A stretch of 40,802 nucleotides of DNA. It comes from a virus. Below the pieces are notes generated by a model. It saw nothing but the letters and a program-made list of their open reading frames with translations. It had not been told where the DNA came from and searched no databases. This document shows positions 1 through 40,802 of the stretch, piece by piece (within the stretch, counting starts at the first letter, position 1; each line of letters opens with the position of its first letter). The stretch is taken from positions 1-40,802 of the IMG/VR virus record IMGVR_UViG_3300046791_000187; one strand, written 5' to 3'. The position numbers and the translations under genes are program-made.

Positions 1-738
1 CCAGGTGCCCGCGCTCTGATCGCAGCAAAACCCAATCCAGTATTCGCTTCCCTTGTCCACGGCGATCGAGGGCGGCGTGCTGTCGGTGCCGGTGAACAGG
101 AACGTGTTGACGCCCGTCACCGGGCTGGTCTCGGGAACCGCCGATCCGAGCACTTCACCCAGACCAGCCGAGTATACCGAGCATTTCATGTGGCCGGCGA
201 AACCGGCGCCGAGCGAAACGGTAATGCGGGTGACCCGGCCGCTGGAGGTGGGCACGAAAGCAGTATAGCGGGCATTGTCGCGCACGATCGGATCGGTGCC
301 GGTGATGGCGGTGACGGGACTGAGCGTGCCGCTCTGGACGATGGGGCCGAAGGTATTGTCGGCCAGGGTGATCTTCCAGCCGTTCGCCGAGCTATCGACA
401 ATCACCATATCGAGGCCGTTATCGACCATGCTGACCGGCGTCGTCAGGCCCGGCGTGATATCGCCGAGATGCGTGCCCGCCCAGGTCGTGGGGTCTACCA
501 GATACACGCCGGAGCCAGAAACACAGTAAATGCCGCCCGTGGCGGCCTGCCGGATGCCCCGAATGGGGCCGGGACCGATGGTGTTAAGCAGTCGCGTTCC
601 CGGCGTGGGGTAGTGTCCCGCCGGCATTGGCTCGCCCTGTGCCTGCGGGAGGGGTTCAATGTAGAGATTTCGGCATGTCTGCGCCGCCGCGACGACGCTG
701 CGCGCCATATACGCCCCACCAGTAAGGGCCTGTCTCAT
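1..738 (-). CDS. Packaged-DNA stabilisation protein, P22 gp10-like (N-terminal part, cut by window edge)
   Basis: This 246-codon open frame starts at ATG 738 and runs without a stop to base 1. The start overlaps the stop of the S74 fibre gene (ATGA), as is usual in this genome. In P22, gp10 is part of the tail hub that closes the portal after packaging. The first ~130 residues (RQALTGGAYMARS, then PTPGTRLL and GIRQAATGG) fit the N-terminal half of alphaproteobacterial gp10-like proteins as I know them. From about residue 135 the protein departs into a beta-rich domain that resembles a part of the fibre gene at 12574-14100. The rest of the gene is at the right end of the window. A direct join of base 1 to base 40802 is out of frame by one base. 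Confidence 0.8.
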   Translation of the reverse strand, partial: MRQALTGGAYMARSVVAAAQTCRNLYIEPLPQAQGEPMPAGHYPTPGTRLLNTIGPGPIRGIRQAATGGIYCVSGSGVYLVDPTTWAGTHLGDITPGLTTPVSMVDNGLDMVIVDSSANGWKITLADNTFGPIVQSGTLSPVTAITGTDPIVRDNARYTAFVPTSSGRVTRITVSLGAGFAGHMKCSVYSAGLGEVLGSAVPETSPVTGVNTFLFTGTDSTPPSIAVDKGSEYWIGFCCDQSAGTW

Positions 739-1784
739 CCTTCCAGCTTCGCCACTCTCTGGCGCAATGCTTTCAACTCGGCGAGCAAGAGCGGGACGAA
801 TTTGGAATAATCCACGCCCCATGTGTCATTCGGCTCGTCATGGGTCACGGCACCGGGAAATATCTCGTACGCTTCCTGCGCGATAACACCAACCGCCCGG
901 CCGCCCGACTTCCAGGCGAAGTCACAGGCGTTCAACGCGTCGATGATCGGCCCGGCGTCGAAGGGCCGCGCGTCCTCTTTCAGGCGACCGTCGCTGGTCG
1001 TATTATAGGCCGTGACGCTCGCGGTCACGGAGATGGAACCGACCGCGCCGCCGGCATAGAGAAAGTTAACGGCGGCGCCCGTGGTGCCAATTCTGTTGAC
1101 ACTGACCGGAACAATCGTGTTTTCGAAAACCGCGCCGTTGGTCACGTCAAGGCTCATGCCGGCGACGTTGACAATCCCCTGATTGCCGCCGTGCGCTATC
1201 ACGATGTTGCCCGGTGTGACCCTGCCGGCGAACGTCGCGCCCTGACCCGACAACTGGCCGGAAATCGCCAGCGTGTTATTGACACCGACCGCGCCCTGGA
1301 ACGTCGCCGCCTGAGCTGTGATCGCGCCAGTAAACGTCGCTAAGTTATCCACTTCCAACGGGCCGTGGAACGTCCCGGCCTGAGCCGCCAGATCACTGGA
1401 GAATGTCGCGGATGTGCCGGTCAACGGGCCGGCGAACGTCGCGGAGTTAGCGGCCAACGGGCCGGAAAGCGTCAGCGTGTTGTTAATGCCCACGGCGCCC
1501 TCGAACGTCGCCGCCTCAGCGACCATCGCACCAGTGAACGTCGCCGCGTTGTCAACCAACAGCGGGCCATGGAAAGTCCCGGCCTGGGCTGTCAGATCAC
1601 TGGAGAACGTCGCCGTGGTTCCGACTATTGGGCCGCCAATCTCCAACCGCGCCGCGAATGCCGCGTTGAGGTCGTCGGCGTAAAGCACATCCCCGTCCTG
1701 CCACGGATAGCCCGAGGGGCTGGTGGTGAGGCTGCCGACCAGCGGAGGAATGCTTGCCATCGTGGCCATTGGTGCCCGGCTCAT
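735..1784 (-). CDS. Tail fibre with C-terminal peptidase S74 self-cleaving chaperone
   Basis: The 349-residue protein ends in an intramolecular chaperone domain (about residues 260-349). Its TTSDGRLKED motif carries the Ser (264) and Lys (268) expected for autocleavage, followed by the IDALNACDFAWK and VGVIAQE blocks of S74 domains. This domain trimerises fibres and then cuts itself off. Residues 58-186 are two copies of a 68-residue stalk repeat rich in ATF-G motifs. Residues 26-45 (YPWQDGDVLYADDLNAA) resemble the N-terminus of the tailspike at 9198-10997, suggesting a common way of attaching to the virion. GGAGG lies only two bases before ATG 1784, so ATG 1769 is an alternative start. Confidence 0.88.
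   Translation of the reverse strand: MSRAPMATMASIPPLVGSLTTSPSGYPWQDGDVLYADDLNAAFAARLEIGGPIVGTTATFSSDLTAQAGTFHGPLLVDNAATFTGAMVAEAATFEGAVGINNTLTLSGPLAANSATFAGPLTGTSATFSSDLAAQAGTFHGPLEVDNLATFTGAITAQAATFQGAVGVNNTLAISGQLSGQGATFAGRVTPGNIVIAHGGNQGIVNVAGMSLDVTNGAVFENTIVPVSVNRIGTTGAAVNFLYAGGAVGSISVTASVTAYNTTSDGRLKEDARPFDAGPIIDALNACDFAWKSGGRAVGVIAQEAYEIFPGAVTHDEPNDTWGVDYSKFVPLLLAELKALRQRVAKLEG
1227..1613 (-). repeat. Two tandem ~204-bp repeats coding for the fibre stalk
   Basis: Residues 58-118 and 126-186 of the S74 fibre align with a constant offset of 68 residues. Both contain ATFSSDL-AQAGTFHGPL, then VDN-ATFTGA, AATF-GAVG-NNTL and SATFAG-type blocks. The copies have diverged at the DNA level, so the duplication is not recent. 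Such ladders set shaft length and can change by unequal recombination. Confidence 0.75.
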
Positions 1785-1797
1785 GTCATGTCCTCCA

Positions 1798-3000
1798 TCA
1801 ACTCAGCACCGAACCGCCGCCCGTAACCCAGGCCTGGTTGAGGCCGCGCCCGGACCAACTCGACACGTCGCCCCGGTGATGCGTGAGCGCCGGGGGCATG
1901 CCGAGGAGGGGTATCTGGCTGTTGGCCAGTCTGATCGTCTCCAGCGCGGCCCTGGCCTGGCCGGCGAGGAACGGCGAGACCTGTCCGCCTGAAGCGATGA
2001 CAATCCGGCACGCCAGATTGCTAACGATAGCATCAGTGTATTCCGGCGGCAGGTCGAGCGTGTTGTCCAGCGCGTCGTAGTCCGGCAGCGATGCCTTGAC
2101 CAACAGGTGCATCTCGTAAAGACCGGCCGGCGCGACCGGGTAGAAATACACCCGCGCCTGGGGCCATCCGCTATCGTAGAACACCGCTGAGGGGATGCTC
2201 TTGAGGTCTTTGATGGTGATATGCGACCAGTCTTCCTTCGCCTCGATGATGGACAATGGAATGTCGACCATGTTCGGCGTACGCGGGGAGGCGGCGGCGC
2301 CGAGGGGAAACGGCAGTTCCTCCGCCAGCACCGCGCCACCTTCACCGAACGAACCGGGGCCGATCGTCACCCAGGCGGCGTGAATCTTGTCCGGTCGCGC
2401 GACATTGATATCGAGGCCCCGACCGATCGTGTAGAAGTTCGCTCCGGTGGATACGACACTCGTCTCGACCTCATTCCACACCAGCCACCGTTTGCGCTGC
2501 CACTGGCCCAGCATCATCATCAGCATGCCGAACGCATCGTAAACGTCCTTACTGTTGTCCGCGACACTTTGCTGATCGTTGATACGTCCCGCCATACGCA
2601 ACGCCATGAAGACGGCCTGCTCGACGGTCTCCACGAGCGCGGGCAGGAACGGCGCTACCTGCTGCTGATTGATCGCGGAGAACGCCTTGAGCGCCGAGAC
2701 GGCCAGTTGCACGTCGAGCGGAACCGGCGGCAGCGAGTAGATCTGCCGCAACCGCACCGCCATGGTCGTAAGCAAAACGTGCTCGTAAGGCGTCCAATAC
2801 GGGACGTCCGTCGTGAGGTTGGGAAACGTCGGGACCGATGTTCGATTGGCCTGGACGAGGCGTTCAAGGTTCCATTCGTTGATCATCGCGTTAAGGATTT
2901 TGAAGCTGTCGTTAACGTCATCCGGCATCGGTGTTTGGCCGATTCCGTTCACGCCGGAATTTCTGAGACTTAAAAAGATGATGTCGTTCGCGATGGTCAA
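1798..3000 (-). CDS. Tail accessory factor, P22 gp4-like, internally duplicated
   Basis: P22 gp4 plugs and extends the portal after DNA packaging. This protein has 400 residues against about 166 in P22. A unit with the gp4 N-terminal pattern (helical 'A.DIIFLSLRNSG...D..DSFKILNAMINEW') occurs at residues 3-48 and again at 125-172 (VEQAVFMALRMAG ... DAFGMLMMMLGQW). The LPPEY.DAIVSNLA-type C-terminal segment of the second unit matches VPYWTPYEHVLLTTMA of the first. The protein therefore looks like a shortened unit fused to a full one. The start is TTG at 3000, chosen because GGAGG lies seven bases upstream and the frame opens at the conserved N-terminus. It sits in the expected place between coat and gp10. 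Confidence 0.8.
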   Translation of the reverse strand: MTIANDIIFLSLRNSGVNGIGQTPMPDDVNDSFKILNAMINEWNLERLVQANRTSVPTFPNLTTDVPYWTPYEHVLLTTMAVRLRQIYSLPPVPLDVQLAVSALKAFSAINQQQVAPFLPALVETVEQAVFMALRMAGRINDQQSVADNSKDVYDAFGMLMMMLGQWQRKRWLVWNEVETSVVSTGANFYTIGRGLDINVARPDKIHAAWVTIGPGSFGEGGAVLAEELPFPLGAAASPRTPNMVDIPLSIIEAKEDWSHITIKDLKSIPSAVFYDSGWPQARVYFYPVAPAGLYEMHLLVKASLPDYDALDNTLDLPPEYTDAIVSNLACRIVIASGGQVSPFLAGQARAALETIRLANSQIPLLGMPPALTHHRGDVSSWSGRGLNQAWVTGGGSVLS

Positions 3001-3013
3001 AGGAAGTCCTCCA

Positions 3014-3118
3014 TCAGCGGCTCACCAGCAACACGAGCACCGCCGCGATGATGACCACGGCCACCACGGCGGTGACGCCCCATGCCCATCCGATCAGGCC
3101 GACAGAATCGAGAACCAC
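3014..3118 (-). CDS. 34-residue single-span membrane peptide
   Basis: A GTG-initiated frame, overlapping the end of the 119-residue gene in another frame, encodes an almost wholly hydrophobic segment (GVTAVVAVVIIAAVLVLLV) ending in SR. It lies between two virion genes in the same orientation and ends just before the ribosome site of the gp4-like gene. I recognise no family. It could be a lysis or membrane accessory peptide, or chance. The length and uninterrupted hydrophobic span are the only support. Confidence 0.35.
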   Translation of the reverse strand: MVLDSVGLIGWAWGVTAVVAVVIIAAVLVLLVSR

Positions 3119-3453
3119 ACGCCCACGTCCGGCGAGACGAACTGGGCTTTACCGGCTGCCGCGAGGCTGATTCCCGTGGCCGCCGCCACACCGTTGATCA
3201 GGTCGTTCGTCCCCGGTGCCGCGAACACCTGAGTGGCCGCCGCCCCGGAGTTGATCAGCGTGACCTCCTGGCCGCCGGTAGCGGGCGGCAAAGAGACGCT
3301 GTCGGCGGCGGTCGCACACACAGTCACGCGATTGAACGCCGCGTAGAGGGGACGAGCGGCGGCCCGCGTGCCTCCCGCCGTCGCCGTGATGTTGTTCTGA
3401 AACGACGAGATGCCCGTGGGGTCGAACAGTTGCGGGCCGCGATCGTATGCCAT
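3094..3453 (-). CDS. Small virion-associated protein, unknown function
   Basis: This 119-residue protein lies just downstream of the coat gene and its inserted HNH gene, in the virion operon. It is beta-rich with Gly and Ala, and has a late block GGQEVTLINSGAAATQVFAAPG followed by DLINGVAAATGISL. Small proteins of this pattern (a nonpolar strand, 'V.L.N.G.....V...PG....INGV') commonly follow coat genes in tailed phages and have been treated as decoration or head-tail proteins. That role is inferred from position only. No signal peptide is seen. Confidence 0.6.
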   Translation of the reverse strand: MAYDRGPQLFDPTGISSFQNNITATAGGTRAAARPLYAAFNRVTVCATAADSVSLPPATGGQEVTLINSGAAATQVFAAPGTNDLINGVAAATGISLAAAGKAQFVSPDVGVWFSILSA

Positions 3454-3465
3454 GGTGTCGGTCTC

Positions 3466-4053
3466 CTACTCGATGTGTTTCCAGGTCTTGCGTTTACGAA
3501 CATCGCAAGCCGTGGTGGCGGTAATCCCGTATTGGGCGGCAATGTCCTTGAGAGGCCCTTGCCATGCTCTGATCGCGCGGACCTTCTTTTCATTCAGTTT
3601 GGCCATTCCATGTTCGGGGCCACGTAACGCACGCTTCCTGGCGCGGCCTTTCTCATGCATATCGCGAACGTTATCTGCCTGAGTCCCCAGAAACAAATGT
3701 TCAGGGTTAACGCATTGCGGATTATCACATTTGTGCAACACGTTCTTCCCGCCTGGAATACTGCCGTAGTGGACCAAATAGGCAAGGCGATGAGCGAGCA
3801 TGGGCCTGTCGTCTACGTCTATTCGGCCATACCCGTTCGGATCACGATAACCAACCCAATCCCAGCATCCTGGCTTCTTTCTGGTATAGACATCGAATCG
3901 TTGTCGAAGAGTCAGACCGTGATACTGTTTCTGGATCACCTTCGTAGGATCACCATGGCGTTTAAAAGCCATGTAGTGTTTGAAACAGAAGCCCAACCCC
4001 CGACATGTCTCCCCACAGTACGCGACCGAACAAACCAAAACCGGCTTAGCCAT
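3466..4053 (-). CDS. HNH homing endonuclease (free-standing)
   Basis: The 195-residue protein has a Cys-rich N-terminus (residues 7-22), then an HNH_3-type core: AHRLAYLVHYG, VLHKCDNPQCVNPEHL and FLGTQADN. These hold the paired His and Asn and the zinc-type cysteines of the fold. The C-terminal ~45 residues (LNEKKVRAIRAW ... IAAQYGITATTACDV) form a small DNA-binding helix-turn-helix. ATG 4053 is preferred over 4113 because AGGAAGGGTGG precedes it. The gene has visibly lower GC than its neighbours and interrupts the coat-gene downstream region, as expected of a recent mobile insertion. Such enzymes cut homologous DNA lacking the insertion and spread by repair. Confidence 0.85.
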   Translation of the reverse strand: MAKPVLVCSVAYCGETCRGLGFCFKHYMAFKRHGDPTKVIQKQYHGLTLRQRFDVYTRKKPGCWDWVGYRDPNGYGRIDVDDRPMLAHRLAYLVHYGSIPGGKNVLHKCDNPQCVNPEHLFLGTQADNVRDMHEKGRARKRALRGPEHGMAKLNEKKVRAIRAWQGPLKDIAAQYGITATTACDVRKRKTWKHIE

Positions 4054-4113
4054 GTGAGCCACCCTTCCTGAAAATGCTTCTTGCATCTTAGAATGAGTGG
4101 TTATATGGTGCAA

Positions 4114-5319
4114 CTAGTTGGCCGCCAACCGAACGGCCAACTGCGGCCTTAAAGCAGTCGCGCCCCATAAGACATCGATACGGATCGGCATTGTGTCATC
4201 TGAGATCGAGTACTGTCGTACCGCCCTCATACTGATCCCATCCTTGACGACCCTGCTCGCCATATCGACCCCGCCGGGCATCACCAGATCGGCTGTTGCG
4301 AATGTGAAAGCATCAGGAGCATAAGCGAGGCTCAACCCGGTCGCCGTGCTCGCCGTCCCCATGAACGTCAACCCCGCCGTCGCGTTGGCCACGGGGATGG
4401 CGACGTTCTGCGATGGGGAGCCGACCAGGGCGTTGATGGCGGGTGCGATCGCCATGTTGCCGCCGCCGCCTCCGTAGGCCGCCGTCAGCACGAACTGCTG
4501 GAGCACGCCGCTGTTGACCTTGGTCTCCGGATGTACGCGATAGACGCCGGCGATCGTGAACACGTCTCCGGCGTTGCCGGCACCCGCTCCAGTGATGACG
4601 GCGAGGGTGGCGCCGGTCACCTGATTAAGTACGATGGCCGTCGTATAAGCGGCGTTCTCGGCGCCGCGCGTCTGGGTCGTGAGGTGGGTGTTTTCGGCCC
4701 ACTCGAAGCCGCCCGCCAAACCCATTACGCCGTCAGTATATTGCCGTGCAATCTGAGTAGATTGTTGAAATAATCCTTTAAGGGCGTCGACAAGGTCGAC
4801 GTTGTCCTGTGTATTTATTCTAAGCTGCCACTGCTTGCTTTGCGGCGTCAGGTTGTCGAGCAGCATCTTGCGGGCGATCAGGACGTTCTTGAACGACTGC
4901 GCGACACCCGGCGTGCCGGCCTGATTCCACACAGTTGGCCACATCATCGCAATAACCGCAGCCTCTATCTGCGCCGCGAGAACGGCGATGGCGGGCTCGA
5001 TGTAACGGGCCGTGAAGTCGTCAATGGACAGCGTAAGTTCGGCCGACGAGAACGAGAAATCAACGTGATACTGATTGGTGATCGGCAGGCTGACCTGGGT
5101 TTCCACCGTGTTCTGCAAGCTGAGCGCCGGGGTGGTGCTGACGGTGTATTGCACCGGCAGGCGGATACGGAGCGTGCTGCCGATCTTGGCGCCGCTGTTG
5201 GCGAAGCTGTCGTCGTATTGCCTGTTGATGCTGCCTATGAAGTTGCACTTTTGGTGCAGGATCGCGAGCGCCTTGGCCGTGATCATGTTGATGGTGAGGA
5301 GTGTATTGGTGGCGGGCAT
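4114..5319 (-). CDS. Major coat protein, P22 gp5-like
   Basis: This 401-residue protein matches the P22-type HK97-fold coat family. The N-terminus LLTINMITAKALAILHQK and the NRQYDDSFANSGAKIGSTL segment are family hallmarks. They are followed by the long spine helix (LTLSIDDFTARYIEPA, residues 96-110), TQDNVDLVDALKGLFQ, and the C-terminal block GISMRAVRQYSISDD..IRIDVLWG. It builds the icosahedral shell on the scaffold encoded just upstream in the operon. The 195-bp leader before the start contains two 37-bp repeats and a hairpin. A truncated relative lies at 14922-15398. Confidence 0.9.
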   Translation of the reverse strand: MPATNTLLTINMITAKALAILHQKCNFIGSINRQYDDSFANSGAKIGSTLRIRLPVQYTVSTTPALSLQNTVETQVSLPITNQYHVDFSFSSAELTLSIDDFTARYIEPAIAVLAAQIEAAVIAMMWPTVWNQAGTPGVAQSFKNVLIARKMLLDNLTPQSKQWQLRINTQDNVDLVDALKGLFQQSTQIARQYTDGVMGLAGGFEWAENTHLTTQTRGAENAAYTTAIVLNQVTGATLAVITGAGAGNAGDVFTIAGVYRVHPETKVNSGVLQQFVLTAAYGGGGGNMAIAPAINALVGSPSQNVAIPVANATAGLTFMGTASTATGLSLAYAPDAFTFATADLVMPGGVDMASRVVKDGISMRAVRQYSISDDTMPIRIDVLWGATALRPQLAVRLAAN

Positions 5320-5353
5320 GGTGGCCTCTGTTGTTCAAACGGATTGAATGAGA

Positions 5354-5377
5354 GGCGTCCGCTTTCATTGGGACGCC
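5354..5377 (-). other. Hairpin in the coat gene leader
   Basis: GGCGTCC and GGACGCC form a perfect 7-bp stem with a 10-base loop, about 35 bases before the coat ATG. No U-run follows on the transcribed strand, so it is not an intrinsic terminator. It may stabilise the coat mRNA or mark a processing site. Confidence 0.4.
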
Positions 5378-5427
5378 GGTTCAGTCCGCTGTCGCAACAG
5401 AGAAGCCACGCGATCAGCCGGGATACG

Positions 5428-5509
5428 CACGCCACGCGGTATGTTGACCCATCCGCTACGGGTTCGGCACGTCACGCCACGCGGTGGTTGCCCGCTCCGC
5501 TGCCGGGTT
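5428..5509 (-). repeat. Two direct 37-bp repeats in the scaffold-coat spacer
   Basis: Bases 5428-5464 and 5473-5509 share CACGCCACGCGGT, then TCCGCT, then CGGGTT, spaced alike, with a 45-bp period. A third weak copy of the start (GCCACGCG) is at 5405. The repeats fill the only long spacer in the virion operon and lie upstream of the most heavily expressed virion gene. A regulatory or mRNA-structure role is a guess. Confidence 0.55.
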
Positions 5510-5515
5510 AGGCGG

Positions 5516-6280
5516 TTAGCGCCTCGTCTGCCGATCCATCGATTGTTTCATATAGAAATCGGCAAGTTGCTGTGCCGTCGCCGTGTATTCGTTGAACTGC
5601 GGCGATGCGCGGCCCGTCACCGGGCGCACCGGAGCGGGAGCGCGTGTTACCGGGATCGGGGGCGCCGAATGACCGTTGACCGGCCGCGACGGTGCGTCCT
5701 CGATCGTGGCGGCATACTTGCCGAGGGCCATTGACCGCGCTCGTTCCGTCTGAAGGTTCGCGATGCGTTGCAGCGCGTCAGGATCGCTTGCCAGCGCCGC
5801 CGCGACCCGCACTCCCTCGTCGGCGGGCATCTCAACCAATAGCGAGGCAATCTGAGGATCGGCTCCCATCGCCATCAGATCATCGCAGCGTTGTTTCCAG
5901 TCGGCGTATTGCGCCGCGCCCTGCTGATGGAACGTCTCGGTTCTTATTTTCGCGCGCTCCTCGGCCCTTATCTCCATCCGTTCACGCTGACTACGTTGCT
6001 CCGGCGTTTCGTCCTGGGGCGCCACGTTGGCCGCTTGCCGGCGATAGAACTCCAGTTCGGCGAGTTGTTCGGCTTCACGCCGCTCGGCGGCCGCCAGCCG
6101 CGCCCGCACCTGGGCAACCCGGCGACCCTCGGTGTCACGCTCTCGGCGTTGCGCCTCCTCCTCCGTCTGCTCCGGGGCGTCCGGCTCCGGTGTGGACTCT
6201 TGCGGCGGGGGATCGGGAACGGCGGGTTGCGGCGCGCCTCCGGGATCGGGGACGACGGGGTCGGTATTGGTTTCAGACAT
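5516..6280 (-). CDS. Scaffolding protein candidate
   Basis: This 254-residue protein lies between portal and coat, the scaffold position in the P22 lineage. The first ~40 residues are Pro- and acid-rich and probably disordered. Residues 40-115 form a charged coiled coil (AQRRERDTEGRR, ERREAEQLAELEFYRRQ). A helical core follows (residues 125-190). The tail is Pro-rich and ends in basic residues (KQSMDRQTRR), as scaffolds often do where they bind coat. No protease motif is seen. The family assignment rests on position and architecture rather than on close sequence similarity. Confidence 0.7.
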   Translation of the reverse strand: MSETNTDPVVPDPGGAPQPAVPDPPPQESTPEPDAPEQTEEEAQRRERDTEGRRVAQVRARLAAAERREAEQLAELEFYRRQAANVAPQDETPEQRSQRERMEIRAEERAKIRTETFHQQGAAQYADWKQRCDDLMAMGADPQIASLLVEMPADEGVRVAAALASDPDALQRIANLQTERARSMALGKYAATIEDAPSRPVNGHSAPPIPVTRAPAPVRPVTGRASPQFNEYTATAQQLADFYMKQSMDRQTRR

Positions 6281-6285
6281 GGGAT

Positions 6286-6483
6286 TTACCGGGGAGCGTC
6301 AGGTGGTTGATCGTGATGAATGATCGCCGGCTGGTCGTCCTCGACCGCCCGCTTCGCCAGCGAGCCGCACAGGATGGCGAGTTTAGCTTCCAGATCGAGC
6401 ACGCGATCGCGTAGCCGCTCGTTCTCGGCCAACAGCCGGGTGCGCTCGTCGACCAGTTCGGTGAGCAGTTCGGTGCCGCTCAT
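6286..6483 (-). CDS. 65-residue coiled-coil protein, unknown
   Basis: The start overlaps the portal stop (ATGA). Residues 3-50 are a leucine-heptad coiled coil (LLTELVDERTRLLAENERLRDR) and the tail is acidic and Pro-rich. It lies between portal and scaffold. I recognise no family. It may be an assembly cofactor. Confidence 0.6.
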   Translation of the reverse strand: MSGTELLTELVDERTRLLAENERLRDRVLDLEAKLAILCGSLAKRAVEDDQPAIIHHDQPPDAPR

Positions 6484-8690
6484 GCCGTCGCGCCCCCTGA
6501 AGCCGGTCCTGACGGCGCCTGGCCGTTCGCCCCGTTCACGGGCACGGGTGGCTGCGCCTTACCCGCCAACGCGCCCTCAAGCTCGGCGTGGCTATGAATG
6601 TGCGGCGTGATGTCGGTCTGCTGCATGTTCTCCCAAAGTTGGCGGGCAATCATCTGAACCAACATCGGGTCAACAGATCCCAGAGCCTGGAGGCGTTTTG
6701 TTTCTGAATCATAATTCTTGATCTCGATCTCCGCGCTCTTGTCCTTGGCCTGCTCCTGGGCATGCACGAGTTGGGCTTTGAGGCTGGCGATCTCGGCGTC
6801 GGCCTTACCCAGCATGTCCTGCGCCTGCTGTTGCATCTGCTGGGCTTGCTGCGTGACCGCCATCACCTGCGGATCTGGCCCGGCCTTGTATTGCGGCGGC
6901 AAACCCCGCTTCAGCCGCTCCGCCAGTTCGTCGGCGTTGGGGAAGTCCGAGTTCGCGGCCCAGAAATCCCCGACAATCTGAAACGCCGCCGGGTTTTGTT
7001 GCATTATCTGACTGAACGCGTTGGCCGCCTCCTGCCGTTGCGTCCCGTAAGCCGGCCCAACATCGGCCTCCACGTCATAAGTCCCGACATTTGGGTTGAA
7101 AATGATGGCGGGATCGGGTTGCGCGGGGTCTTCCTGCTGTTTCTGGGCCTCGGCGGGCGAAATCGGCCCCGGCGGCGCGCCGTTCGGCTGTTGCCCGATG
7201 TATTGGTGCGCGACAGGCAGATCAGGAACGACCATCGCCTTATTTTCGGTGCCATCCTCGGCCAGCATCATCGCCACGCGCCGCGTGTCGTATATTTTCG
7301 GTATCAGATCGAGCAAAATACGACCAACCTGACGTATGCCCTTGGCCTGATTGTCCACGTAATGATAAGTCGCGACATCACTTTGTCTTTGCCGCGCATC
7401 AATGGCACGACCGCTACGCTCGTTGCCCGGCATCCCCATCTCAGCCTGATACTGACCGGTGACGGAGCGTAAATCATCCCGCGCGATCGACATGCCCTGG
7501 ATGTAGGCCTGCGCCATGGTCGGCGGCTCGACCCGCGAGGGCGGCGGGATCGGATTCCCCGCCTCATCAATGCCGTTGTAGACCAAAACGGACCAGTTCT
7601 TGACGTTCGCCGTGGCCCACTGCTCCGTCCGCCCCTCGATCGCGTCGGCACGCGCCACGTAAGGCGTCTTGGTTTGTAGCGCGACCTGCTCGACAGCCGC
7701 CGAGGCCCAGTAATTGTAGATGCGTTGGGCATCGATCTGGGCGCGTGTATGCCCTTTCCGGTCCATCTCGCCCTCGATGACCGTCTCCTCGCCAATGAAC
7801 GGCACGATCGGGATGTATCGGCCCAACCATTGCTCACGATCGATGATCCGGTTGCCGGCCAGCTTAAACCACTCGATCTCCGGCTCCGCCACGTCACGCG
7901 ATTGAACGATCAACGCCTTGACCTGATCCCGCAACTCCGCCGGGATCTCGCTGTCGCGCACCACCGTCCCGTCCTGGAGCCGATGCAGCGTCGCGTTGTT
8001 CATGTTCCGCCGCCAATATTCCGCGATCCGCACATGGTCCTTGTCGTTCCACCCGTCGCTGTGCTCCAGCGTAGCCGGTGCGACGTTGTCCTCTTTCCCG
8101 TATTCCTCCTCGTAACGATCGCGCGGGATGTCCTCAAACACGAACGCGAAATTGGCGTTCGACTTGTCGTATTCCTTCGCGTCCGGGTCCATGTAGACCG
8201 AACGCGGATTGGGCACGCGGCGGATGAACAAGTCGAGGTCGAAGCTGTTCTCGTCAACGTAGTCCGTCTCAACCCGCACGTAGCCGATGCCGCTCTCGAC
8301 CTGATGGTATGTCGCGGTGCTGTAGGCGTCGACCGCCTTGCTAACGTATTCGATGCGCCGAATGATGCCGCTGAACACCTGCGCCGCTTCGTAGCTGGCG
8401 TGCCCGCCGACAGGAGTGACCTTGATCTGGGCCTTATTCTGCCGCGCGTCGTTGATCACCTGGAGGTTGTGCTGACGCACCTGGTTGTAGGTCAGCGTCG
8501 GCCGCTCGCCACGATCAGTCATGGTGCCGGCGTTGGAATACCACTGCCAGCCGTTCTGACTGTCACCGTTGGCGAAGCGCGTATCGAACAACGCACGCGT
8601 GCGCCACGCACTTTCCCAACCAACGCAACGCTCGAACCGCGCCTTGGCCTCCTTCAGGATGTCCTCGTCGCTGTCTTTAGCGCGTGGCAT
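6480..8690 (-). CDS. Portal protein, P22 gp1-like
   Basis: The 736-residue protein forms the dodecameric vertex through which DNA enters and leaves the head. It carries the P22 portal-family pattern: an early W..R..FD.RFA.GD...QW block, RPTLTYNQVRQHNLQVIND, IRRIEYVSKAVDAYSTA, the acidic VPNPRSVYMDPDAKEYD stretch, and a late YIGEETVIEGE-like and RSGRAIDARQRQ region. The C-terminal ~130 residues are a Gln-rich coiled coil (MQQQAQDMLGKADAEI), fitting the P22 barrel. ATG 8690 is preferred over the longer frame to 8774 because AAGGCGAG precedes it and the extra N-terminus is non-homologous and Arg-rich. Its length is close to P22 gp1 (725). Confidence 0.9.
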   Translation of the reverse strand: MPRAKDSDEDILKEAKARFERCVGWESAWRTRALFDTRFANGDSQNGWQWYSNAGTMTDRGERPTLTYNQVRQHNLQVINDARQNKAQIKVTPVGGHASYEAAQVFSGIIRRIEYVSKAVDAYSTATYHQVESGIGYVRVETDYVDENSFDLDLFIRRVPNPRSVYMDPDAKEYDKSNANFAFVFEDIPRDRYEEEYGKEDNVAPATLEHSDGWNDKDHVRIAEYWRRNMNNATLHRLQDGTVVRDSEIPAELRDQVKALIVQSRDVAEPEIEWFKLAGNRIIDREQWLGRYIPIVPFIGEETVIEGEMDRKGHTRAQIDAQRIYNYWASAAVEQVALQTKTPYVARADAIEGRTEQWATANVKNWSVLVYNGIDEAGNPIPPPSRVEPPTMAQAYIQGMSIARDDLRSVTGQYQAEMGMPGNERSGRAIDARQRQSDVATYHYVDNQAKGIRQVGRILLDLIPKIYDTRRVAMMLAEDGTENKAMVVPDLPVAHQYIGQQPNGAPPGPISPAEAQKQQEDPAQPDPAIIFNPNVGTYDVEADVGPAYGTQRQEAANAFSQIMQQNPAAFQIVGDFWAANSDFPNADELAERLKRGLPPQYKAGPDPQVMAVTQQAQQMQQQAQDMLGKADAEIASLKAQLVHAQEQAKDKSAEIEIKNYDSETKRLQALGSVDPMLVQMIARQLWENMQQTDITPHIHSHAELEGALAGKAQPPVPVNGANGQAPSGPASGGATA

Positions 8691-8922
8691 CTCTCGCCTT
8701 GATCCGCTCTTCCAACCGCGCGATGCCTTCCTTGACCGTCGCGTCCGTCGCCTCCAGGCCGCGTCTGACATCACCGACCAGCACGCGGTTCTGGTCCATC
8801 GTCGCCCGCATCGCGTTCACCTCAGACCGCAGCACGTCAACGCGCCGCTCCAGGTGATGCACCGAGGCAAGCCATGTGCTGGCGGCCGCGACACCACCGA
8901 GGATCGTGCCGGCGAGGGCCAC
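8677..8922 (-). CDS. Membrane-anchored coiled-coil protein (possible holin or spanin-like), start disturbed
   Basis: From GTG 8922 the frame gives 81 residues: a hydrophobic segment (ALAGTILGGVAAASTWLA) and a long coiled coil (residues 22-78). The same frame stays open upstream as far as a TGA at 8982, adding TVEVATSWVRQNLGIAATLV, which would complete the transmembrane helix. A GTG at 8983 overlapping the previous stop (GTGA) would reach this frame if one A of the AA at 8980-8979 were absent. The true protein may thus have 101 residues. A helix plus coiled coil next to another tiny membrane protein suggests a lysis or ejection role, unproven. Confidence 0.6.
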   Translation of the reverse strand: MALAGTILGGVAAASTWLASVHHLERRVDVLRSEVNAMRATMDQNRVLVGDVRRGLEATDATVKEGIARLEERIKARDATR

Positions 8923-8979
8923 GAGCGTTGCCGCGATGCCGAGGTTCTGACGGACCCAACTGGTCGCGACCTCGACCGT

Positions 8980-9138
8980 TCACCGTATCCCCGGCAGGAA
9001 GATGAACAACCCCAGCAGCAGCACCGCGACGAACGCGAAGAACACGTTGCTCGACGCGAACGGCGCCATCGGCGGCAGCGGCAGGATCGTGAGCAGCCAC
9101 AGGAACATGACGACCACGAACAGGATTTCAATGATCAT
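8980..9138 (-). CDS. 52-residue two-span membrane protein (holin candidate)
   Basis: The protein has two hydrophobic helices, residues 3-19 (IEILFVVVMFLWLLTI) and 31-48 (NVFFAFVAVLLLGLFIF), joined by a short Pro-rich turn (PLPPMAPFASS). The size and topology fit class II-type holins. It lies between the tailspike and portal, followed in the same frame by the coiled-coil membrane protein. No endolysin is adjacent, so the lysis role is inferred from topology only. Confidence 0.55.
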   Translation of the reverse strand: MIIEILFVVVMFLWLLTILPLPPMAPFASSNVFFAFVAVLLLGLFIFLPGIR

Positions 9139-9197
9139 GTGTTGCTGTCCATTAATTGACGAACCACGCGGCGGAGAAGCACATCATGCGATCCTCT

Positions 9198-10997
9198 TCA
9201 TGTCGTGCTGTCCGTTACGAACCCATACGCCGCGAGTGCCGTCAGAAGGCTTGCCAGCGCCGCGTTGCCGCCCTTGGCGCCTGTCACGGCGGGTTTGCTA
9301 CCCGGCACCGCGTGCCCCCACGCACCGAGGCCCAACGGTAGCCGCAGACCATCGGCGGCGAACGAACCCACGTCCACATTGCCGCAGTTGAAGTAAGCAC
9401 CGGAGGTGGCCCCGAAGACGACGTTGAGTCGCGCCGGAGAGAGCGACAATCCATAACCGCTCAGAAATTGCAGCCCTTTCGAGAGGTCGGTTGGTCCCGA
9501 TGATAACTGGTCGTTAAACGTGATCCCCCGCGTGAAAATGCTGGTGCCCGTGGTCAACAAATTGACCGGATTTCCATCGGGGCCTGGCCCCGCCACGATC
9601 AGAACCTCGACGAGATCCGCCGCCGCCCCGGTGATCCATGGATTGGTCGGGTTGTAGATCTGCGGCGCCACGATCCGCCACGCTCCGACGCCGGCCTGCA
9701 CCTGAAACGGCAGCAACGCGCCGTTGACGATCTCGGAGCCGATGATTTGCCCCTGAGACGCGGGACCGAGACGGTAATGCGCGACTGACGACGCAACGTT
9801 GGAGCCACTGGCGGAACTACACGCGATCAGATTAGCCGAGCCGGACGTGTGTTGAAAGTCGTATGCGATTGAGCCGCCGCTGGAACAATTTATCAGTCCA
9901 AATTGCGTGCCGATGCTGATCTCGGTGCGGAATCCGCATGATTGCACGCTATCGACCGCCTGGGTTTCCGCCCAGCAGCGATTGAGGGTCACGCCGCCGA
10001 CCGTGGACATCACGAAACCTACCTGCCAGCCCACCGACGAACAACCTTCGAACAGCCAGCCATCGGCTTTGGTCAACAAAAAGTTGGGGCCTTGTCGCGC
10101 GGTGAAGTCGCCACCGTAATAGGGTACGCAGTGCATTTTGCTGACATATCCGGCATCACCCGCGCGCATGACATAAATGCCGGTCGCGCAGTCCGCCTCA
10201 ATGCTGTCGGCGTAAACCCGGCCTGTTTCACAGATGATCCCGGTATTAAATCCAACGATGAGCAGCCGATCCAGGTTCATCCCGCCCATGTTGTTGGTGA
10301 TGATATGCAACGCCACGCTGTTACCGAAGCGAACATAACTATCGGCCGGAATCGGATAGACCCCGGCACCCATGGCACTGAACGTAACCGAGACATTTGG
10401 GACAACCCCGGTAACCGTCGCGTCGTAATACCCGACCGGATAACCACATGCCCGCATGCCGACAGTGATTCCGGTTGTGTCGGCGAATGGCAGCGTGTTG
10501 CCTGACGCCGTGCTGGCGGATGTCTTACGCAGTGGCGCCTCGGCCGCCCAGGCGGCGACAGCGGCATTCGCCTGCGCCGTGGTTGGCGATGCGAGCAGAC
10601 CCTTCCGCAGGATCTTGAAGTTACTCAACCGGTCGCCCGACTGCACCACGATGCGACGCGACGGGTTCAGGATGAACGCGGGACCGGCAAGCAAATTGCC
10701 CGATTCCAGCCCGCCCTGTCCCGCGATCGTGATGCCCATCGGCAGGGTCAGATCCGCGCTGTCGAGGAGGAACTGGTGATCCGCGGGCAGCACGACCTCG
10801 ACCCCGATGGGCAAGGTGTTCAGAAACGCCTGAATGGACGCGGTATCATCCGTCACCCCATCCCCGACCGCGCCGGACAACAGCATGTTGTAGCTGATAC
10901 CCGTCGCGGAGGAAGCGGAATTGGCAATGGCGGCGTTCAACTCGCTCGCGAAGAGCGCGTCACCCTCTTTCCACGGAAAGTGTGGCCGTTCGTTCAT
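9198..10997 (-). CDS. Tailspike, pectate-lyase-type beta-helix
   Basis: The 599-residue protein begins FPWKEGDALFASELNAAI (residues 7-24), a segment shared with the S74 fibre. The beta-helix entry motif follows (GAVGDGVTDDTASIQAFLN, residues 42-60), which marks the pectate-lyase superfamily used by polysaccharide-degrading tailspikes. The rest is a long parallel beta-helix with repeated short strands and Asn/Gly turns. It probably binds or cleaves capsule or O-antigen. ATG 10997 overlaps the stop of the upstream gene (ATGA). The longer frame to 11201 adds a non-homologous leader read from inside that gene. Confidence 0.85.
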   Translation of the reverse strand: MNERPHFPWKEGDALFASELNAAIANSASSATGISYNMLLSGAVGDGVTDDTASIQAFLNTLPIGVEVVLPADHQFLLDSADLTLPMGITIAGQGGLESGNLLAGPAFILNPSRRIVVQSGDRLSNFKILRKGLLASPTTAQANAAVAAWAAEAPLRKTSASTASGNTLPFADTTGITVGMRACGYPVGYYDATVTGVVPNVSVTFSAMGAGVYPIPADSYVRFGNSVALHIITNNMGGMNLDRLLIVGFNTGIICETGRVYADSIEADCATGIYVMRAGDAGYVSKMHCVPYYGGDFTARQGPNFLLTKADGWLFEGCSSVGWQVGFVMSTVGGVTLNRCWAETQAVDSVQSCGFRTEISIGTQFGLINCSSGGSIAYDFQHTSGSANLIACSSASGSNVASSVAHYRLGPASQGQIIGSEIVNGALLPFQVQAGVGAWRIVAPQIYNPTNPWITGAAADLVEVLIVAGPGPDGNPVNLLTTGTSIFTRGITFNDQLSSGPTDLSKGLQFLSGYGLSLSPARLNVVFGATSGAYFNCGNVDVGSFAADGLRLPLGLGAWGHAVPGSKPAVTGAKGGNAALASLLTALAAYGFVTDSTT

Positions 10998-12577
10998 GAC
11001 GTCACCGCCTGCATCTCCGCATCGGACAAAACACGCGGCCAGTACTGAATACGGCGCAAATAGCCGGTGTGTGACTGACTGGGAATCGTCGTCTGAAACA
11101 ACATCATCGGCCCGCTGAGTCCGGGATACCCATTGGTAAGCCCGGTTGATGACGCTATGGCCCCACCGTTCAAGCAGACCTTCGCCATCCCCACGGCCCA
11201 CGTCGATACGCCCCGCGCGACCGTGCCGAGGGGAAACGTGTTGACCGTGGGAAGTAGTCCGGCATTTTCGAACTGGCCAACGACCGGCCCATCGGCGGTG
11301 AATAGTTGTGTCGCGGCGTCACCACTGGAAACCTGAAGGAGTCGCATGTAATTGCCGTTGTTTGGAACGGATCGAATGAACTCCATGAACCACGAACCAC
11401 CCGGAGCGACATACCAGACACCGAGGGGGAGGGTCGCCAGATCCTGCGCCCGCGTGGCCGCCACGCCGGCCGTGCTTATCCACGAAGTGCCAAAGCCGCC
11501 GGCCTCGATCTGGGCGTTGGTCACCGATCCCGTCACCGTGCAAGTCAGCGTTCCGGCGGTCGGCGTGAAGGTCTGGGACACGCGTTGCCCCACGCCCGTC
11601 CCGACCAACGCACCCGTCGCCGCGCCGCTCTTGGTGATCGTCCCGGGGCCGTAGAACGACAGCGTGTAGGCCTGCGCCGTGACGACGACGCCCTGCGTGC
11701 CGAGCGTCACGCTGTTCAACAACAGATTGGTCCGCGCTTCCTCGATCAGCACCCCGCGCAACGCATGCGTCATCGGATCGTAATCCCACCGCGGCGCGTT
11801 GCTCGCCGCCGTCTGGATCGTTCCGGAGGCGTCGGTATATGTCGCGGTCGATGCGCGGGTGAACGTAACACGCGGGTCGAGCGCGCCGGGTGTCATGAAG
11901 TCGAGCGATAACGATGGCGCCCCGACCGCCGCCCAGGCGGTCCCGGTCCAGCTGAACCGGGCCACGCCCTGAAGCACGCCGTAGGGGGTTGGGACGTCGG
12001 GGCCGGCCTGCCCGGCGGGCTGCCACGCGGCCCCGTCCCAGTCGAACGCCGCGACCCCGCGCAAGGCTCCGGCCGGCGTCGACGGGGACGGCGAGCCGCC
12101 CGGCGGGGTCCACTGCGATCCCGACCAGGTATGGACCGCGACCCCATCGAGCACACCGGTCGGTGTCGCCACGCCCGGACCGGCACGACCTGACGGCGCC
12201 CACGACGGGCCTCCGGTGAACGCCGCGACGCCCTGGAGGACACCCGTGGAGGTCGCCACGGAGGGGCCAGCGCGGCCAGCGGGCTGCCAGACGGCGCCAT
12301 CCCAGTTGAACGCGGCCACGCCCTGTAGCGTGCCCGTGGGGGTCGGCACGTCCCACATCGGATCAGATGGACCCGGCACGACGGGACCACCTCCGCCACC
12401 ACCCGTATCCGCCGGGACGGAAACCCATTGCTCCAAGGCGATCTGAGTCACGACGGCCTGCACAGACGTTGTCGGCACCGTCGCCCAGTGCTCGACCGCC
12501 GTTTGCGTGAGCTGTAGTTGCGGATTGGTTGTCAGCCATTGTTCAAGCGCGGCCTGCGTAAGTCTGGCATCGGTCAT
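10994..12577 (-). CDS. Repeat-containing fibre or adhesin with lectin-like C-terminus
   Basis: This 527-residue protein opens with three short LTQ-A-EQW repeats (residues 6-52), a Gly-rich linker (59-64), and five ~29-residue repeats (79-223) of the form T.TG.L.GVAAF.WDG..W.P.G.AGP. A beta-sandwich region follows, starting FMTPGALDPRVTFTRASTATY and continuing RGVLIEEARTNLLLNS. In other phage proteins those two segments mark carbohydrate-binding, concanavalin-like modules. The gene is joined to both neighbours by ATGA overlaps, so it belongs to the adhesin block between terminase and portal. Confidence 0.7.
   Translation of the reverse strand: MTDARLTQAALEQWLTTNPQLQLTQTAVEHWATVPTTSVQAVVTQIALEQWVSVPADTGGGGGGPVVPGPSDPMWDVPTPTGTLQGVAAFNWDGAVWQPAGRAGPSVATSTGVLQGVAAFTGGPSWAPSGRAGPGVATPTGVLDGVAVHTWSGSQWTPPGGSPSPSTPAGALRGVAAFDWDGAAWQPAGQAGPDVPTPYGVLQGVARFSWTGTAWAAVGAPSLSLDFMTPGALDPRVTFTRASTATYTDASGTIQTAASNAPRWDYDPMTHALRGVLIEEARTNLLLNSVTLGTQGVVVTAQAYTLSFYGPGTITKSGAATGALVGTGVGQRVSQTFTPTAGTLTCTVTGSVTNAQIEAGGFGTSWISTAGVAATRAQDLATLPLGVWYVAPGGSWFMEFIRSVPNNGNYMRLLQVSSGDAATQLFTADGPVVGQFENAGLLPTVNTFPLGTVARGVSTWAVGMAKVCLNGGAIASSTGLTNGYPGLSGPMMLFQTTIPSQSHTGYLRRIQYWPRVLSDAEMQAVTS
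11908..12343 (-). repeat. Five tandem ~87-bp coding repeats
   Basis: The five units each encode about 29 residues with conserved G-L-GVA, aromatic-DG--W-P-G and AGP positions. Unit 3 is the most diverged (VHTWSGSQWTPPGG). The copies differ at synonymous and replacement sites, so the array is old but could still vary in number. Confidence 0.8.
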
Positions 12578-14100
12578 GTCACCGTGACAGGCCCGATCTG
12601 AGCATTATTCACCGCCGCCGCCGTCCACTCCGCTCCCGTAGCGGGATCGGTGACATCCGTCCGCCACGCCCACAGCCATCCGCTCGCGGTCAATGTCAGC
12701 GTCGGCGATGCGACCGTTGTCGCGCCTGACTTAAGTTGTACCGCCGCCGTGCGACTGCCCGCGTCGCTCTTCTGCATATACGCGCGCGTCGTTACCGCCA
12801 CGGTGCTGACCGGTGTCGAGGCGATGCTGGCGATGGTGTAGAAATCCTGATCACCGGGCGTGCTGTCGTAGACGTAGCTGGTGGTGGCGTCCTGCTGCGC
12901 CTCACTGACAACCATCCAGTTAGCAGCGGGAGCAAGGCTAATCGTCATGCGATAAGCAGGACTCGCCGGAGCCAGTCCAGTCGGATTATTCACCGGGAAT
13001 GCCGCGTAACTTTGAGTAGCGAAGTTTATCGAACTACCCGCCGAAACTCCTTGTATGTTTCCCACGGAGGCATCGTGAACCACTCCCACCGCGTAGGTCG
13101 TTCCCGCGACCACCGCGACCGGCGGAGAGAATGTAAAGGTAATGGAGCCTCCCGCGCCAATGGTAGAGCAATCAATAGCAGCGGTTGCCGATGCCAGTAG
13201 TGTTGTGGGCGGCGGTGGCGTACCGGGGCTGGTAGCGTAAAGCGCGCACTTCGTATTGGCGGTTGTCGGGACGGTGGCGCTTTGCGTGAACGTAACGCTA
13301 CCAATACCGCCGCTCATGGTTGGCGTGAAAGGCTGATATTTAGGCTGACCCAGGGTAACGGTCTGATTTGCCGCGCCGCTGAAAAACGTCTGAGGCAACG
13401 GTGTCGTCCGCGCGAACTGCGTGCTCGCATCGCTCGCGGGCATTCTGGTATAGCAACGAATGTCGCCCATCCACGCGACGGCGGACGCGTCGCTGCGCCA
13501 GAACAGGTCGTCGAGCGTCCAAACATGACCCGCGTTCGACAAAGACGCGACAGTCAGCTTGTTCGCGTAATTGTTGGCCGAAGCCCGTGTATTGAGCGAT
13601 CCAAGCGTGAAATCGGCGCTGGTGTTGCCGTTCTTGCGCACCGTGATCGACCCGGCGGTATTATGGACAACCAACTCAACCTCAAAAGATGTCCACGTAT
13701 TTATCGATGAAATGGCACCGGTATATAATGCCAACGTAGTCCCCGCGCTCGACGGGACGGTCCCGGCGTATAACGCCATGTCGCCGTTCCCTCTGATCGC
13801 GACACCGCACTGGTTCGTCGCTCCGTCAGCGAGTTGCAACGTGAAGCTGTTGGCGTTGGCGGTTCCGCCAAAAGAACTCACGGTGATCGCGAACACGAAA
13901 TGATGCACGCCATCATTGACGGCGGAGGACTTGATAAGGTGGTTCCCGACACTGGGACCGCTTACGCTTATGGCTCTGGACCCAGCGAAACGTCCCGCGA
14001 CGAGTGTCGCCGTCACGAGGCCGCTATCCCAATAGCCAGCGGTGGTATCGCCTATCGCCGCGTAGCAATCGAACGAGTCCGCGAAGGCCCAGGCGCACAT
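12574..14100 (-). CDS. Fibre or adhesin with concanavalin-like domain and a gp10-shared module
   Basis: The 508-residue protein has an N-terminal lectin/glucanase-like beta-sandwich (residues 1-215; FADSFDCYAAIGD, then TWTSFEVELVVHN and VWTLDDLFW). The middle module (about 255-370; IGSVTFTQSA, KCALYATSPG, TTYAVGVVHD, SYAAFPVNNPTG) resembles the segment inserted in the gp10-like protein at the window ends. The C-terminus is another beta-rich module. ATG 14100 is chosen because GGGAGG sits seven bases upstream; the frame also opens at 14130 but with a basic, non-homologous leader. The role is presumably receptor or polysaccharide binding. Confidence 0.65.
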   Translation of the reverse strand: MCAWAFADSFDCYAAIGDTTAGYWDSGLVTATLVAGRFAGSRAISVSGPSVGNHLIKSSAVNDGVHHFVFAITVSSFGGTANANSFTLQLADGATNQCGVAIRGNGDMALYAGTVPSSAGTTLALYTGAISSINTWTSFEVELVVHNTAGSITVRKNGNTSADFTLGSLNTRASANNYANKLTVASLSNAGHVWTLDDLFWRSDASAVAWMGDIRCYTRMPASDASTQFARTTPLPQTFFSGAANQTVTLGQPKYQPFTPTMSGGIGSVTFTQSATVPTTANTKCALYATSPGTPPPPTTLLASATAAIDCSTIGAGGSITFTFSPPVAVVAGTTYAVGVVHDASVGNIQGVSAGSSINFATQSYAAFPVNNPTGLAPASPAYRMTISLAPAANWMVVSEAQQDATTSYVYDSTPGDQDFYTIASIASTPVSTVAVTTRAYMQKSDAGSRTAAVQLKSGATTVASPTLTLTASGWLWAWRTDVTDPATGAEWTAAAVNNAQIGPVTVT

Positions 14101-14210
14101 TACTTTGCCTCCCTTCGCGCGGCCCACCATTGCGTTATCCGTTCGCTTTGCGCGGCCTTTTGTTCGGCGGTGTGGAAAAGGGTGAACGACACTTGCGGCG
14201 AGAGCACCAT
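14100..14210 (-). CDS. 36-residue protein, unknown
   Basis: The frame starts at ATG 14210 and ends TAATG, overlapping the start of the next gene. It reads MVLSPQVSFTLFHTAEQKA and on to QWWAARREAK, an amphipathic and basic peptide. The tight coupling supports translation, but the length is near the limit of what sequence can show. Confidence 0.4.
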   Translation of the reverse strand: MVLSPQVSFTLFHTAEQKAAQSERITQWWAARREAK

Positions 14211-14214
14211 CGTA

Positions 14215-14283
14215 TCAGGCCACGACCACCGTGTTGCTCATCGGCGCCACGGTCGAGCCGAGGGCGTTGGTGGCCGTCGTCAT
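14215..14283 (-). CDS. 22-residue repeat of the Ig-domain C-terminal strand
   Basis: This mini-frame begins ATGA over the stop of the Ig-domain gene and is in the -1 frame to it. It encodes TATNALGSTVAPMSNTVVV, nearly the same as the end of the gene before (TATNALGSTVAPASNAVV). It is either the stump of a second Ig repeat or a C-terminal extension reached by a -1 frameshift. No classical slippery heptamer is visible. Confidence 0.4.
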   Translation of the reverse strand: MTTATNALGSTVAPMSNTVVVA

Positions 14284-14783
14284 GCGGCGAACACCGCGAC
14301 CACGGCATTCGACGCCGGCGCGACCGTCGATCCCAGCGCGTTCGTCGCGGTGACAACGCACGCGAGACCATGCCCCGCATCATCCGCCGTAACGGTATAG
14401 GTCGCGCTCGTCGCGCCACTGATCGCGACACCATCCTTTTGCCAGGCATAGGCATAAGAAGTCGGCTCACCGCGCCAGTTGCCCATGGTGCAATTGACCA
14501 CGCCATCACTTTGCGAAACGAAGGGGACGTCCACGACAACCGGAGGCCCCGCCATGGCGACCACCTCGGCGAGAAGAGCCGCGATTTCCAGGCTGTGCGT
14601 GCGATCGTTGTTGAGCCAGTCCGTCGTCAGCAGCAGCAGCATCCGCGCCTGATCCTTGGTCGCGTCTCTCGGCGTCGCCGTCGCGGCTTTTGGCTCGGCC
14701 GTCGCGGTCGCGGCCGGCTTCCGGTCGTGCTCTCTCTCTTTGGTGTCGGCGTGCGGCGCGGGATGCGAGGGTGCGTTGGCCAT
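14280..14783 (-). CDS. Ig-like domain virion protein
   Basis: The 167-residue protein has a hydrophilic, Ala/Lys/Thr-rich N-terminus (1-45), a helical segment (ARMLLLLTTDWLNND, 46-75), and a C-terminal Ig-like domain (80-165). The domain shows the C...W.....Y.Y.W...G....G.....Y.....D.G....C.V.A.N..G pattern with paired cysteines. Phages display such domains to bind surfaces weakly. It stands first in the adhesin block. Confidence 0.7.
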   Translation of the reverse strand: MANAPSHPAPHADTKEREHDRKPAATATAEPKAATATPRDATKDQARMLLLLTTDWLNNDRTHSLEIAALLAEVVAMAGPPVVVDVPFVSQSDGVVNCTMGNWRGEPTSYAYAWQKDGVAISGATSATYTVTADDAGHGLACVVTATNALGSTVAPASNAVVAVFAA

Positions 14784-14805
14784 GGTGGTTACTCCATGTG
14801 ACTTT

Positions 14806-14834
14806 GTTATACTTGGTTATGCTTCAAGTAGAAA
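14806..14834 (-). promoter_or_regulatory. Possible promoter ahead of the adhesin block
   Basis: A TATAAC at 14811-14806 has TTTCTA 17 bases upstream, in the 138-bp spacer between the capsid-like gene and the Ig-domain gene. This spacer is AT-richer than its surroundings. Support is by pattern only. Confidence 0.25.
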
Positions 14835-14921
14835 GTTGGCCTACTGATCAAACGGAGGTTTGCGGATGACCTGGCGGTTTGTATGAGCGGCTAACGGAGG
14901 CATCGCGGCGCTAACAATCGC

Positions 14922-15398
14922 TCATGAGTGCCGCACATCGAAACAAAGCATCTGGGCGTCATAGCCGATGCTGTAAACGCTGAGCACACGTGTCTGGATG
15001 CCGTTCCTGTCGCTGAAAGCGTAATTATCGATGCCATGTGGAACGGACAACTCCGCTCCAATAGCGAGGGTTCCGCCTCTTTTGTTGACGGTGGACGCGA
15101 TCATTTCCGCCGCCGGCGCGATGTAGCGTCCAGAGAACTGCTCCATGGAAAGCATCAATTGCTTCGGCGGTATTTTCAGATCGACCGTTCCCTGTTGAAT
15201 CGCGTCGGAAGAAACGAACCCCGTGCCAACCATTGCCTGCAAGCGCCGATTGAACTCCCGCGCGATCATCTCGGGCGTTATGATACCTTTCGGCCCATGG
15301 GTCGGGAGCGCCAAGGTCGATACGGGCATCAGCAACCCCGGCGTGGTGATGACCGCGGGCGCGGCGAACAGACCACCAAGGAAAGACCGACGCCGCAT
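14922..15398 (-). CDS. Truncated coat-like protein with Tat-like N-terminus
   Basis: The 158-residue protein starts directly after the TerL stop (TAGATG). It begins RRRSFLGGLFAAPAVITTPG, a twin-arginine-type signal (RRRSFLG plus a hydrophobic stretch). Later segments resemble the phage's own coat protein. Residues 71-102 (VDLKIPPKQLMLSMEQFSG, RYIAPAAEMIA) align without gaps to coat 85-116 with 12 of 32 identical. Residues 132-158 (GIQTRVLSVYSIGYD) align to GISMRAVRQYSISDD. IITPEMIAREF matches the coat start LLTINMITAKA. The ~240-residue middle is absent. Function unknown: minor shell protein, decoy or degenerate paralogue. Confidence 0.65.
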   Translation of the reverse strand: MRRRSFLGGLFAAPAVITTPGLLMPVSTLALPTHGPKGIITPEMIAREFNRRLQAMVGTGFVSSDAIQQGTVDLKIPPKQLMLSMEQFSGRYIAPAAEMIASTVNKRGGTLAIGAELSVPHGIDNYAFSDRNGIQTRVLSVYSIGYDAQMLCFDVRHS

Positions 15399-16772
15399 CT
15401 AAACCCCCATCCACCCCGTGCTCGTCCGCACGCCCTCGACCCACTGGCCGCGCGAGAACGACGCTCGCTGCGCCGCGACGATGTCAAGGCCAGTGTCGGG
15501 CCGCGCCTCCTTCAACCCCATCGCCAAAGTTCGAACGGCATCGCAACAATGCGAAGACCAATCATGGATCGGCGCATCCTTGAACACGCCCAGGCGGTCG
15601 TTGAAGTCGCGATGGTAGTAGACCATGCACTCGCGCAGCCGCTCGGTGCGAACACGATCCATCCAGCACCTCGGCAGCAGCATCTTCACCGCGTTGATCC
15701 CGTCATCGATATCCTGACGCGGCACTACGCGCACCTTCCGACCGTTGGCGCGTAGCAACTCCTCGCGCGTCTTGCCGGTGCCCAGTTCTCGCGCGCCGGC
15801 ATCGTGAGGAAGCAGATCGGTGGTATATCGATAGGGTTTGTTATCCAGCCAATGCACATAGTGCGTCAGTGGCTCGCCCACTGCCTCATAGTAGTCGATG
15901 ACATGCACCTCGCGGCCCACGAGCTGCGCGCAGACGATCGCCGTGGCATCGCCGATCCCCAGATCCCACGCTGTCCAGACAGGCACGGCCGGGTCATACG
16001 GGACACTGCAGATACGTCCATCAGCGTCAGCCGCGGCCATCTCGGCACGATAGATCGAACCACGAATGGCCGCGTCGAAGCTGACCTCGAGTTCCTGGTC
16101 ATACTGATCGGCGGTTAATGTTCGCCGCATGTCGTCCAGTTCGGACTGAGGCAACAGTCCGCTCTGGGATGCCCGCAATACCATCGAGAACCATAATGGA
16201 TTATCTTGGGCTTCCTTGTGGATGGCATAAAAGTCGTTGCGACCCTTCGGCGTGCCGATGAACACCGCCCAACCGTTACGGTCGGCCAGTGATGGACGGA
16301 TGACCTCGGGCCACGCACGAGGATCGATGTCGCCATATTCATCGAGCACGACGCCGTCAGCGAAGGTGCCACGCAGCCGGTCATAGTTCTCAGCGCCGTA
16401 CAGACGAACGCGGCTGCCATTCGGGAACAGTACCATCAGGTCGCTCTCGCGTTGCTCAACACCTGGGATGTCAGCGGTGAAGCGCTTCAGGTACGACCAG
16501 GCCGTGTCCTTGGATTGCGCGTAGGTTGGCGCCAAATAAGCAAAGCGTCCGTCAGGCTTCTTGCAGCGCAGAGCTGCGTCGATGAGATCCATCACACAGG
16601 CGACGGTCTTGCCGGCGCGGCGATGAACGACAAGACAGGCCCAACGCTGTTTGCGCGCATGGAACGCGGCAAACTGCGAACGCGCAGTATAGCCAAGCTC
16701 AATCTTTGATGGTCTCGTTGCCACTGATTTCGCCGCGATCGACGCCTGTAACGATGAGGACGGGGCCGCCAT
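15399..16772 (-). CDS. terL: Terminase large subunit (packaging ATPase-nuclease)
   Basis: TerL threads DNA into the procapsid and cuts it. The 457-residue protein shows IELGYTARSQFAAFHARKQR, the Walker A variant HRRAGKT (50-56), APTYAQSKDTAW, Walker B VVLDE (141-145) and FIGTPKG (coupling motif, 171-177). In the RNase-H-like nuclease, D270 in TAWDLGIGDATAIV is the first acidic residue, and the closing SSHCCDAVRTLAMG helix carries the last. ATG 16772 overlaps the small upstream gene by 74 bases. A GTG at 16722 would remove most of the overlap and keep the conserved start. Circular permutation of the window suggests headful cutting. Confidence 0.92.
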   Translation of the reverse strand: MAAPSSSLQASIAAKSVATRPSKIELGYTARSQFAAFHARKQRWACLVVHRRAGKTVACVMDLIDAALRCKKPDGRFAYLAPTYAQSKDTAWSYLKRFTADIPGVEQRESDLMVLFPNGSRVRLYGAENYDRLRGTFADGVVLDEYGDIDPRAWPEVIRPSLADRNGWAVFIGTPKGRNDFYAIHKEAQDNPLWFSMVLRASQSGLLPQSELDDMRRTLTADQYDQELEVSFDAAIRGSIYRAEMAAADADGRICSVPYDPAVPVWTAWDLGIGDATAIVCAQLVGREVHVIDYYEAVGEPLTHYVHWLDNKPYRYTTDLLPHDAGARELGTGKTREELLRANGRKVRVVPRQDIDDGINAVKMLLPRCWMDRVRTERLRECMVYYHRDFNDRLGVFKDAPIHDWSSHCCDAVRTLAMGLKEARPDTGLDIVAAQRASFSRGQWVEGVRTSTGWMGV

Positions 16773-16971
16773 CTGGGCCGGTATGTGAAGTCACGGCGAG
16801 GTCTGGGATGGTCTTACGAAGTAGGCCGAGGGCCGCCCGAACCTGATCACTGGACATATTTATCGAATTTTTCTCATCCAAAGCGAACTTATTCAAGCGG
16901 TTAACCAACTGACTTGTCTGGATGGCATTGCGCGTTCGCTCATCCTGTTTTGGGTTTAGTCGAGTTGGCAT
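16699..16971 (-). CDS. Small terminase candidate
   Basis: The 90-residue protein lies directly upstream of TerL. It has a helical middle (QTSQLVNRLNKFALDE, MSSDQVRAALGLLRKTIPDL) that resembles the short terminase-associated proteins of alphaproteobacterial P22-like phages, where 'M...QVRAA..LL.K..PDL' is a recurring motif. It is short for a full small terminase, so it could be one domain of it. The ATG is three bases after the NusG-like stop. Confidence 0.55.
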   Translation of the reverse strand: MPTRLNPKQDERTRNAIQTSQLVNRLNKFALDEKNSINMSSDQVRAALGLLRKTIPDLAVTSHTGPDGGPVLIVTGVDRGEISGNETIKD

Positions 16972-16974
16972 TGC

Positions 16975-17556
16975 TCACGTATCACGTCTTATGGCCAGAC
17001 ACTCGGCTTTGACTGTCACCTCGCGCAGTTCGCCGAACATGAGGACGTGGACGCGTGCGCTGTCGCCGGTCACGCGGTGGACGACAGCGTTGATGCCATC
17101 GAGGGGGCTGCCGTTGGTTAGACTACAAGGCGTCCCTGGGCGCCATGTGTCGCTGGCTGGTGGTAACGAGCGGCGGTCTTCCTCGGTCGCCTGCAACGCT
17201 TCGACAGCGCCGCCACGGACATGGTTCGGCCGGCCGCCCGACATGCACAGTTTATGAACACCGGCTGCATAACGAGCGGCGACCCATCCCTGGTCGGGGC
17301 TAAGGGCCAGGAACAGATAGTTGGGGAACAGCGGTCGGTGGACAATGCGACGCGGGGTGCCGGCCAGCTTCGCGTAGAGCGGGAGGTATGTTTCGTAGCC
17401 AGCGCGATTGAGTGAGACCGAGGCCCAGGTTTCGCTGTTCGGGTGGGTGTGGATGACTGCCCATTGGCTCGCGGCGGCATCGCGTCCGCAGTCCGGTAGC
17501 AAGATGCTCTCGGTTTCCACGCGTGGGTTGTGTCCAGATTTTTCACCGATGGTCAA
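16975..17556 (-). CDS. NusG-like transcription antiterminator
   Basis: The 193-residue protein has both NusG domains. The NGN domain spans about residues 31-110: QWAVIHTHPNSETWASVSL, AGYETYLPLYA, VHRPLFPNYLFLAL. The KOW domain spans 138-185: PGTPCSLTNGSPLDGINAVV, then ARVHVLMFGELREVTV. NusG paralogues (RfaH, LoaP) ride on RNA polymerase to suppress termination in one operon. This one is encoded between a strong leftward terminator and the terminase and virion genes, so it probably acts as the late antiterminator, in the role of lambda Q. The start is uncertain: TTG 17556 opens the frame without a good ribosome site, and GTG 17520 or TTG 17502 are alternatives. Confidence 0.85.
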   Translation of the reverse strand: MTIGEKSGHNPRVETESILLPDCGRDAAASQWAVIHTHPNSETWASVSLNRAGYETYLPLYAKLAGTPRRIVHRPLFPNYLFLALSPDQGWVAARYAAGVHKLCMSGGRPNHVRGGAVEALQATEEDRRSLPPASDTWRPGTPCSLTNGSPLDGINAVVHRVTGDSARVHVLMFGELREVTVKAECLAIRRDT

Positions 17557-17581
17557 GATGGGTCAGCATTGCTGTCGCGCA

Positions 17582-17612
17582 CAAAAAAACCGCCGGAGGC
17601 GAACCCGGCGGT
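17582..17612 (-). terminator. Strong intrinsic terminator, leftward
   Basis: On the minus strand ACCGCCGG and CCGGCGGT form an 8-bp GC-rich stem with an 8-base loop, followed by seven U residues. It lies 29 bases past the PEP-CTERM stop and 26 before the NusG-like start. It closes the moron and stands as a gate before the late genes. Confidence 0.9.
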
Positions 17613-17640
17613 CAGGGGGGAATCGGTGTAGTTAGCTGAG

Positions 17641-18480
17641 TTACGCTGTATCGCCCGACGTGGCGGCGGATGCAAGAGGCCACGCGGCGCCTCCTGAGGG
17701 GTCTGTGCGGCGTGGACGGCGGCTGGCGGTGACATAACCCAGGGCGGCCAGTCCGACGCCGAGGATGGCGAGGGCGGCTGGCTCGGGCGTATCCACGACG
17801 TCAGCGGTGGGAACAACCACCAGGTAGAAGCTCTCGGCGCCGTCGCTGGCACCTGACCACGCGGCATGGAAGAGCAGGCTGTCGCCCGGCTGGATCTTGC
17901 AGTCGGCCAGGACGAACGAGCCTGAGTCACGGCAACCGAGCGAGAGGTCGAAGCCGGAGATGAGGTAGTCGCCCTTGCCGTTGCCGTTGGCGGTGTCTGG
18001 CAGCGCGAGTGGCAGTCCGGTCAGGTCGAAGATGATGCGTTGCCCAGCGGGCTTGCTCAGGTCGATCAGTTGGAATGCTTCGAGCGTCTCGCCGTTGTGC
18101 GCGGTGTTGACGTCGATCACGACGCCGAAGTGGAACAGCGGATCGTTGCCGGATGCGTTGAGGAAGCTTTGCAGGAAGCTGTCTGTGTAGCCGACCGCGT
18201 TGGCTTCGAGGTCGCCCACGACCACCCCTCCGCCGCCTGGGTTGATGTTCGTGCTGAAGGTGTTGAACGACGTATCGTTTCCATGGGAGCTGAAGTCGTT
18301 ATAGCCGAACAGTGCGGGTTGCTGTCCCTGATTGGTGCCGCAGATGATGCACGGGGCGGACTGCGATTGGGGCACGGGGTTGGAGAGCGTTGTGACCGTC
18401 AGCGCCGCGTGCGCGGGGATTGTGAGCTGCCCGAAATATCATGCTCCGGCGACGACGGCGGCTGCGAGCGTGCGTTTCAT
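17641..18480 (-). CDS. PEP-CTERM surface protein (moron), signal peptide interrupted by in-frame TGA
   Basis: The frame opens at ATG 18480 with a signal peptide (MKRTLAAAVVAGA, then YFGQLTIPAHA). It is broken by TGA at 18441-18439 (codon 14) and is then open to 17641. The mature part begins near SAPCIICGTNQ, a start seen in secreted PEP-CTERM proteins. It ends in a sorting signal, TPEPAALAILGVGLAALGYV, followed by ASRRPRR. Such signals are recognised by host exosortase. A 19-residue tail after the Arg cluster is unusual. An intact frame exists only from GTG 18375, which would lack the signal peptide. The gene has its own promoter and terminator and probably alters the lysogen surface; the effect is unknown. 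Confidence 0.8.
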
Positions 18481-18506
18481 GGCGGTGGCCCCCTGGGTGG
18501 CGGGGA

Positions 18507-18534
18507 TTCTTACGGGATTTTCATCGTTGGTCAA
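18507..18534 (-). promoter_or_regulatory. Promoter candidate for the PEP-CTERM gene
   Basis: TTGACC (18534-18529) and TAAGAA (18512-18507) are separated by 16 bases and lie about 30 bases upstream of ATG 18480. This is the best sigma-70-like match in the area and would let the gene be expressed independently of the early operon. Confidence 0.55.
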
Positions 18535-18737
18535 GGGATGCTGGCGTGTGGGGGAGATGGTGCGCTAGTCTCCGTTCGGTTTTGTTTGACCACCACCGAC
18601 GACCACCTGAGCCGCCGCCGCGCACCCCCATGGCGGCGGTTTTTTTGTGTTTGGCTGATGCGTGCGGCCGCGAGAGCGATGCCGGCTGCCGCGAGGGTGA
18701 TCACGACGGCGACCTGTAGGGCGTAGAGCAGGATCAT
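18531..18737 (-). CDS. 68-residue single-span membrane protein, unknown
   Basis: ATG 18737 overlaps the stop of the 136-residue gene (ATGA). Residues 2-25 form one transmembrane helix (ILLYALQVAVVITLAAAG). The rest is Arg-rich and is read through the terminator hairpin on the opposite strand, so its C-terminal sequence may be incidental. No family recognised. Confidence 0.5.
   Translation of the reverse strand: MILLYALQVAVVITLAAAGIALAAARISQTQKNRRHGGARRRLRWSSVVVKQNRTETSAPSPPHASIP
18612..18646 (+). terminator. Intrinsic terminator, rightward
   Basis: CCGCCGCC (18612-18619) and GGCGGCGG (18632-18639) form an 8-bp stem, followed by seven T on the plus strand. No rightward gene ends here. Together with the leftward terminator at 17582 it bounds the PEP-CTERM cassette with outward-facing terminators. 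The two sites share the 15-base sequence CACAAAAAAACCGCC in inverted orientation. Confidence 0.75.
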
Positions 18738-19144
18738 GGGTGGTCGGTCACGTCGCGGCGTTCCTGTTCGAGGCCCTGTCGGATTCGTCTGGTTCGTTCG
18801 GACGGCGCGATTGCTTCGGCCCATTTTGCCATAGCGAGTTCGTCATCGAAATCATGGATGACGATTGGTCGGCGGCCGATGAGGGCGGCGAAGAGATCTG
18901 TTCGGGCTTCCTGTGCGAAATCTCGGTTGTCCACGGGGACATTGATCTGGTCGAGGCGCAGCCGGCCTTTCGCGCTGATGCTGGCGACGACGAAGTACCA
19001 GTGTTTGGTATCGTGTCCGGTCTCGATACCCCAGACGAGCGGCCCGATGGCGATCATGGGCGCTTTGCCGGCGCCGTGGGTGACGTGTTTGGCGATGGCG
19101 TTGGCCGCGTCCTGCCGGGTTCCGAAGTCTTGAGGTGGTTTCAT
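18734..19144 (-). CDS. 136-residue early protein, unknown
   Basis: A soluble alpha/beta protein with KAPMIAIGPLVWGIETGHD and HWYFVVASISAKGRL early on and a charged C-terminus (PSERTRRIRQGLEQERRD). AAAGGA precedes the ATG. It ends the replication part of the leftward operon and is coupled to the small membrane protein by ATGA. No family recognised. Confidence 0.65.
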   Translation of the reverse strand: MKPPQDFGTRQDAANAIAKHVTHGAGKAPMIAIGPLVWGIETGHDTKHWYFVVASISAKGRLRLDQINVPVDNRDFAQEARTDLFAALIGRRPIVIHDFDDELAMAKWAEAIAPSERTRRIRQGLEQERRDVTDHP

Positions 19145-19203
19145 TTTGGTTTCCTTTTATCCCATTTCGTCTGTGTTCCTGACAAATTCGCTTGCGCGCG
19201 AGG

Positions 19204-19240
19204 TATATAGGCAAAGGCGTATAAAAAAAGAAACACCGAT
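19204..19240 (-). promoter_or_regulatory. Possible promoter in the 128-bp gap after the primase gene
   Basis: The gap is AT-rich, with TATATA (about 19210) 18 bases after TTTCTT in a T-rich tract. It could restart transcription for the 136-residue gene. The beginning of the gap carries CCTGACA repeats that also code for the primase C-terminus. Weak support. Confidence 0.25.
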
Positions 19241-19272
19241 GCCTCTCTATGCCCCGTACGCAATCCGGATTG

Positions 19273-21753
19273 TCAGGAAGTGTCAGGATTGTCAGGGTCG
19301 AAATCAGCCCCTGTGATAAGGGCTCGGACCATGGCGCGCCGTAGGATTTCCCTTTGAGTTCGTTCGGTAAAGAACGTGTGAACGGCGTCATTGACGAGCC
19401 ATGCGTTAGGATTGAACTCTTTTTCGGGCATCAGCCATCCGCCGGCTTCGAGGGGTGAGATGAGTTTACGGATGTCCTCGGTTGCTTTGTGCCGGCAGAC
19501 GCGGACGTTGGCGGTCAGGTCGGACATGACGATGCGTTGGAGGCGTTTGGTCAGGATGTATCCGGCGATGGACCTGGTGGCCTCGATGTCGCCCCCGGCT
19601 CCGCCCATTGCCGCGTAGACCCTGGCCGCGTTTGGCAGTGCGGACTGGAACACGAGGTCTCGCGCCATCCTGGCGGTTTCTCCGCTCACGTCGCCGAATG
19701 CGTTATCCCCGAGCAGATGCAGTACGAGGGAGATCCTTCCCCACAGGCCGGTGAGTTTGCCGATAAAGCCGGTGAACCTCGCGCCGAGCACGTCGGCTTG
19801 TTCCATGGCATGGGTTCGGCGTTGGACTTCCTCTCTGATCGCGTGGGCATCGCTGGAGAGATGGACGAGGCGGGTTCGTGTATCGCGCAGGAGGCGGTTG
19901 ATCAGGCGATCGTAGAGTTCGGGGGTTTGGTCGGTTGGTTCGTCGGTTCCGATGGACGCCTCGGCGACGATGATCGGGGCGAAGCGTTGCCAGAGGCCGT
20001 CATCGGTGAGGTCTCGGAACTGGCGCAGCCTGTCCGGTTGTATGCCGCCGCAAATGGTGGCGAGCAGGTTCTCGATCGGCAGTGTGCCGCGCGCGACACG
20101 GTCCACGACATGGGCGCCGCCGTTGTAGGATTGGAGCCAGAAGGCGCGATCGGCCGCTCCGCCTTTTCCTGGGGCGTATTTTTCCATGGAGCCGATCCAT
20201 CCGGCGAGTTCGTCGCGCACGATGCCGACGCCGCGGCTCTGTCGGACCATGATGTCCTGCATGGCCTCGATGGTGCCGTCGTGGCTGACGAGGCGGCGTG
20301 GTTGGGTCGGCTCCGGGGTGTCGTCTCGTTCCTTTTTCGGCAGTCTTTTCCATACGTTGAGTTGCTTCAGGTATTCCCTGAGTTCGACGGTCTGGATTTT
20401 GATATGTGGTCGCCAGGCGGTATCGATGATGGGTGTTTTCTTGGTTGACGGTTCGCCCACGAGCGCGACCCAGATGGCTGCCGGGACCGTCCAGCTATCG
20501 TAACGCTTCATGAGCAGGCGGATCTCGCCATGGACGGCGGCGGAAGCGGCGCTGATGGTTGCCCATGCGAGGGCGCATGGGTCGGCCCCTATGGTATTGG
20601 CGCGGGATTGGACGAATTGGGCCAGATGATCTGGTAGCATGGCGAGATCGAACCGGACGGGTCGCATGGTGTTCCAGGGGTCGAAGACGCGCGTGGTTGG
20701 TGTCCATGTTTCGGTCTCCGGCCAAGGCGGCGGCGCGATTTGTGGCGCGTCGATCTTGATGGATAGCCAGTAGTTTGGATCATCGATCGGCGGCGGCGGT
20801 TCCGGTTCCTGGGGACGGGCCGGAACGACGGACCTGCTCCAGATGCGTTCGAAGTAGCGCTCGTCGTTGGCGTGTTCCGGGCCGGCGCCGTGTGGATTGG
20901 CGAGGATGGCGGCGCGCATTTCCCCGTAGGTGAACCCCGCCGCCTTGAGCATCGAGCCGAGCGACATATCGAAGCCCGAACGAGATGTGTCGGTGAGGCC
21001 GGTGCCGATGCCGAGCCAGCGTTCGGCGAGGTATGGGCGATCGCGCAGCGCGCCCGCGAGTTTGGCGCGTAACGCTTCAGGTGCTGGCGCCGTGGCGTCT
21101 CCGATATCGTCTGACCCGGCGATGGTGGTCTCGCGTGGGCCGAACAGAGCGGCAACGGTGCGAATGGCGTCCAGTCCGATCAGGGCGACGTGTTCCCCCG
21201 CTTCGTGCCATTGCCTGCCGGTGACGGTAAAAAAGCGGTGGCTGAGGTAGATTTCAGCGGCGGGTCCGTGTGCCTCTCCGGTGCCGTTTCCATTGCCGTT
21301 CGGATAGGTTTTCTTGCGGCCGTTCATATTTGGCGGGATGGCGAACGCGGCGCGGATGGTTGGTAGTTCAGCCTGCGAGACACGGAAGAACAGCTTCAGT
21401 CCGACGCCGGATGGTGAGACCTCGGCGTATGTGTCCAGGACATCGAGGTATGGTCTGGCCCACTCGGCCAGTCGGCCGTCCACGAGGCAGCTATCCAGAT
21501 CGAGGCCGACGAGGGCTTCGCCTGTGCCAAGGTCGCCCAGCACGATGCCTTCGCCGTCCCATGCTCCCTGGGTTCGTACACGGGCGGCGGCGCAAAACGC
21601 GTGGCTTCCCCAGTTGCGTGGGTCGGTGACGTCGGCGGCGGGTCCGCCTCGGACGCTGATGGGGATTTTGGTTTGTTTGCCGGCGCGGATGACGTTTTGC
21701 CAGAGTATCCAGCGGTCGAGGTCGGTCAGGTAAGGCGGGATTGTGCCGGTCAT
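19273..21753 (-). CDS. Primase-helicase (primase-polymerase-like N-terminus, DUF3987-type helicase)
   Basis: The 826-residue protein probably primes and unwinds the phage origin. The N-terminus (1-320) has the primase-polymerase pattern GEALVGLDLDSCL with paired Asp, TYAEVSPSGVGLKLFF, and a late GMRAAILANPHG-like helical block. The C-terminal half matches DUF3987 helicase-like proteins: ALAWATISAASAAV, the P-loop variant VALVGEPSTKKTP, SHDGTIEAMQDIM, RDELAGWIGSMEKY and a Walker-B-like LLATICGGIQPDRL. Note Lys-Lys-Thr in place of Gly-Lys-Thr/Ser. ATG 21753 overlaps the nuclease stop (ATGA). The longer frame to 21858 is not homologous. Confidence 0.82.
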   Translation of the reverse strand: MTGTIPPYLTDLDRWILWQNVIRAGKQTKIPISVRGGPAADVTDPRNWGSHAFCAAARVRTQGAWDGEGIVLGDLGTGEALVGLDLDSCLVDGRLAEWARPYLDVLDTYAEVSPSGVGLKLFFRVSQAELPTIRAAFAIPPNMNGRKKTYPNGNGNGTGEAHGPAAEIYLSHRFFTVTGRQWHEAGEHVALIGLDAIRTVAALFGPRETTIAGSDDIGDATAPAPEALRAKLAGALRDRPYLAERWLGIGTGLTDTSRSGFDMSLGSMLKAAGFTYGEMRAAILANPHGAGPEHANDERYFERIWSRSVVPARPQEPEPPPPIDDPNYWLSIKIDAPQIAPPPWPETETWTPTTRVFDPWNTMRPVRFDLAMLPDHLAQFVQSRANTIGADPCALAWATISAASAAVHGEIRLLMKRYDSWTVPAAIWVALVGEPSTKKTPIIDTAWRPHIKIQTVELREYLKQLNVWKRLPKKERDDTPEPTQPRRLVSHDGTIEAMQDIMVRQSRGVGIVRDELAGWIGSMEKYAPGKGGAADRAFWLQSYNGGAHVVDRVARGTLPIENLLATICGGIQPDRLRQFRDLTDDGLWQRFAPIIVAEASIGTDEPTDQTPELYDRLINRLLRDTRTRLVHLSSDAHAIREEVQRRTHAMEQADVLGARFTGFIGKLTGLWGRISLVLHLLGDNAFGDVSGETARMARDLVFQSALPNAARVYAAMGGAGGDIEATRSIAGYILTKRLQRIVMSDLTANVRVCRHKATEDIRKLISPLEAGGWLMPEKEFNPNAWLVNDAVHTFFTERTQREILRRAMVRALITGADFDPDNPDTS

Positions 21754-22307
21754 GACGGGCTGAATGTGCCGGACCCGGCTCGGGTCACCTTGGCCAGCAT
21801 TCCCTGGTGGTATCCGGTCCATTCGGTCCAGAACCGTTCGCCGCACAGGCGGAGGCAAAGTCCGCGTGCTTCGCGGGTGAGAAACCCCACGTTGGCTGCC
21901 CCGAACAGACGGTGCGCGGCGAATGCGTGCTGTCGCATGTATTCATCGGCGCGGCTGAATTTGGTTCGCACGAAGACTGCTTCGAGCGGGCGGCCGGTCC
22001 ACTTTTGTGGCACTTCCGCGCCGTTGGCCGCGATGACGCCGACAGCGTATTGGCTGGCCTGGAGCAGGTATTGGCCCAGCTCGGCGGCGCGGGTGGGCGC
22101 TCGCTTGACCTCGATACCCAGGATGCGGCCTTCCAACTCCATCACGAAATCGATCCGCAATGGGTCGGGTTTGCCCTTCATGGCATGGGTCCAGCAGAGC
22201 ATTCGAACCTCCGAGCGAAACAGGCACCTGTCGCTCAGACGGCGTAAGTCGGCCACCAGTTCGGCGCTGATTTCGGCCTCGGACTGGAAAGTGGCGGCCT
22301 CGCTCAT
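21750..22307 (-). CDS. PD-(D/E)XK-type nuclease candidate
   Basis: The 185-residue protein contains PLRIDFVMELEGRILGIEVKRA (residues 52-74). Its Asp, then E-V-K, fits the metal-binding core of PD-(D/E)XK nucleases. A helix follows (AELGQYLLQASQYAVG) that packs on the core in VRR-type and related enzymes. It lies between regulatory genes and the primase, coupled at both ends by ATGA overlaps. It could process replication or recombination intermediates, and might serve as partner to RecT. Confidence 0.65.
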   Translation of the reverse strand: MSEAATFQSEAEISAELVADLRRLSDRCLFRSEVRMLCWTHAMKGKPDPLRIDFVMELEGRILGIEVKRAPTRAAELGQYLLQASQYAVGVIAANGAEVPQKWTGRPLEAVFVRTKFSRADEYMRQHAFAAHRLFGAANVGFLTREARGLCLRLCGERFWTEWTGYHQGMLAKVTRAGSGTFSPS

Positions 22308-22570
22308 GACAGGCGCCTTTGGAGCCGCGCGAGGACGGCGCGGATGAGGATGCGCGCGACGGGCTCGGCGATGGGTCGGGGCTGATCGTCGGTGGGCAGT
22401 CGTAGCCATTCGGGCGGGGTGTATGTCGGGTCGGGGTCGCACTCGGGGCCGGGGGCAAAGTTGAACGGTGTGATGGCGTATGGACGTGTGGACGTATCCA
22501 CGTGTTGGCGTGTGGCACGACTGGGCACGACCGGGGCGAACAGGTCCGGCCTCGTTCCGCGGGCGGTCAT
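22304..22570 (-). CDS. 88-residue Pro-rich protein, unknown
   Basis: Both ends are ATGA overlaps, which fixes the start at 22570. The first 60 residues are rich in Pro, Thr and Asp (FNFAPGPECDPDPTYTPPEW). The C-terminus is a basic helix (ARILIRAVLARLQRRL). No family recognised. Confidence 0.6.
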   Translation of the reverse strand: MTARGTRPDLFAPVVPSRATRQHVDTSTRPYAITPFNFAPGPECDPDPTYTPPEWLRLPTDDQPRPIAEPVARILIRAVLARLQRRLS

Positions 22571-23031
22571 GACGCCGCCCAATGTTGTCGTGGTTCGCGG
22601 GCGTAACAAACAGCGCGGCAGGCGGGGCAGTATGAACTGCCCAGACGCGCGGGCTTCCGGCAATACGCATGGTTCGGCCGCTCGCTGTCGGCCCACAGCG
22701 GAAACCGGCACTGTCCGCTCAGCGGCGGCGGCGACAGGGCGGGGGTGACAATCTGGCCTGACGATATGACAGGAGAACAAACAACGGACGGCGGCGGCAC
22801 GTCCGCCTGAACAGGCAGCCTTGGAGGGGCCGCGCGCGGGTATGGCGCCGGATCACCGGGGCGGTGGATCGGCGATGGCAGCACCTCGGTGATGAGGCCC
22901 AGCCTTTTGAGGCGGTTGATGCGGCCGGCGACGGAGTTCTTGCCCTTGCCCAGCAACCGCCCGATGTTCGCGGTGGAGGTGCCGAGCGCCCGTTCCGCGA
23001 TAATAATGTCATCGTCTGGCTGGACCGGCAT
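22567..23031 (-). CDS. GcrA-like cell-cycle regulator
   Basis: The 154-residue protein has an N-terminal helix-turn-helix (IIIAERALGTSTANIGRLLG, then NSVAGRINRLKRLGL). After a Pro-rich linker it has a Cys-containing C-terminus (CRFPLWADSERPNHAYC, then YCPACRAVC). This two-part architecture is that of GcrA, the alphaproteobacterial sigma-70 cofactor that acts at promoters with methylated GANTC sites. A phage copy could redirect host cell-cycle transcription or drive phage promoters. ATG 23031 overlaps the RusA stop (TGATG). The longer frame to 23148 is read from inside rusA. Confidence 0.72.
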   Translation of the reverse strand: MPVQPDDDIIIAERALGTSTANIGRLLGKGKNSVAGRINRLKRLGLITEVLPSPIHRPGDPAPYPRAAPPRLPVQADVPPPSVVCSPVISSGQIVTPALSPPPLSGQCRFPLWADSERPNHAYCRKPARLGSSYCPACRAVCYAREPRQHWAAS

Positions 23032-23501
23032 CACGGCATTCTCCAGGCCAATCCCGGCCGTTTCGGATGCGCCGTGACCGTCCGTGTTCGTGCCGCGCGT
23101 CGTGCGCCGACCGGCGGACGCACGTTGATCATTTCGGGCAACATCCAAAGTGCCACCATCACGTCGTCGCGCACCATCGGCGTCACCATCAACTGATGCA
23201 GATTGCCGTCATTGCTGATCACCCCGACGTGCTGGAGGAGGTCGAGCGCGGCTTTGACCCAGTTGTCGCTGTCGCGCCGGGAGACAGGCACCGAGAGTTG
23301 ACAGTTGAAACGGCAATCCACCATTGGCACACCGACCATCTGGCGGCGCACTTCCCAGCCGGCGATATGCAGCCACGTCGTATATTCGGGGGATCTGACC
23401 CGTGGCTTGCCGGGAGCGCGTATCCACAGCGCGTTCGTGCTGGGGCCTGGTGGCATGGTCAGCACGCGATCGGGCGGCGCGTCGGACCAGTGCCCGCTCA
23501 C
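23031..23501 (-). CDS. rusA: RusA-like Holliday junction resolvase
   Basis: RusA cuts four-way DNA junctions made in recombination. The 156-residue protein contains the family core SRRDSDNWVKAALDLLQHVG and VISNDGNLHQL (residues 75-105), with the Asp of DNW, the Lys and the later ND at the active-site positions. The early VDCRFNCQLSVPV strand also fits. It is longer than E. coli RusA (120) through N- and C-terminal extensions. GTG 23501 overlaps the previous stop (GTGA). Confidence 0.85.
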   Translation of the reverse strand: MSGHWSDAPPDRVLTMPPGPSTNALWIRAPGKPRVRSPEYTTWLHIAGWEVRRQMVGVPMVDCRFNCQLSVPVSRRDSDNWVKAALDLLQHVGVISNDGNLHQLMVTPMVRDDVMVALWMLPEMINVRPPVGARRAARTRTVTAHPKRPGLAWRMP

Positions 23502-23755
23502 CGTTCGCCCTCGCGTTTAACCCACCAGAAGCCCGAGGGGGTGACGACGGTCACCGTGCGGGGCCACTGTGGGGGCACCCAGTCGGCGGCGTGATAGTGT
23601 TGCAATGCCCGGCAGGTGTGTATCGTCAGGCCGGTGCGCTCCGCGATCTGGCGCCAGCGCAGGCCATCGTGGCGCAGCGCGGCGATGAGGCGGCCGGTCT
23701 CGCGGCGGTAGCGTTCAGTCGTCACTGTCACCGCGCGATCGGCCGGCTCGCTCAT
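23498..23755 (-). CDS. 85-residue helix-turn-helix protein
   Basis: Residues 15-52 form a helix-turn-helix (LIAALRHDGLRWRQIAERTG, then LTIHTCRALQHYH) and the C-terminus is aromatic and basic (FWWVKREGER). It resembles small DNA-binding proteins seen beside rusA in other phages. Specific role unknown. It is coupled to rusA by GTGA. Confidence 0.6.
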   Translation of the reverse strand: MSEPADRAVTVTTERYRRETGRLIAALRHDGLRWRQIAERTGLTIHTCRALQHYHAADWVPPQWPRTVTVVTPSGFWWVKREGER

Positions 23756-23773
23756 GTGGTTCCCTCCCGTTGG

Positions 23774-23944
23774 TTATCGCGGCTTCAGTTCTTTCGCGGC
23801 CTCCGCCAGGGCGGCGCGGTAACGCCCGAGTTCGTTGCTGACCGAGGCGCGGCACCACCAGAACGTGATCCAGCCGAGGCGTAGTTCGGACTGCTCAATC
23901 CGCACGCCGCGCCAGGCGGTGGAAAACTCCGCGGCGAATGTCAT
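23774..23944 (-). CDS. 56-residue protein, unknown
   Basis: ATG 23944 overlaps the stop of the upstream HTH gene (ATGA). The sequence is amphipathic with an aromatic centre (LGWITFWWCRASVSNELG) and a basic helical end (ALAEAAKELKPR). The coupling and good coding character support it. No family recognised. Confidence 0.55.
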   Translation of the reverse strand: MTFAAEFSTAWRGVRIEQSELRLGWITFWWCRASVSNELGRYRAALAEAAKELKPR

Positions 23945-24201
23945 CCGTTGCCACGGGCCGCCCTTCGTTCAGCGACGAGACGATTTACTTCGTCGGCGAG
24001 TTCGGACACTTCCGCCATTAGTTCAATCAACTTGTGCGCGGGCGGGGAATGCACGCCGTAGAGGTAATTCTGCGCGACGCGGCGGTCGATGCCGATGCGG
24101 CGGGCGAGAAACTTATCGGCGCAGCGCGTCCATTGAAAATGCCGGCGCAGGACAGCGGAAAAGCGAAGAGCGCAATCCTCGGCTGTGATGAAGTTATACA
24201 T
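23941..24201 (-). CDS. Helix-turn-helix regulator, Cro/CI-type
   Basis: The 86-residue protein has a helix-turn-helix at about 28-52 (CADKFLARRIGIDRRVAQNY) followed by HSPPAHKLIELMAEVSELAD, a dimerisation-type helix. The pattern 'A...LARR.G...R....YL.G...P....L..L' is that of small phage regulators. ATG 24201 has AAAGG ten bases upstream. It lies in the leftward early operon after the immunity genes. Confidence 0.6.
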   Translation of the reverse strand: MYNFITAEDCALRFSAVLRRHFQWTRCADKFLARRIGIDRRVAQNYLYGVHSPPAHKLIELMAEVSELADEVNRLVAERRAARGNG

Positions 24202-24247
24202 TTCTAGGCGACCTTTCACGCTGGTGTTATCCACAGACGTACGCGCA

Positions 24248-24718
24248 TCAGGCGGCTTCGTCCTTCCTGGGGCCAAATTGCGTGACTGTTTCGGTTTGCA
24301 AAGCATCCGCGTGTCCGAGGAGCGTTCCCGCGGCGCTCCGCATCCGATCTATGTTGAACCAGCGATCATCCTCGCTCAGATGATCGCGCAATACATATTC
24401 TGGCTCTTGCTCCGGGTGCGTCCGTCGCGGGTAGCGATCTTGCAGATCATCATCAAACAAGCCGGGGATAGCGGCACCAGATCGCGCAGCCGTGGCCAAA
24501 GCCCGTTCTTCCGGGAGAAAGTTTCGACGACAAAACGCGCGTGCCACCTGTCGCAGATGCAGGTTGCAACCAACCCAGCCCGTTGGATGGATGGACTTAT
24601 CGAAACGGATGATTTCCATCGCGCCATTGGCGAGGAACTCGGGATTGACGGAAACCTTGAGCCTGTTGATGTCGTAGACACGCCGAATGGCCGCGACCAG
24701 TTCCAGGCTTTCGCTCAT
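24248..24718 (-). CDS. 156-residue early protein, unknown
   Basis: ATG 24718 overlaps the stop of the gene before (ATGA). The protein has a short beta stretch (DINRLKVSVNPEFLANGAME), a HPTGWVGCNLHLRQVARAFC segment, and a charged C-terminus. No family recognised. It belongs to the early leftward operon directly after the Cro-like and 205-residue genes. Confidence 0.6.
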   Translation of the reverse strand: MSESLELVAAIRRVYDINRLKVSVNPEFLANGAMEIIRFDKSIHPTGWVGCNLHLRQVARAFCRRNFLPEERALATAARSGAAIPGLFDDDLQDRYPRRTHPEQEPEYVLRDHLSEDDRWFNIDRMRSAAGTLLGHADALQTETVTQFGPRKDEAA

Positions 24719-25332
24719 TTTCCGATCCCTTTCAGCCATGCCGCGACGCGAGGTGCCATTTCGAGGATGGTCACCCTCATGTGGTCGGATATCCCCTCGA
24801 GCATTGAGGAAGGCTCTTCATCGAGCAGCCCGTCGCGTTCGAAATCCTGCAGACGTCCCCAGAGCCAGAGCGCCTTTTTGTTACCGATAGGGCGGCCGGC
24901 TTCGGGCGGTCTGTGTTTCGCTTCGTGAGCGGCGATGATATGAGCGGTGGTCGCGAGCGCGAGAGGATTAGCAAGGCTCTCCTCGAACTCGTCCTCTGGA
25001 ACGGCCGCCAATTTCTGCCACTCAGAGGACTGGTCACGGGAAATACCATAATCAGACAAAGGCTTAGGATGTGTCGGAGACCGCGACACATCCTGATGTT
25101 GATTGCTTCCTCGAGGAACCGCTTTGGGCGTTTCTCGCAACAATGCCCCAACACGACGTTCGGCTCTGATTCGGATCTCGTGAACCTGACGCTCAAGTTG
25201 CATATCGCACGCCTGCCGGGCGTAGATTTCGAGCGCCAACATTTTGTCGCGAATGTCTTTGACCTCATCGACGGCGTGGCACGCGACGATCGCGTTACGC
25301 ATTTCATCGTAACGAGCGACGGTCTGACTCAT
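24715..25332 (-). CDS. 205-residue phage protein of unknown function
   Basis: The N-terminal half has YARQACDMQLERQVHEIRIR and AERRVGALLRE, followed by LSDYGISRDQSSEWQKLAAVPEDEFE. This arrangement is common in phage and plasmid proteins, where short 'L.D.GI...QSS.WQ.LA..PE..FE' segments look like a ParB-type helix-turn-helix. A DNA-binding role is likely but unproven. It is coupled to the Cro-like gene by ATGA. Confidence 0.68.
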   Translation of the reverse strand: MSQTVARYDEMRNAIVACHAVDEVKDIRDKMLALEIYARQACDMQLERQVHEIRIRAERRVGALLRETPKAVPRGSNQHQDVSRSPTHPKPLSDYGISRDQSSEWQKLAAVPEDEFEESLANPLALATTAHIIAAHEAKHRPPEAGRPIGNKKALWLWGRLQDFERDGLLDEEPSSMLEGISDHMRVTILEMAPRVAAWLKGIGK

Positions 25333-25550
25333 GCGGCGGCCTCGGCCGTTTCTGGCGCCCGCCGTGTCAGTTGCAGAACATCTTCGATGGGAAGATTAAG
25401 AGCTTGACTGACCTGCTGGGCGCGCCACGCTGGAATCCAGCCTCGCGTCTTCCACTCGCTGATCGTGTTGTGCTTCAGGCCGAGGGACGCGCCGAACTTC
25501 GACACGCCGCCATGGTCCTTGATGAGTTTGGTAAGGGCGGGGTTCTCCAT
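25329..25550 (-). CDS. YdaS/Cro-like repressor
   Basis: The 73-residue protein is a compact helix-turn-helix: ALTKLIKDHGGVSKFGASLG, LKHNTISEWKTRGWIP, then AWRAQQVSQALNLPIEDV. This is the YdaS/Cro pattern. It is the first gene of the leftward early operon, divergent from the CI-like gene, and the 93-bp space between them holds two operators. The promoter's -10 ends only seven bases before the ATG, so its message is predicted to be leaderless; no ribosome site is present. It should tip the switch to lytic growth. Confidence 0.82.
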   Translation of the reverse strand: MENPALTKLIKDHGGVSKFGASLGLKHNTISEWKTRGWIPAWRAQQVSQALNLPIEDVLQLTRRAPETAEAAA

Positions 25551-25557
25551 GCCCGTG

Positions 25558-25587
25558 ATTGTCGTTTATTACGACACGTTCTGTCAA
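25558..25587 (-). promoter_or_regulatory. Leftward early promoter of the Cro-like gene
   Basis: TTGACA (25587-25582) and GACAAT (25563-25558) with an 18-base spacer. Operator O1 covers the -10 and spacer. The expected start of transcription falls at or within a base or two of the ATG at 25550. Confidence 0.75.
25560..25576. promoter_or_regulatory. Operator O1
   Basis: TGTCGTTTATTACGACA is a perfect 6-bp inverted repeat with a 5-base centre. It overlaps the leftward promoter. It shares both arms with O2, O3 and O4. Confidence 0.85.
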
Positions 25588-25594
25588 CCCTCGT

Positions 25595-25611
25595 TGTCGT
25601 AAGCAACGACA
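25595..25611. promoter_or_regulatory. Operator O2
   Basis: TGTCGTAAGCAACGACA lies 35 bp centre-to-centre from O1, upstream of the leftward -35 and about 33 bp before the CI start. It is placed to control both directions. Confidence 0.85.
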
Positions 25612-25643
25612 CGCGCCACGACCGCCCCTGCCATCCTCACCTT

Positions 25644-26000
25644 ATGAGTAATCTCAAGGCAATTGGGCGTCGGATCGCGAAATTGCGCCGAGACTCAAAA
25701 ATAACCCAGGTCGATTTAGCTGCTGAAATCGGCGTCTCGCGATCTGTCCTCGGGGAAATCGAGGGAGGCACCCAACCGGGCGGCCTCGGGACAATGCTGG
25801 CTCTAGCGGACCACTTTAAGGTGCCGTTCGACTGGCTTTTGTGCCGCGAGGTTCCTCCCGGCGGCCCACTGGTCGGCAAGTTCATTGATGATCCCGACAC
25901 ATTGGCCTGGGTTCGGTTCTGGGAGGGGCTCACCCCCGAGCAACGCCTTGTCGCCGCGAAGATGCTTGGATTCCCACCACCGACGACGGCGGCGGCGTAG
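25644..26000 (+). CDS. CI-like repressor
   Basis: The 118-residue protein has an XRE-type helix-turn-helix at 4-60 (IGRRIAKLRRDSKITQVDLA, AEIGVSRSVLGEIEGGTQPG), then LADHFKVPFDWLLC, and a short C-terminal segment (LAWVRFWEGLTPEQRLVAAK). It has no LexA-type cleavage domain, so RecA-driven autocleavage is not expected, and induction must work otherwise. It faces the Cro-like gene across O1-O2 and has O3-O4 just downstream. No clear ribosome site precedes ATG 25644. Confidence 0.8.
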   Translation: MSNLKAIGRRIAKLRRDSKITQVDLAAEIGVSRSVLGEIEGGTQPGGLGTMLALADHFKVPFDWLLCREVPPGGPLVGKFIDDPDTLAWVRFWEGLTPEQRLVAAKMLGFPPPTTAAA

Positions 26001-26024
26001 GGGTTCAGCGCCAGCCAATAATTT

Positions 26025-26041
26025 TGTCGTGTTTGACGACA
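26025..26041. promoter_or_regulatory. Operator O3
   Basis: TGTCGTGTTTGACGACA has the same arms as O1, and lies 25 bp after the CI stop. Its centre carries TTGACG, a -35-like hexamer. Confidence 0.85.
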
Positions 26042-26070
26042 TTTCCTTGTTGCAAAGCTTGTCGTAATAT
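26042..26070 (+). promoter_or_regulatory. Rightward early promoter candidate
   Basis: TAATAT (26065-26070) sits in the centre of O4, with TTTCCT 17 bases upstream. The -35 is poor. The placement of the -10 inside an operator makes it the most likely CI-controlled start of the rightward unit. Confidence 0.4.
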
Positions 26071-26076
26071 ACGACA
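26060..26076. promoter_or_regulatory. Operator O4
   Basis: TGTCGTAATATACGACA, 35 bp centre-to-centre from O3, repeating the O1-O2 spacing exactly. Confidence 0.85.
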
Positions 26077-26080
26077 GTGC

Positions 26081-26105
26081 CTCCAGCAATCCCGCTGGAG
26101 TTTTT
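26081..26105 (+). terminator. Intrinsic terminator after CI and O4
   Basis: CTCCAGC and GCTGGAG form a 7-bp stem with a 6-base loop, followed by five T. It ends the CI transcript and also lies within the first ~30 bases of any transcript starting at O4. Confidence 0.8.
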
Positions 26106-26234
26106 CCCGTGTCCCTTCATTCTTTTCCGTCTCCCTGTTTGGCCCACCGACCTGACGCCGTAACATTACGGAACAATACTGCCCGGTCAAACCACCCTGG
26201 CGGCGTCGGCCCCCTCGATCAGTCCGTCCACGCC

Positions 26235-26444
26235 ATGCAAGCGCGCGAGGCTGCCCGGATCAACGCATTTCTCGAACGCGGCGGCCGGATTGAATTCGGG
26301 CTCGGTCCCAATGCCCGAGAGATCGAGCACGCTGTCGCCGTGGGGATATCGCTCGTGTTCGCGTTCACCGATGGGACCGAAAAGGCGTGCGGACACTTTG
26401 GGTCGATGTCGGGTGGGTATTCGTTGCGGTGGGTAGCAGCATGA
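26235..26444 (+). CDS. 69-residue early protein, unknown
   Basis: ATG 26235 begins coding-like sequence (MQAREAARINAFLERGGRIE) after a 130-bp leader. The frame is open upstream but reads non-coding. The centre VAVGISLVFAFTDGTEKACG is beta-rich. It is coupled to the next gene by ATGA. No family recognised. Confidence 0.55.
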   Translation: MQAREAARINAFLERGGRIEFGLGPNAREIEHAVAVGISLVFAFTDGTEKACGHFGSMSGGYSLRWVAA

Positions 26445-26593
26445 GCGCGGCTGACCGCGCCGCCGCGCTGGCCCGGATCGAGGCCCTGATTCTGTGGTGT
26501 CGCTCGTATGTGGAGCCGCCGCCGCCGGATCTGCTGTACGCCGCCGCGTACGCCGTCGAGCGACTGAGACAGGAGACGCGTGATGCTCAGTGA
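26441..26593 (+). CDS. 50-residue early protein, unknown
   Basis: A helical, Ala/Arg-rich peptide (RAAALARIEALILWCRSYVE, then YAAAYAVERLRQET). The start overlaps the previous stop (ATGA) and the end overlaps the next start by 11 bases. No family recognised. Confidence 0.5.
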   Translation: MSAADRAAALARIEALILWCRSYVEPPPPDLLYAAAYAVERLRQETRDAQ

Positions 26594-26765
26594 AGAACTG
26601 CGTAATTTGTCGATCTGGCTGCGGGCGCGGCGGCAGGTCGAGATCTCCGTCATCGTCCATATGCTGGAGGAACTGGCCGAGCAGGCCGAGCGGCTGGAGG
26701 CCAACACGCGGCTGACCGGCGAGGAACTCGCGGAGCAACTGAGCATCGAAGGATTGCCGCGATGA
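26583..26765 (+). CDS. 60-residue coiled-coil early protein
   Basis: Almost entirely helical with Leu/Glu heptads (VIVHMLEELAEQAERLEANT). It ends ATGA into the Gp157-family gene. No family recognised. It is probably an accessory of the recombination genes that follow. Confidence 0.55.
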   Translation: MLSEELRNLSIWLRARRQVEISVIVHMLEELAEQAERLEANTRLTGEELAEQLSIEGLPR

Positions 26766-27292
26766 GCGATGCACCATCAGCCTGGAAGGTTGAACAAGCC
26801 CTGTCCGCGTGGCAATCGGCTCGGGCGCGCTTGCTGACCGAAGATGCCGAGCTTGCCAATGACGAAGCCGCGCTGCAACTGCTGCTCGGCGATGCCGAAG
26901 GTGATGTTCAGGACATCCTCGCGCGCTTGCTGCGTGGCGCGGTTCACGCCGGGGCCATGGCATCAGCGGCGGCGGAGCAGATTGAGGCAATGCGCGGCCG
27001 GCAGGATCGTTACAAGCGTCGCGCCGAATCCATGCGCGCGACGGCATTCGCGATCCTCGACGTCATCGGTGAAACCAAAGTTGAACTTCCTGACCTGACC
27101 GCGAGCGTTCGGCGCGGTACGCAATCCGCGATGATCGTGGATGAGGCCGCGATTCCGGACAAGTTCGTTGAAGTCGTGACGACGCGTAAAATCGATAAAG
27201 CCGTGATTCTGTCAACACTGAAGGCTGGCGATGACGTGCCTGGGGCGTTCCTCTCCAACGGTCTCGCAAGCCTCACAATCAGGACAAAGTAA
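26762..27292 (+). CDS. Siphovirus Gp157-family protein
   Basis: The 176-residue protein has a long helical first half (EDVQDILARLLR-like, then AAAEQIEAMRGRQDRYKRRA, ESMRATAFAILDVIG). Its second half carries LPDLTASVRRGTQSAMIVDE, IPDKFVEVVTTRKIDKAVIL, and closes GAFLSNGLASLTIRTK. These blocks are typical of the Gp157 family, found next to recT or SSAP genes in many phages. Its role is unproven; it probably supports recombination or phage resistance to host defence. Confidence 0.8.
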   Translation: MSDAPSAWKVEQALSAWQSARARLLTEDAELANDEAALQLLLGDAEGDVQDILARLLRGAVHAGAMASAAAEQIEAMRGRQDRYKRRAESMRATAFAILDVIGETKVELPDLTASVRRGTQSAMIVDEAAIPDKFVEVVTTRKIDKAVILSTLKAGDDVPGAFLSNGLASLTIRTK

Positions 27293-27294
27293 CC

Positions 27295-28182
27295 ATGAAC
27301 GCATTAACTAAAGCGCCCGCCGCCGGGATGGTGCTGCGCCCGCAATCCTTCGCTGAACTGGTGCAGTTCGCGCAGATGGCGGCGAAGGTCGCGTGGGTGC
27401 CTCCGGCATTCAAAGGACAGCCCGAGAGCATCATGCTCGCGATTCAGATGGGATCAGAACTCGGCCTCGCGCCAATGCAATCGTTGCAGAACATCGCGGT
27501 GGTCAATGGGCGGCCGACAGTATGGGGAGATGCGGTGATCGGCCTCTGCCGTCAGTCGCCGGTCTGTAAGGATGTCGTGGAAACGATGAGCGGCGAGGGC
27601 GATAAACTGGTCGCGACCTGCACCGCGATCCGCGTCGGTGCCGAACCCGTCGTGCGGTCTTTCAGCGTCGAGGATGCCAAGAAAGCCGGGCTGTGGGGCA
27701 AGGCCGGTCCGTGGCAGCAATACCCGAAGCGTATGCTCCAGATGCGCGCCAGGGGCTTCGCGGTCCGCGATGCGTTCCCGGACGTTTTGCGCGGCCTGAT
27801 CACCGCCGAGGAAGCCGCCGACATCCCCGCACGCGATGCCTTCGCCGGCCCGACCATCGAGCACACCGCCGCCACCCCGGAGCCGCCGCCAACCCCAACC
27901 ATCGACCACCCGAGGAAGAAGACCGTAGGCGCATGGCTCGACGCCCTCGCACTGGAACTGGCCGCCTGCGAGGGGGACGAGGAGGTCGATGCCATAGTGG
28001 CCCGCGAGGATGTCCAGCAGGCCCAGGACAAGCTCCAGAACGGCGCCGCCGACAGGCTTAACCACATGATCCAGGAAGCCATCGCGCGCACCGCCGCGGC
28101 TGAGACATCCGCGCCGAATGACGGGGTTTTCGCTGACCCCAAAGATGATCCATTCCTCCAGCCGGTGAAGGAAGGCGCGTGA
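27295..28182 (+). CDS. recT: RecT-family single-strand annealing protein
   Basis: RecT anneals complementary single strands in phage recombination and replication. The 295-residue protein has the family blocks LVQFAQMAAKVAWVPPAFKG, SIMLAIQMGSELGLAPMQSL, QNIAVVNGRPTVWGDAVIGL, then FSVEDAKKAGLWGK and QYPKRMLQMRARGFAVRDAF. The C-terminal ~100 residues are Pro-rich and acidic. No recE- or lambda-exo-like gene is next to it. The start follows the Gp157 stop by two bases. Confidence 0.9.
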   Translation: MNALTKAPAAGMVLRPQSFAELVQFAQMAAKVAWVPPAFKGQPESIMLAIQMGSELGLAPMQSLQNIAVVNGRPTVWGDAVIGLCRQSPVCKDVVETMSGEGDKLVATCTAIRVGAEPVVRSFSVEDAKKAGLWGKAGPWQQYPKRMLQMRARGFAVRDAFPDVLRGLITAEEAADIPARDAFAGPTIEHTAATPEPPPTPTIDHPRKKTVGAWLDALALELAACEGDEEVDAIVAREDVQQAQDKLQNGAADRLNHMIQEAIARTAAAETSAPNDGVFADPKDDPFLQPVKEGA

Positions 28183-28325
28183 TGGTGGGCCGCCCGCTCC
28201 CCCGTCTCCTGGCCTCCCTGGCGATCGGCCTCATGCTTGCCATCGGGTATTGGTTGGCCATGGAGAGCGTCCCGCGCGCGATGCTGGCCGAGGTCGCGGC
28301 GGCGAAGACGGGAGGAAAACGGTGA
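28182..28325 (+). CDS. 47-residue single-span membrane protein
   Basis: The start overlaps the RecT stop. Residues 9-26 form a transmembrane helix (LLASLAIGLMLAIGYWLA) with a basic N-terminus, followed by a short amphipathic tail. GGAGG near its end serves the next gene. No family recognised. Confidence 0.55.
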   Translation: MVGRPLPRLLASLAIGLMLAIGYWLAMESVPRAMLAEVAAAKTGGKR

Positions 28326-28591
28326 GCGACGTCGAGAAGCAATACGCCCTCACCTTGGCGGAGCGCCTGTTAGACGAGCCCAACGCCGATTGGGATGACG
28401 ATCTCCGGCTACTGTCGCGCCAGTTACTTCGCCTTGATGATCGCGTTCTTGAGATCAAGGACGAGATACTAACCGACGTGATCTCTGGCATCCTCATGAT
28501 GCACGCGCCCAACCAGTGCTGCGCCGACTTCGCGAACGCGATCCTGGCTAACATCCGAGGGTTGAAGAAACCAAAGGAATGGAGAGAATGA
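28322..28591 (+). CDS. 89-residue acidic early protein, unknown
   Basis: GTG 28322 is preceded by GGAGG six bases upstream and overlaps the previous stop (GTGA). Helical and acidic (LLDEPNADWDDDLRLLSRQL, then DEILTDVISGILMMHAP). No family recognised. Confidence 0.6.
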   Translation: MSDVEKQYALTLAERLLDEPNADWDDDLRLLSRQLLRLDDRVLEIKDEILTDVISGILMMHAPNQCCADFANAILANIRGLKKPKEWRE

Positions 28592-28833
28592 GTCTGATTG
28601 AACCTGTCCCCGTCTGGGTAAACAAGATCAAAGATCTATCAGACCGGGAAATCATTGATCTTATGCAAACAAATCTGACGGTGAATACGGTGCGTTTCAT
28701 TATGAACTCGGCGGCGGGTCGGATTGAACAGGCTTATCAGCAACGCCAAAAGCCGAGTCCCATTGATGTTCGGCGCATGGAATTTGAAGCGGCCAACGAA
28801 ATTTGCCGTCTGTTCGGGAAGGAACTGACATGA
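28588..28833 (+). CDS. 81-residue early protein, unknown
   Basis: Coupled at both ends by ATGA. Contains WVNKIKDLSDREIIDLMQT and RRMEFEAANEICRLFGKEL. It is lower in GC than its neighbours, suggesting separate origin. No family recognised. Confidence 0.6.
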   Translation: MSLIEPVPVWVNKIKDLSDREIIDLMQTNLTVNTVRFIMNSAAGRIEQAYQQRQKPSPIDVRRMEFEAANEICRLFGKELT

Positions 28834-29084
28834 CGCAACCCGCGATCGGCTTGCAACGCGATTGGAAACCGGCATCGGAACTCTCCGTCAATCCGGGGGT
28901 GACCACATATGTCGACGTTCGCGAAGTCGTGACTTTTCGCTGGCAGCCATACGCACCCGGTGGCGCCCGACCGACGCGCGCACGGGGTCGTTGGCAGCGC
29001 GCGACCGGGTCCGGCGACTACATTCGATGGGTGAATTGTCCGCCGCCGCTCGGAGAATGGTCTCCGAATGGAGACGCGAAGTGA
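28830..29084 (+). CDS. 84-residue early protein, unknown
   Basis: Coupled to both neighbours. Rich in Arg, Trp and Pro (FRWQPYAPGGARPTRARGRW, then YIRWVNCPPPLGEW), a pattern suggesting a small beta domain that may bind nucleic acid. No family recognised. Confidence 0.55.
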   Translation: MTQPAIGLQRDWKPASELSVNPGVTTYVDVREVVTFRWQPYAPGGARPTRARGRWQRATGSGDYIRWVNCPPPLGEWSPNGDAK

Positions 29085-29197
29085 CCGATGACCGACTTAA
29101 CTTGCTGGAGCAAGGAGTTCTGTTGCTGCTCCTCGGGAATGCGGCGACTTTGATTTTGCTGGTGGCCGTTCTTTCCATGCCGGAAATTTGCAGATGA
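29081..29197 (+). CDS. 38-residue membrane peptide
   Basis: GTG 29081 overlaps the previous stop (GTGA). After a short charged start it has one hydrophobic helix (VLLLLLGNAATLILLVAVLS). It ends ATGA into xis. Function unknown. Confidence 0.45.
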   Translation: MTDDRLNLLEQGVLLLLLGNAATLILLVAVLSMPEICR

Positions 29198-29487
29198 GCA
29201 ATCCAGCCTGCCTTCGGGTCGCGGATGTCGCCGCGCGCTGGTCGTGCTCAAAGGGCAAGGTCAGATCCATGATACAGGCCGGGGATTTGCCGTGCCTCAG
29301 ACTTGGCACCATGGTTCGAATTCCCGTCGCCGATCTCATCGCATACGAGGCAAAATGCCAGGAACAGCCCCCCGCCTCTGCCGGGTCGCCGGACGCGACA
29401 CCTGGCACATCTACCATGAGCGCCGTCGTCTCTCTACGGGCGAAACGACACGCGCGGCAGCGGAACTCGCACTCCGGGACTACATAG
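29194..29487 (+). CDS. Excisionase-like protein (MerR/HTH_17-type)
   Basis: The first 55 residues are a winged helix-turn-helix of the excisionase type: LRVADVAARWSCSKGKVRSM, then IQAGDLPCLRLGTMVRIPVA, DLIAYEAK. The C-terminal ~40 residues overlap the integrase gene in another frame and are low-complexity, so the functional part is the N-terminus. Placed directly before int. Xis would bend attP/attL DNA to favour excision. Confidence 0.72.
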   Translation: MSNPACLRVADVAARWSCSKGKVRSMIQAGDLPCLRLGTMVRIPVADLIAYEAKCQEQPPASAGSPDATPGTSTMSAVVSLRAKRHARQRNSHSGTT

Positions 29488-30341
29488 ATGGCCTCAAACG
29501 CAGCGTCACGCCGGTCCTGGCCGTGAGCGAAATCCTTGACCGTTATCTGACTGATCGTCGTGAGCGCGCCGTCCCCGGTCTGGCTCGCCTGGAATACGCG
29601 CACAAGCCGTTGACACGTATCCTTGGTAACAAGCCGCCAGAAACGATCGGCGATGCCGAGACCCGCGCCTATACCGCGCGCAGACTGAAAGATGGCGTGA
29701 AGGTCGCGACTGCCCGTACCGAACTCCAGGCGCTTCGGGCCGCGATGCGATGGGCGGCGAACGCCAAACTGATCGCGGCAGATCCGAAGATCAAAACGCC
29801 ACCACGGCCTGAGTCCCGCGTGCGCTACCTGACCCGCGAGGAAGCGGATCGGCTCGTAGCGCACTGCGAGGCACCGCACGTTCGTTTGTTCACCTTGATC
29901 GCTCTGAACACCGGGGCACGCTCTGGCGCGATCCTGAGTCTCACCTGGGACCGGGTGGACCTCGATGGCCTGGTGATCGACTTCCGGGTTCCTGGCGCTC
30001 CTCAGACCCGCAAGCGACGCGGCAAACCTCCGATCAACGAAACCCTGCGGGCGGCTCTGGTGGAAGCTAAAGCGCTGGCGACCACGGAGTTCGTGATCGA
30101 ATGGGCCGGCGGGCCGATCGAGCGGATAAAGCACGGGTTTCGGAACGCCTGCGCGCGCGCCGGATTGTCGGGCGTGACACCACACGTCATGCGGCATACC
30201 GCCGTCACTCGCGCGCTACAGGCTGGTTTGTCAGTATGGGAGGTCGCGGGCTTCGTGGACATGACGCCCGCCATGGTCGAGGAGGTGTACGGCCATTTCA
30301 GTGATGGCGCGGCCCGTCGGGTGGCGAGGGCCTTGGGATGA
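29355..30341 (+). CDS. int: Tyrosine integrase
   Basis: The 328-residue protein integrates the phage at the host tRNA-Pro gene. It has an N-terminal arm-binding part, a core-binding domain (50-150), and a catalytic domain. R189 (NTGARSGAILSLTWDRVDL), K224 (RRGKPPINE), H277 and R280 (PHVMRHTAVT), and the nucleophile Y312 (EEVYGHFS) are in place. The second His, usually in LGH, is Phe300 here (AGF). ATG 29355 is chosen because the longer frame to 29244 reads xis in the wrong frame. attP lies 60 bp downstream. Confidence 0.92.
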   Translation: MPGTAPRLCRVAGRDTWHIYHERRRLSTGETTRAAAELALRDYIDGLKRSVTPVLAVSEILDRYLTDRRERAVPGLARLEYAHKPLTRILGNKPPETIGDAETRAYTARRLKDGVKVATARTELQALRAAMRWAANAKLIAADPKIKTPPRPESRVRYLTREEADRLVAHCEAPHVRLFTLIALNTGARSGAILSLTWDRVDLDGLVIDFRVPGAPQTRKRRGKPPINETLRAALVEAKALATTEFVIEWAGGPIERIKHGFRNACARAGLSGVTPHVMRHTAVTRALQAGLSVWEVAGFVDMTPAMVEEVYGHFSDGAARRVARALG

Positions 30342-30357
30342 CGTGTGTTCAAACGAT

Positions 30358-30374
30358 CAACCGGCCCCTGCGTC
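30358..30374. promoter_or_regulatory. Possible integrase arm-type site (left)
   Basis: CAACCGGCCCCTGCGTC lies between the int stop and the attP core. It matches CAACCGGGCACTGCGTC at 30558-30574 in 15 of 17 bases. CCGGCCCCTGCGTCC is also present exactly within the core at 30427-30441. Confidence 0.45.
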
Positions 30375-30400
30375 CATAAAAGCCAAGTTGTTGAAAGTTC

Positions 30401-30446
30401 TGGTCGGAGTGAGAGGATTCGAACCTCCGGCCCCTGCGTCCCGAAC
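30401..30446 (-). other. attP core, identical in pattern to the 3' part of a tRNA-Pro gene
   Basis: Read on the minus strand, this is the anticodon loop TTCGGGA (Pro, CGG), 3' anticodon stem CGCAG, variable loop, T-arm GGAGG-TTCGAAT-CCTCT, acceptor half CACTCCG, discriminator A and CCA. Beyond the loop the anticodon-stem partner and D-arm are missing (CAGTG instead of CTGCG), so it is not a tRNA gene. A phage core of this type restores the host tRNA 3' end on integration. Confidence 0.85.
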
Positions 30447-30748
30447 ACTGGGATTTGTTGAGCAAACAAGCCGATCTTTGACGGAAACGCGCATGATTCG
30501 CATGTCGTTTTGTTCACGCGTTTCCGCGCTGTTCTGGATCGGCTGTGTTCACGCGCACAACCGGGCACTGCGTCAAACGACCGACAACGCGGATGTTGTC
30601 GCCGGCCGGGTGATGTGAGAGAAGCGGGTGCGCGGGATTGGCCGGAAACCAACCCACGCGCGGAAACCGGATGCGCGGTTTCGGGGACCCTGTTGATGGG
30701 TTTACCCCGGATGCCGCTCATCCACAAACAGGATTTGAGCGAGGCAAT
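30447..30748. other. Non-coding attP' flank with inverted repeats
   Basis: No convincing gene. It holds a perfect 10-bp inverted repeat CGGAAACGCG / CGCGTTTCCG (30482-30491, 30517-30526), two copies of TGTTCACGCG, the second arm-type copy at 30558-30574, and a hairpin GAAACCG/CGGTTTC near 30660. It probably binds Int, Xis and host bending protein. An open frame through here reads the tRNA fragment backwards and is not real. Confidence 0.5.
30558..30574. promoter_or_regulatory. Possible integrase arm-type site (right)
   Basis: CAACCGGGCACTGCGTC, in direct orientation to the copy at 30358 and on the other side of the core. Confidence 0.4.
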
Positions 30749-30970
30749 ATGAGTGATAAGCCGGACAATGTAGACCTTGCGTATATAGGGCACGCCATCG
30801 ATCGACTGACGACCGAAGTGGCGAGCCTGCGTGATGACATGGGCGTTCTGACCGCGATCGTCATTCGGCTCGATGGCACTTTGACGGCGTTACTGGCGGA
30901 AAACCGCGCGGTTCATTCGCAGCACGCCCGGCTGGCGAACCGGGTGCGGGCGCTTGAAGGCGCGCCATGA
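30749..30970 (+). CDS. 73-residue coiled-coil protein, unknown
   Basis: ATG 30749 has GAGG seven bases upstream. The protein is a long helix with heptads (YIGHAIDRLTTEVASLRDDM, GVLTAIVIRLDGTLTALLAE). It ends ATGA into a membrane-peptide gene. It may be part of a lysis or membrane complex with its neighbours. Confidence 0.6.
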   Translation: MSDKPDNVDLAYIGHAIDRLTTEVASLRDDMGVLTAIVIRLDGTLTALLAENRAVHSQHARLANRVRALEGAP

Positions 30971-31092
30971 GCGAAGGCGGGAAGTATAACCGCGACCGGT
31001 GGCTGGTCCCGCTGTCCATCCTCGGTCTCATCATCGCGGGCATGGTTGCCCGTCTGCCGGAGATCCTGCGTGCGTTCGGAGTTGGGCCATGA
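30967..31092 (+). CDS. 41-residue single-span membrane protein
   Basis: Starts ATGA over the previous stop. A basic start (YNRDRW) precedes one helix (LVPLSILGLIIAGMVA). Ends ATGA. Holin-like size, but only one span. Function unknown. Confidence 0.55.
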   Translation: MSEGGKYNRDRWLVPLSILGLIIAGMVARLPEILRAFGVGP

Positions 31093-31164
31093 CCGACAGC
31101 GAGCGCCCACCTCGCGCGGATACTGGGGATGCTGGGGGCTGTGTTCGAGGGAGAGCGGCGATGA
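31089..31164 (+). pseudogene. Small frameshifted gene
   Basis: From ATG 31089 (ATGA overlap) the start reads MTDSER and then non-coding sequence. In the +1 frame the following bases read HLARILGMLGAVFEGERR and stop at 31162-31164, overlapping the next ATG. Removing one C from CCC at 31106-31108 joins both into a 24-residue protein with the coupling seen elsewhere. The 'ILG.LG..F.GER' motif recalls short segments in other phage proteins. It could be a real mutation or a sequence error. Confidence 0.4.
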
Positions 31165-31292
31165 TCAGTTTCCTGATGTCACTGCCCCCTCGCCAGCGGA
31201 TGATGTTGGTTTGCGAAGGTGTGATCAGGGCATGTGCCACAGCCGCCGCCGGCGTGGGGTTGGCGTACTTACTCGTTTGGTGGACGGGGTGA
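31161..31292 (+). CDS. 43-residue membrane protein
   Basis: Starts ATGA after the broken frame. It has an amphipathic beginning (SLPPRQRMMLVCEGVIRA) and one hydrophobic helix (CATAAAGVGLAYLLVWW). It is the last rightward gene, four bases from the end of the leftward unit. Function unknown. Confidence 0.5.
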   Translation: MISFLMSLPPRQRMMLVCEGVIRACATAAAGVGLAYLLVWWTG

Positions 31293-31296
31293 GACC

Positions 31297-33288
31297 TTAA
31301 TACTGACTCAGTGGATTGACGGGTTCCTGAGATAGCAGGCGTTGCTTTAGCGCATTGGTCTCGGCCTCGACCTTGGCCTGCGTTCGCGCGGCCTTCCTGG
31401 CCTCGCGGAGGTGTCGCGTGACGGTCCAGGCGGCGATCGGGACGTTGAGGAGGGATGGTCCTCCCTCCGCGTACCCCGCCGCGCCGTGCAATGCGAGTTC
31501 CCCGACATTCTTCAATGTCTGGGCCAGCGGCCCCGAACCGCGTTTGGCCGCCTGATTGAGTAACTGAGCGGTCGGAGATCCCCCCACCTTCGCCTGATCG
31601 TCGCGCAGTGTCCGTGTCGCCAGTTCATTACGGACATTGATGATGTTCTGGATCTGCTCGTCAGTCAGCGATTGTGCCAGATTGAATTTCGGATCCGCGA
31701 TCCCCTTGTGAATGTCCTCCAGCATCCGGTCTACCCGTTCCTTCTGGAGATTGCCCGCGCCATCCCATAGTTTCTTGGTTCCGCCCTGGTATTGTTGTAA
31801 GAATCGCTGTTGATTGACTGGCTGCGAGGCTTCCCGGTAAGCGTCTCGATACGCTTGATATTTACTGGCGCCGCTCTGGATCAGGTCGTCCATCTCCGAC
31901 GCCAGATCACGCAGGATATGCACTGACGCCGCCGCGTCCGTTCCTTCCCGGTCTTTCGGATTGCGTGCCTTCTCGATCAGGTCGTCAATATGTTTCCGCA
32001 CGCCGTAAAGCGTTGACGGCATCGTTTCCAGGTTACCTTCTCTGTCATGCAGCCTACCGAGCACATTATTCAGCGTCCGCTCAACGGCTTCACGCTTGCC
32101 CTCGGCGCTGTCCAACGAACGCTGGATGCGCCCTCTGAACCCAGACGCATCGACGGGTTGTTCTCCGTCAAATGCCCCGAATGCATCTGGCGCGACCTCT
32201 CGCCGCGTCTTGCGTAGTTGATCCAATGTGATCCCGTCGCCCGCATCATGCTCCAAGAGGTCCCGCATGCCTCGGTTTCGCGCGGCGTGGTTCGCGTCGT
32301 AGTCGGCGCGATAACCGGAAGCGTCCTCACCATAAGAGTATTTATGATCGAGCGCGGTTTGCGGGCTGAAGTCCCGCTCCGGTGTCATGCGCGGCGGCAA
32401 CGGATCGGGATTGTTGGGTAACGTCGTCACGTAGGCCCGATCGTCCACCAGTTCCGGCCCCGCCCGCTCGCGCGCCGTTTCGTTGATCGATACGCGGAGA
32501 TTGCGCGCCCGCTCGACGCGGGTCGGATCGGGGATGGCTTCGCCTGGCGTGGCCGCGGCGCCGCCTGACCGTGGCGTGGGCGCCTCTCCGGCGTGAATGT
32601 CCCCGGCCGAATTTGGCGCTGCGGGGACCTCCGGGGGTGGCGCGGAACGCGGTCCCGGTGGGGCGGTCTCGGCTGTGTCGTGTTCGATCAGTTGGTTGAT
32701 CCGATCTGCGTCGGTCATGCCCGGCGGCCGTGGCGGTGCCGAGCGTTCACTGACAAAAGCGGGCCGGTCCAGTGGGTTCGGCGGCTTCGCCACGGGAGGC
32801 ACTCCCGTTCCGATGTGCGCGAACGGCAGAACCTGGGCGAGCGCCGTCACATCCCGTCCGGCACGTGGATCTCCGGTGATCTGATTGGCGACCTCCGCCG
32901 CGCCATACATCAAAGCGTTGGGCACTCCGGGAATGGCGCGATAGAACGTATTGACCGCCCCGCCCAGGTAAGGCCCCCACAGGCGCGTTTGCTGTGCTTC
33001 TTGTTCCGGCGTCATGCCAACGCCGGGTGCGCGCCATCCCTCGGCCATCGCACCGCCAATGCGCCCCACGTCAGGCGGGGTCGCGCGCCACGCCTCGGTC
33101 TCTCCATACAATCGGCTATACAGCGGGTCACCCTCGGATATCGGTGCCGGTGCCGTCACGACTGGGGCCGCGACTGTAACACCAGCCTTGGGTGCCGTGC
33201 GCGCGAGGAACTGCTCCGGCGTCTCCGCCGTCGGGCCTCTGCGTCCCGTGGTGCGTTTCAGGAACTCGGCCGGGGTTTCGTCAGCCAT
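31297..33288 (-). CDS. Large ejection / internal virion protein (gp16-like position)
   Basis: The 663-residue protein is the last gene of the virion operon. It has an N-terminal repeat ETPAEFLKRTTGRRG / ETPEQFLARTAPKAG, a small hydrophobic middle (GGAVNTFYRAIPGVPNALMYG), a Pro-rich stretch, and a helical C-terminal half (KYQAYRDAYREASQPVNQQR, then LREARKAARTQAKVEAETN). In P22 and related phages such proteins leave the head first and form a channel for the DNA. Position next to the transglycosylase and the other two ejection proteins supports this. Confidence 0.65.
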   Translation of the reverse strand: MADETPAEFLKRTTGRRGPTAETPEQFLARTAPKAGVTVAAPVVTAPAPISEGDPLYSRLYGETEAWRATPPDVGRIGGAMAEGWRAPGVGMTPEQEAQQTRLWGPYLGGAVNTFYRAIPGVPNALMYGAAEVANQITGDPRAGRDVTALAQVLPFAHIGTGVPPVAKPPNPLDRPAFVSERSAPPRPPGMTDADRINQLIEHDTAETAPPGPRSAPPPEVPAAPNSAGDIHAGEAPTPRSGGAAATPGEAIPDPTRVERARNLRVSINETARERAGPELVDDRAYVTTLPNNPDPLPPRMTPERDFSPQTALDHKYSYGEDASGYRADYDANHAARNRGMRDLLEHDAGDGITLDQLRKTRREVAPDAFGAFDGEQPVDASGFRGRIQRSLDSAEGKREAVERTLNNVLGRLHDREGNLETMPSTLYGVRKHIDDLIEKARNPKDREGTDAAASVHILRDLASEMDDLIQSGASKYQAYRDAYREASQPVNQQRFLQQYQGGTKKLWDGAGNLQKERVDRMLEDIHKGIADPKFNLAQSLTDEQIQNIINVRNELATRTLRDDQAKVGGSPTAQLLNQAAKRGSGPLAQTLKNVGELALHGAAGYAEGGPSLLNVPIAAWTVTRHLREARKAARTQAKVEAETNALKQRLLSQEPVNPLSQY

Positions 33289-33823
33289 TTGGTTTCAACC
33301 CATTCACAGCGGGCATGGGAGGCACGGACACGACGGTTGGAGCGCCGGGAACAGGCGTCAATGGTCCAAACCCTGGAGACGTGGGAAGATTGGCGGTTGG
33401 CGCGGCCGGCGGGGGAGATGCCGGGGGCTGTGCCGCCCGCTGGGCGGCGGATAGCATCTTGTAATGGCTGGTCACGGCGGGAACATAGGCCGCGCTCTCC
33501 TTGCCGTAATTATCACGCCACCCCGGCCCACCGTGGTAATACAGCAGCGCGCCTTCGGGGTTGCCTTCTTTGTCCAACCCCTCACTCAGATACTTCGCGC
33601 CCGCGAAAATTGACTGCACCGGGTCGAACGGGTCGGTTACGCCGAGATACTTCTGTGTCGATGGTATGATCTGCATCAACCCTTGTGCGTTGGACTTGCT
33701 GACGGCCTTCGCATTTCCACCGCTTTCTTGTTTCGCGATGCTCTTGAGCAGCAACGGGTCCACATTCCAGGCTTTCCCCGCGTCCTCGAAGATTTCATCG
33801 TATATGGAAAGAGGATCATCCAC
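33281..33823 (-). CDS. Virion lytic transglycosylase (SLT domain)
   Basis: The first 115 residues are a soluble lytic transglycosylase domain. Glu33 in IAKQESGGNAKA is the catalytic acid. NAQGLMQIIPSTQKYLG follows, then FDPVQSIFAGAKYLSEGLD and ALLYYHGGPG. It opens the peptidoglycan during DNA entry. The last 55 residues are Pro-rich linker. With no separate endolysin visible in the window, it might also aid release. It overlaps both neighbours slightly. Confidence 0.88.
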   Translation of the reverse strand: MDDPLSIYDEIFEDAGKAWNVDPLLLKSIAKQESGGNAKAVSKSNAQGLMQIIPSTQKYLGVTDPFDPVQSIFAGAKYLSEGLDKEGNPEGALLYYHGGPGWRDNYGKESAAYVPAVTSHYKMLSAAQRAAQPPASPPPAAPTANLPTSPGFGPLTPVPGAPTVVSVPPMPAVNGLKPNG

Positions 33824-35618
33824 CGGGGAGCAGTTTCTTTTCCTCGGCCCACTTGTGAGCCTGCATGAATGCCGATTGTGCTTTTGGGTCCATCGCCTTG
33901 AAATAGTCGGCCTTCTGGCCGTCCGTCATGCGCTCATACTGAAACACGCGCGGGTCGAGTGGGCGAACGCTTTCCACGAAGCCGTTATAATTCGCTTTTG
34001 ACGGCCATTGCTGCGCCATGCTCTGGCGTGCCTGAACATAATCAGCGTTGCCTTGTAACTGGCGTAAAATCAAATCGATACTTTCGGGGGCCAACCCTCC
34101 ATGCGGATTCGCCGCCTGCGTCACGCTAAATCGCGCATCGGACCCGGCGCCGACCGACTGGCCTTGTTGTATCGCCAGTTGCGCGGCCAACTTCTCGAAG
34201 CTGTCGTGCGCCGCCAGTGCCTTTTCATCAACATTGAACGCGGGCGCCAGCTTCGCGCGGATCGAGGCAATGGCACTGGCATAACGGCCCGGCATGAACT
34301 GTTTGGTATCAACCAGCATATTCGCCAGGATCGCCTGTTGTCCCTGTGCCGCCGTGCCGGCGTCAACCTCAGCCTGGAATTTCGGCCCCGCTTCCTTCGC
34401 CAATCCTTCGTCGGCCGGGCTCATCCGCGAAATCGGACGGTTGTCGAACGGACTTGCACCTGGTGCCGCCGCCAACTGAACGCCCCTCCCTCTGGCCCCC
34501 GCCATGCCTTCCTGAATGGCCGCCACGTCACCAGCCACGAGCAGTGACGCTGGTCCCGGCGTGCCTGTCGCCGGCACCATACCGGGATTGGCTGACGCGA
34601 CCGGCACGCCACCAGCGAGGGCCGCTCCTGGTCCAGGCGGGGCGGAAGGTGGCGGAGCGGCCGCGGGCGCTGCTGGAGCTGGGGGGGCGACGGCAGGTGC
34701 GGGTGCTGGTGCCGCGTTCGGGACCAGAGCGGGGGGCAGCGTGGGGTAGCGTCCGTTCCCGAGTGTTCCCGGCGCTGTCGGCGCCGCCTGCTTACTTGGG
34801 TCGATGACCTGACCGTTGGGCAGGACTTTGAGCCCCATCATCTCCAATCGTTGAACTTTCGTAAATGGTTTCATCGCCCCGTAATCAGGGTTGGGGGTTC
34901 CATCCGGCAGTGTCTTTCGCGTATCGGGCATGTCGACGGTTTCATGCTGTTCCGCTGGCGACAGCGTCATCAGAATGGGCGCCCCGGCGGGAGCAACCGC
35001 GCCGGTGATCAGGCTCCGTTTAGCGGGCTGCGCGGCACCGCCCTGGTTAGTGATTATCGGCTCGCCGCCCGTGGCGAGGTGCAACCGCGTCAGCGCGTCC
35101 TGGTTGGATATGACATGCGGCAGCGCGGCGCCGGCCCGTTGATTCTCCGGCATGGCGATGATGCGATCAATCTCCGCGATGGCAGAGGGTGGCAGTCTGG
35201 CATTGACAGCCTGCGCCCTGATATTGGCCCAGTTGGCGTCAGACGTGTCCTGCACGCCACTGGTCGCGAGGCCACCAACGAAACCGTGTAGCTCCTTCGC
35301 CTGCGACAACTGGGCGCCACTCAGTTCGGCATTGCTTCTGAGTTGATCATTCAGGCCCATCTGGACAATAGGGCCAGCCTGGGCCGCCAGCGCGTTGGCG
35401 CGACCATAATCGACCACGCCGTCCGGTCCCGTCGCCTGTTGCAGGATTTGCCCGAGCGCCTGTTTGGCCTGCATCCCGCGCGTCTGGAACTCGATCTGTG
35501 CCGCCTGATTGCCGGCGGTAATCGCGGCCAAAGGGTTGACCTGTACCACACCACCGGTCTTCACCGTAGGCACGCTATCCACGTTTTGCAGTAGCGCGTT
35601 GATGTCACTGTCGGCCAT
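33816..35618 (-). CDS. Ejection protein candidate (gp20-like position), Pro/Ala-rich
   Basis: The 600-residue protein has a helical N-terminus (ALLQNVDSVPTVKTGGVVQV, NQAAQIEFQTRGMQAKQALG), an unusually Pro/Ala-rich centre (residues ~295-345, with PAPAPAVAPPAPAAPAAA), and a helical C-terminus (AQLAIQQGQSVGAGSDAR, LRQLQGNADYVQARQSMAQQ). It lies between the two other ejection-type proteins. The role is inferred from position and composition. Confidence 0.6.
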   Translation of the reverse strand: MADSDINALLQNVDSVPTVKTGGVVQVNPLAAITAGNQAAQIEFQTRGMQAKQALGQILQQATGPDGVVDYGRANALAAQAGPIVQMGLNDQLRSNAELSGAQLSQAKELHGFVGGLATSGVQDTSDANWANIRAQAVNARLPPSAIAEIDRIIAMPENQRAGAALPHVISNQDALTRLHLATGGEPIITNQGGAAQPAKRSLITGAVAPAGAPILMTLSPAEQHETVDMPDTRKTLPDGTPNPDYGAMKPFTKVQRLEMMGLKVLPNGQVIDPSKQAAPTAPGTLGNGRYPTLPPALVPNAAPAPAPAVAPPAPAAPAAAPPPSAPPGPGAALAGGVPVASANPGMVPATGTPGPASLLVAGDVAAIQEGMAGARGRGVQLAAAPGASPFDNRPISRMSPADEGLAKEAGPKFQAEVDAGTAAQGQQAILANMLVDTKQFMPGRYASAIASIRAKLAPAFNVDEKALAAHDSFEKLAAQLAIQQGQSVGAGSDARFSVTQAANPHGGLAPESIDLILRQLQGNADYVQARQSMAQQWPSKANYNGFVESVRPLDPRVFQYERMTDGQKADYFKAMDPKAQSAFMQAHKWAEEKKLLPGG

Positions 35619-35624
35619 GGCGGA

Positions 35625-36422
35625 TCAACCTGTCGCAGTGGTTTGTGGTCCGTAATTCTGACCACTCGGGCCAGTATACCCGGTCAACCCCACCGGAGTG
35701 GCCGCCGTTCGCCTGTTGTACGCGTCGTACGCGAGGTAGTTGTTCGCTCCACTGGCCAGCGCGTTGGTCGCGTTGGTCAGACCCGCCTGTGTATCCAGCC
35801 CCGCCGCGTTGATATACTTTCCCTCGTTGGAGGCCGCCGTCGTGCCCTGCGTGCCAAGACCGGCCGCGGCGTTCGCCCCGATGGTCGCGACGTCTTTGTA
35901 GCGGCCAAACTGCGCGGCGAGATTGCCTTGCTGCATGGTATTCAGGTTGATCATGTCGGTAAATCGTTGCTGCGCCACATTGAATTGATCCAGATACGTT
36001 TTATTCGCCAACCCGGTCGCGTATTCCGCCGCGCCTTTCATCGCGGCCCCGGACACGCCCAACCCGCGCGCGGCGGCGGCCGACTGGGTGGCCTTGAGGC
36101 CCTGCGCCCTGGCGAACTGATAGCCCGGCGTGGCCTCCAGATCGGCCTGATTCATCTGCAACGGGATGTTGTTGGCCGCCAGCGCGTTGTAGTCGGGTCC
36201 GCCGCCGGTGGCTGATTTCGCCAGCGTATTGGCGTTGCCGAACGCCTCGATGCCGGGTGTGAAATACGGCGACAGATCGTTGCGGGTCTGCTGATATTGC
36301 TGTTGCTGGAGACCGGCCGCGTCCTTGGCCGATCCAGCCGCTTTACTGGAGCCATACAGCGAGACTCCGGCGCCTATGACGGCCGAGCCTATGGTGGCAC
36401 CCGCGATTGCCGCTGCGCCCAT
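35625..36422 (-). CDS. Ejection / DNA-transfer protein (gp7-like position)
   Basis: The 265-residue protein has a Gly/Ala-rich, membrane-active N-terminus (AAIAGATIGSAVIGAGVSLY), then QQQQYQQTRNDLSPYFTPG and ATPGYQFARAQGLKATQSAA. These segments are typical of the short ejection proteins of podoviruses, which insert into the host envelope at infection. The start overlaps the previous stop (TAATG). Confidence 0.7.
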   Translation of the reverse strand: MGAAAIAGATIGSAVIGAGVSLYGSSKAAGSAKDAAGLQQQQYQQTRNDLSPYFTPGIEAFGNANTLAKSATGGGPDYNALAANNIPLQMNQADLEATPGYQFARAQGLKATQSAAAARGLGVSGAAMKGAAEYATGLANKTYLDQFNVAQQRFTDMINLNTMQQGNLAAQFGRYKDVATIGANAAAGLGTQGTTAASNEGKYINAAGLDTQAGLTNATNALASGANNYLAYDAYNRRTAATPVGLTGYTGPSGQNYGPQTTATG

Positions 36423-37471
36423 TAGTTTAACTCCATTCGATACAGTTGCCCGAACTCCTCGGCGCCAAGCCGTCGATAGAACGTGCCCAGCCGGGGACCG
36501 GAGCCGCGATGCCCCGCCCGCATGATCACTTCATCCACACCCCGCTCGCGCAATGCCGCGAGGGCCGCCCGCTGTAGTTTCATCCCCAGGCCACGAATGT
36601 CAGGCGAAGCGAAGAAGATCGAATGCCACGCCTGAGATATATCTGGGCCGTCGAGTGTTGGGCCGATGACGGTTTGCAGATAGCCGAACATGCGCCCGTT
36701 CATCCGAGCGGTTATGGTCTGAAGCATCCCGGCATCGTCCAAAGCCTCGAACAGTGCGAGGTTCTTGCGCGCGTGATCGTCCGGCGACTGGTCAGTCTGG
36801 GTCAGATGCTCAGCGAACAGATGTTTGGCGTCACGATAGAACTGGCGGAATGGTTCGTGTTGGAACGTGATGCCCTCGGGCGGATCGACCGCGTGCCGCG
36901 TCATGTTCGCGATGGTCCGGTGTTTCGCGACCTTCGTCAGCTTGTCGAGTTGTGGCCGATGCGCTGCCATGTAACGCACGAGATGCGCGAAGTTGATCTG
37001 AATGTTGACCGGCGCGCACCACGACCACCATGCGGGATCGTGCGGCAGGCCCAGGCAGTGCTCAAACACCCGCGCGCATCCCGCTTCGGTCGCCAGATCA
37101 TCGAACGACACCGCCAGCACATCGGGTAACCGCGCGCCGATCTGATCCAGCTTGCGCTCCGACCGCTCAAGCATCGACACCATGGCCGTATCCTCGAACA
37201 CGAGATCGGTCCCGCGCAATGATGCGACGATCTCAGGCACCCGGCGGCGCAATGTGACGATCCGTGAACCTGGGGGCAATAATCGCCAGAACGGCGCCCC
37301 CATCGTCTCCACCGTGCCGGTGTTCGGCTGCGCGAGCCACGAAGCCACGTCGTCAAGTGAACGGCATCGGAGCAGTTCGTCATGGCCACATTGCCAGTCA
37401 CCGTAACTTAAGAAATGAGATAGCCATTTCGTGCGGCTTCTCGGCATCGCGAATACAATAAATGGCGACAT
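36422..37471 (-). CDS. Sulfotransferase-like / GNAT-like fusion protein
   Basis: The 349-residue protein starts FIVFAMPRSRTKWLSHFLSY, the PAPS-binding loop pattern of sulfotransferases. VSFDDLATEAGCARVFEHC follows at 121-140, resembling their second phosphate-binding region. From about residue 255 a GNAT-type fold begins: HSIFFASPDIRGLGMKLQRA (residues 283-302) with an R-G-x-G acetyl-CoA loop, and TFYRRLGAEEFGQLYRMEL at the end. GNAT-like domains are known in podovirus internal proteins near the ejection genes. The fusion itself is unusual. ATG 37471 is chosen because the 41 residues ahead are Arg-rich and read out of the upstream gene's frame. Confidence 0.68.
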   Translation of the reverse strand: MSPFIVFAMPRSRTKWLSHFLSYGDWQCGHDELLRCRSLDDVASWLAQPNTGTVETMGAPFWRLLPPGSRIVTLRRRVPEIVASLRGTDLVFEDTAMVSMLERSERKLDQIGARLPDVLAVSFDDLATEAGCARVFEHCLGLPHDPAWWSWCAPVNIQINFAHLVRYMAAHRPQLDKLTKVAKHRTIANMTRHAVDPPEGITFQHEPFRQFYRDAKHLFAEHLTQTDQSPDDHARKNLALFEALDDAGMLQTITARMNGRMFGYLQTVIGPTLDGPDISQAWHSIFFASPDIRGLGMKLQRAALAALRERGVDEVIMRAGHRGSGPRLGTFYRRLGAEEFGQLYRMELN

Positions 37472-37472
37472 C

Positions 37473-38075
37473 TCACACCCCCGCGACCGGATTCCACGTC
37501 CCGCCTCCCTGCGAGACGTACAGCGTGGTGCCCACCGCCCCATCCAACCGCGAGAACAGCGAGCCCCTCGGCTGGGTCGATCCCGGCGCCCCATTCCCCG
37601 CCGTCCAGGTCACCCCGCCCGCGGGCTTCGGCAGCAGCGCGTTATCGGCGGTTATGCGCGCGGTTCTTTCAGTGGCATCCGCCGAAATGCGTGCGTTCGT
37701 CTCCGCCGCGTCGGCCGCCAGACGGGCGTTGGCCTCGGCCGTATCATTCGCCGCCCGTGTCGCCGCCTCGGCGTCCAGACCCCCCTGGAGCGCCGTATCA
37801 GCCGCGATGCGCGCCGCCTCCTCCGCCACCACCTGACCGGCGTTGTCCGCGCTGGAAATCCCCGTCGCGTCCCCGGTGCGCCGATGCAGCGCCGCGATGC
37901 ACGCCAGCCACGCGGCGCTCAGCGAGCCCGTTGGGTCGACGAACGCCTCCGGCGGCGGCAGGGCACAGAAGATGTCGCCGTCCGTGGATGTCCCCGGAGG
38001 TGAACTCCCTGGCCCGGAAGACGGTCCTCCGTGCCGGGCGTGGCGTAACCGCGCCATGTTCCGATTCGATATCAT
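37473..38075 (-). CDS. Fibre-like protein with Ala-rich coiled coil
   Basis: The 200-residue protein has a Pro/Gly-rich start, a head-binding-like segment (DGDIFCALPPPEAFVDPTGS), a ladder of Ala-rich heptads (IAADTALQGGLDAEAATRAA, ARLAADAAETNARISADATE), and a beta end (GSLFSRLDGAVGTTLYVSQG). That last block (short G-S-L-...-G-TTLYV...GGGTW) is common at the tips of phage fibres. It is coupled to both neighbours. Confidence 0.6.
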   Translation of the reverse strand: MISNRNMARLRHARHGGPSSGPGSSPPGTSTDGDIFCALPPPEAFVDPTGSLSAAWLACIAALHRRTGDATGISSADNAGQVVAEEAARIAADTALQGGLDAEAATRAANDTAEANARLAADAAETNARISADATERTARITADNALLPKPAGGVTWTAGNGAPGSTQPRGSLFSRLDGAVGTTLYVSQGGGTWNPVAGV

Positions 38076-38872
38076 CAGCTACCGGCCGCCAACCAGGAAA
38101 AGTTGGTTGTATGGCCTGTCGCCGGCACCCCGCTATCCAACGCGTAGACGTCGGCGCCCACTATGTCGGCCGTCGCCTGCACCGTCGCGTCCACCGCCCC
38201 GGTGCCGATCACCGAGCAGACGAACGCCGTCACCGACGTCGCGAACGCGACCGGAAATGTAATCCTGACGTGGCCGGAGAGGTCGGTCGAGGCGACTCCC
38301 CCCTGGAGCGTGACCGCGCTCACCGTGCCCGACAGGGTCGTGATCTGGGTTTGGAGGTTGGCCTCGGCGGCCGTCGCGCGCGTGACCTCGTTCCCGATGT
38401 AAGCGTTGGTATCACCCAGCGCGAGTTGCGTGGCGTTAATGGAGCCGTTGATGGTGTTGTCTTCAGCGATCCGCGCCGCCTGCTCCGCGCTGTCGGCGTT
38501 CGAGCGCGCCGTCGCCTCGGCTGATATCAGCGCATTGACGCCCAGCAGGTTCAAAGCGTCGGGGACGGTGGGGGCGGTCACGATGGGATACATCGCCGCC
38601 GAGACGATGCTGGTGGCCGCGAAGTCCGCGATCAGGTTGCCGGCGGCGTCATGCAGCACAAGCCTGTAGGCGCCGTCTCCGAACATCTGAGAGCGGCCCG
38701 CTCCATCGAGCACGATCGGGTTGCTGTTCAGCGCGGTTTGGTTCAGGTCGGTCCAGGTCTGTTTTGGCGTGCCGGTGCCAACAATGTAAGTGGTGATCGT
38801 TCCGCCGGCATACGGAACACCGTCCGCGTCGGACCATTGCAGCAGCGGCGTGACGATCGGAGGAATGGTCAT
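38075..38872 (-). CDS. Tail fibre N-terminal / adaptor-like protein
   Basis: The 265-residue protein begins LLQWSDADGVPYAGGTITTY, then DLNQTALNSNPIVLDGAGRS and GDGAYRLVLHDAAGN. These are the usual virion-binding blocks of tail fibres and tailspikes ('Q..D..G.P..GG...TY..GT..P...Y.D......NPI.LD..G'). A coiled coil follows (ALISAEATARSNADSAEQAA) and a beta-rich tip. It probably provides a fibre base for the protein at 37473. The start is 97 bp from the inserted HNH gene. Confidence 0.75.
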   Translation of the reverse strand: MTIPPIVTPLLQWSDADGVPYAGGTITTYIVGTGTPKQTWTDLNQTALNSNPIVLDGAGRSQMFGDGAYRLVLHDAAGNLIADFAATSIVSAAMYPIVTAPTVPDALNLLGVNALISAEATARSNADSAEQAARIAEDNTINGSINATQLALGDTNAYIGNEVTRATAAEANLQTQITTLSGTVSAVTLQGGVASTDLSGHVRITFPVAFATSVTAFVCSVIGTGAVDATVQATADIVGADVYALDSGVPATGHTTNFSWLAAGS

Positions 38873-38968
38873 AGCTTTTTTGCGTCGCCAAAGGTAATAT
38901 ATCGGCCTGACGCGGTGTTATCAGCACCACGCCAGACCTGACCAGACCCGCTCGGGAAGGAGCAAATC

Positions 38969-39640
38969 ATGGCTAAAAATACCATTTCACACGCATATCC
39001 GATCCGCAACCACTGCCGTCTTCCTGTTCCGCCTGGAACAGTGTTTGGTATGTTGACCATAATCCGCGAAGCCGAAAGCAAGAAGCGGGCTGGCGCCGGG
39101 TGGAAACGGAAATTCCTGACACGCTGTTCATGCGGTAATGAGCGCATCGCGTTCCTTGAGAAACTGCGAAATGGCATGGTTCATTCATGCGGATGCGCGA
39201 ACATCAAAAGCATGTTGCGACACGGCATGAGTCACACGCCCACCCATAAGGTCTGGGCAGCTATGAAAGCACGATGCACGAACCCGACATGCAGAGCGTT
39301 TCCTGGCTGGGGAGGTAGAGGTATTAAGATAGACAAAACCTGGGCTACCTTCGAGAACTTCTTCGCGGACATGGGAGAAAAACCGCCTGGACGCTCGCTT
39401 GAACGCATCGATAATAATGGAGACTATACCAAGAAGAACTGCCGATGGGCCACACCTGGGGAACAGTCTCGCAATACCCGAAGAACCCTTATGGTGGTTT
39501 TGGGCGGTGTTCAAATATGCGTTAAGGATGCCGCTGCCCATGTAGGCATTTCCGGTGGCATGATAAAATACAGAGCGAAATTGATGAACGGAACCTTGCA
39601 GGACGCCCTCGACTATTATGCGGCTCGTCGTCACTCTTGA
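38969..39640 (+). CDS. Homing endonuclease of the zinc-ribbon HNH type, antisense to the operon
   Basis: The 223-residue protein has FGMLTIIREAESK, then a zinc-binding segment CSCGNERIAFLEKLRNGMVH plus SCGC, and the catalytic part HGMSHTPTHKVWAAMKARC, NPTC, and SLERIDNNGDYTKKNCRWAT followed by EQSRNTRRT. The block 'RID..GDY...NCRWAT..EQ..N' is the mark of a large family of phage HNH enzymes. A good ribosome site (GGGAAGGAG) precedes the ATG. It stands on the plus strand inside the leftward virion operon and its end overlaps the gp10-like stop by 10 bp. Confidence 0.83.
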   Translation: MAKNTISHAYPIRNHCRLPVPPGTVFGMLTIIREAESKKRAGAGWKRKFLTRCSCGNERIAFLEKLRNGMVHSCGCANIKSMLRHGMSHTPTHKVWAAMKARCTNPTCRAFPGWGGRGIKIDKTWATFENFFADMGEKPPGRSLERIDNNGDYTKKNCRWATPGEQSRNTRRTLMVVLGGVQICVKDAAAHVGISGGMIKYRAKLMNGTLQDALDYYAARRHS

Positions 39641-40802
39641 CTTCCCTGCGCCGCCGGAGCGGGTTCTGTGGCGTCACCTGCCGTCGCGTCAACCCAGGCA
39701 CCTTGCAATACCGTGTTCATGGGAACCGACCAGGAAAGCTCCCAAACACGTCGCCGCGATAGACCTAGTCGCTGCCATTGCAACATCGTAAGGTATTCGC
39801 CTAATTCGCCAATGGATTGTGTAACCGGGTTGCCATAGGTGTTTCCGCCGTCATTAGACCAACGTAAGGCCACGATATTGGCCGGTCCAGGCATCACACC
39901 GGGATTAGGCGATGTCCCGGTGTGCATATCCGCCTGGAACTGGCGGTAGAAAATCCGCCTCCCATCCGCGACCATGTGCGGAAACGACCTCGTGCGTTTG
40001 ATCGGCCCGCCGAAATCGGTGAACACGGCCAGATCCAGCGCATACAGTTTGCCATTCTGCCAGTCGCCGATGACCGGCGTTCCATTGCACGACCAGTAGC
40101 AGTTGGCCCGGTGCCGATGTTCCACACCGTTCACGTCGAGCCACGACCACTCGTGCCATTGTTCGGTGGTTATATCGTAGGACCATGTTTTGTCGGCGGT
40201 GGGGAACGCCAGCACGTAGAACGCGTGTCCGGCGAGTTGATAAGTGAAGCCGATCGCATCGTCGATGCGCGCATAGCCCGCGATCTCCGCCTCGATGGCA
40301 TAGGTGGACACGCGTTTGGCCTGATACCCGCTGCCCTGAATGACGATCCCCTGGCCCTGCCGGTCGCGTGAAAGCCAGTATACCCCATTGTCGTAGTTGG
40401 AAGCTGAGTACTTCGCTACGATCCCGTGATCGATGAACACCTCCGGCTGGCTCTGGAACGGAAAATCCGCCGCGCCAACGTTGGCGAATATCTCGGTTGT
40501 CCGGTCCCCAAGCAACCAGATGTCGCGCTTCGCCACCACCAAAGTCCGCAGTAAATCACTGTAGCTTTCCTTATTCGCGAACCACAGCGGATCGAACGAC
40601 ACCGCCAGACTGTCGGAGGAATAAAATTGCGGCGTGCTGGGCTTGTTAAACAACAGGAACGTATCGAGGTAATCGACTTTGTCGGCGCCCACGAACACGG
40701 CGCCCGGATCGGTCTGGATCAGGATGGTGCAAATCAGCGGGCTGGCGGGCGTGGGGTTGGGGGACGCGACCGGGAAGCTGGCATAAGTCGTGTTGGAGGT
40801 GG
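39631..40802 (-). CDS. Packaged-DNA stabilisation protein, P22 gp10-like (C-terminal part)
   Basis: The frame is open from the window edge to 39631. It first completes a beta domain (TSNTTYASFPVASPNPTPAS). It then resumes the gp10 pattern: VGADKVDYLDTFLLFNKPS, FYSSDSLAVSFDPLWFANKE, DLLRTLVVAKRDIWLLGDRT, VFIDHGIVAKYSAS and WLSRDRQGQGIVIQGSGYQA. The family end follows, RVWELSWSVPMNTVLQGAW. It is the second half of the gene at 1-738. A GTG at 40698 is an internal codon, not the start. The HNH gene on the other strand overlaps its last bases. Confidence 0.88.
   Translation of the reverse strand, partial: TSNTTYASFPVASPNPTPASPLICTILIQTDPGAVFVGADKVDYLDTFLLFNKPSTPQFYSSDSLAVSFDPLWFANKESYSDLLRTLVVAKRDIWLLGDRTTEIFANVGAADFPFQSQPEVFIDHGIVAKYSASNYDNGVYWLSRDRQGQGIVIQGSGYQAKRVSTYAIEAEIAGYARIDDAIGFTYQLAGHAFYVLAFPTADKTWSYDITTEQWHEWSWLDVNGVEHRHRANCYWSCNGTPVIGDWQNGKLYALDLAVFTDFGGPIKRTRSFPHMVADGRRIFYRQFQADMHTGTSPNPGVMPGPANIVALRWSNDGGNTYGNPVTQSIGELGEYLTMLQWQRLGLSRRRVWELSWSVPMNTVLQGAWVDATAGDATEPAPAAQGSQE

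Follow-up and report, generated by a model that had tools for sequence, protein, structure and literature searches.

Vertex proteins of the T4 gp24 type are coat paralogues carried in the same phage genome as the coat itself, and gp24 has a full-length HK97 fold. Ccm of the satellite SaPIbov5, a coat homologue with the HK97 fold, enters procapsids and redirects their assembly; it possesses the complete fold, keeps the A-domain and forms pentamers (PMC8569155). Among open-access publications, nothing beyond Ccm was found on truncated or P-domain-only coat paralogues, which is weak evidence of absence.

Here we describe a 158-residue protein, called the mini-coat below, encoded in a 40,802-nucleotide stretch of viral DNA (IMG/VR record IMGVR_UViG_3300046791_000187), which is referred to as the window. 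Judged from its predicted structure, the mini-coat is the P-domain and N-arm of a coat protein that has lost the A-domain, the insertion domain and most of the E-loop. As in P22 gp5 (PF11651, PHROG_283), an N-arm is followed by a spine helix and then by C-terminal P-domain strands, but the mini-coat differs in length (158 against about 400 residues), in the missing domains and in an added N-terminal leader. Like Ccm, it is an accessory homologue of the coat and not the coat itself, which is present at full length elsewhere in the window; unlike Ccm, it is without the part that forms the capsomer centre and comes from a phage that has a head module of its own, whereas Ccm is satellite-borne and belongs to a different coat family. 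The likeness to T4 gp24 lies in being a coat paralogue within a phage genome, the difference in consisting of a P-domain only. A stable P-domain-only coat beside packaging genes would show the minimal HK97 fold needed to address a capsid lattice, and would contrast with the complete fold of Ccm, the coat paralogue for which redirection of assembly has been demonstrated.

Genomic setting of the mini-coat gene

The open reading frame and its length had been called in the first-pass annotation, whose coordinates are exact; the strand is minus. The genes relevant to its setting are as follows:

4114..5319, minus strand: P22-type major coat protein, full-length, 401 aa (PF11651 E 1e-25; PHROG_283 E 2e-59)
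5516..6280, minus strand: scaffolding protein (PHROG_8865 E 3e-13)
6480..8774, minus strand: P22-type portal protein (PF16510 E 2e-159)
14280..14783, minus strand: Ig-domain protein (PF13895), just downstream of the mini-coat, on the far side of a variable gene slot
14922..15398, minus strand: mini-coat ORF P0001, 158 aa, assigned from coat homology and predicted fold
15399..16772, minus strand: terminase large subunit, TerL (PHROG_2 E 2e-35), directly upstream of the mini-coat

The TAG stop codon of TerL directly abuts the ATG of the mini-coat, and the P22-type head module (TerL, portal, scaffold and coat) lies on the same strand. A related genome with a 97% identical TerL (L003) carries different genes at this place after TerL, which marks the position as an accessory slot of variable content.

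Two further reading frames of the window were noted in passing. Read from its sequence, the ORF at 3466-4113 (minus), directly 3' of the coat gene, appears to encode an HNH-type endonuclease. The ORF at 17641-18375 (minus) ends in a PEP-CTERM-like sorting tail (TPEPAALAILGVGLAALGYVTASRRPRR), which is unusual in a phage; a similar ORF is present at L200:173-910.

Homology to the P22-type coat

Among 8,542 ORFs searched with phmmer, the coat of the same genome was the top non-self match for the mini-coat (E 3e-4, two collinear domains). Chance similarity is ruled out by a shuffle control on the coat-family profile score described below, in which none of 20,000 shuffled sequences reached the observed 26.2 bits, the shuffled maximum being 11.3. 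The first-pass annotation had aligned three segments of the mini-coat with this coat, and they fared differently. A direct count of the spine helix confirms 12 identical residues out of 32 without gaps (GTVDLKIPPKQLMLSMEQFSGRYIAPAAEMIA against YHVDFSFSSAELTLSIDDFTARYIEPAIAVLA), and two-sequence BLASTP finds the C-terminal block 14/41 identical at E 4e-4. The N-terminal ITPEMI match is weak when taken alone, the coat starting with LLTINMI, and is upheld only through collinearity and structure. As for the central residues said to be missing, about 240 in number, a large loss is indeed seen, but it is divided between two gaps, one removing most of the E-loop (about 45 residues) and the other coat residues ~122-342 (about 220).

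Profile searches agree with the pairwise comparison. A coat-family profile of 68 related coats matches the mini-coat at E 2.3e-6, with segments at profile positions 73-124 and 344-385; profile positions ~125-343 have no counterpart, and the mini-coat is therefore not classed as a major coat. A functional major coat has an A-domain, an insertion domain, an E-loop and about 400 residues, a set that the mini-coat does not have. In hhalign, the block comprising the E-loop return strand and the spine helix aligns with the coat at E 6e-9. PHROG_283, 'major head protein', matches P0001 at E 0.002 and three of its orthologues at E 3e-4, 9e-7 and 1e-4. A profile built from only four unrelated coats (MW202483, DSL-LC05, PAE2 and PBR31) gives E 2e-5 for the mini-coat of the window, the first unrelated ORF below 250 aa of the clade having E 0.28; this protein, its orthologues, the L198 mini, both minis of L203 and the majority of the remaining coat fragments all outrank any unrelated small ORF. 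With the same profile, a group of 110-aa minis scores E 0.03-1.3, around this background level, and its assignment draws on other lines of evidence.

The relationship is also found in reverse. When a profile of three minis was searched against five independent phages, the coat was the top match in all five (E 5e-7 to 8e-11), and a wider mini-family profile retrieves the coat in nearly every record having a P22-type coat. Neither P0001 nor the other minis tested match PF11651 (P22_CoatProtein) at the gathering cut-off, so that the mini-coat is a distant relative of the coat and not a family member by the Pfam cut-off. When the mini profile was run against the sequences of solved structures, no capsid was retrieved.

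Predicted fold

The structure was predicted with AlphaFold2 from eight mini protein sequences only, without coats and without templates. The model of the mini-coat has a mean pLDDT of 70.5, with ten-residue means of 61-90 over residues 31-158, and contains a helix at 42-57, a strand at 68-76, a helix at 85-106 and strands at 125-131, 134-143 and 148-157. The protein can be divided into four parts:

15309..15398, minus strand: Tat-like leader, residues 1-30 (MRRRSFLGGLFAAPAVITTPGLLMPVSTLA), conserved in three orthologues, unstructured in the model with pLDDT below 50
15228..15293, minus strand: N-arm-like helix block, residues 36-57, covering the first predicted helix; weak sequence match, aligned from residue 2 of the P22 coat chain
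15081..15218, minus strand: E-loop return strand and spine helix, residues 61-106, covering the first predicted strand and the second helix; supported by the first segment of the coat profile, PHROG_283 and hhalign
14928..15059, minus strand: C-terminal P-domain strands, residues 114-157, covering the last three predicted strands; supported by the second segment of the coat profile and BLASTP

Comparison of the model with the P22 coat had been proposed beforehand, and HK97-like elements are present in the predicted structure. The modelled arrangement, an N-arm and a long spine helix lying against a beta sheet, is that of the coat P-domain and N-arm. Against solved structures, VIA-align ranks the P22 procapsid coat first (Z 10.9, rmsd 3.2 over 119 residues, residues 33-158 of the model spanning coat residues 2-412), followed by Douge (7.2), Sf6 (7.0), CUS-3 (6.7) and encapsulins (5.9). 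All chains at ranks 1-11 are capsids or encapsulins, and the first non-capsid chain has a Z of 4.5. Foldseek against the PDB also has capsids at the top, at an E of 0.05 that is only suggestive. Against predicted viral proteins, its top match is A0A6J5NY35 (E 8e-6), an uncharacterized 116-aa protein of an uncultured Caudovirales phage that has the same predicted fold (probability 1.0, TM 0.68 over the target) at only 18% identity; the head vertex protein of phage nt-1 is a low-ranked match in that search. Sequence comparison, profiles in both directions and the predicted structure thus bear out the earlier description of a shortened capsid-fold protein. On this combined basis a true relationship to the P22-type coat is strongly supported, and we are highly confident in identifying the mini-coat as a P-domain-only coat relative.

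The N-terminal leader

Tat signal peptides have an RRxFL motif and a hydrophobic stretch and may be cleaved after an alanine, all features that the leader of the mini-coat has in common with them. The RRxFL motif and hydrophobic stretch reported in the first-pass annotation are present and recur in three further orthologues. When roughly the first 40 residues were used as a query, the same 26-29-aa leader was recovered in 35 loci, 34 of them with the arginine pair, where it precedes 18 unrelated clusters of C-terminal parts. The mini-coat cluster is the only coat-like one among these. The label 'Tat-like' is therefore apt for the motif, but the leader is a portable module and not a coat-specific one; being common to many unrelated phage proteins, it says nothing specific about the coat. 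The words [TR]PGLLMPV or STLA-P were required by the search and are invariant for that reason, a bias that affects the RR and AP..I parts less. Conservation of TPGLLMPV far exceeds what is usual in Tat signal peptides, partly owing to this search design. NCBIfam gives no Tat-signal match for the leader. Going by its sequence, Tat transport is plausible.

The consensus M.RR.FL.GL.AAPA.I.TPGLLMPV is found across L218-L252 (e.g. L221:4001-4537, L223:3998-4480 and L249:3992-4348), and L238 apparently carries two leader genes in tandem. The leader proteins of L241 and L250 were considered as possible mini-coats of other capsid families, for which PHROG gives no support. The portable leader constitutes a separate, second lead, covering many unannotated phage proteins.

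Orthologues, leaderless forms and distribution

A near-identical genome (IMGVR 3300046535_000852) carries the same mini-coat ORF, and three more distant orthologues retain both leader and body. P0009 (L210:6001-6483, 62% identity) lies 3' of a divergent TerL, P0005 (L200:4143-4628, 53% identity) directly 3' of the portal gene, and the third (L220:2330-2827) between scaffold and coat. The position at the terminase end, emphasized in the first-pass annotation, is thus seen in the window and several relatives but is no rule. Mini ORFs abut or overlap the stop codon of TerL or portal. Between orthologues, dN is 0.28-0.40 and dS 1.2-3.2, the latter near saturation; since dN is well below dS, the protein is kept by purifying selection.

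Leaderless minis comprise L198:371-727, L203:1720-2124 and the 110-aa group (L023, L025, L031 and L085-L087). In the 110-aa group, dN/dS is only moderately below 1, and the predicted structure has the same order of elements, with HK97 matches only up to Z 5.2.

The full form occurs in 11 of the 52 records examined and is absent from most close relatives of the window phage. Five independent phage genomes with P22-type coats contain no mini, and none was found in the bacterial and archaeal genome contigs scanned. With tblastn, P0001 and P0004 have no match even at E 1 among annotated phages (50,697 phage records), nor has P0001 among plasmids at the same threshold.

Relation of the minis to coat proteins

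When minis were compared with coats, the coat of the same genome was not consistently the closest, and these scores give no support to descent of each mini from the coat of its own genome as a general rule. L203 carries two mini-coats, at L203:4358-4675 and L203:1720-2124. For its portal-side mini, the own coat is the best match, whereas the TerL-side mini matches the coats of other clades (score 113, median 102) and ranks its own coat, at 37, last of 76. This pattern fits either a mini that interferes with other phages or an exchange of the coat gene.

Proposed role and alternative explanations

The mini-coat can be described as an accessory coat paralogue reduced to the N-arm, the E-loop return strand, the spine helix and the C-terminal P-domain strands, to which a portable leader has been added. 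In the infected cell it might dock on coat subunits through the retained P-domain and N-arm contacts; because there is no A-domain, it presumably could not form capsomer centres. Acting at low copy number, it would then modulate capsid assembly: nucleation or completion of a special site, for example the portal vertex, is one possibility, and arrest of competing lattices another. Through its leader the protein may be tethered to the inner membrane or exported across it, which is the least certain step. Of the three roles envisaged in the first-pass annotation, namely capping a vertex, regulating assembly or acting outside the virion, an assembly modulator is slightly favoured. Reciprocal homology, the fold, the recurrence of the family, selection, the TerL and portal junctions and the Ccm precedent speak for such a modulator. 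Against it stand the lack of consistent closeness to the own coat, the TerL-side mini of L203, which fits simple co-assembly badly, the absence from most close relatives, and the consideration that export by the leader would take the protein away from the assembly site. The complete statement, docking on lattice contacts together with modulation of assembly, is the reading we favour but offer tentatively, and we think it somewhat more apt to fail than to hold. If true, it would provide a natural assembly modulator for P22-like phages and account for 'hypothetical' genes found near terminase, portal and coat.

The genes beside TerL, portal, scaffold or coat would suit a minor virion component, built in at one site (the portal ring or a vertex) with a structural and not a regulatory role. 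Abutting a TerL or portal stop codon is what might be expected of a low-copy vertex protein, and the P-domain fold, as modelled, retains inter-capsomer elements. We nevertheless find this unlikely, as the gene is patchily distributed, its leader is common to proteins without coat similarity and it shows no specific match to the own coat. Patchy occurrence in a variable slot is typical of accessory genes and would agree with coat-directed interference, in which A-domain-less subunits poison the assembly of related phages, a piracy of the Ccm type (PMC8569155) but phage-borne. The two minis of L203, one closest to foreign coats and the other to its own, would suit such a weapon, but coat-gene replacement explains them equally well and the own coat of the producing phage would have to resist the mini-coat, which makes this explanation rather unlikely. 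A broader version, that recurrent A-domain-less mini-coats, some of them membrane-tethered by the leader, act in trans on assembly, other phages' coats included, and that the leader serves phage accessory proteins in general as a targeting module, strikes us as improbable.

The leader is also central to a possible role outside the cytoplasm, where it would export the P-domain or anchor it at the inner membrane for superinfection exclusion or an action on the envelope. Its nearly invariant arginine pair, hydrophobic stretch and alanines at possible cleavage sites (STLA, VKA) favour this, as does its very strong conservation among orthologues; yet the NCBIfam search, the existence of leaderless minis and the want of an obvious periplasmic target for a coat P-domain render it quite improbable. 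We hold it very improbable that the minis are decaying or neutral debris of coat genes without function. Coat fragments of many shapes, permuted ones included, do occur in relatives, and debris would be in keeping with the patchy distribution and the modest constraint on the 110-aa group, but the reading frame is intact in four orthologues, which share their ends and their leader and occupy three distinct places in the genomes, and dN is well below dS where measured. Finally, direct activation of bacterial immunity by a viral capsid protein has been described (PMC9712102), and a domain that keeps the coat surface yet is unable to assemble would suit a decoy that binds a host capsid sensor without triggering it. 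Nothing in the data points specifically to a decoy, and its probability is slight.

Other coat-derived fragments and split coat genes

Coat-like fragments of other architectures were observed in related genomes. In L161-L165, L200:6862-7206 and L201:1796-2101, a coiled-coil-like or other new N-terminus is fused to the coat N-arm and the start of the E-loop; these fusion proteins have no other coat segment, are coat-like by profile and are encoded 5' of the coat or 3' of the portal gene, beside portal, scaffold or coat. In L142, L143, L145 and L146 (ORFs ending at about 2156, 2369, 2156 and 2129, respectively), the order is permuted, so that the coat spine block precedes the N-arm/E-loop block. 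The permuted proteins are encoded 5' of the coat, have a tryptophan-rich hydrophobic stretch between the two blocks and are likewise coat-like by profile. The exon of an intron-split coat was considered as the source of fragments upstream of the coat and was rejected, because full-length coat genes follow those fragments.

Coat genes interrupted by true group I introns (RF00028) do occur, as a separate phenomenon, the split falling after about residue 31-34 (L206:1253-2005 and L207:1237-1996, minus strand). G001 and G018 have coats broken at this same point, with no Rfam match at the gathering score. In L216:16569-18084 (MW202674), the coat is annotated in two pieces around a small ORF, which may reflect an intron or a frameshift.

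Follow-up and report, generated by a model that had tools for sequence, protein, structure and literature searches.

The sequence analyzed here (the window), a 40,802-base virus record from IMG/VR, encodes an integrase (29355–30341, plus strand; phrog_1, E = 2e-46) together with terminase, portal, major head, head-closure, and DNA-ejection proteins, indicating that it belongs to a temperate tailed phage. The terminase large subunit (TerL; 15399–16772, minus strand; phrog_2, E = 2e-35) is at most about 46% identical to those of named phages, and many TerL relatives were detected in IMG/VR. The IMG/VR contigs that were compared with the window carry L-labels; its closest sibling is L040 (TerL 99%), and L041 is also very close (TerL 97%). 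The terminase operon is preceded by a gene for an RfaH/NusG-like antiterminator (16975–17556, minus strand; PF02357, E = 2.6e-10; phrog_6386; TIGR01955 below cut-off), which was found in many of the TerL relatives that have upstream sequence and had no tblastn match among 50,697 named phage records. Elsewhere in the window, a protein matching Hoc-like head decoration and tail proteins is encoded at 14283–14783, and a protein of two parts encoded in the structural-gene region (36425–37594) weakly matches hydrolase and acetyltransferase PHROGs and is possibly another surface-modifying protein.

An interrupted gene of a PEP-CTERM family (17641–18480, minus strand), recognized from its translation, a PF07589 match, and family alignments, separates the early genes from the RfaH-like/terminase operon. 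Its frame begins at ATG 18480, meets an in-frame TGA at codon 14 (18439–18441, minus strand), and then stays open for the next 265 codons until the stop at 17641. According to the translation and the family alignment, the TGA falls within the signal peptide: the frame reads MKRTLAAAVVAGA, then the TGA, and then YFGQLTIPAHA-ALTV, and in intact relatives a W or an M is found close to this position (AGAWFF, AGAMFF). The next in-frame start, GTG 18375, is already past the signal peptide. The signal peptide is thus not in the same open frame as the rest of the protein, as an exosortase substrate would need, and because the TGA cuts it, the window copy should yield no exported protein. The earlier note, which does not mention the TGA, had assumed that this genome makes an active exosortase substrate, which is not supported in view of the TGA and of the truncated copy in the sibling.

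The remainder of the gene is well preserved. The conserved ectodomain (VPQSxSxPCIIC ... NGNGKGDY ... SDGAESFY; 17824–18375, minus strand) is defined by invariant alignment columns and is under purifying selection: a comparison with L003, whose ectodomain is 93% identical, gave pN 0.072 and pS 0.727. It is followed by a C-terminal sorting motif composed of PEP, a hydrophobic stretch, and a basic cluster (17716–17793, minus strand; residues 216–241), which in the window protein precedes an unusually long tail. This motif scores 21.6 bits against PF07589, above the Pfam cut-off of 20.7 and as expected for the tail of an exosortase substrate, and 14.8 against NCBIfam TIGR02595, narrowly below the cut-off of 16. 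Since 265 codons are still open and nonsynonymous change relative to L003 is so low, the break looks recent. The gene is absent from L041, and in L040 its 5' half has been replaced by other DNA, one breakpoint of which falls within the stem of the left terminator; as L040 was assembled independently, the lineage shows two instances of decay. The replacing DNA in the accessory slot of L040 includes, at 6050–6304, a sequence resembling the C-terminus of its own primase, which adjoins the truncated PEP gene. From these comparisons, the window copy looks like a recently inactivated, decaying member of a phage moron family.

A sigma70-like promoter candidate (TTGACC-17-AAGAAT; 18506–18534, minus strand) was found about 26 bases before the ATG, in agreement with the proposal of the earlier note that the gene has its own promoter. 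The block TTGACCA-nnnn-TGAAAATCC-n-G-n-AAGAATCCCCGCCACCC also precedes the homologue in L011/L124 and L188, which are the only further IMG/VR contigs having it. The promoter candidate overlaps one copy (18518–18535, minus strand) of the 18-mer CTTGACCAWCGRTGAAAA, and another copy lies upstream of the RfaH/NusG-like gene (17540–17557, minus strand). These two exact matches are the only ones in the window, where 0.10 would be expected with up to three mismatches. Because TTG 17556 falls within the 18-mer, the RfaH/NusG-like gene is likely to start at GTG 17520 instead. The 18-mer is kept before the RfaH-like gene in L041 (with one change), L042, L043, L046, L049, L055, L072, and L101. Considering that it is common to both genes, the predicted promoter of the PEP-CTERM gene may be controlled by the phage and not freely constitutive. 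In other members of the family (L036, L157, L167, and L170), a conserved TTGACA...TGTCAA block, which can be taken for a promoter as well as for an inverted repeat, lies upstream of the gene and is possibly an operator.

The PEP-CTERM gene is followed by its own leftward intrinsic terminator (17579–17613, minus strand; hairpin -18.0 kcal/mol, z -2.9), and a second strong terminator, conserved in the phage group, points rightward on the other side (18610–18649, plus strand; hairpin -22.1 kcal/mol, z -4.0). Both had been recognized in the earlier note, which read the locus as a cassette bounded by these terminators and by 15-base inverted ends. The inverted match is real and even longer, being 16 nt and 100% complementary (17580–17595 and 18634–18649), a length reached by 1/200 dinucleotide shuffles of the region. 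However, each of its arms is made up of the 3' half of a terminator stem and the T-tract that follows it, and their identity comes partly from the terminator architecture common to both. The arms are not the ends of a mobile unit either, as the left arm is present without the cassette in five relatives (L041, L046, L049, L055, and L101); among family members it stands beside the gene only in the window (with its sibling) and in L124.

The rightward hairpin (CACAAAAAAACCGCCGCC...GGCGGCGGC) recurs in L041, L046, L049, L055, L101, L124, L188, and L190. In five of these (L041, L046, L049, L101, and L190) it is located just past the stop of an HTH gene on the strand opposite to the PEP-CTERM gene, that is, rightward in the window, whose product ends in WRVWRA(G/E)EMRR or a close equivalent; the L041 copy weakly resembles HTH_31 (E = 1e-3, below cut-off). 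A 38-base remnant of the 3' end of this gene, about 12 codons, was detected in the window by local alignment (18541–18578, plus strand). It aligns to L046 with a score of 51, compared with at most 27 for shuffled sequences, and also to L049, L101, and L041. Judging from these alignments, the slot formerly held an HTH gene, since lost, which left the rightward terminator behind. It is therefore true of the window that no rightward gene ends there, as had been noted, but the last 12 or so codons of one remain along with its terminator, and the two terminators do not delimit a unit. In L124 the PEP gene sits between the hairpin terminator and an intact HTH gene, and the same place is empty in L190. 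The slot is therefore an accessory site, and the outward-facing terminators came to form a pair through gene insertion and loss. We also considered a two-terminator cassette as a rule for the whole family and rejected it, since a terminator was found within 250 bases downstream in just 14/61 sequences.

The designation of the gene as a moron survives in part. The phage is temperate by its integrase; the gene is optional, being absent from L041, truncated in L040, and missing from the slot in L190 vs. present in L124; and it has its own conserved promoter and its own terminator by prediction, although the 18-mer of the promoter is also found before the RfaH-like gene. What falls away is the cassette. 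On the comparative evidence, the locus is an optional moron slot in which the gene is decaying, and the cassette was over-read.

To delineate the family, IMG/VR was scanned with a protein query (37 loci) and with an alignment query (78 loci), the two sets overlapping. Clustering of the loci gave 61 distinct sequences, including one (L038_14) that is a partner protein joined through its tail. The family thus comprises about 60 distinct homologues on about 80 IMG/VR contigs from phages of many types, many of which carry terminase, portal, head, or integrase genes. Neighboring genes occur in many arrangements and include terminases, portals, head proteins, integrases, recombination genes, and amidases (names read from the sequences rather than from profile matches). 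The suggestion of the earlier note to look for PEP-CTERM genes in the same place in other phages was therefore borne out as to their presence in phages, but mostly in other places and in very diverse contexts. Two scans of 84,980 species genomes detected no relatives; they used four exact 8–9-residue peptide patterns, which together occur in 60/61 of the clustered viral sequences. None were detected either among the 50,697 named phage records or in 72,556 plasmids.

The motifs VPQS, PCxIC, NGNGxGDY, and DGxxSFY are conserved in the ectodomain across the family. No model in Pfam or NCBIfam covers this ectodomain, and that of the window member is also unmatched in PHROGs and PADLOC; the absence of a matching PADLOC defence model says nothing about a superinfection-exclusion function itself. 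When two AlphaFold models (pLDDT 71.6 and 79.8) were compared with PDB and BFVD by Foldseek, nothing matched at E ≤ 0.001, and sequence searches of PDB gave nothing credible. All complete members listed have an open, signal-peptide-like N-terminus, as judged by eye without SignalP. Taken together, this is a new family of exosortase-type surface proteins, phage-only in the collections searched, whose ends recombine separately.

Most members end in host-type sorting tails (PEP, VPLPA, and one PEPxxWA). NCBIfam tail models matched, weakly or above cut-off, 14 members for PEP-CTERM, 25 for VPLPA-CTERM, and 1 for PEPxxWA-CTERM, with overlapping counts. Our own grouping of 59 members gave 13 PEP, 27 VPLPA-like, 17 PGPIVGAG-like, 1 PEPxxWA, and 1 other, of which the PEP, VPLPA-like, and PEPxxWA groups have weak NCBIfam support. 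No NCBIfam model corresponds to the PGPIVGAG type (17/59), and this class rests on resemblance because three examples scanned alone had no match. A search of plasmids with short tail peptides, intended to place tail types on hosts, gave no match, a result that carries no information on the hosts.

Several pairs of members differ strongly in how far their ectodomains and tails have diverged. L162 and L169 are 96% identical in the ectodomain and 41% in the tail, and L027 and L150, which have a PEP and a PGPIVGAG tail, respectively, are 86% and 19% identical. The reverse was observed for L036 and L170 (ectodomain 49%, tail 90%), whose DNA is about 90% identical over the promoter and signal peptide, 40–70% over most of the ectodomain, and 97–100% in the tail, with a dS of 1.46 for the ectodomain vs. 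0.20 for the tail. DNA identity profiles shift at domain borders, and the step in synonymous divergence between L036 and L170 argues for recombination and not only for selection at the protein level. Ectodomain and sorting tail have therefore been exchanged independently by recombination. Tail similarity is only weakly correlated with shared backbone (Spearman 0.21; 0.05 for the ectodomain), which counts against the explanation favored below.

In some phages (L004–L007, L145, L013, L038, and L156), an adjacent gene encodes another sorted protein, whose tail is of the class found in the family member. In L004–L007, L145, and L013 it is a second PEP-CTERM gene that precedes the family gene and overlaps it by ATGA in 5/5 cases inspected (L004, L005, L006, L013, and L145). 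In L038 and L156 the second gene, with a matching tail type, comes after the family gene. The neighbor protein at 6997–7566 of L038 is above the cut-offs for both the FxDxF-family PEP-CTERM protein and PEPxxWA-CTERM. No exosortase is encoded in the 38 phage records searched.

We consider it fairly probable that these proteins form a phage-specific moron family of host-sorted surface proteins, of which the window copy has recently been inactivated. Intact members would be secreted proteins of about 240 residues with a Sec signal peptide, one beta-rich ectodomain, and a C-terminal sorting tail consisting of a short P-x-P signature, a hydrophobic helix, and a basic cluster. After export, the tail would be recognized and cut by an exosortase of the host, so that the phage brings the substrate and the host brings the sorting machine. 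The ectodomain would then be fixed at the outer surface or in exopolysaccharide. Ectodomains are swapped between phages independently of the signal peptides and tails, which seem to remain matched to the lineage of the host. The protein probably serves envelope change or superinfection exclusion: the likeliest benefit would be an altered or masked envelope and hence superinfection exclusion, as receptor change is described as a common prophage strategy in a review (PMC11436027). We tentatively extend this to an exchangeable display module, a possibility that we do not hold firmly: a phage-only ectodomain might recombine freely among host-matched signal peptides and tails (PEP, VPLPA, PEPxxWA, and PGPIVGAG), in some cases along with a second sorted protein whose translation is coupled to its own, and use the host exosortase to vary the surface of infected or lysogenic cells rapidly.

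A different role would follow if the protein were made late and displayed on the infected cell during lysis, either to free progeny from exopolysaccharide or to stop their re-adsorption to debris, leaving the lysogen unaltered. In L016–L023 the family gene lies directly after the terminase and before the head genes, so late, lytic rather than lysogenic expression is possible; several other members abut an amidase-like gene (cluster 5), and the 18-mer of the window gene recurs around the promoter of the RfaH-like gene, which precedes the terminase operon. On the other hand, the family gene follows the integrase in L147, L181, and L026, and the window gene has a predicted promoter and terminator of its own, contexts which are more typical of morons. 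We regard a lysis-phase role as the less likely one, but as a serious rival. For the window copy alone, the TGA might be a sequencing or assembly error, or might be read through, leaving the gene functionally intact. One substitution would create the TGA, and the frame is open and conserved over its remaining 265 codons, but in the sibling L040, which was assembled independently, the 5' half of the gene is missing, and we find real decay the better account, with error or readthrough a minority possibility that is compatible with the family interpretation.

Two further alternatives carry little weight. The phage might simply have picked up a host PEP-CTERM gene, isolated as such genes usually are in hosts, with no phage role. 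What is reported for host PEP-CTERM genes (Haft et al. 2006, PMC1569441) and the broken copies in the window and its sibling could be explained in this way, but the ectodomain, which was not found in the 84,980 species genomes, occurs on about 80 contigs from diverse types of phage and is under purifying selection, making this origin improbable. A transposon-like cassette with 15-base inverted ends deserves almost no credence: a perfect 16-nt inverted match does flank the gene, but its arms are the 3' halves of terminators, at least five relatives have the left arm but not the gene, L124 has no right arm, and no transposase was identified among the annotated genes of the window. Terminal inverted repeats that always delimit the unit and an accompanying transposase, which define such elements, are thus both wanting, and this candidate was rejected. 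The favored interpretation is still that of a phage-specific moron family of host-sorted surface proteins.

If this interpretation is correct, a phage-only family with interchangeable host-type tails would show that phages exploit exosortase sorting, tail types would hint at the hosts of unassigned phages, and the family would provide a test of the role of exosortase-anchored proteins at the cell surface. It therefore merits experimental work. Among the papers listed from the open-access library searched, we found none on phages supplying exosortase substrates or on such a PEP-CTERM phage family.

PEP-CTERM/exosortase (EpsH/XrtA) sorting was proposed in 2006, in a paper that does not mention phages (PMC1569441); in this model, the protein is exported, held by its C-terminal helix, and recognized by the exosortase (Haft et al. 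2006, PMC1569441). The family described here resembles that system in its signal peptide and its C-terminal P-x-P, hydrophobic helix, and basic cluster, in the window match above the PF07589 cut-off, and in the VPLPA and PEPxxWA variants that it includes. It differs in that its ectodomain is unmatched and was found only in phages in the collections searched, and in that the phage records searched encode no exosortase. NCBIfam families floc_PepA (NF033554) and EDSAP-1 (NF041538) have a similar sorting tail, but the window matches to them are limited to this C-terminal part and are far below the family cut-offs. As to phage morons and lysogenic conversion, the accounts in passages of two reviews (PMC7067206; PMC11436027) share with our family an extra gene in an optional slot of a temperate phage with its own promoter, and the putative role in surface change would fit the receptor-inactivation strategies of prophages described in one of them (PMC11436027). 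Neither of the words exosortase and sortase appears in that superinfection-exclusion review (PMC11436027). The known morons given as examples in those passages (PMC7067206; PMC11436027) are surface-modifying enzymes and pilus-blocking or small membrane proteins, unlike the family described here, whose members would be surface proteins sorted by the host.
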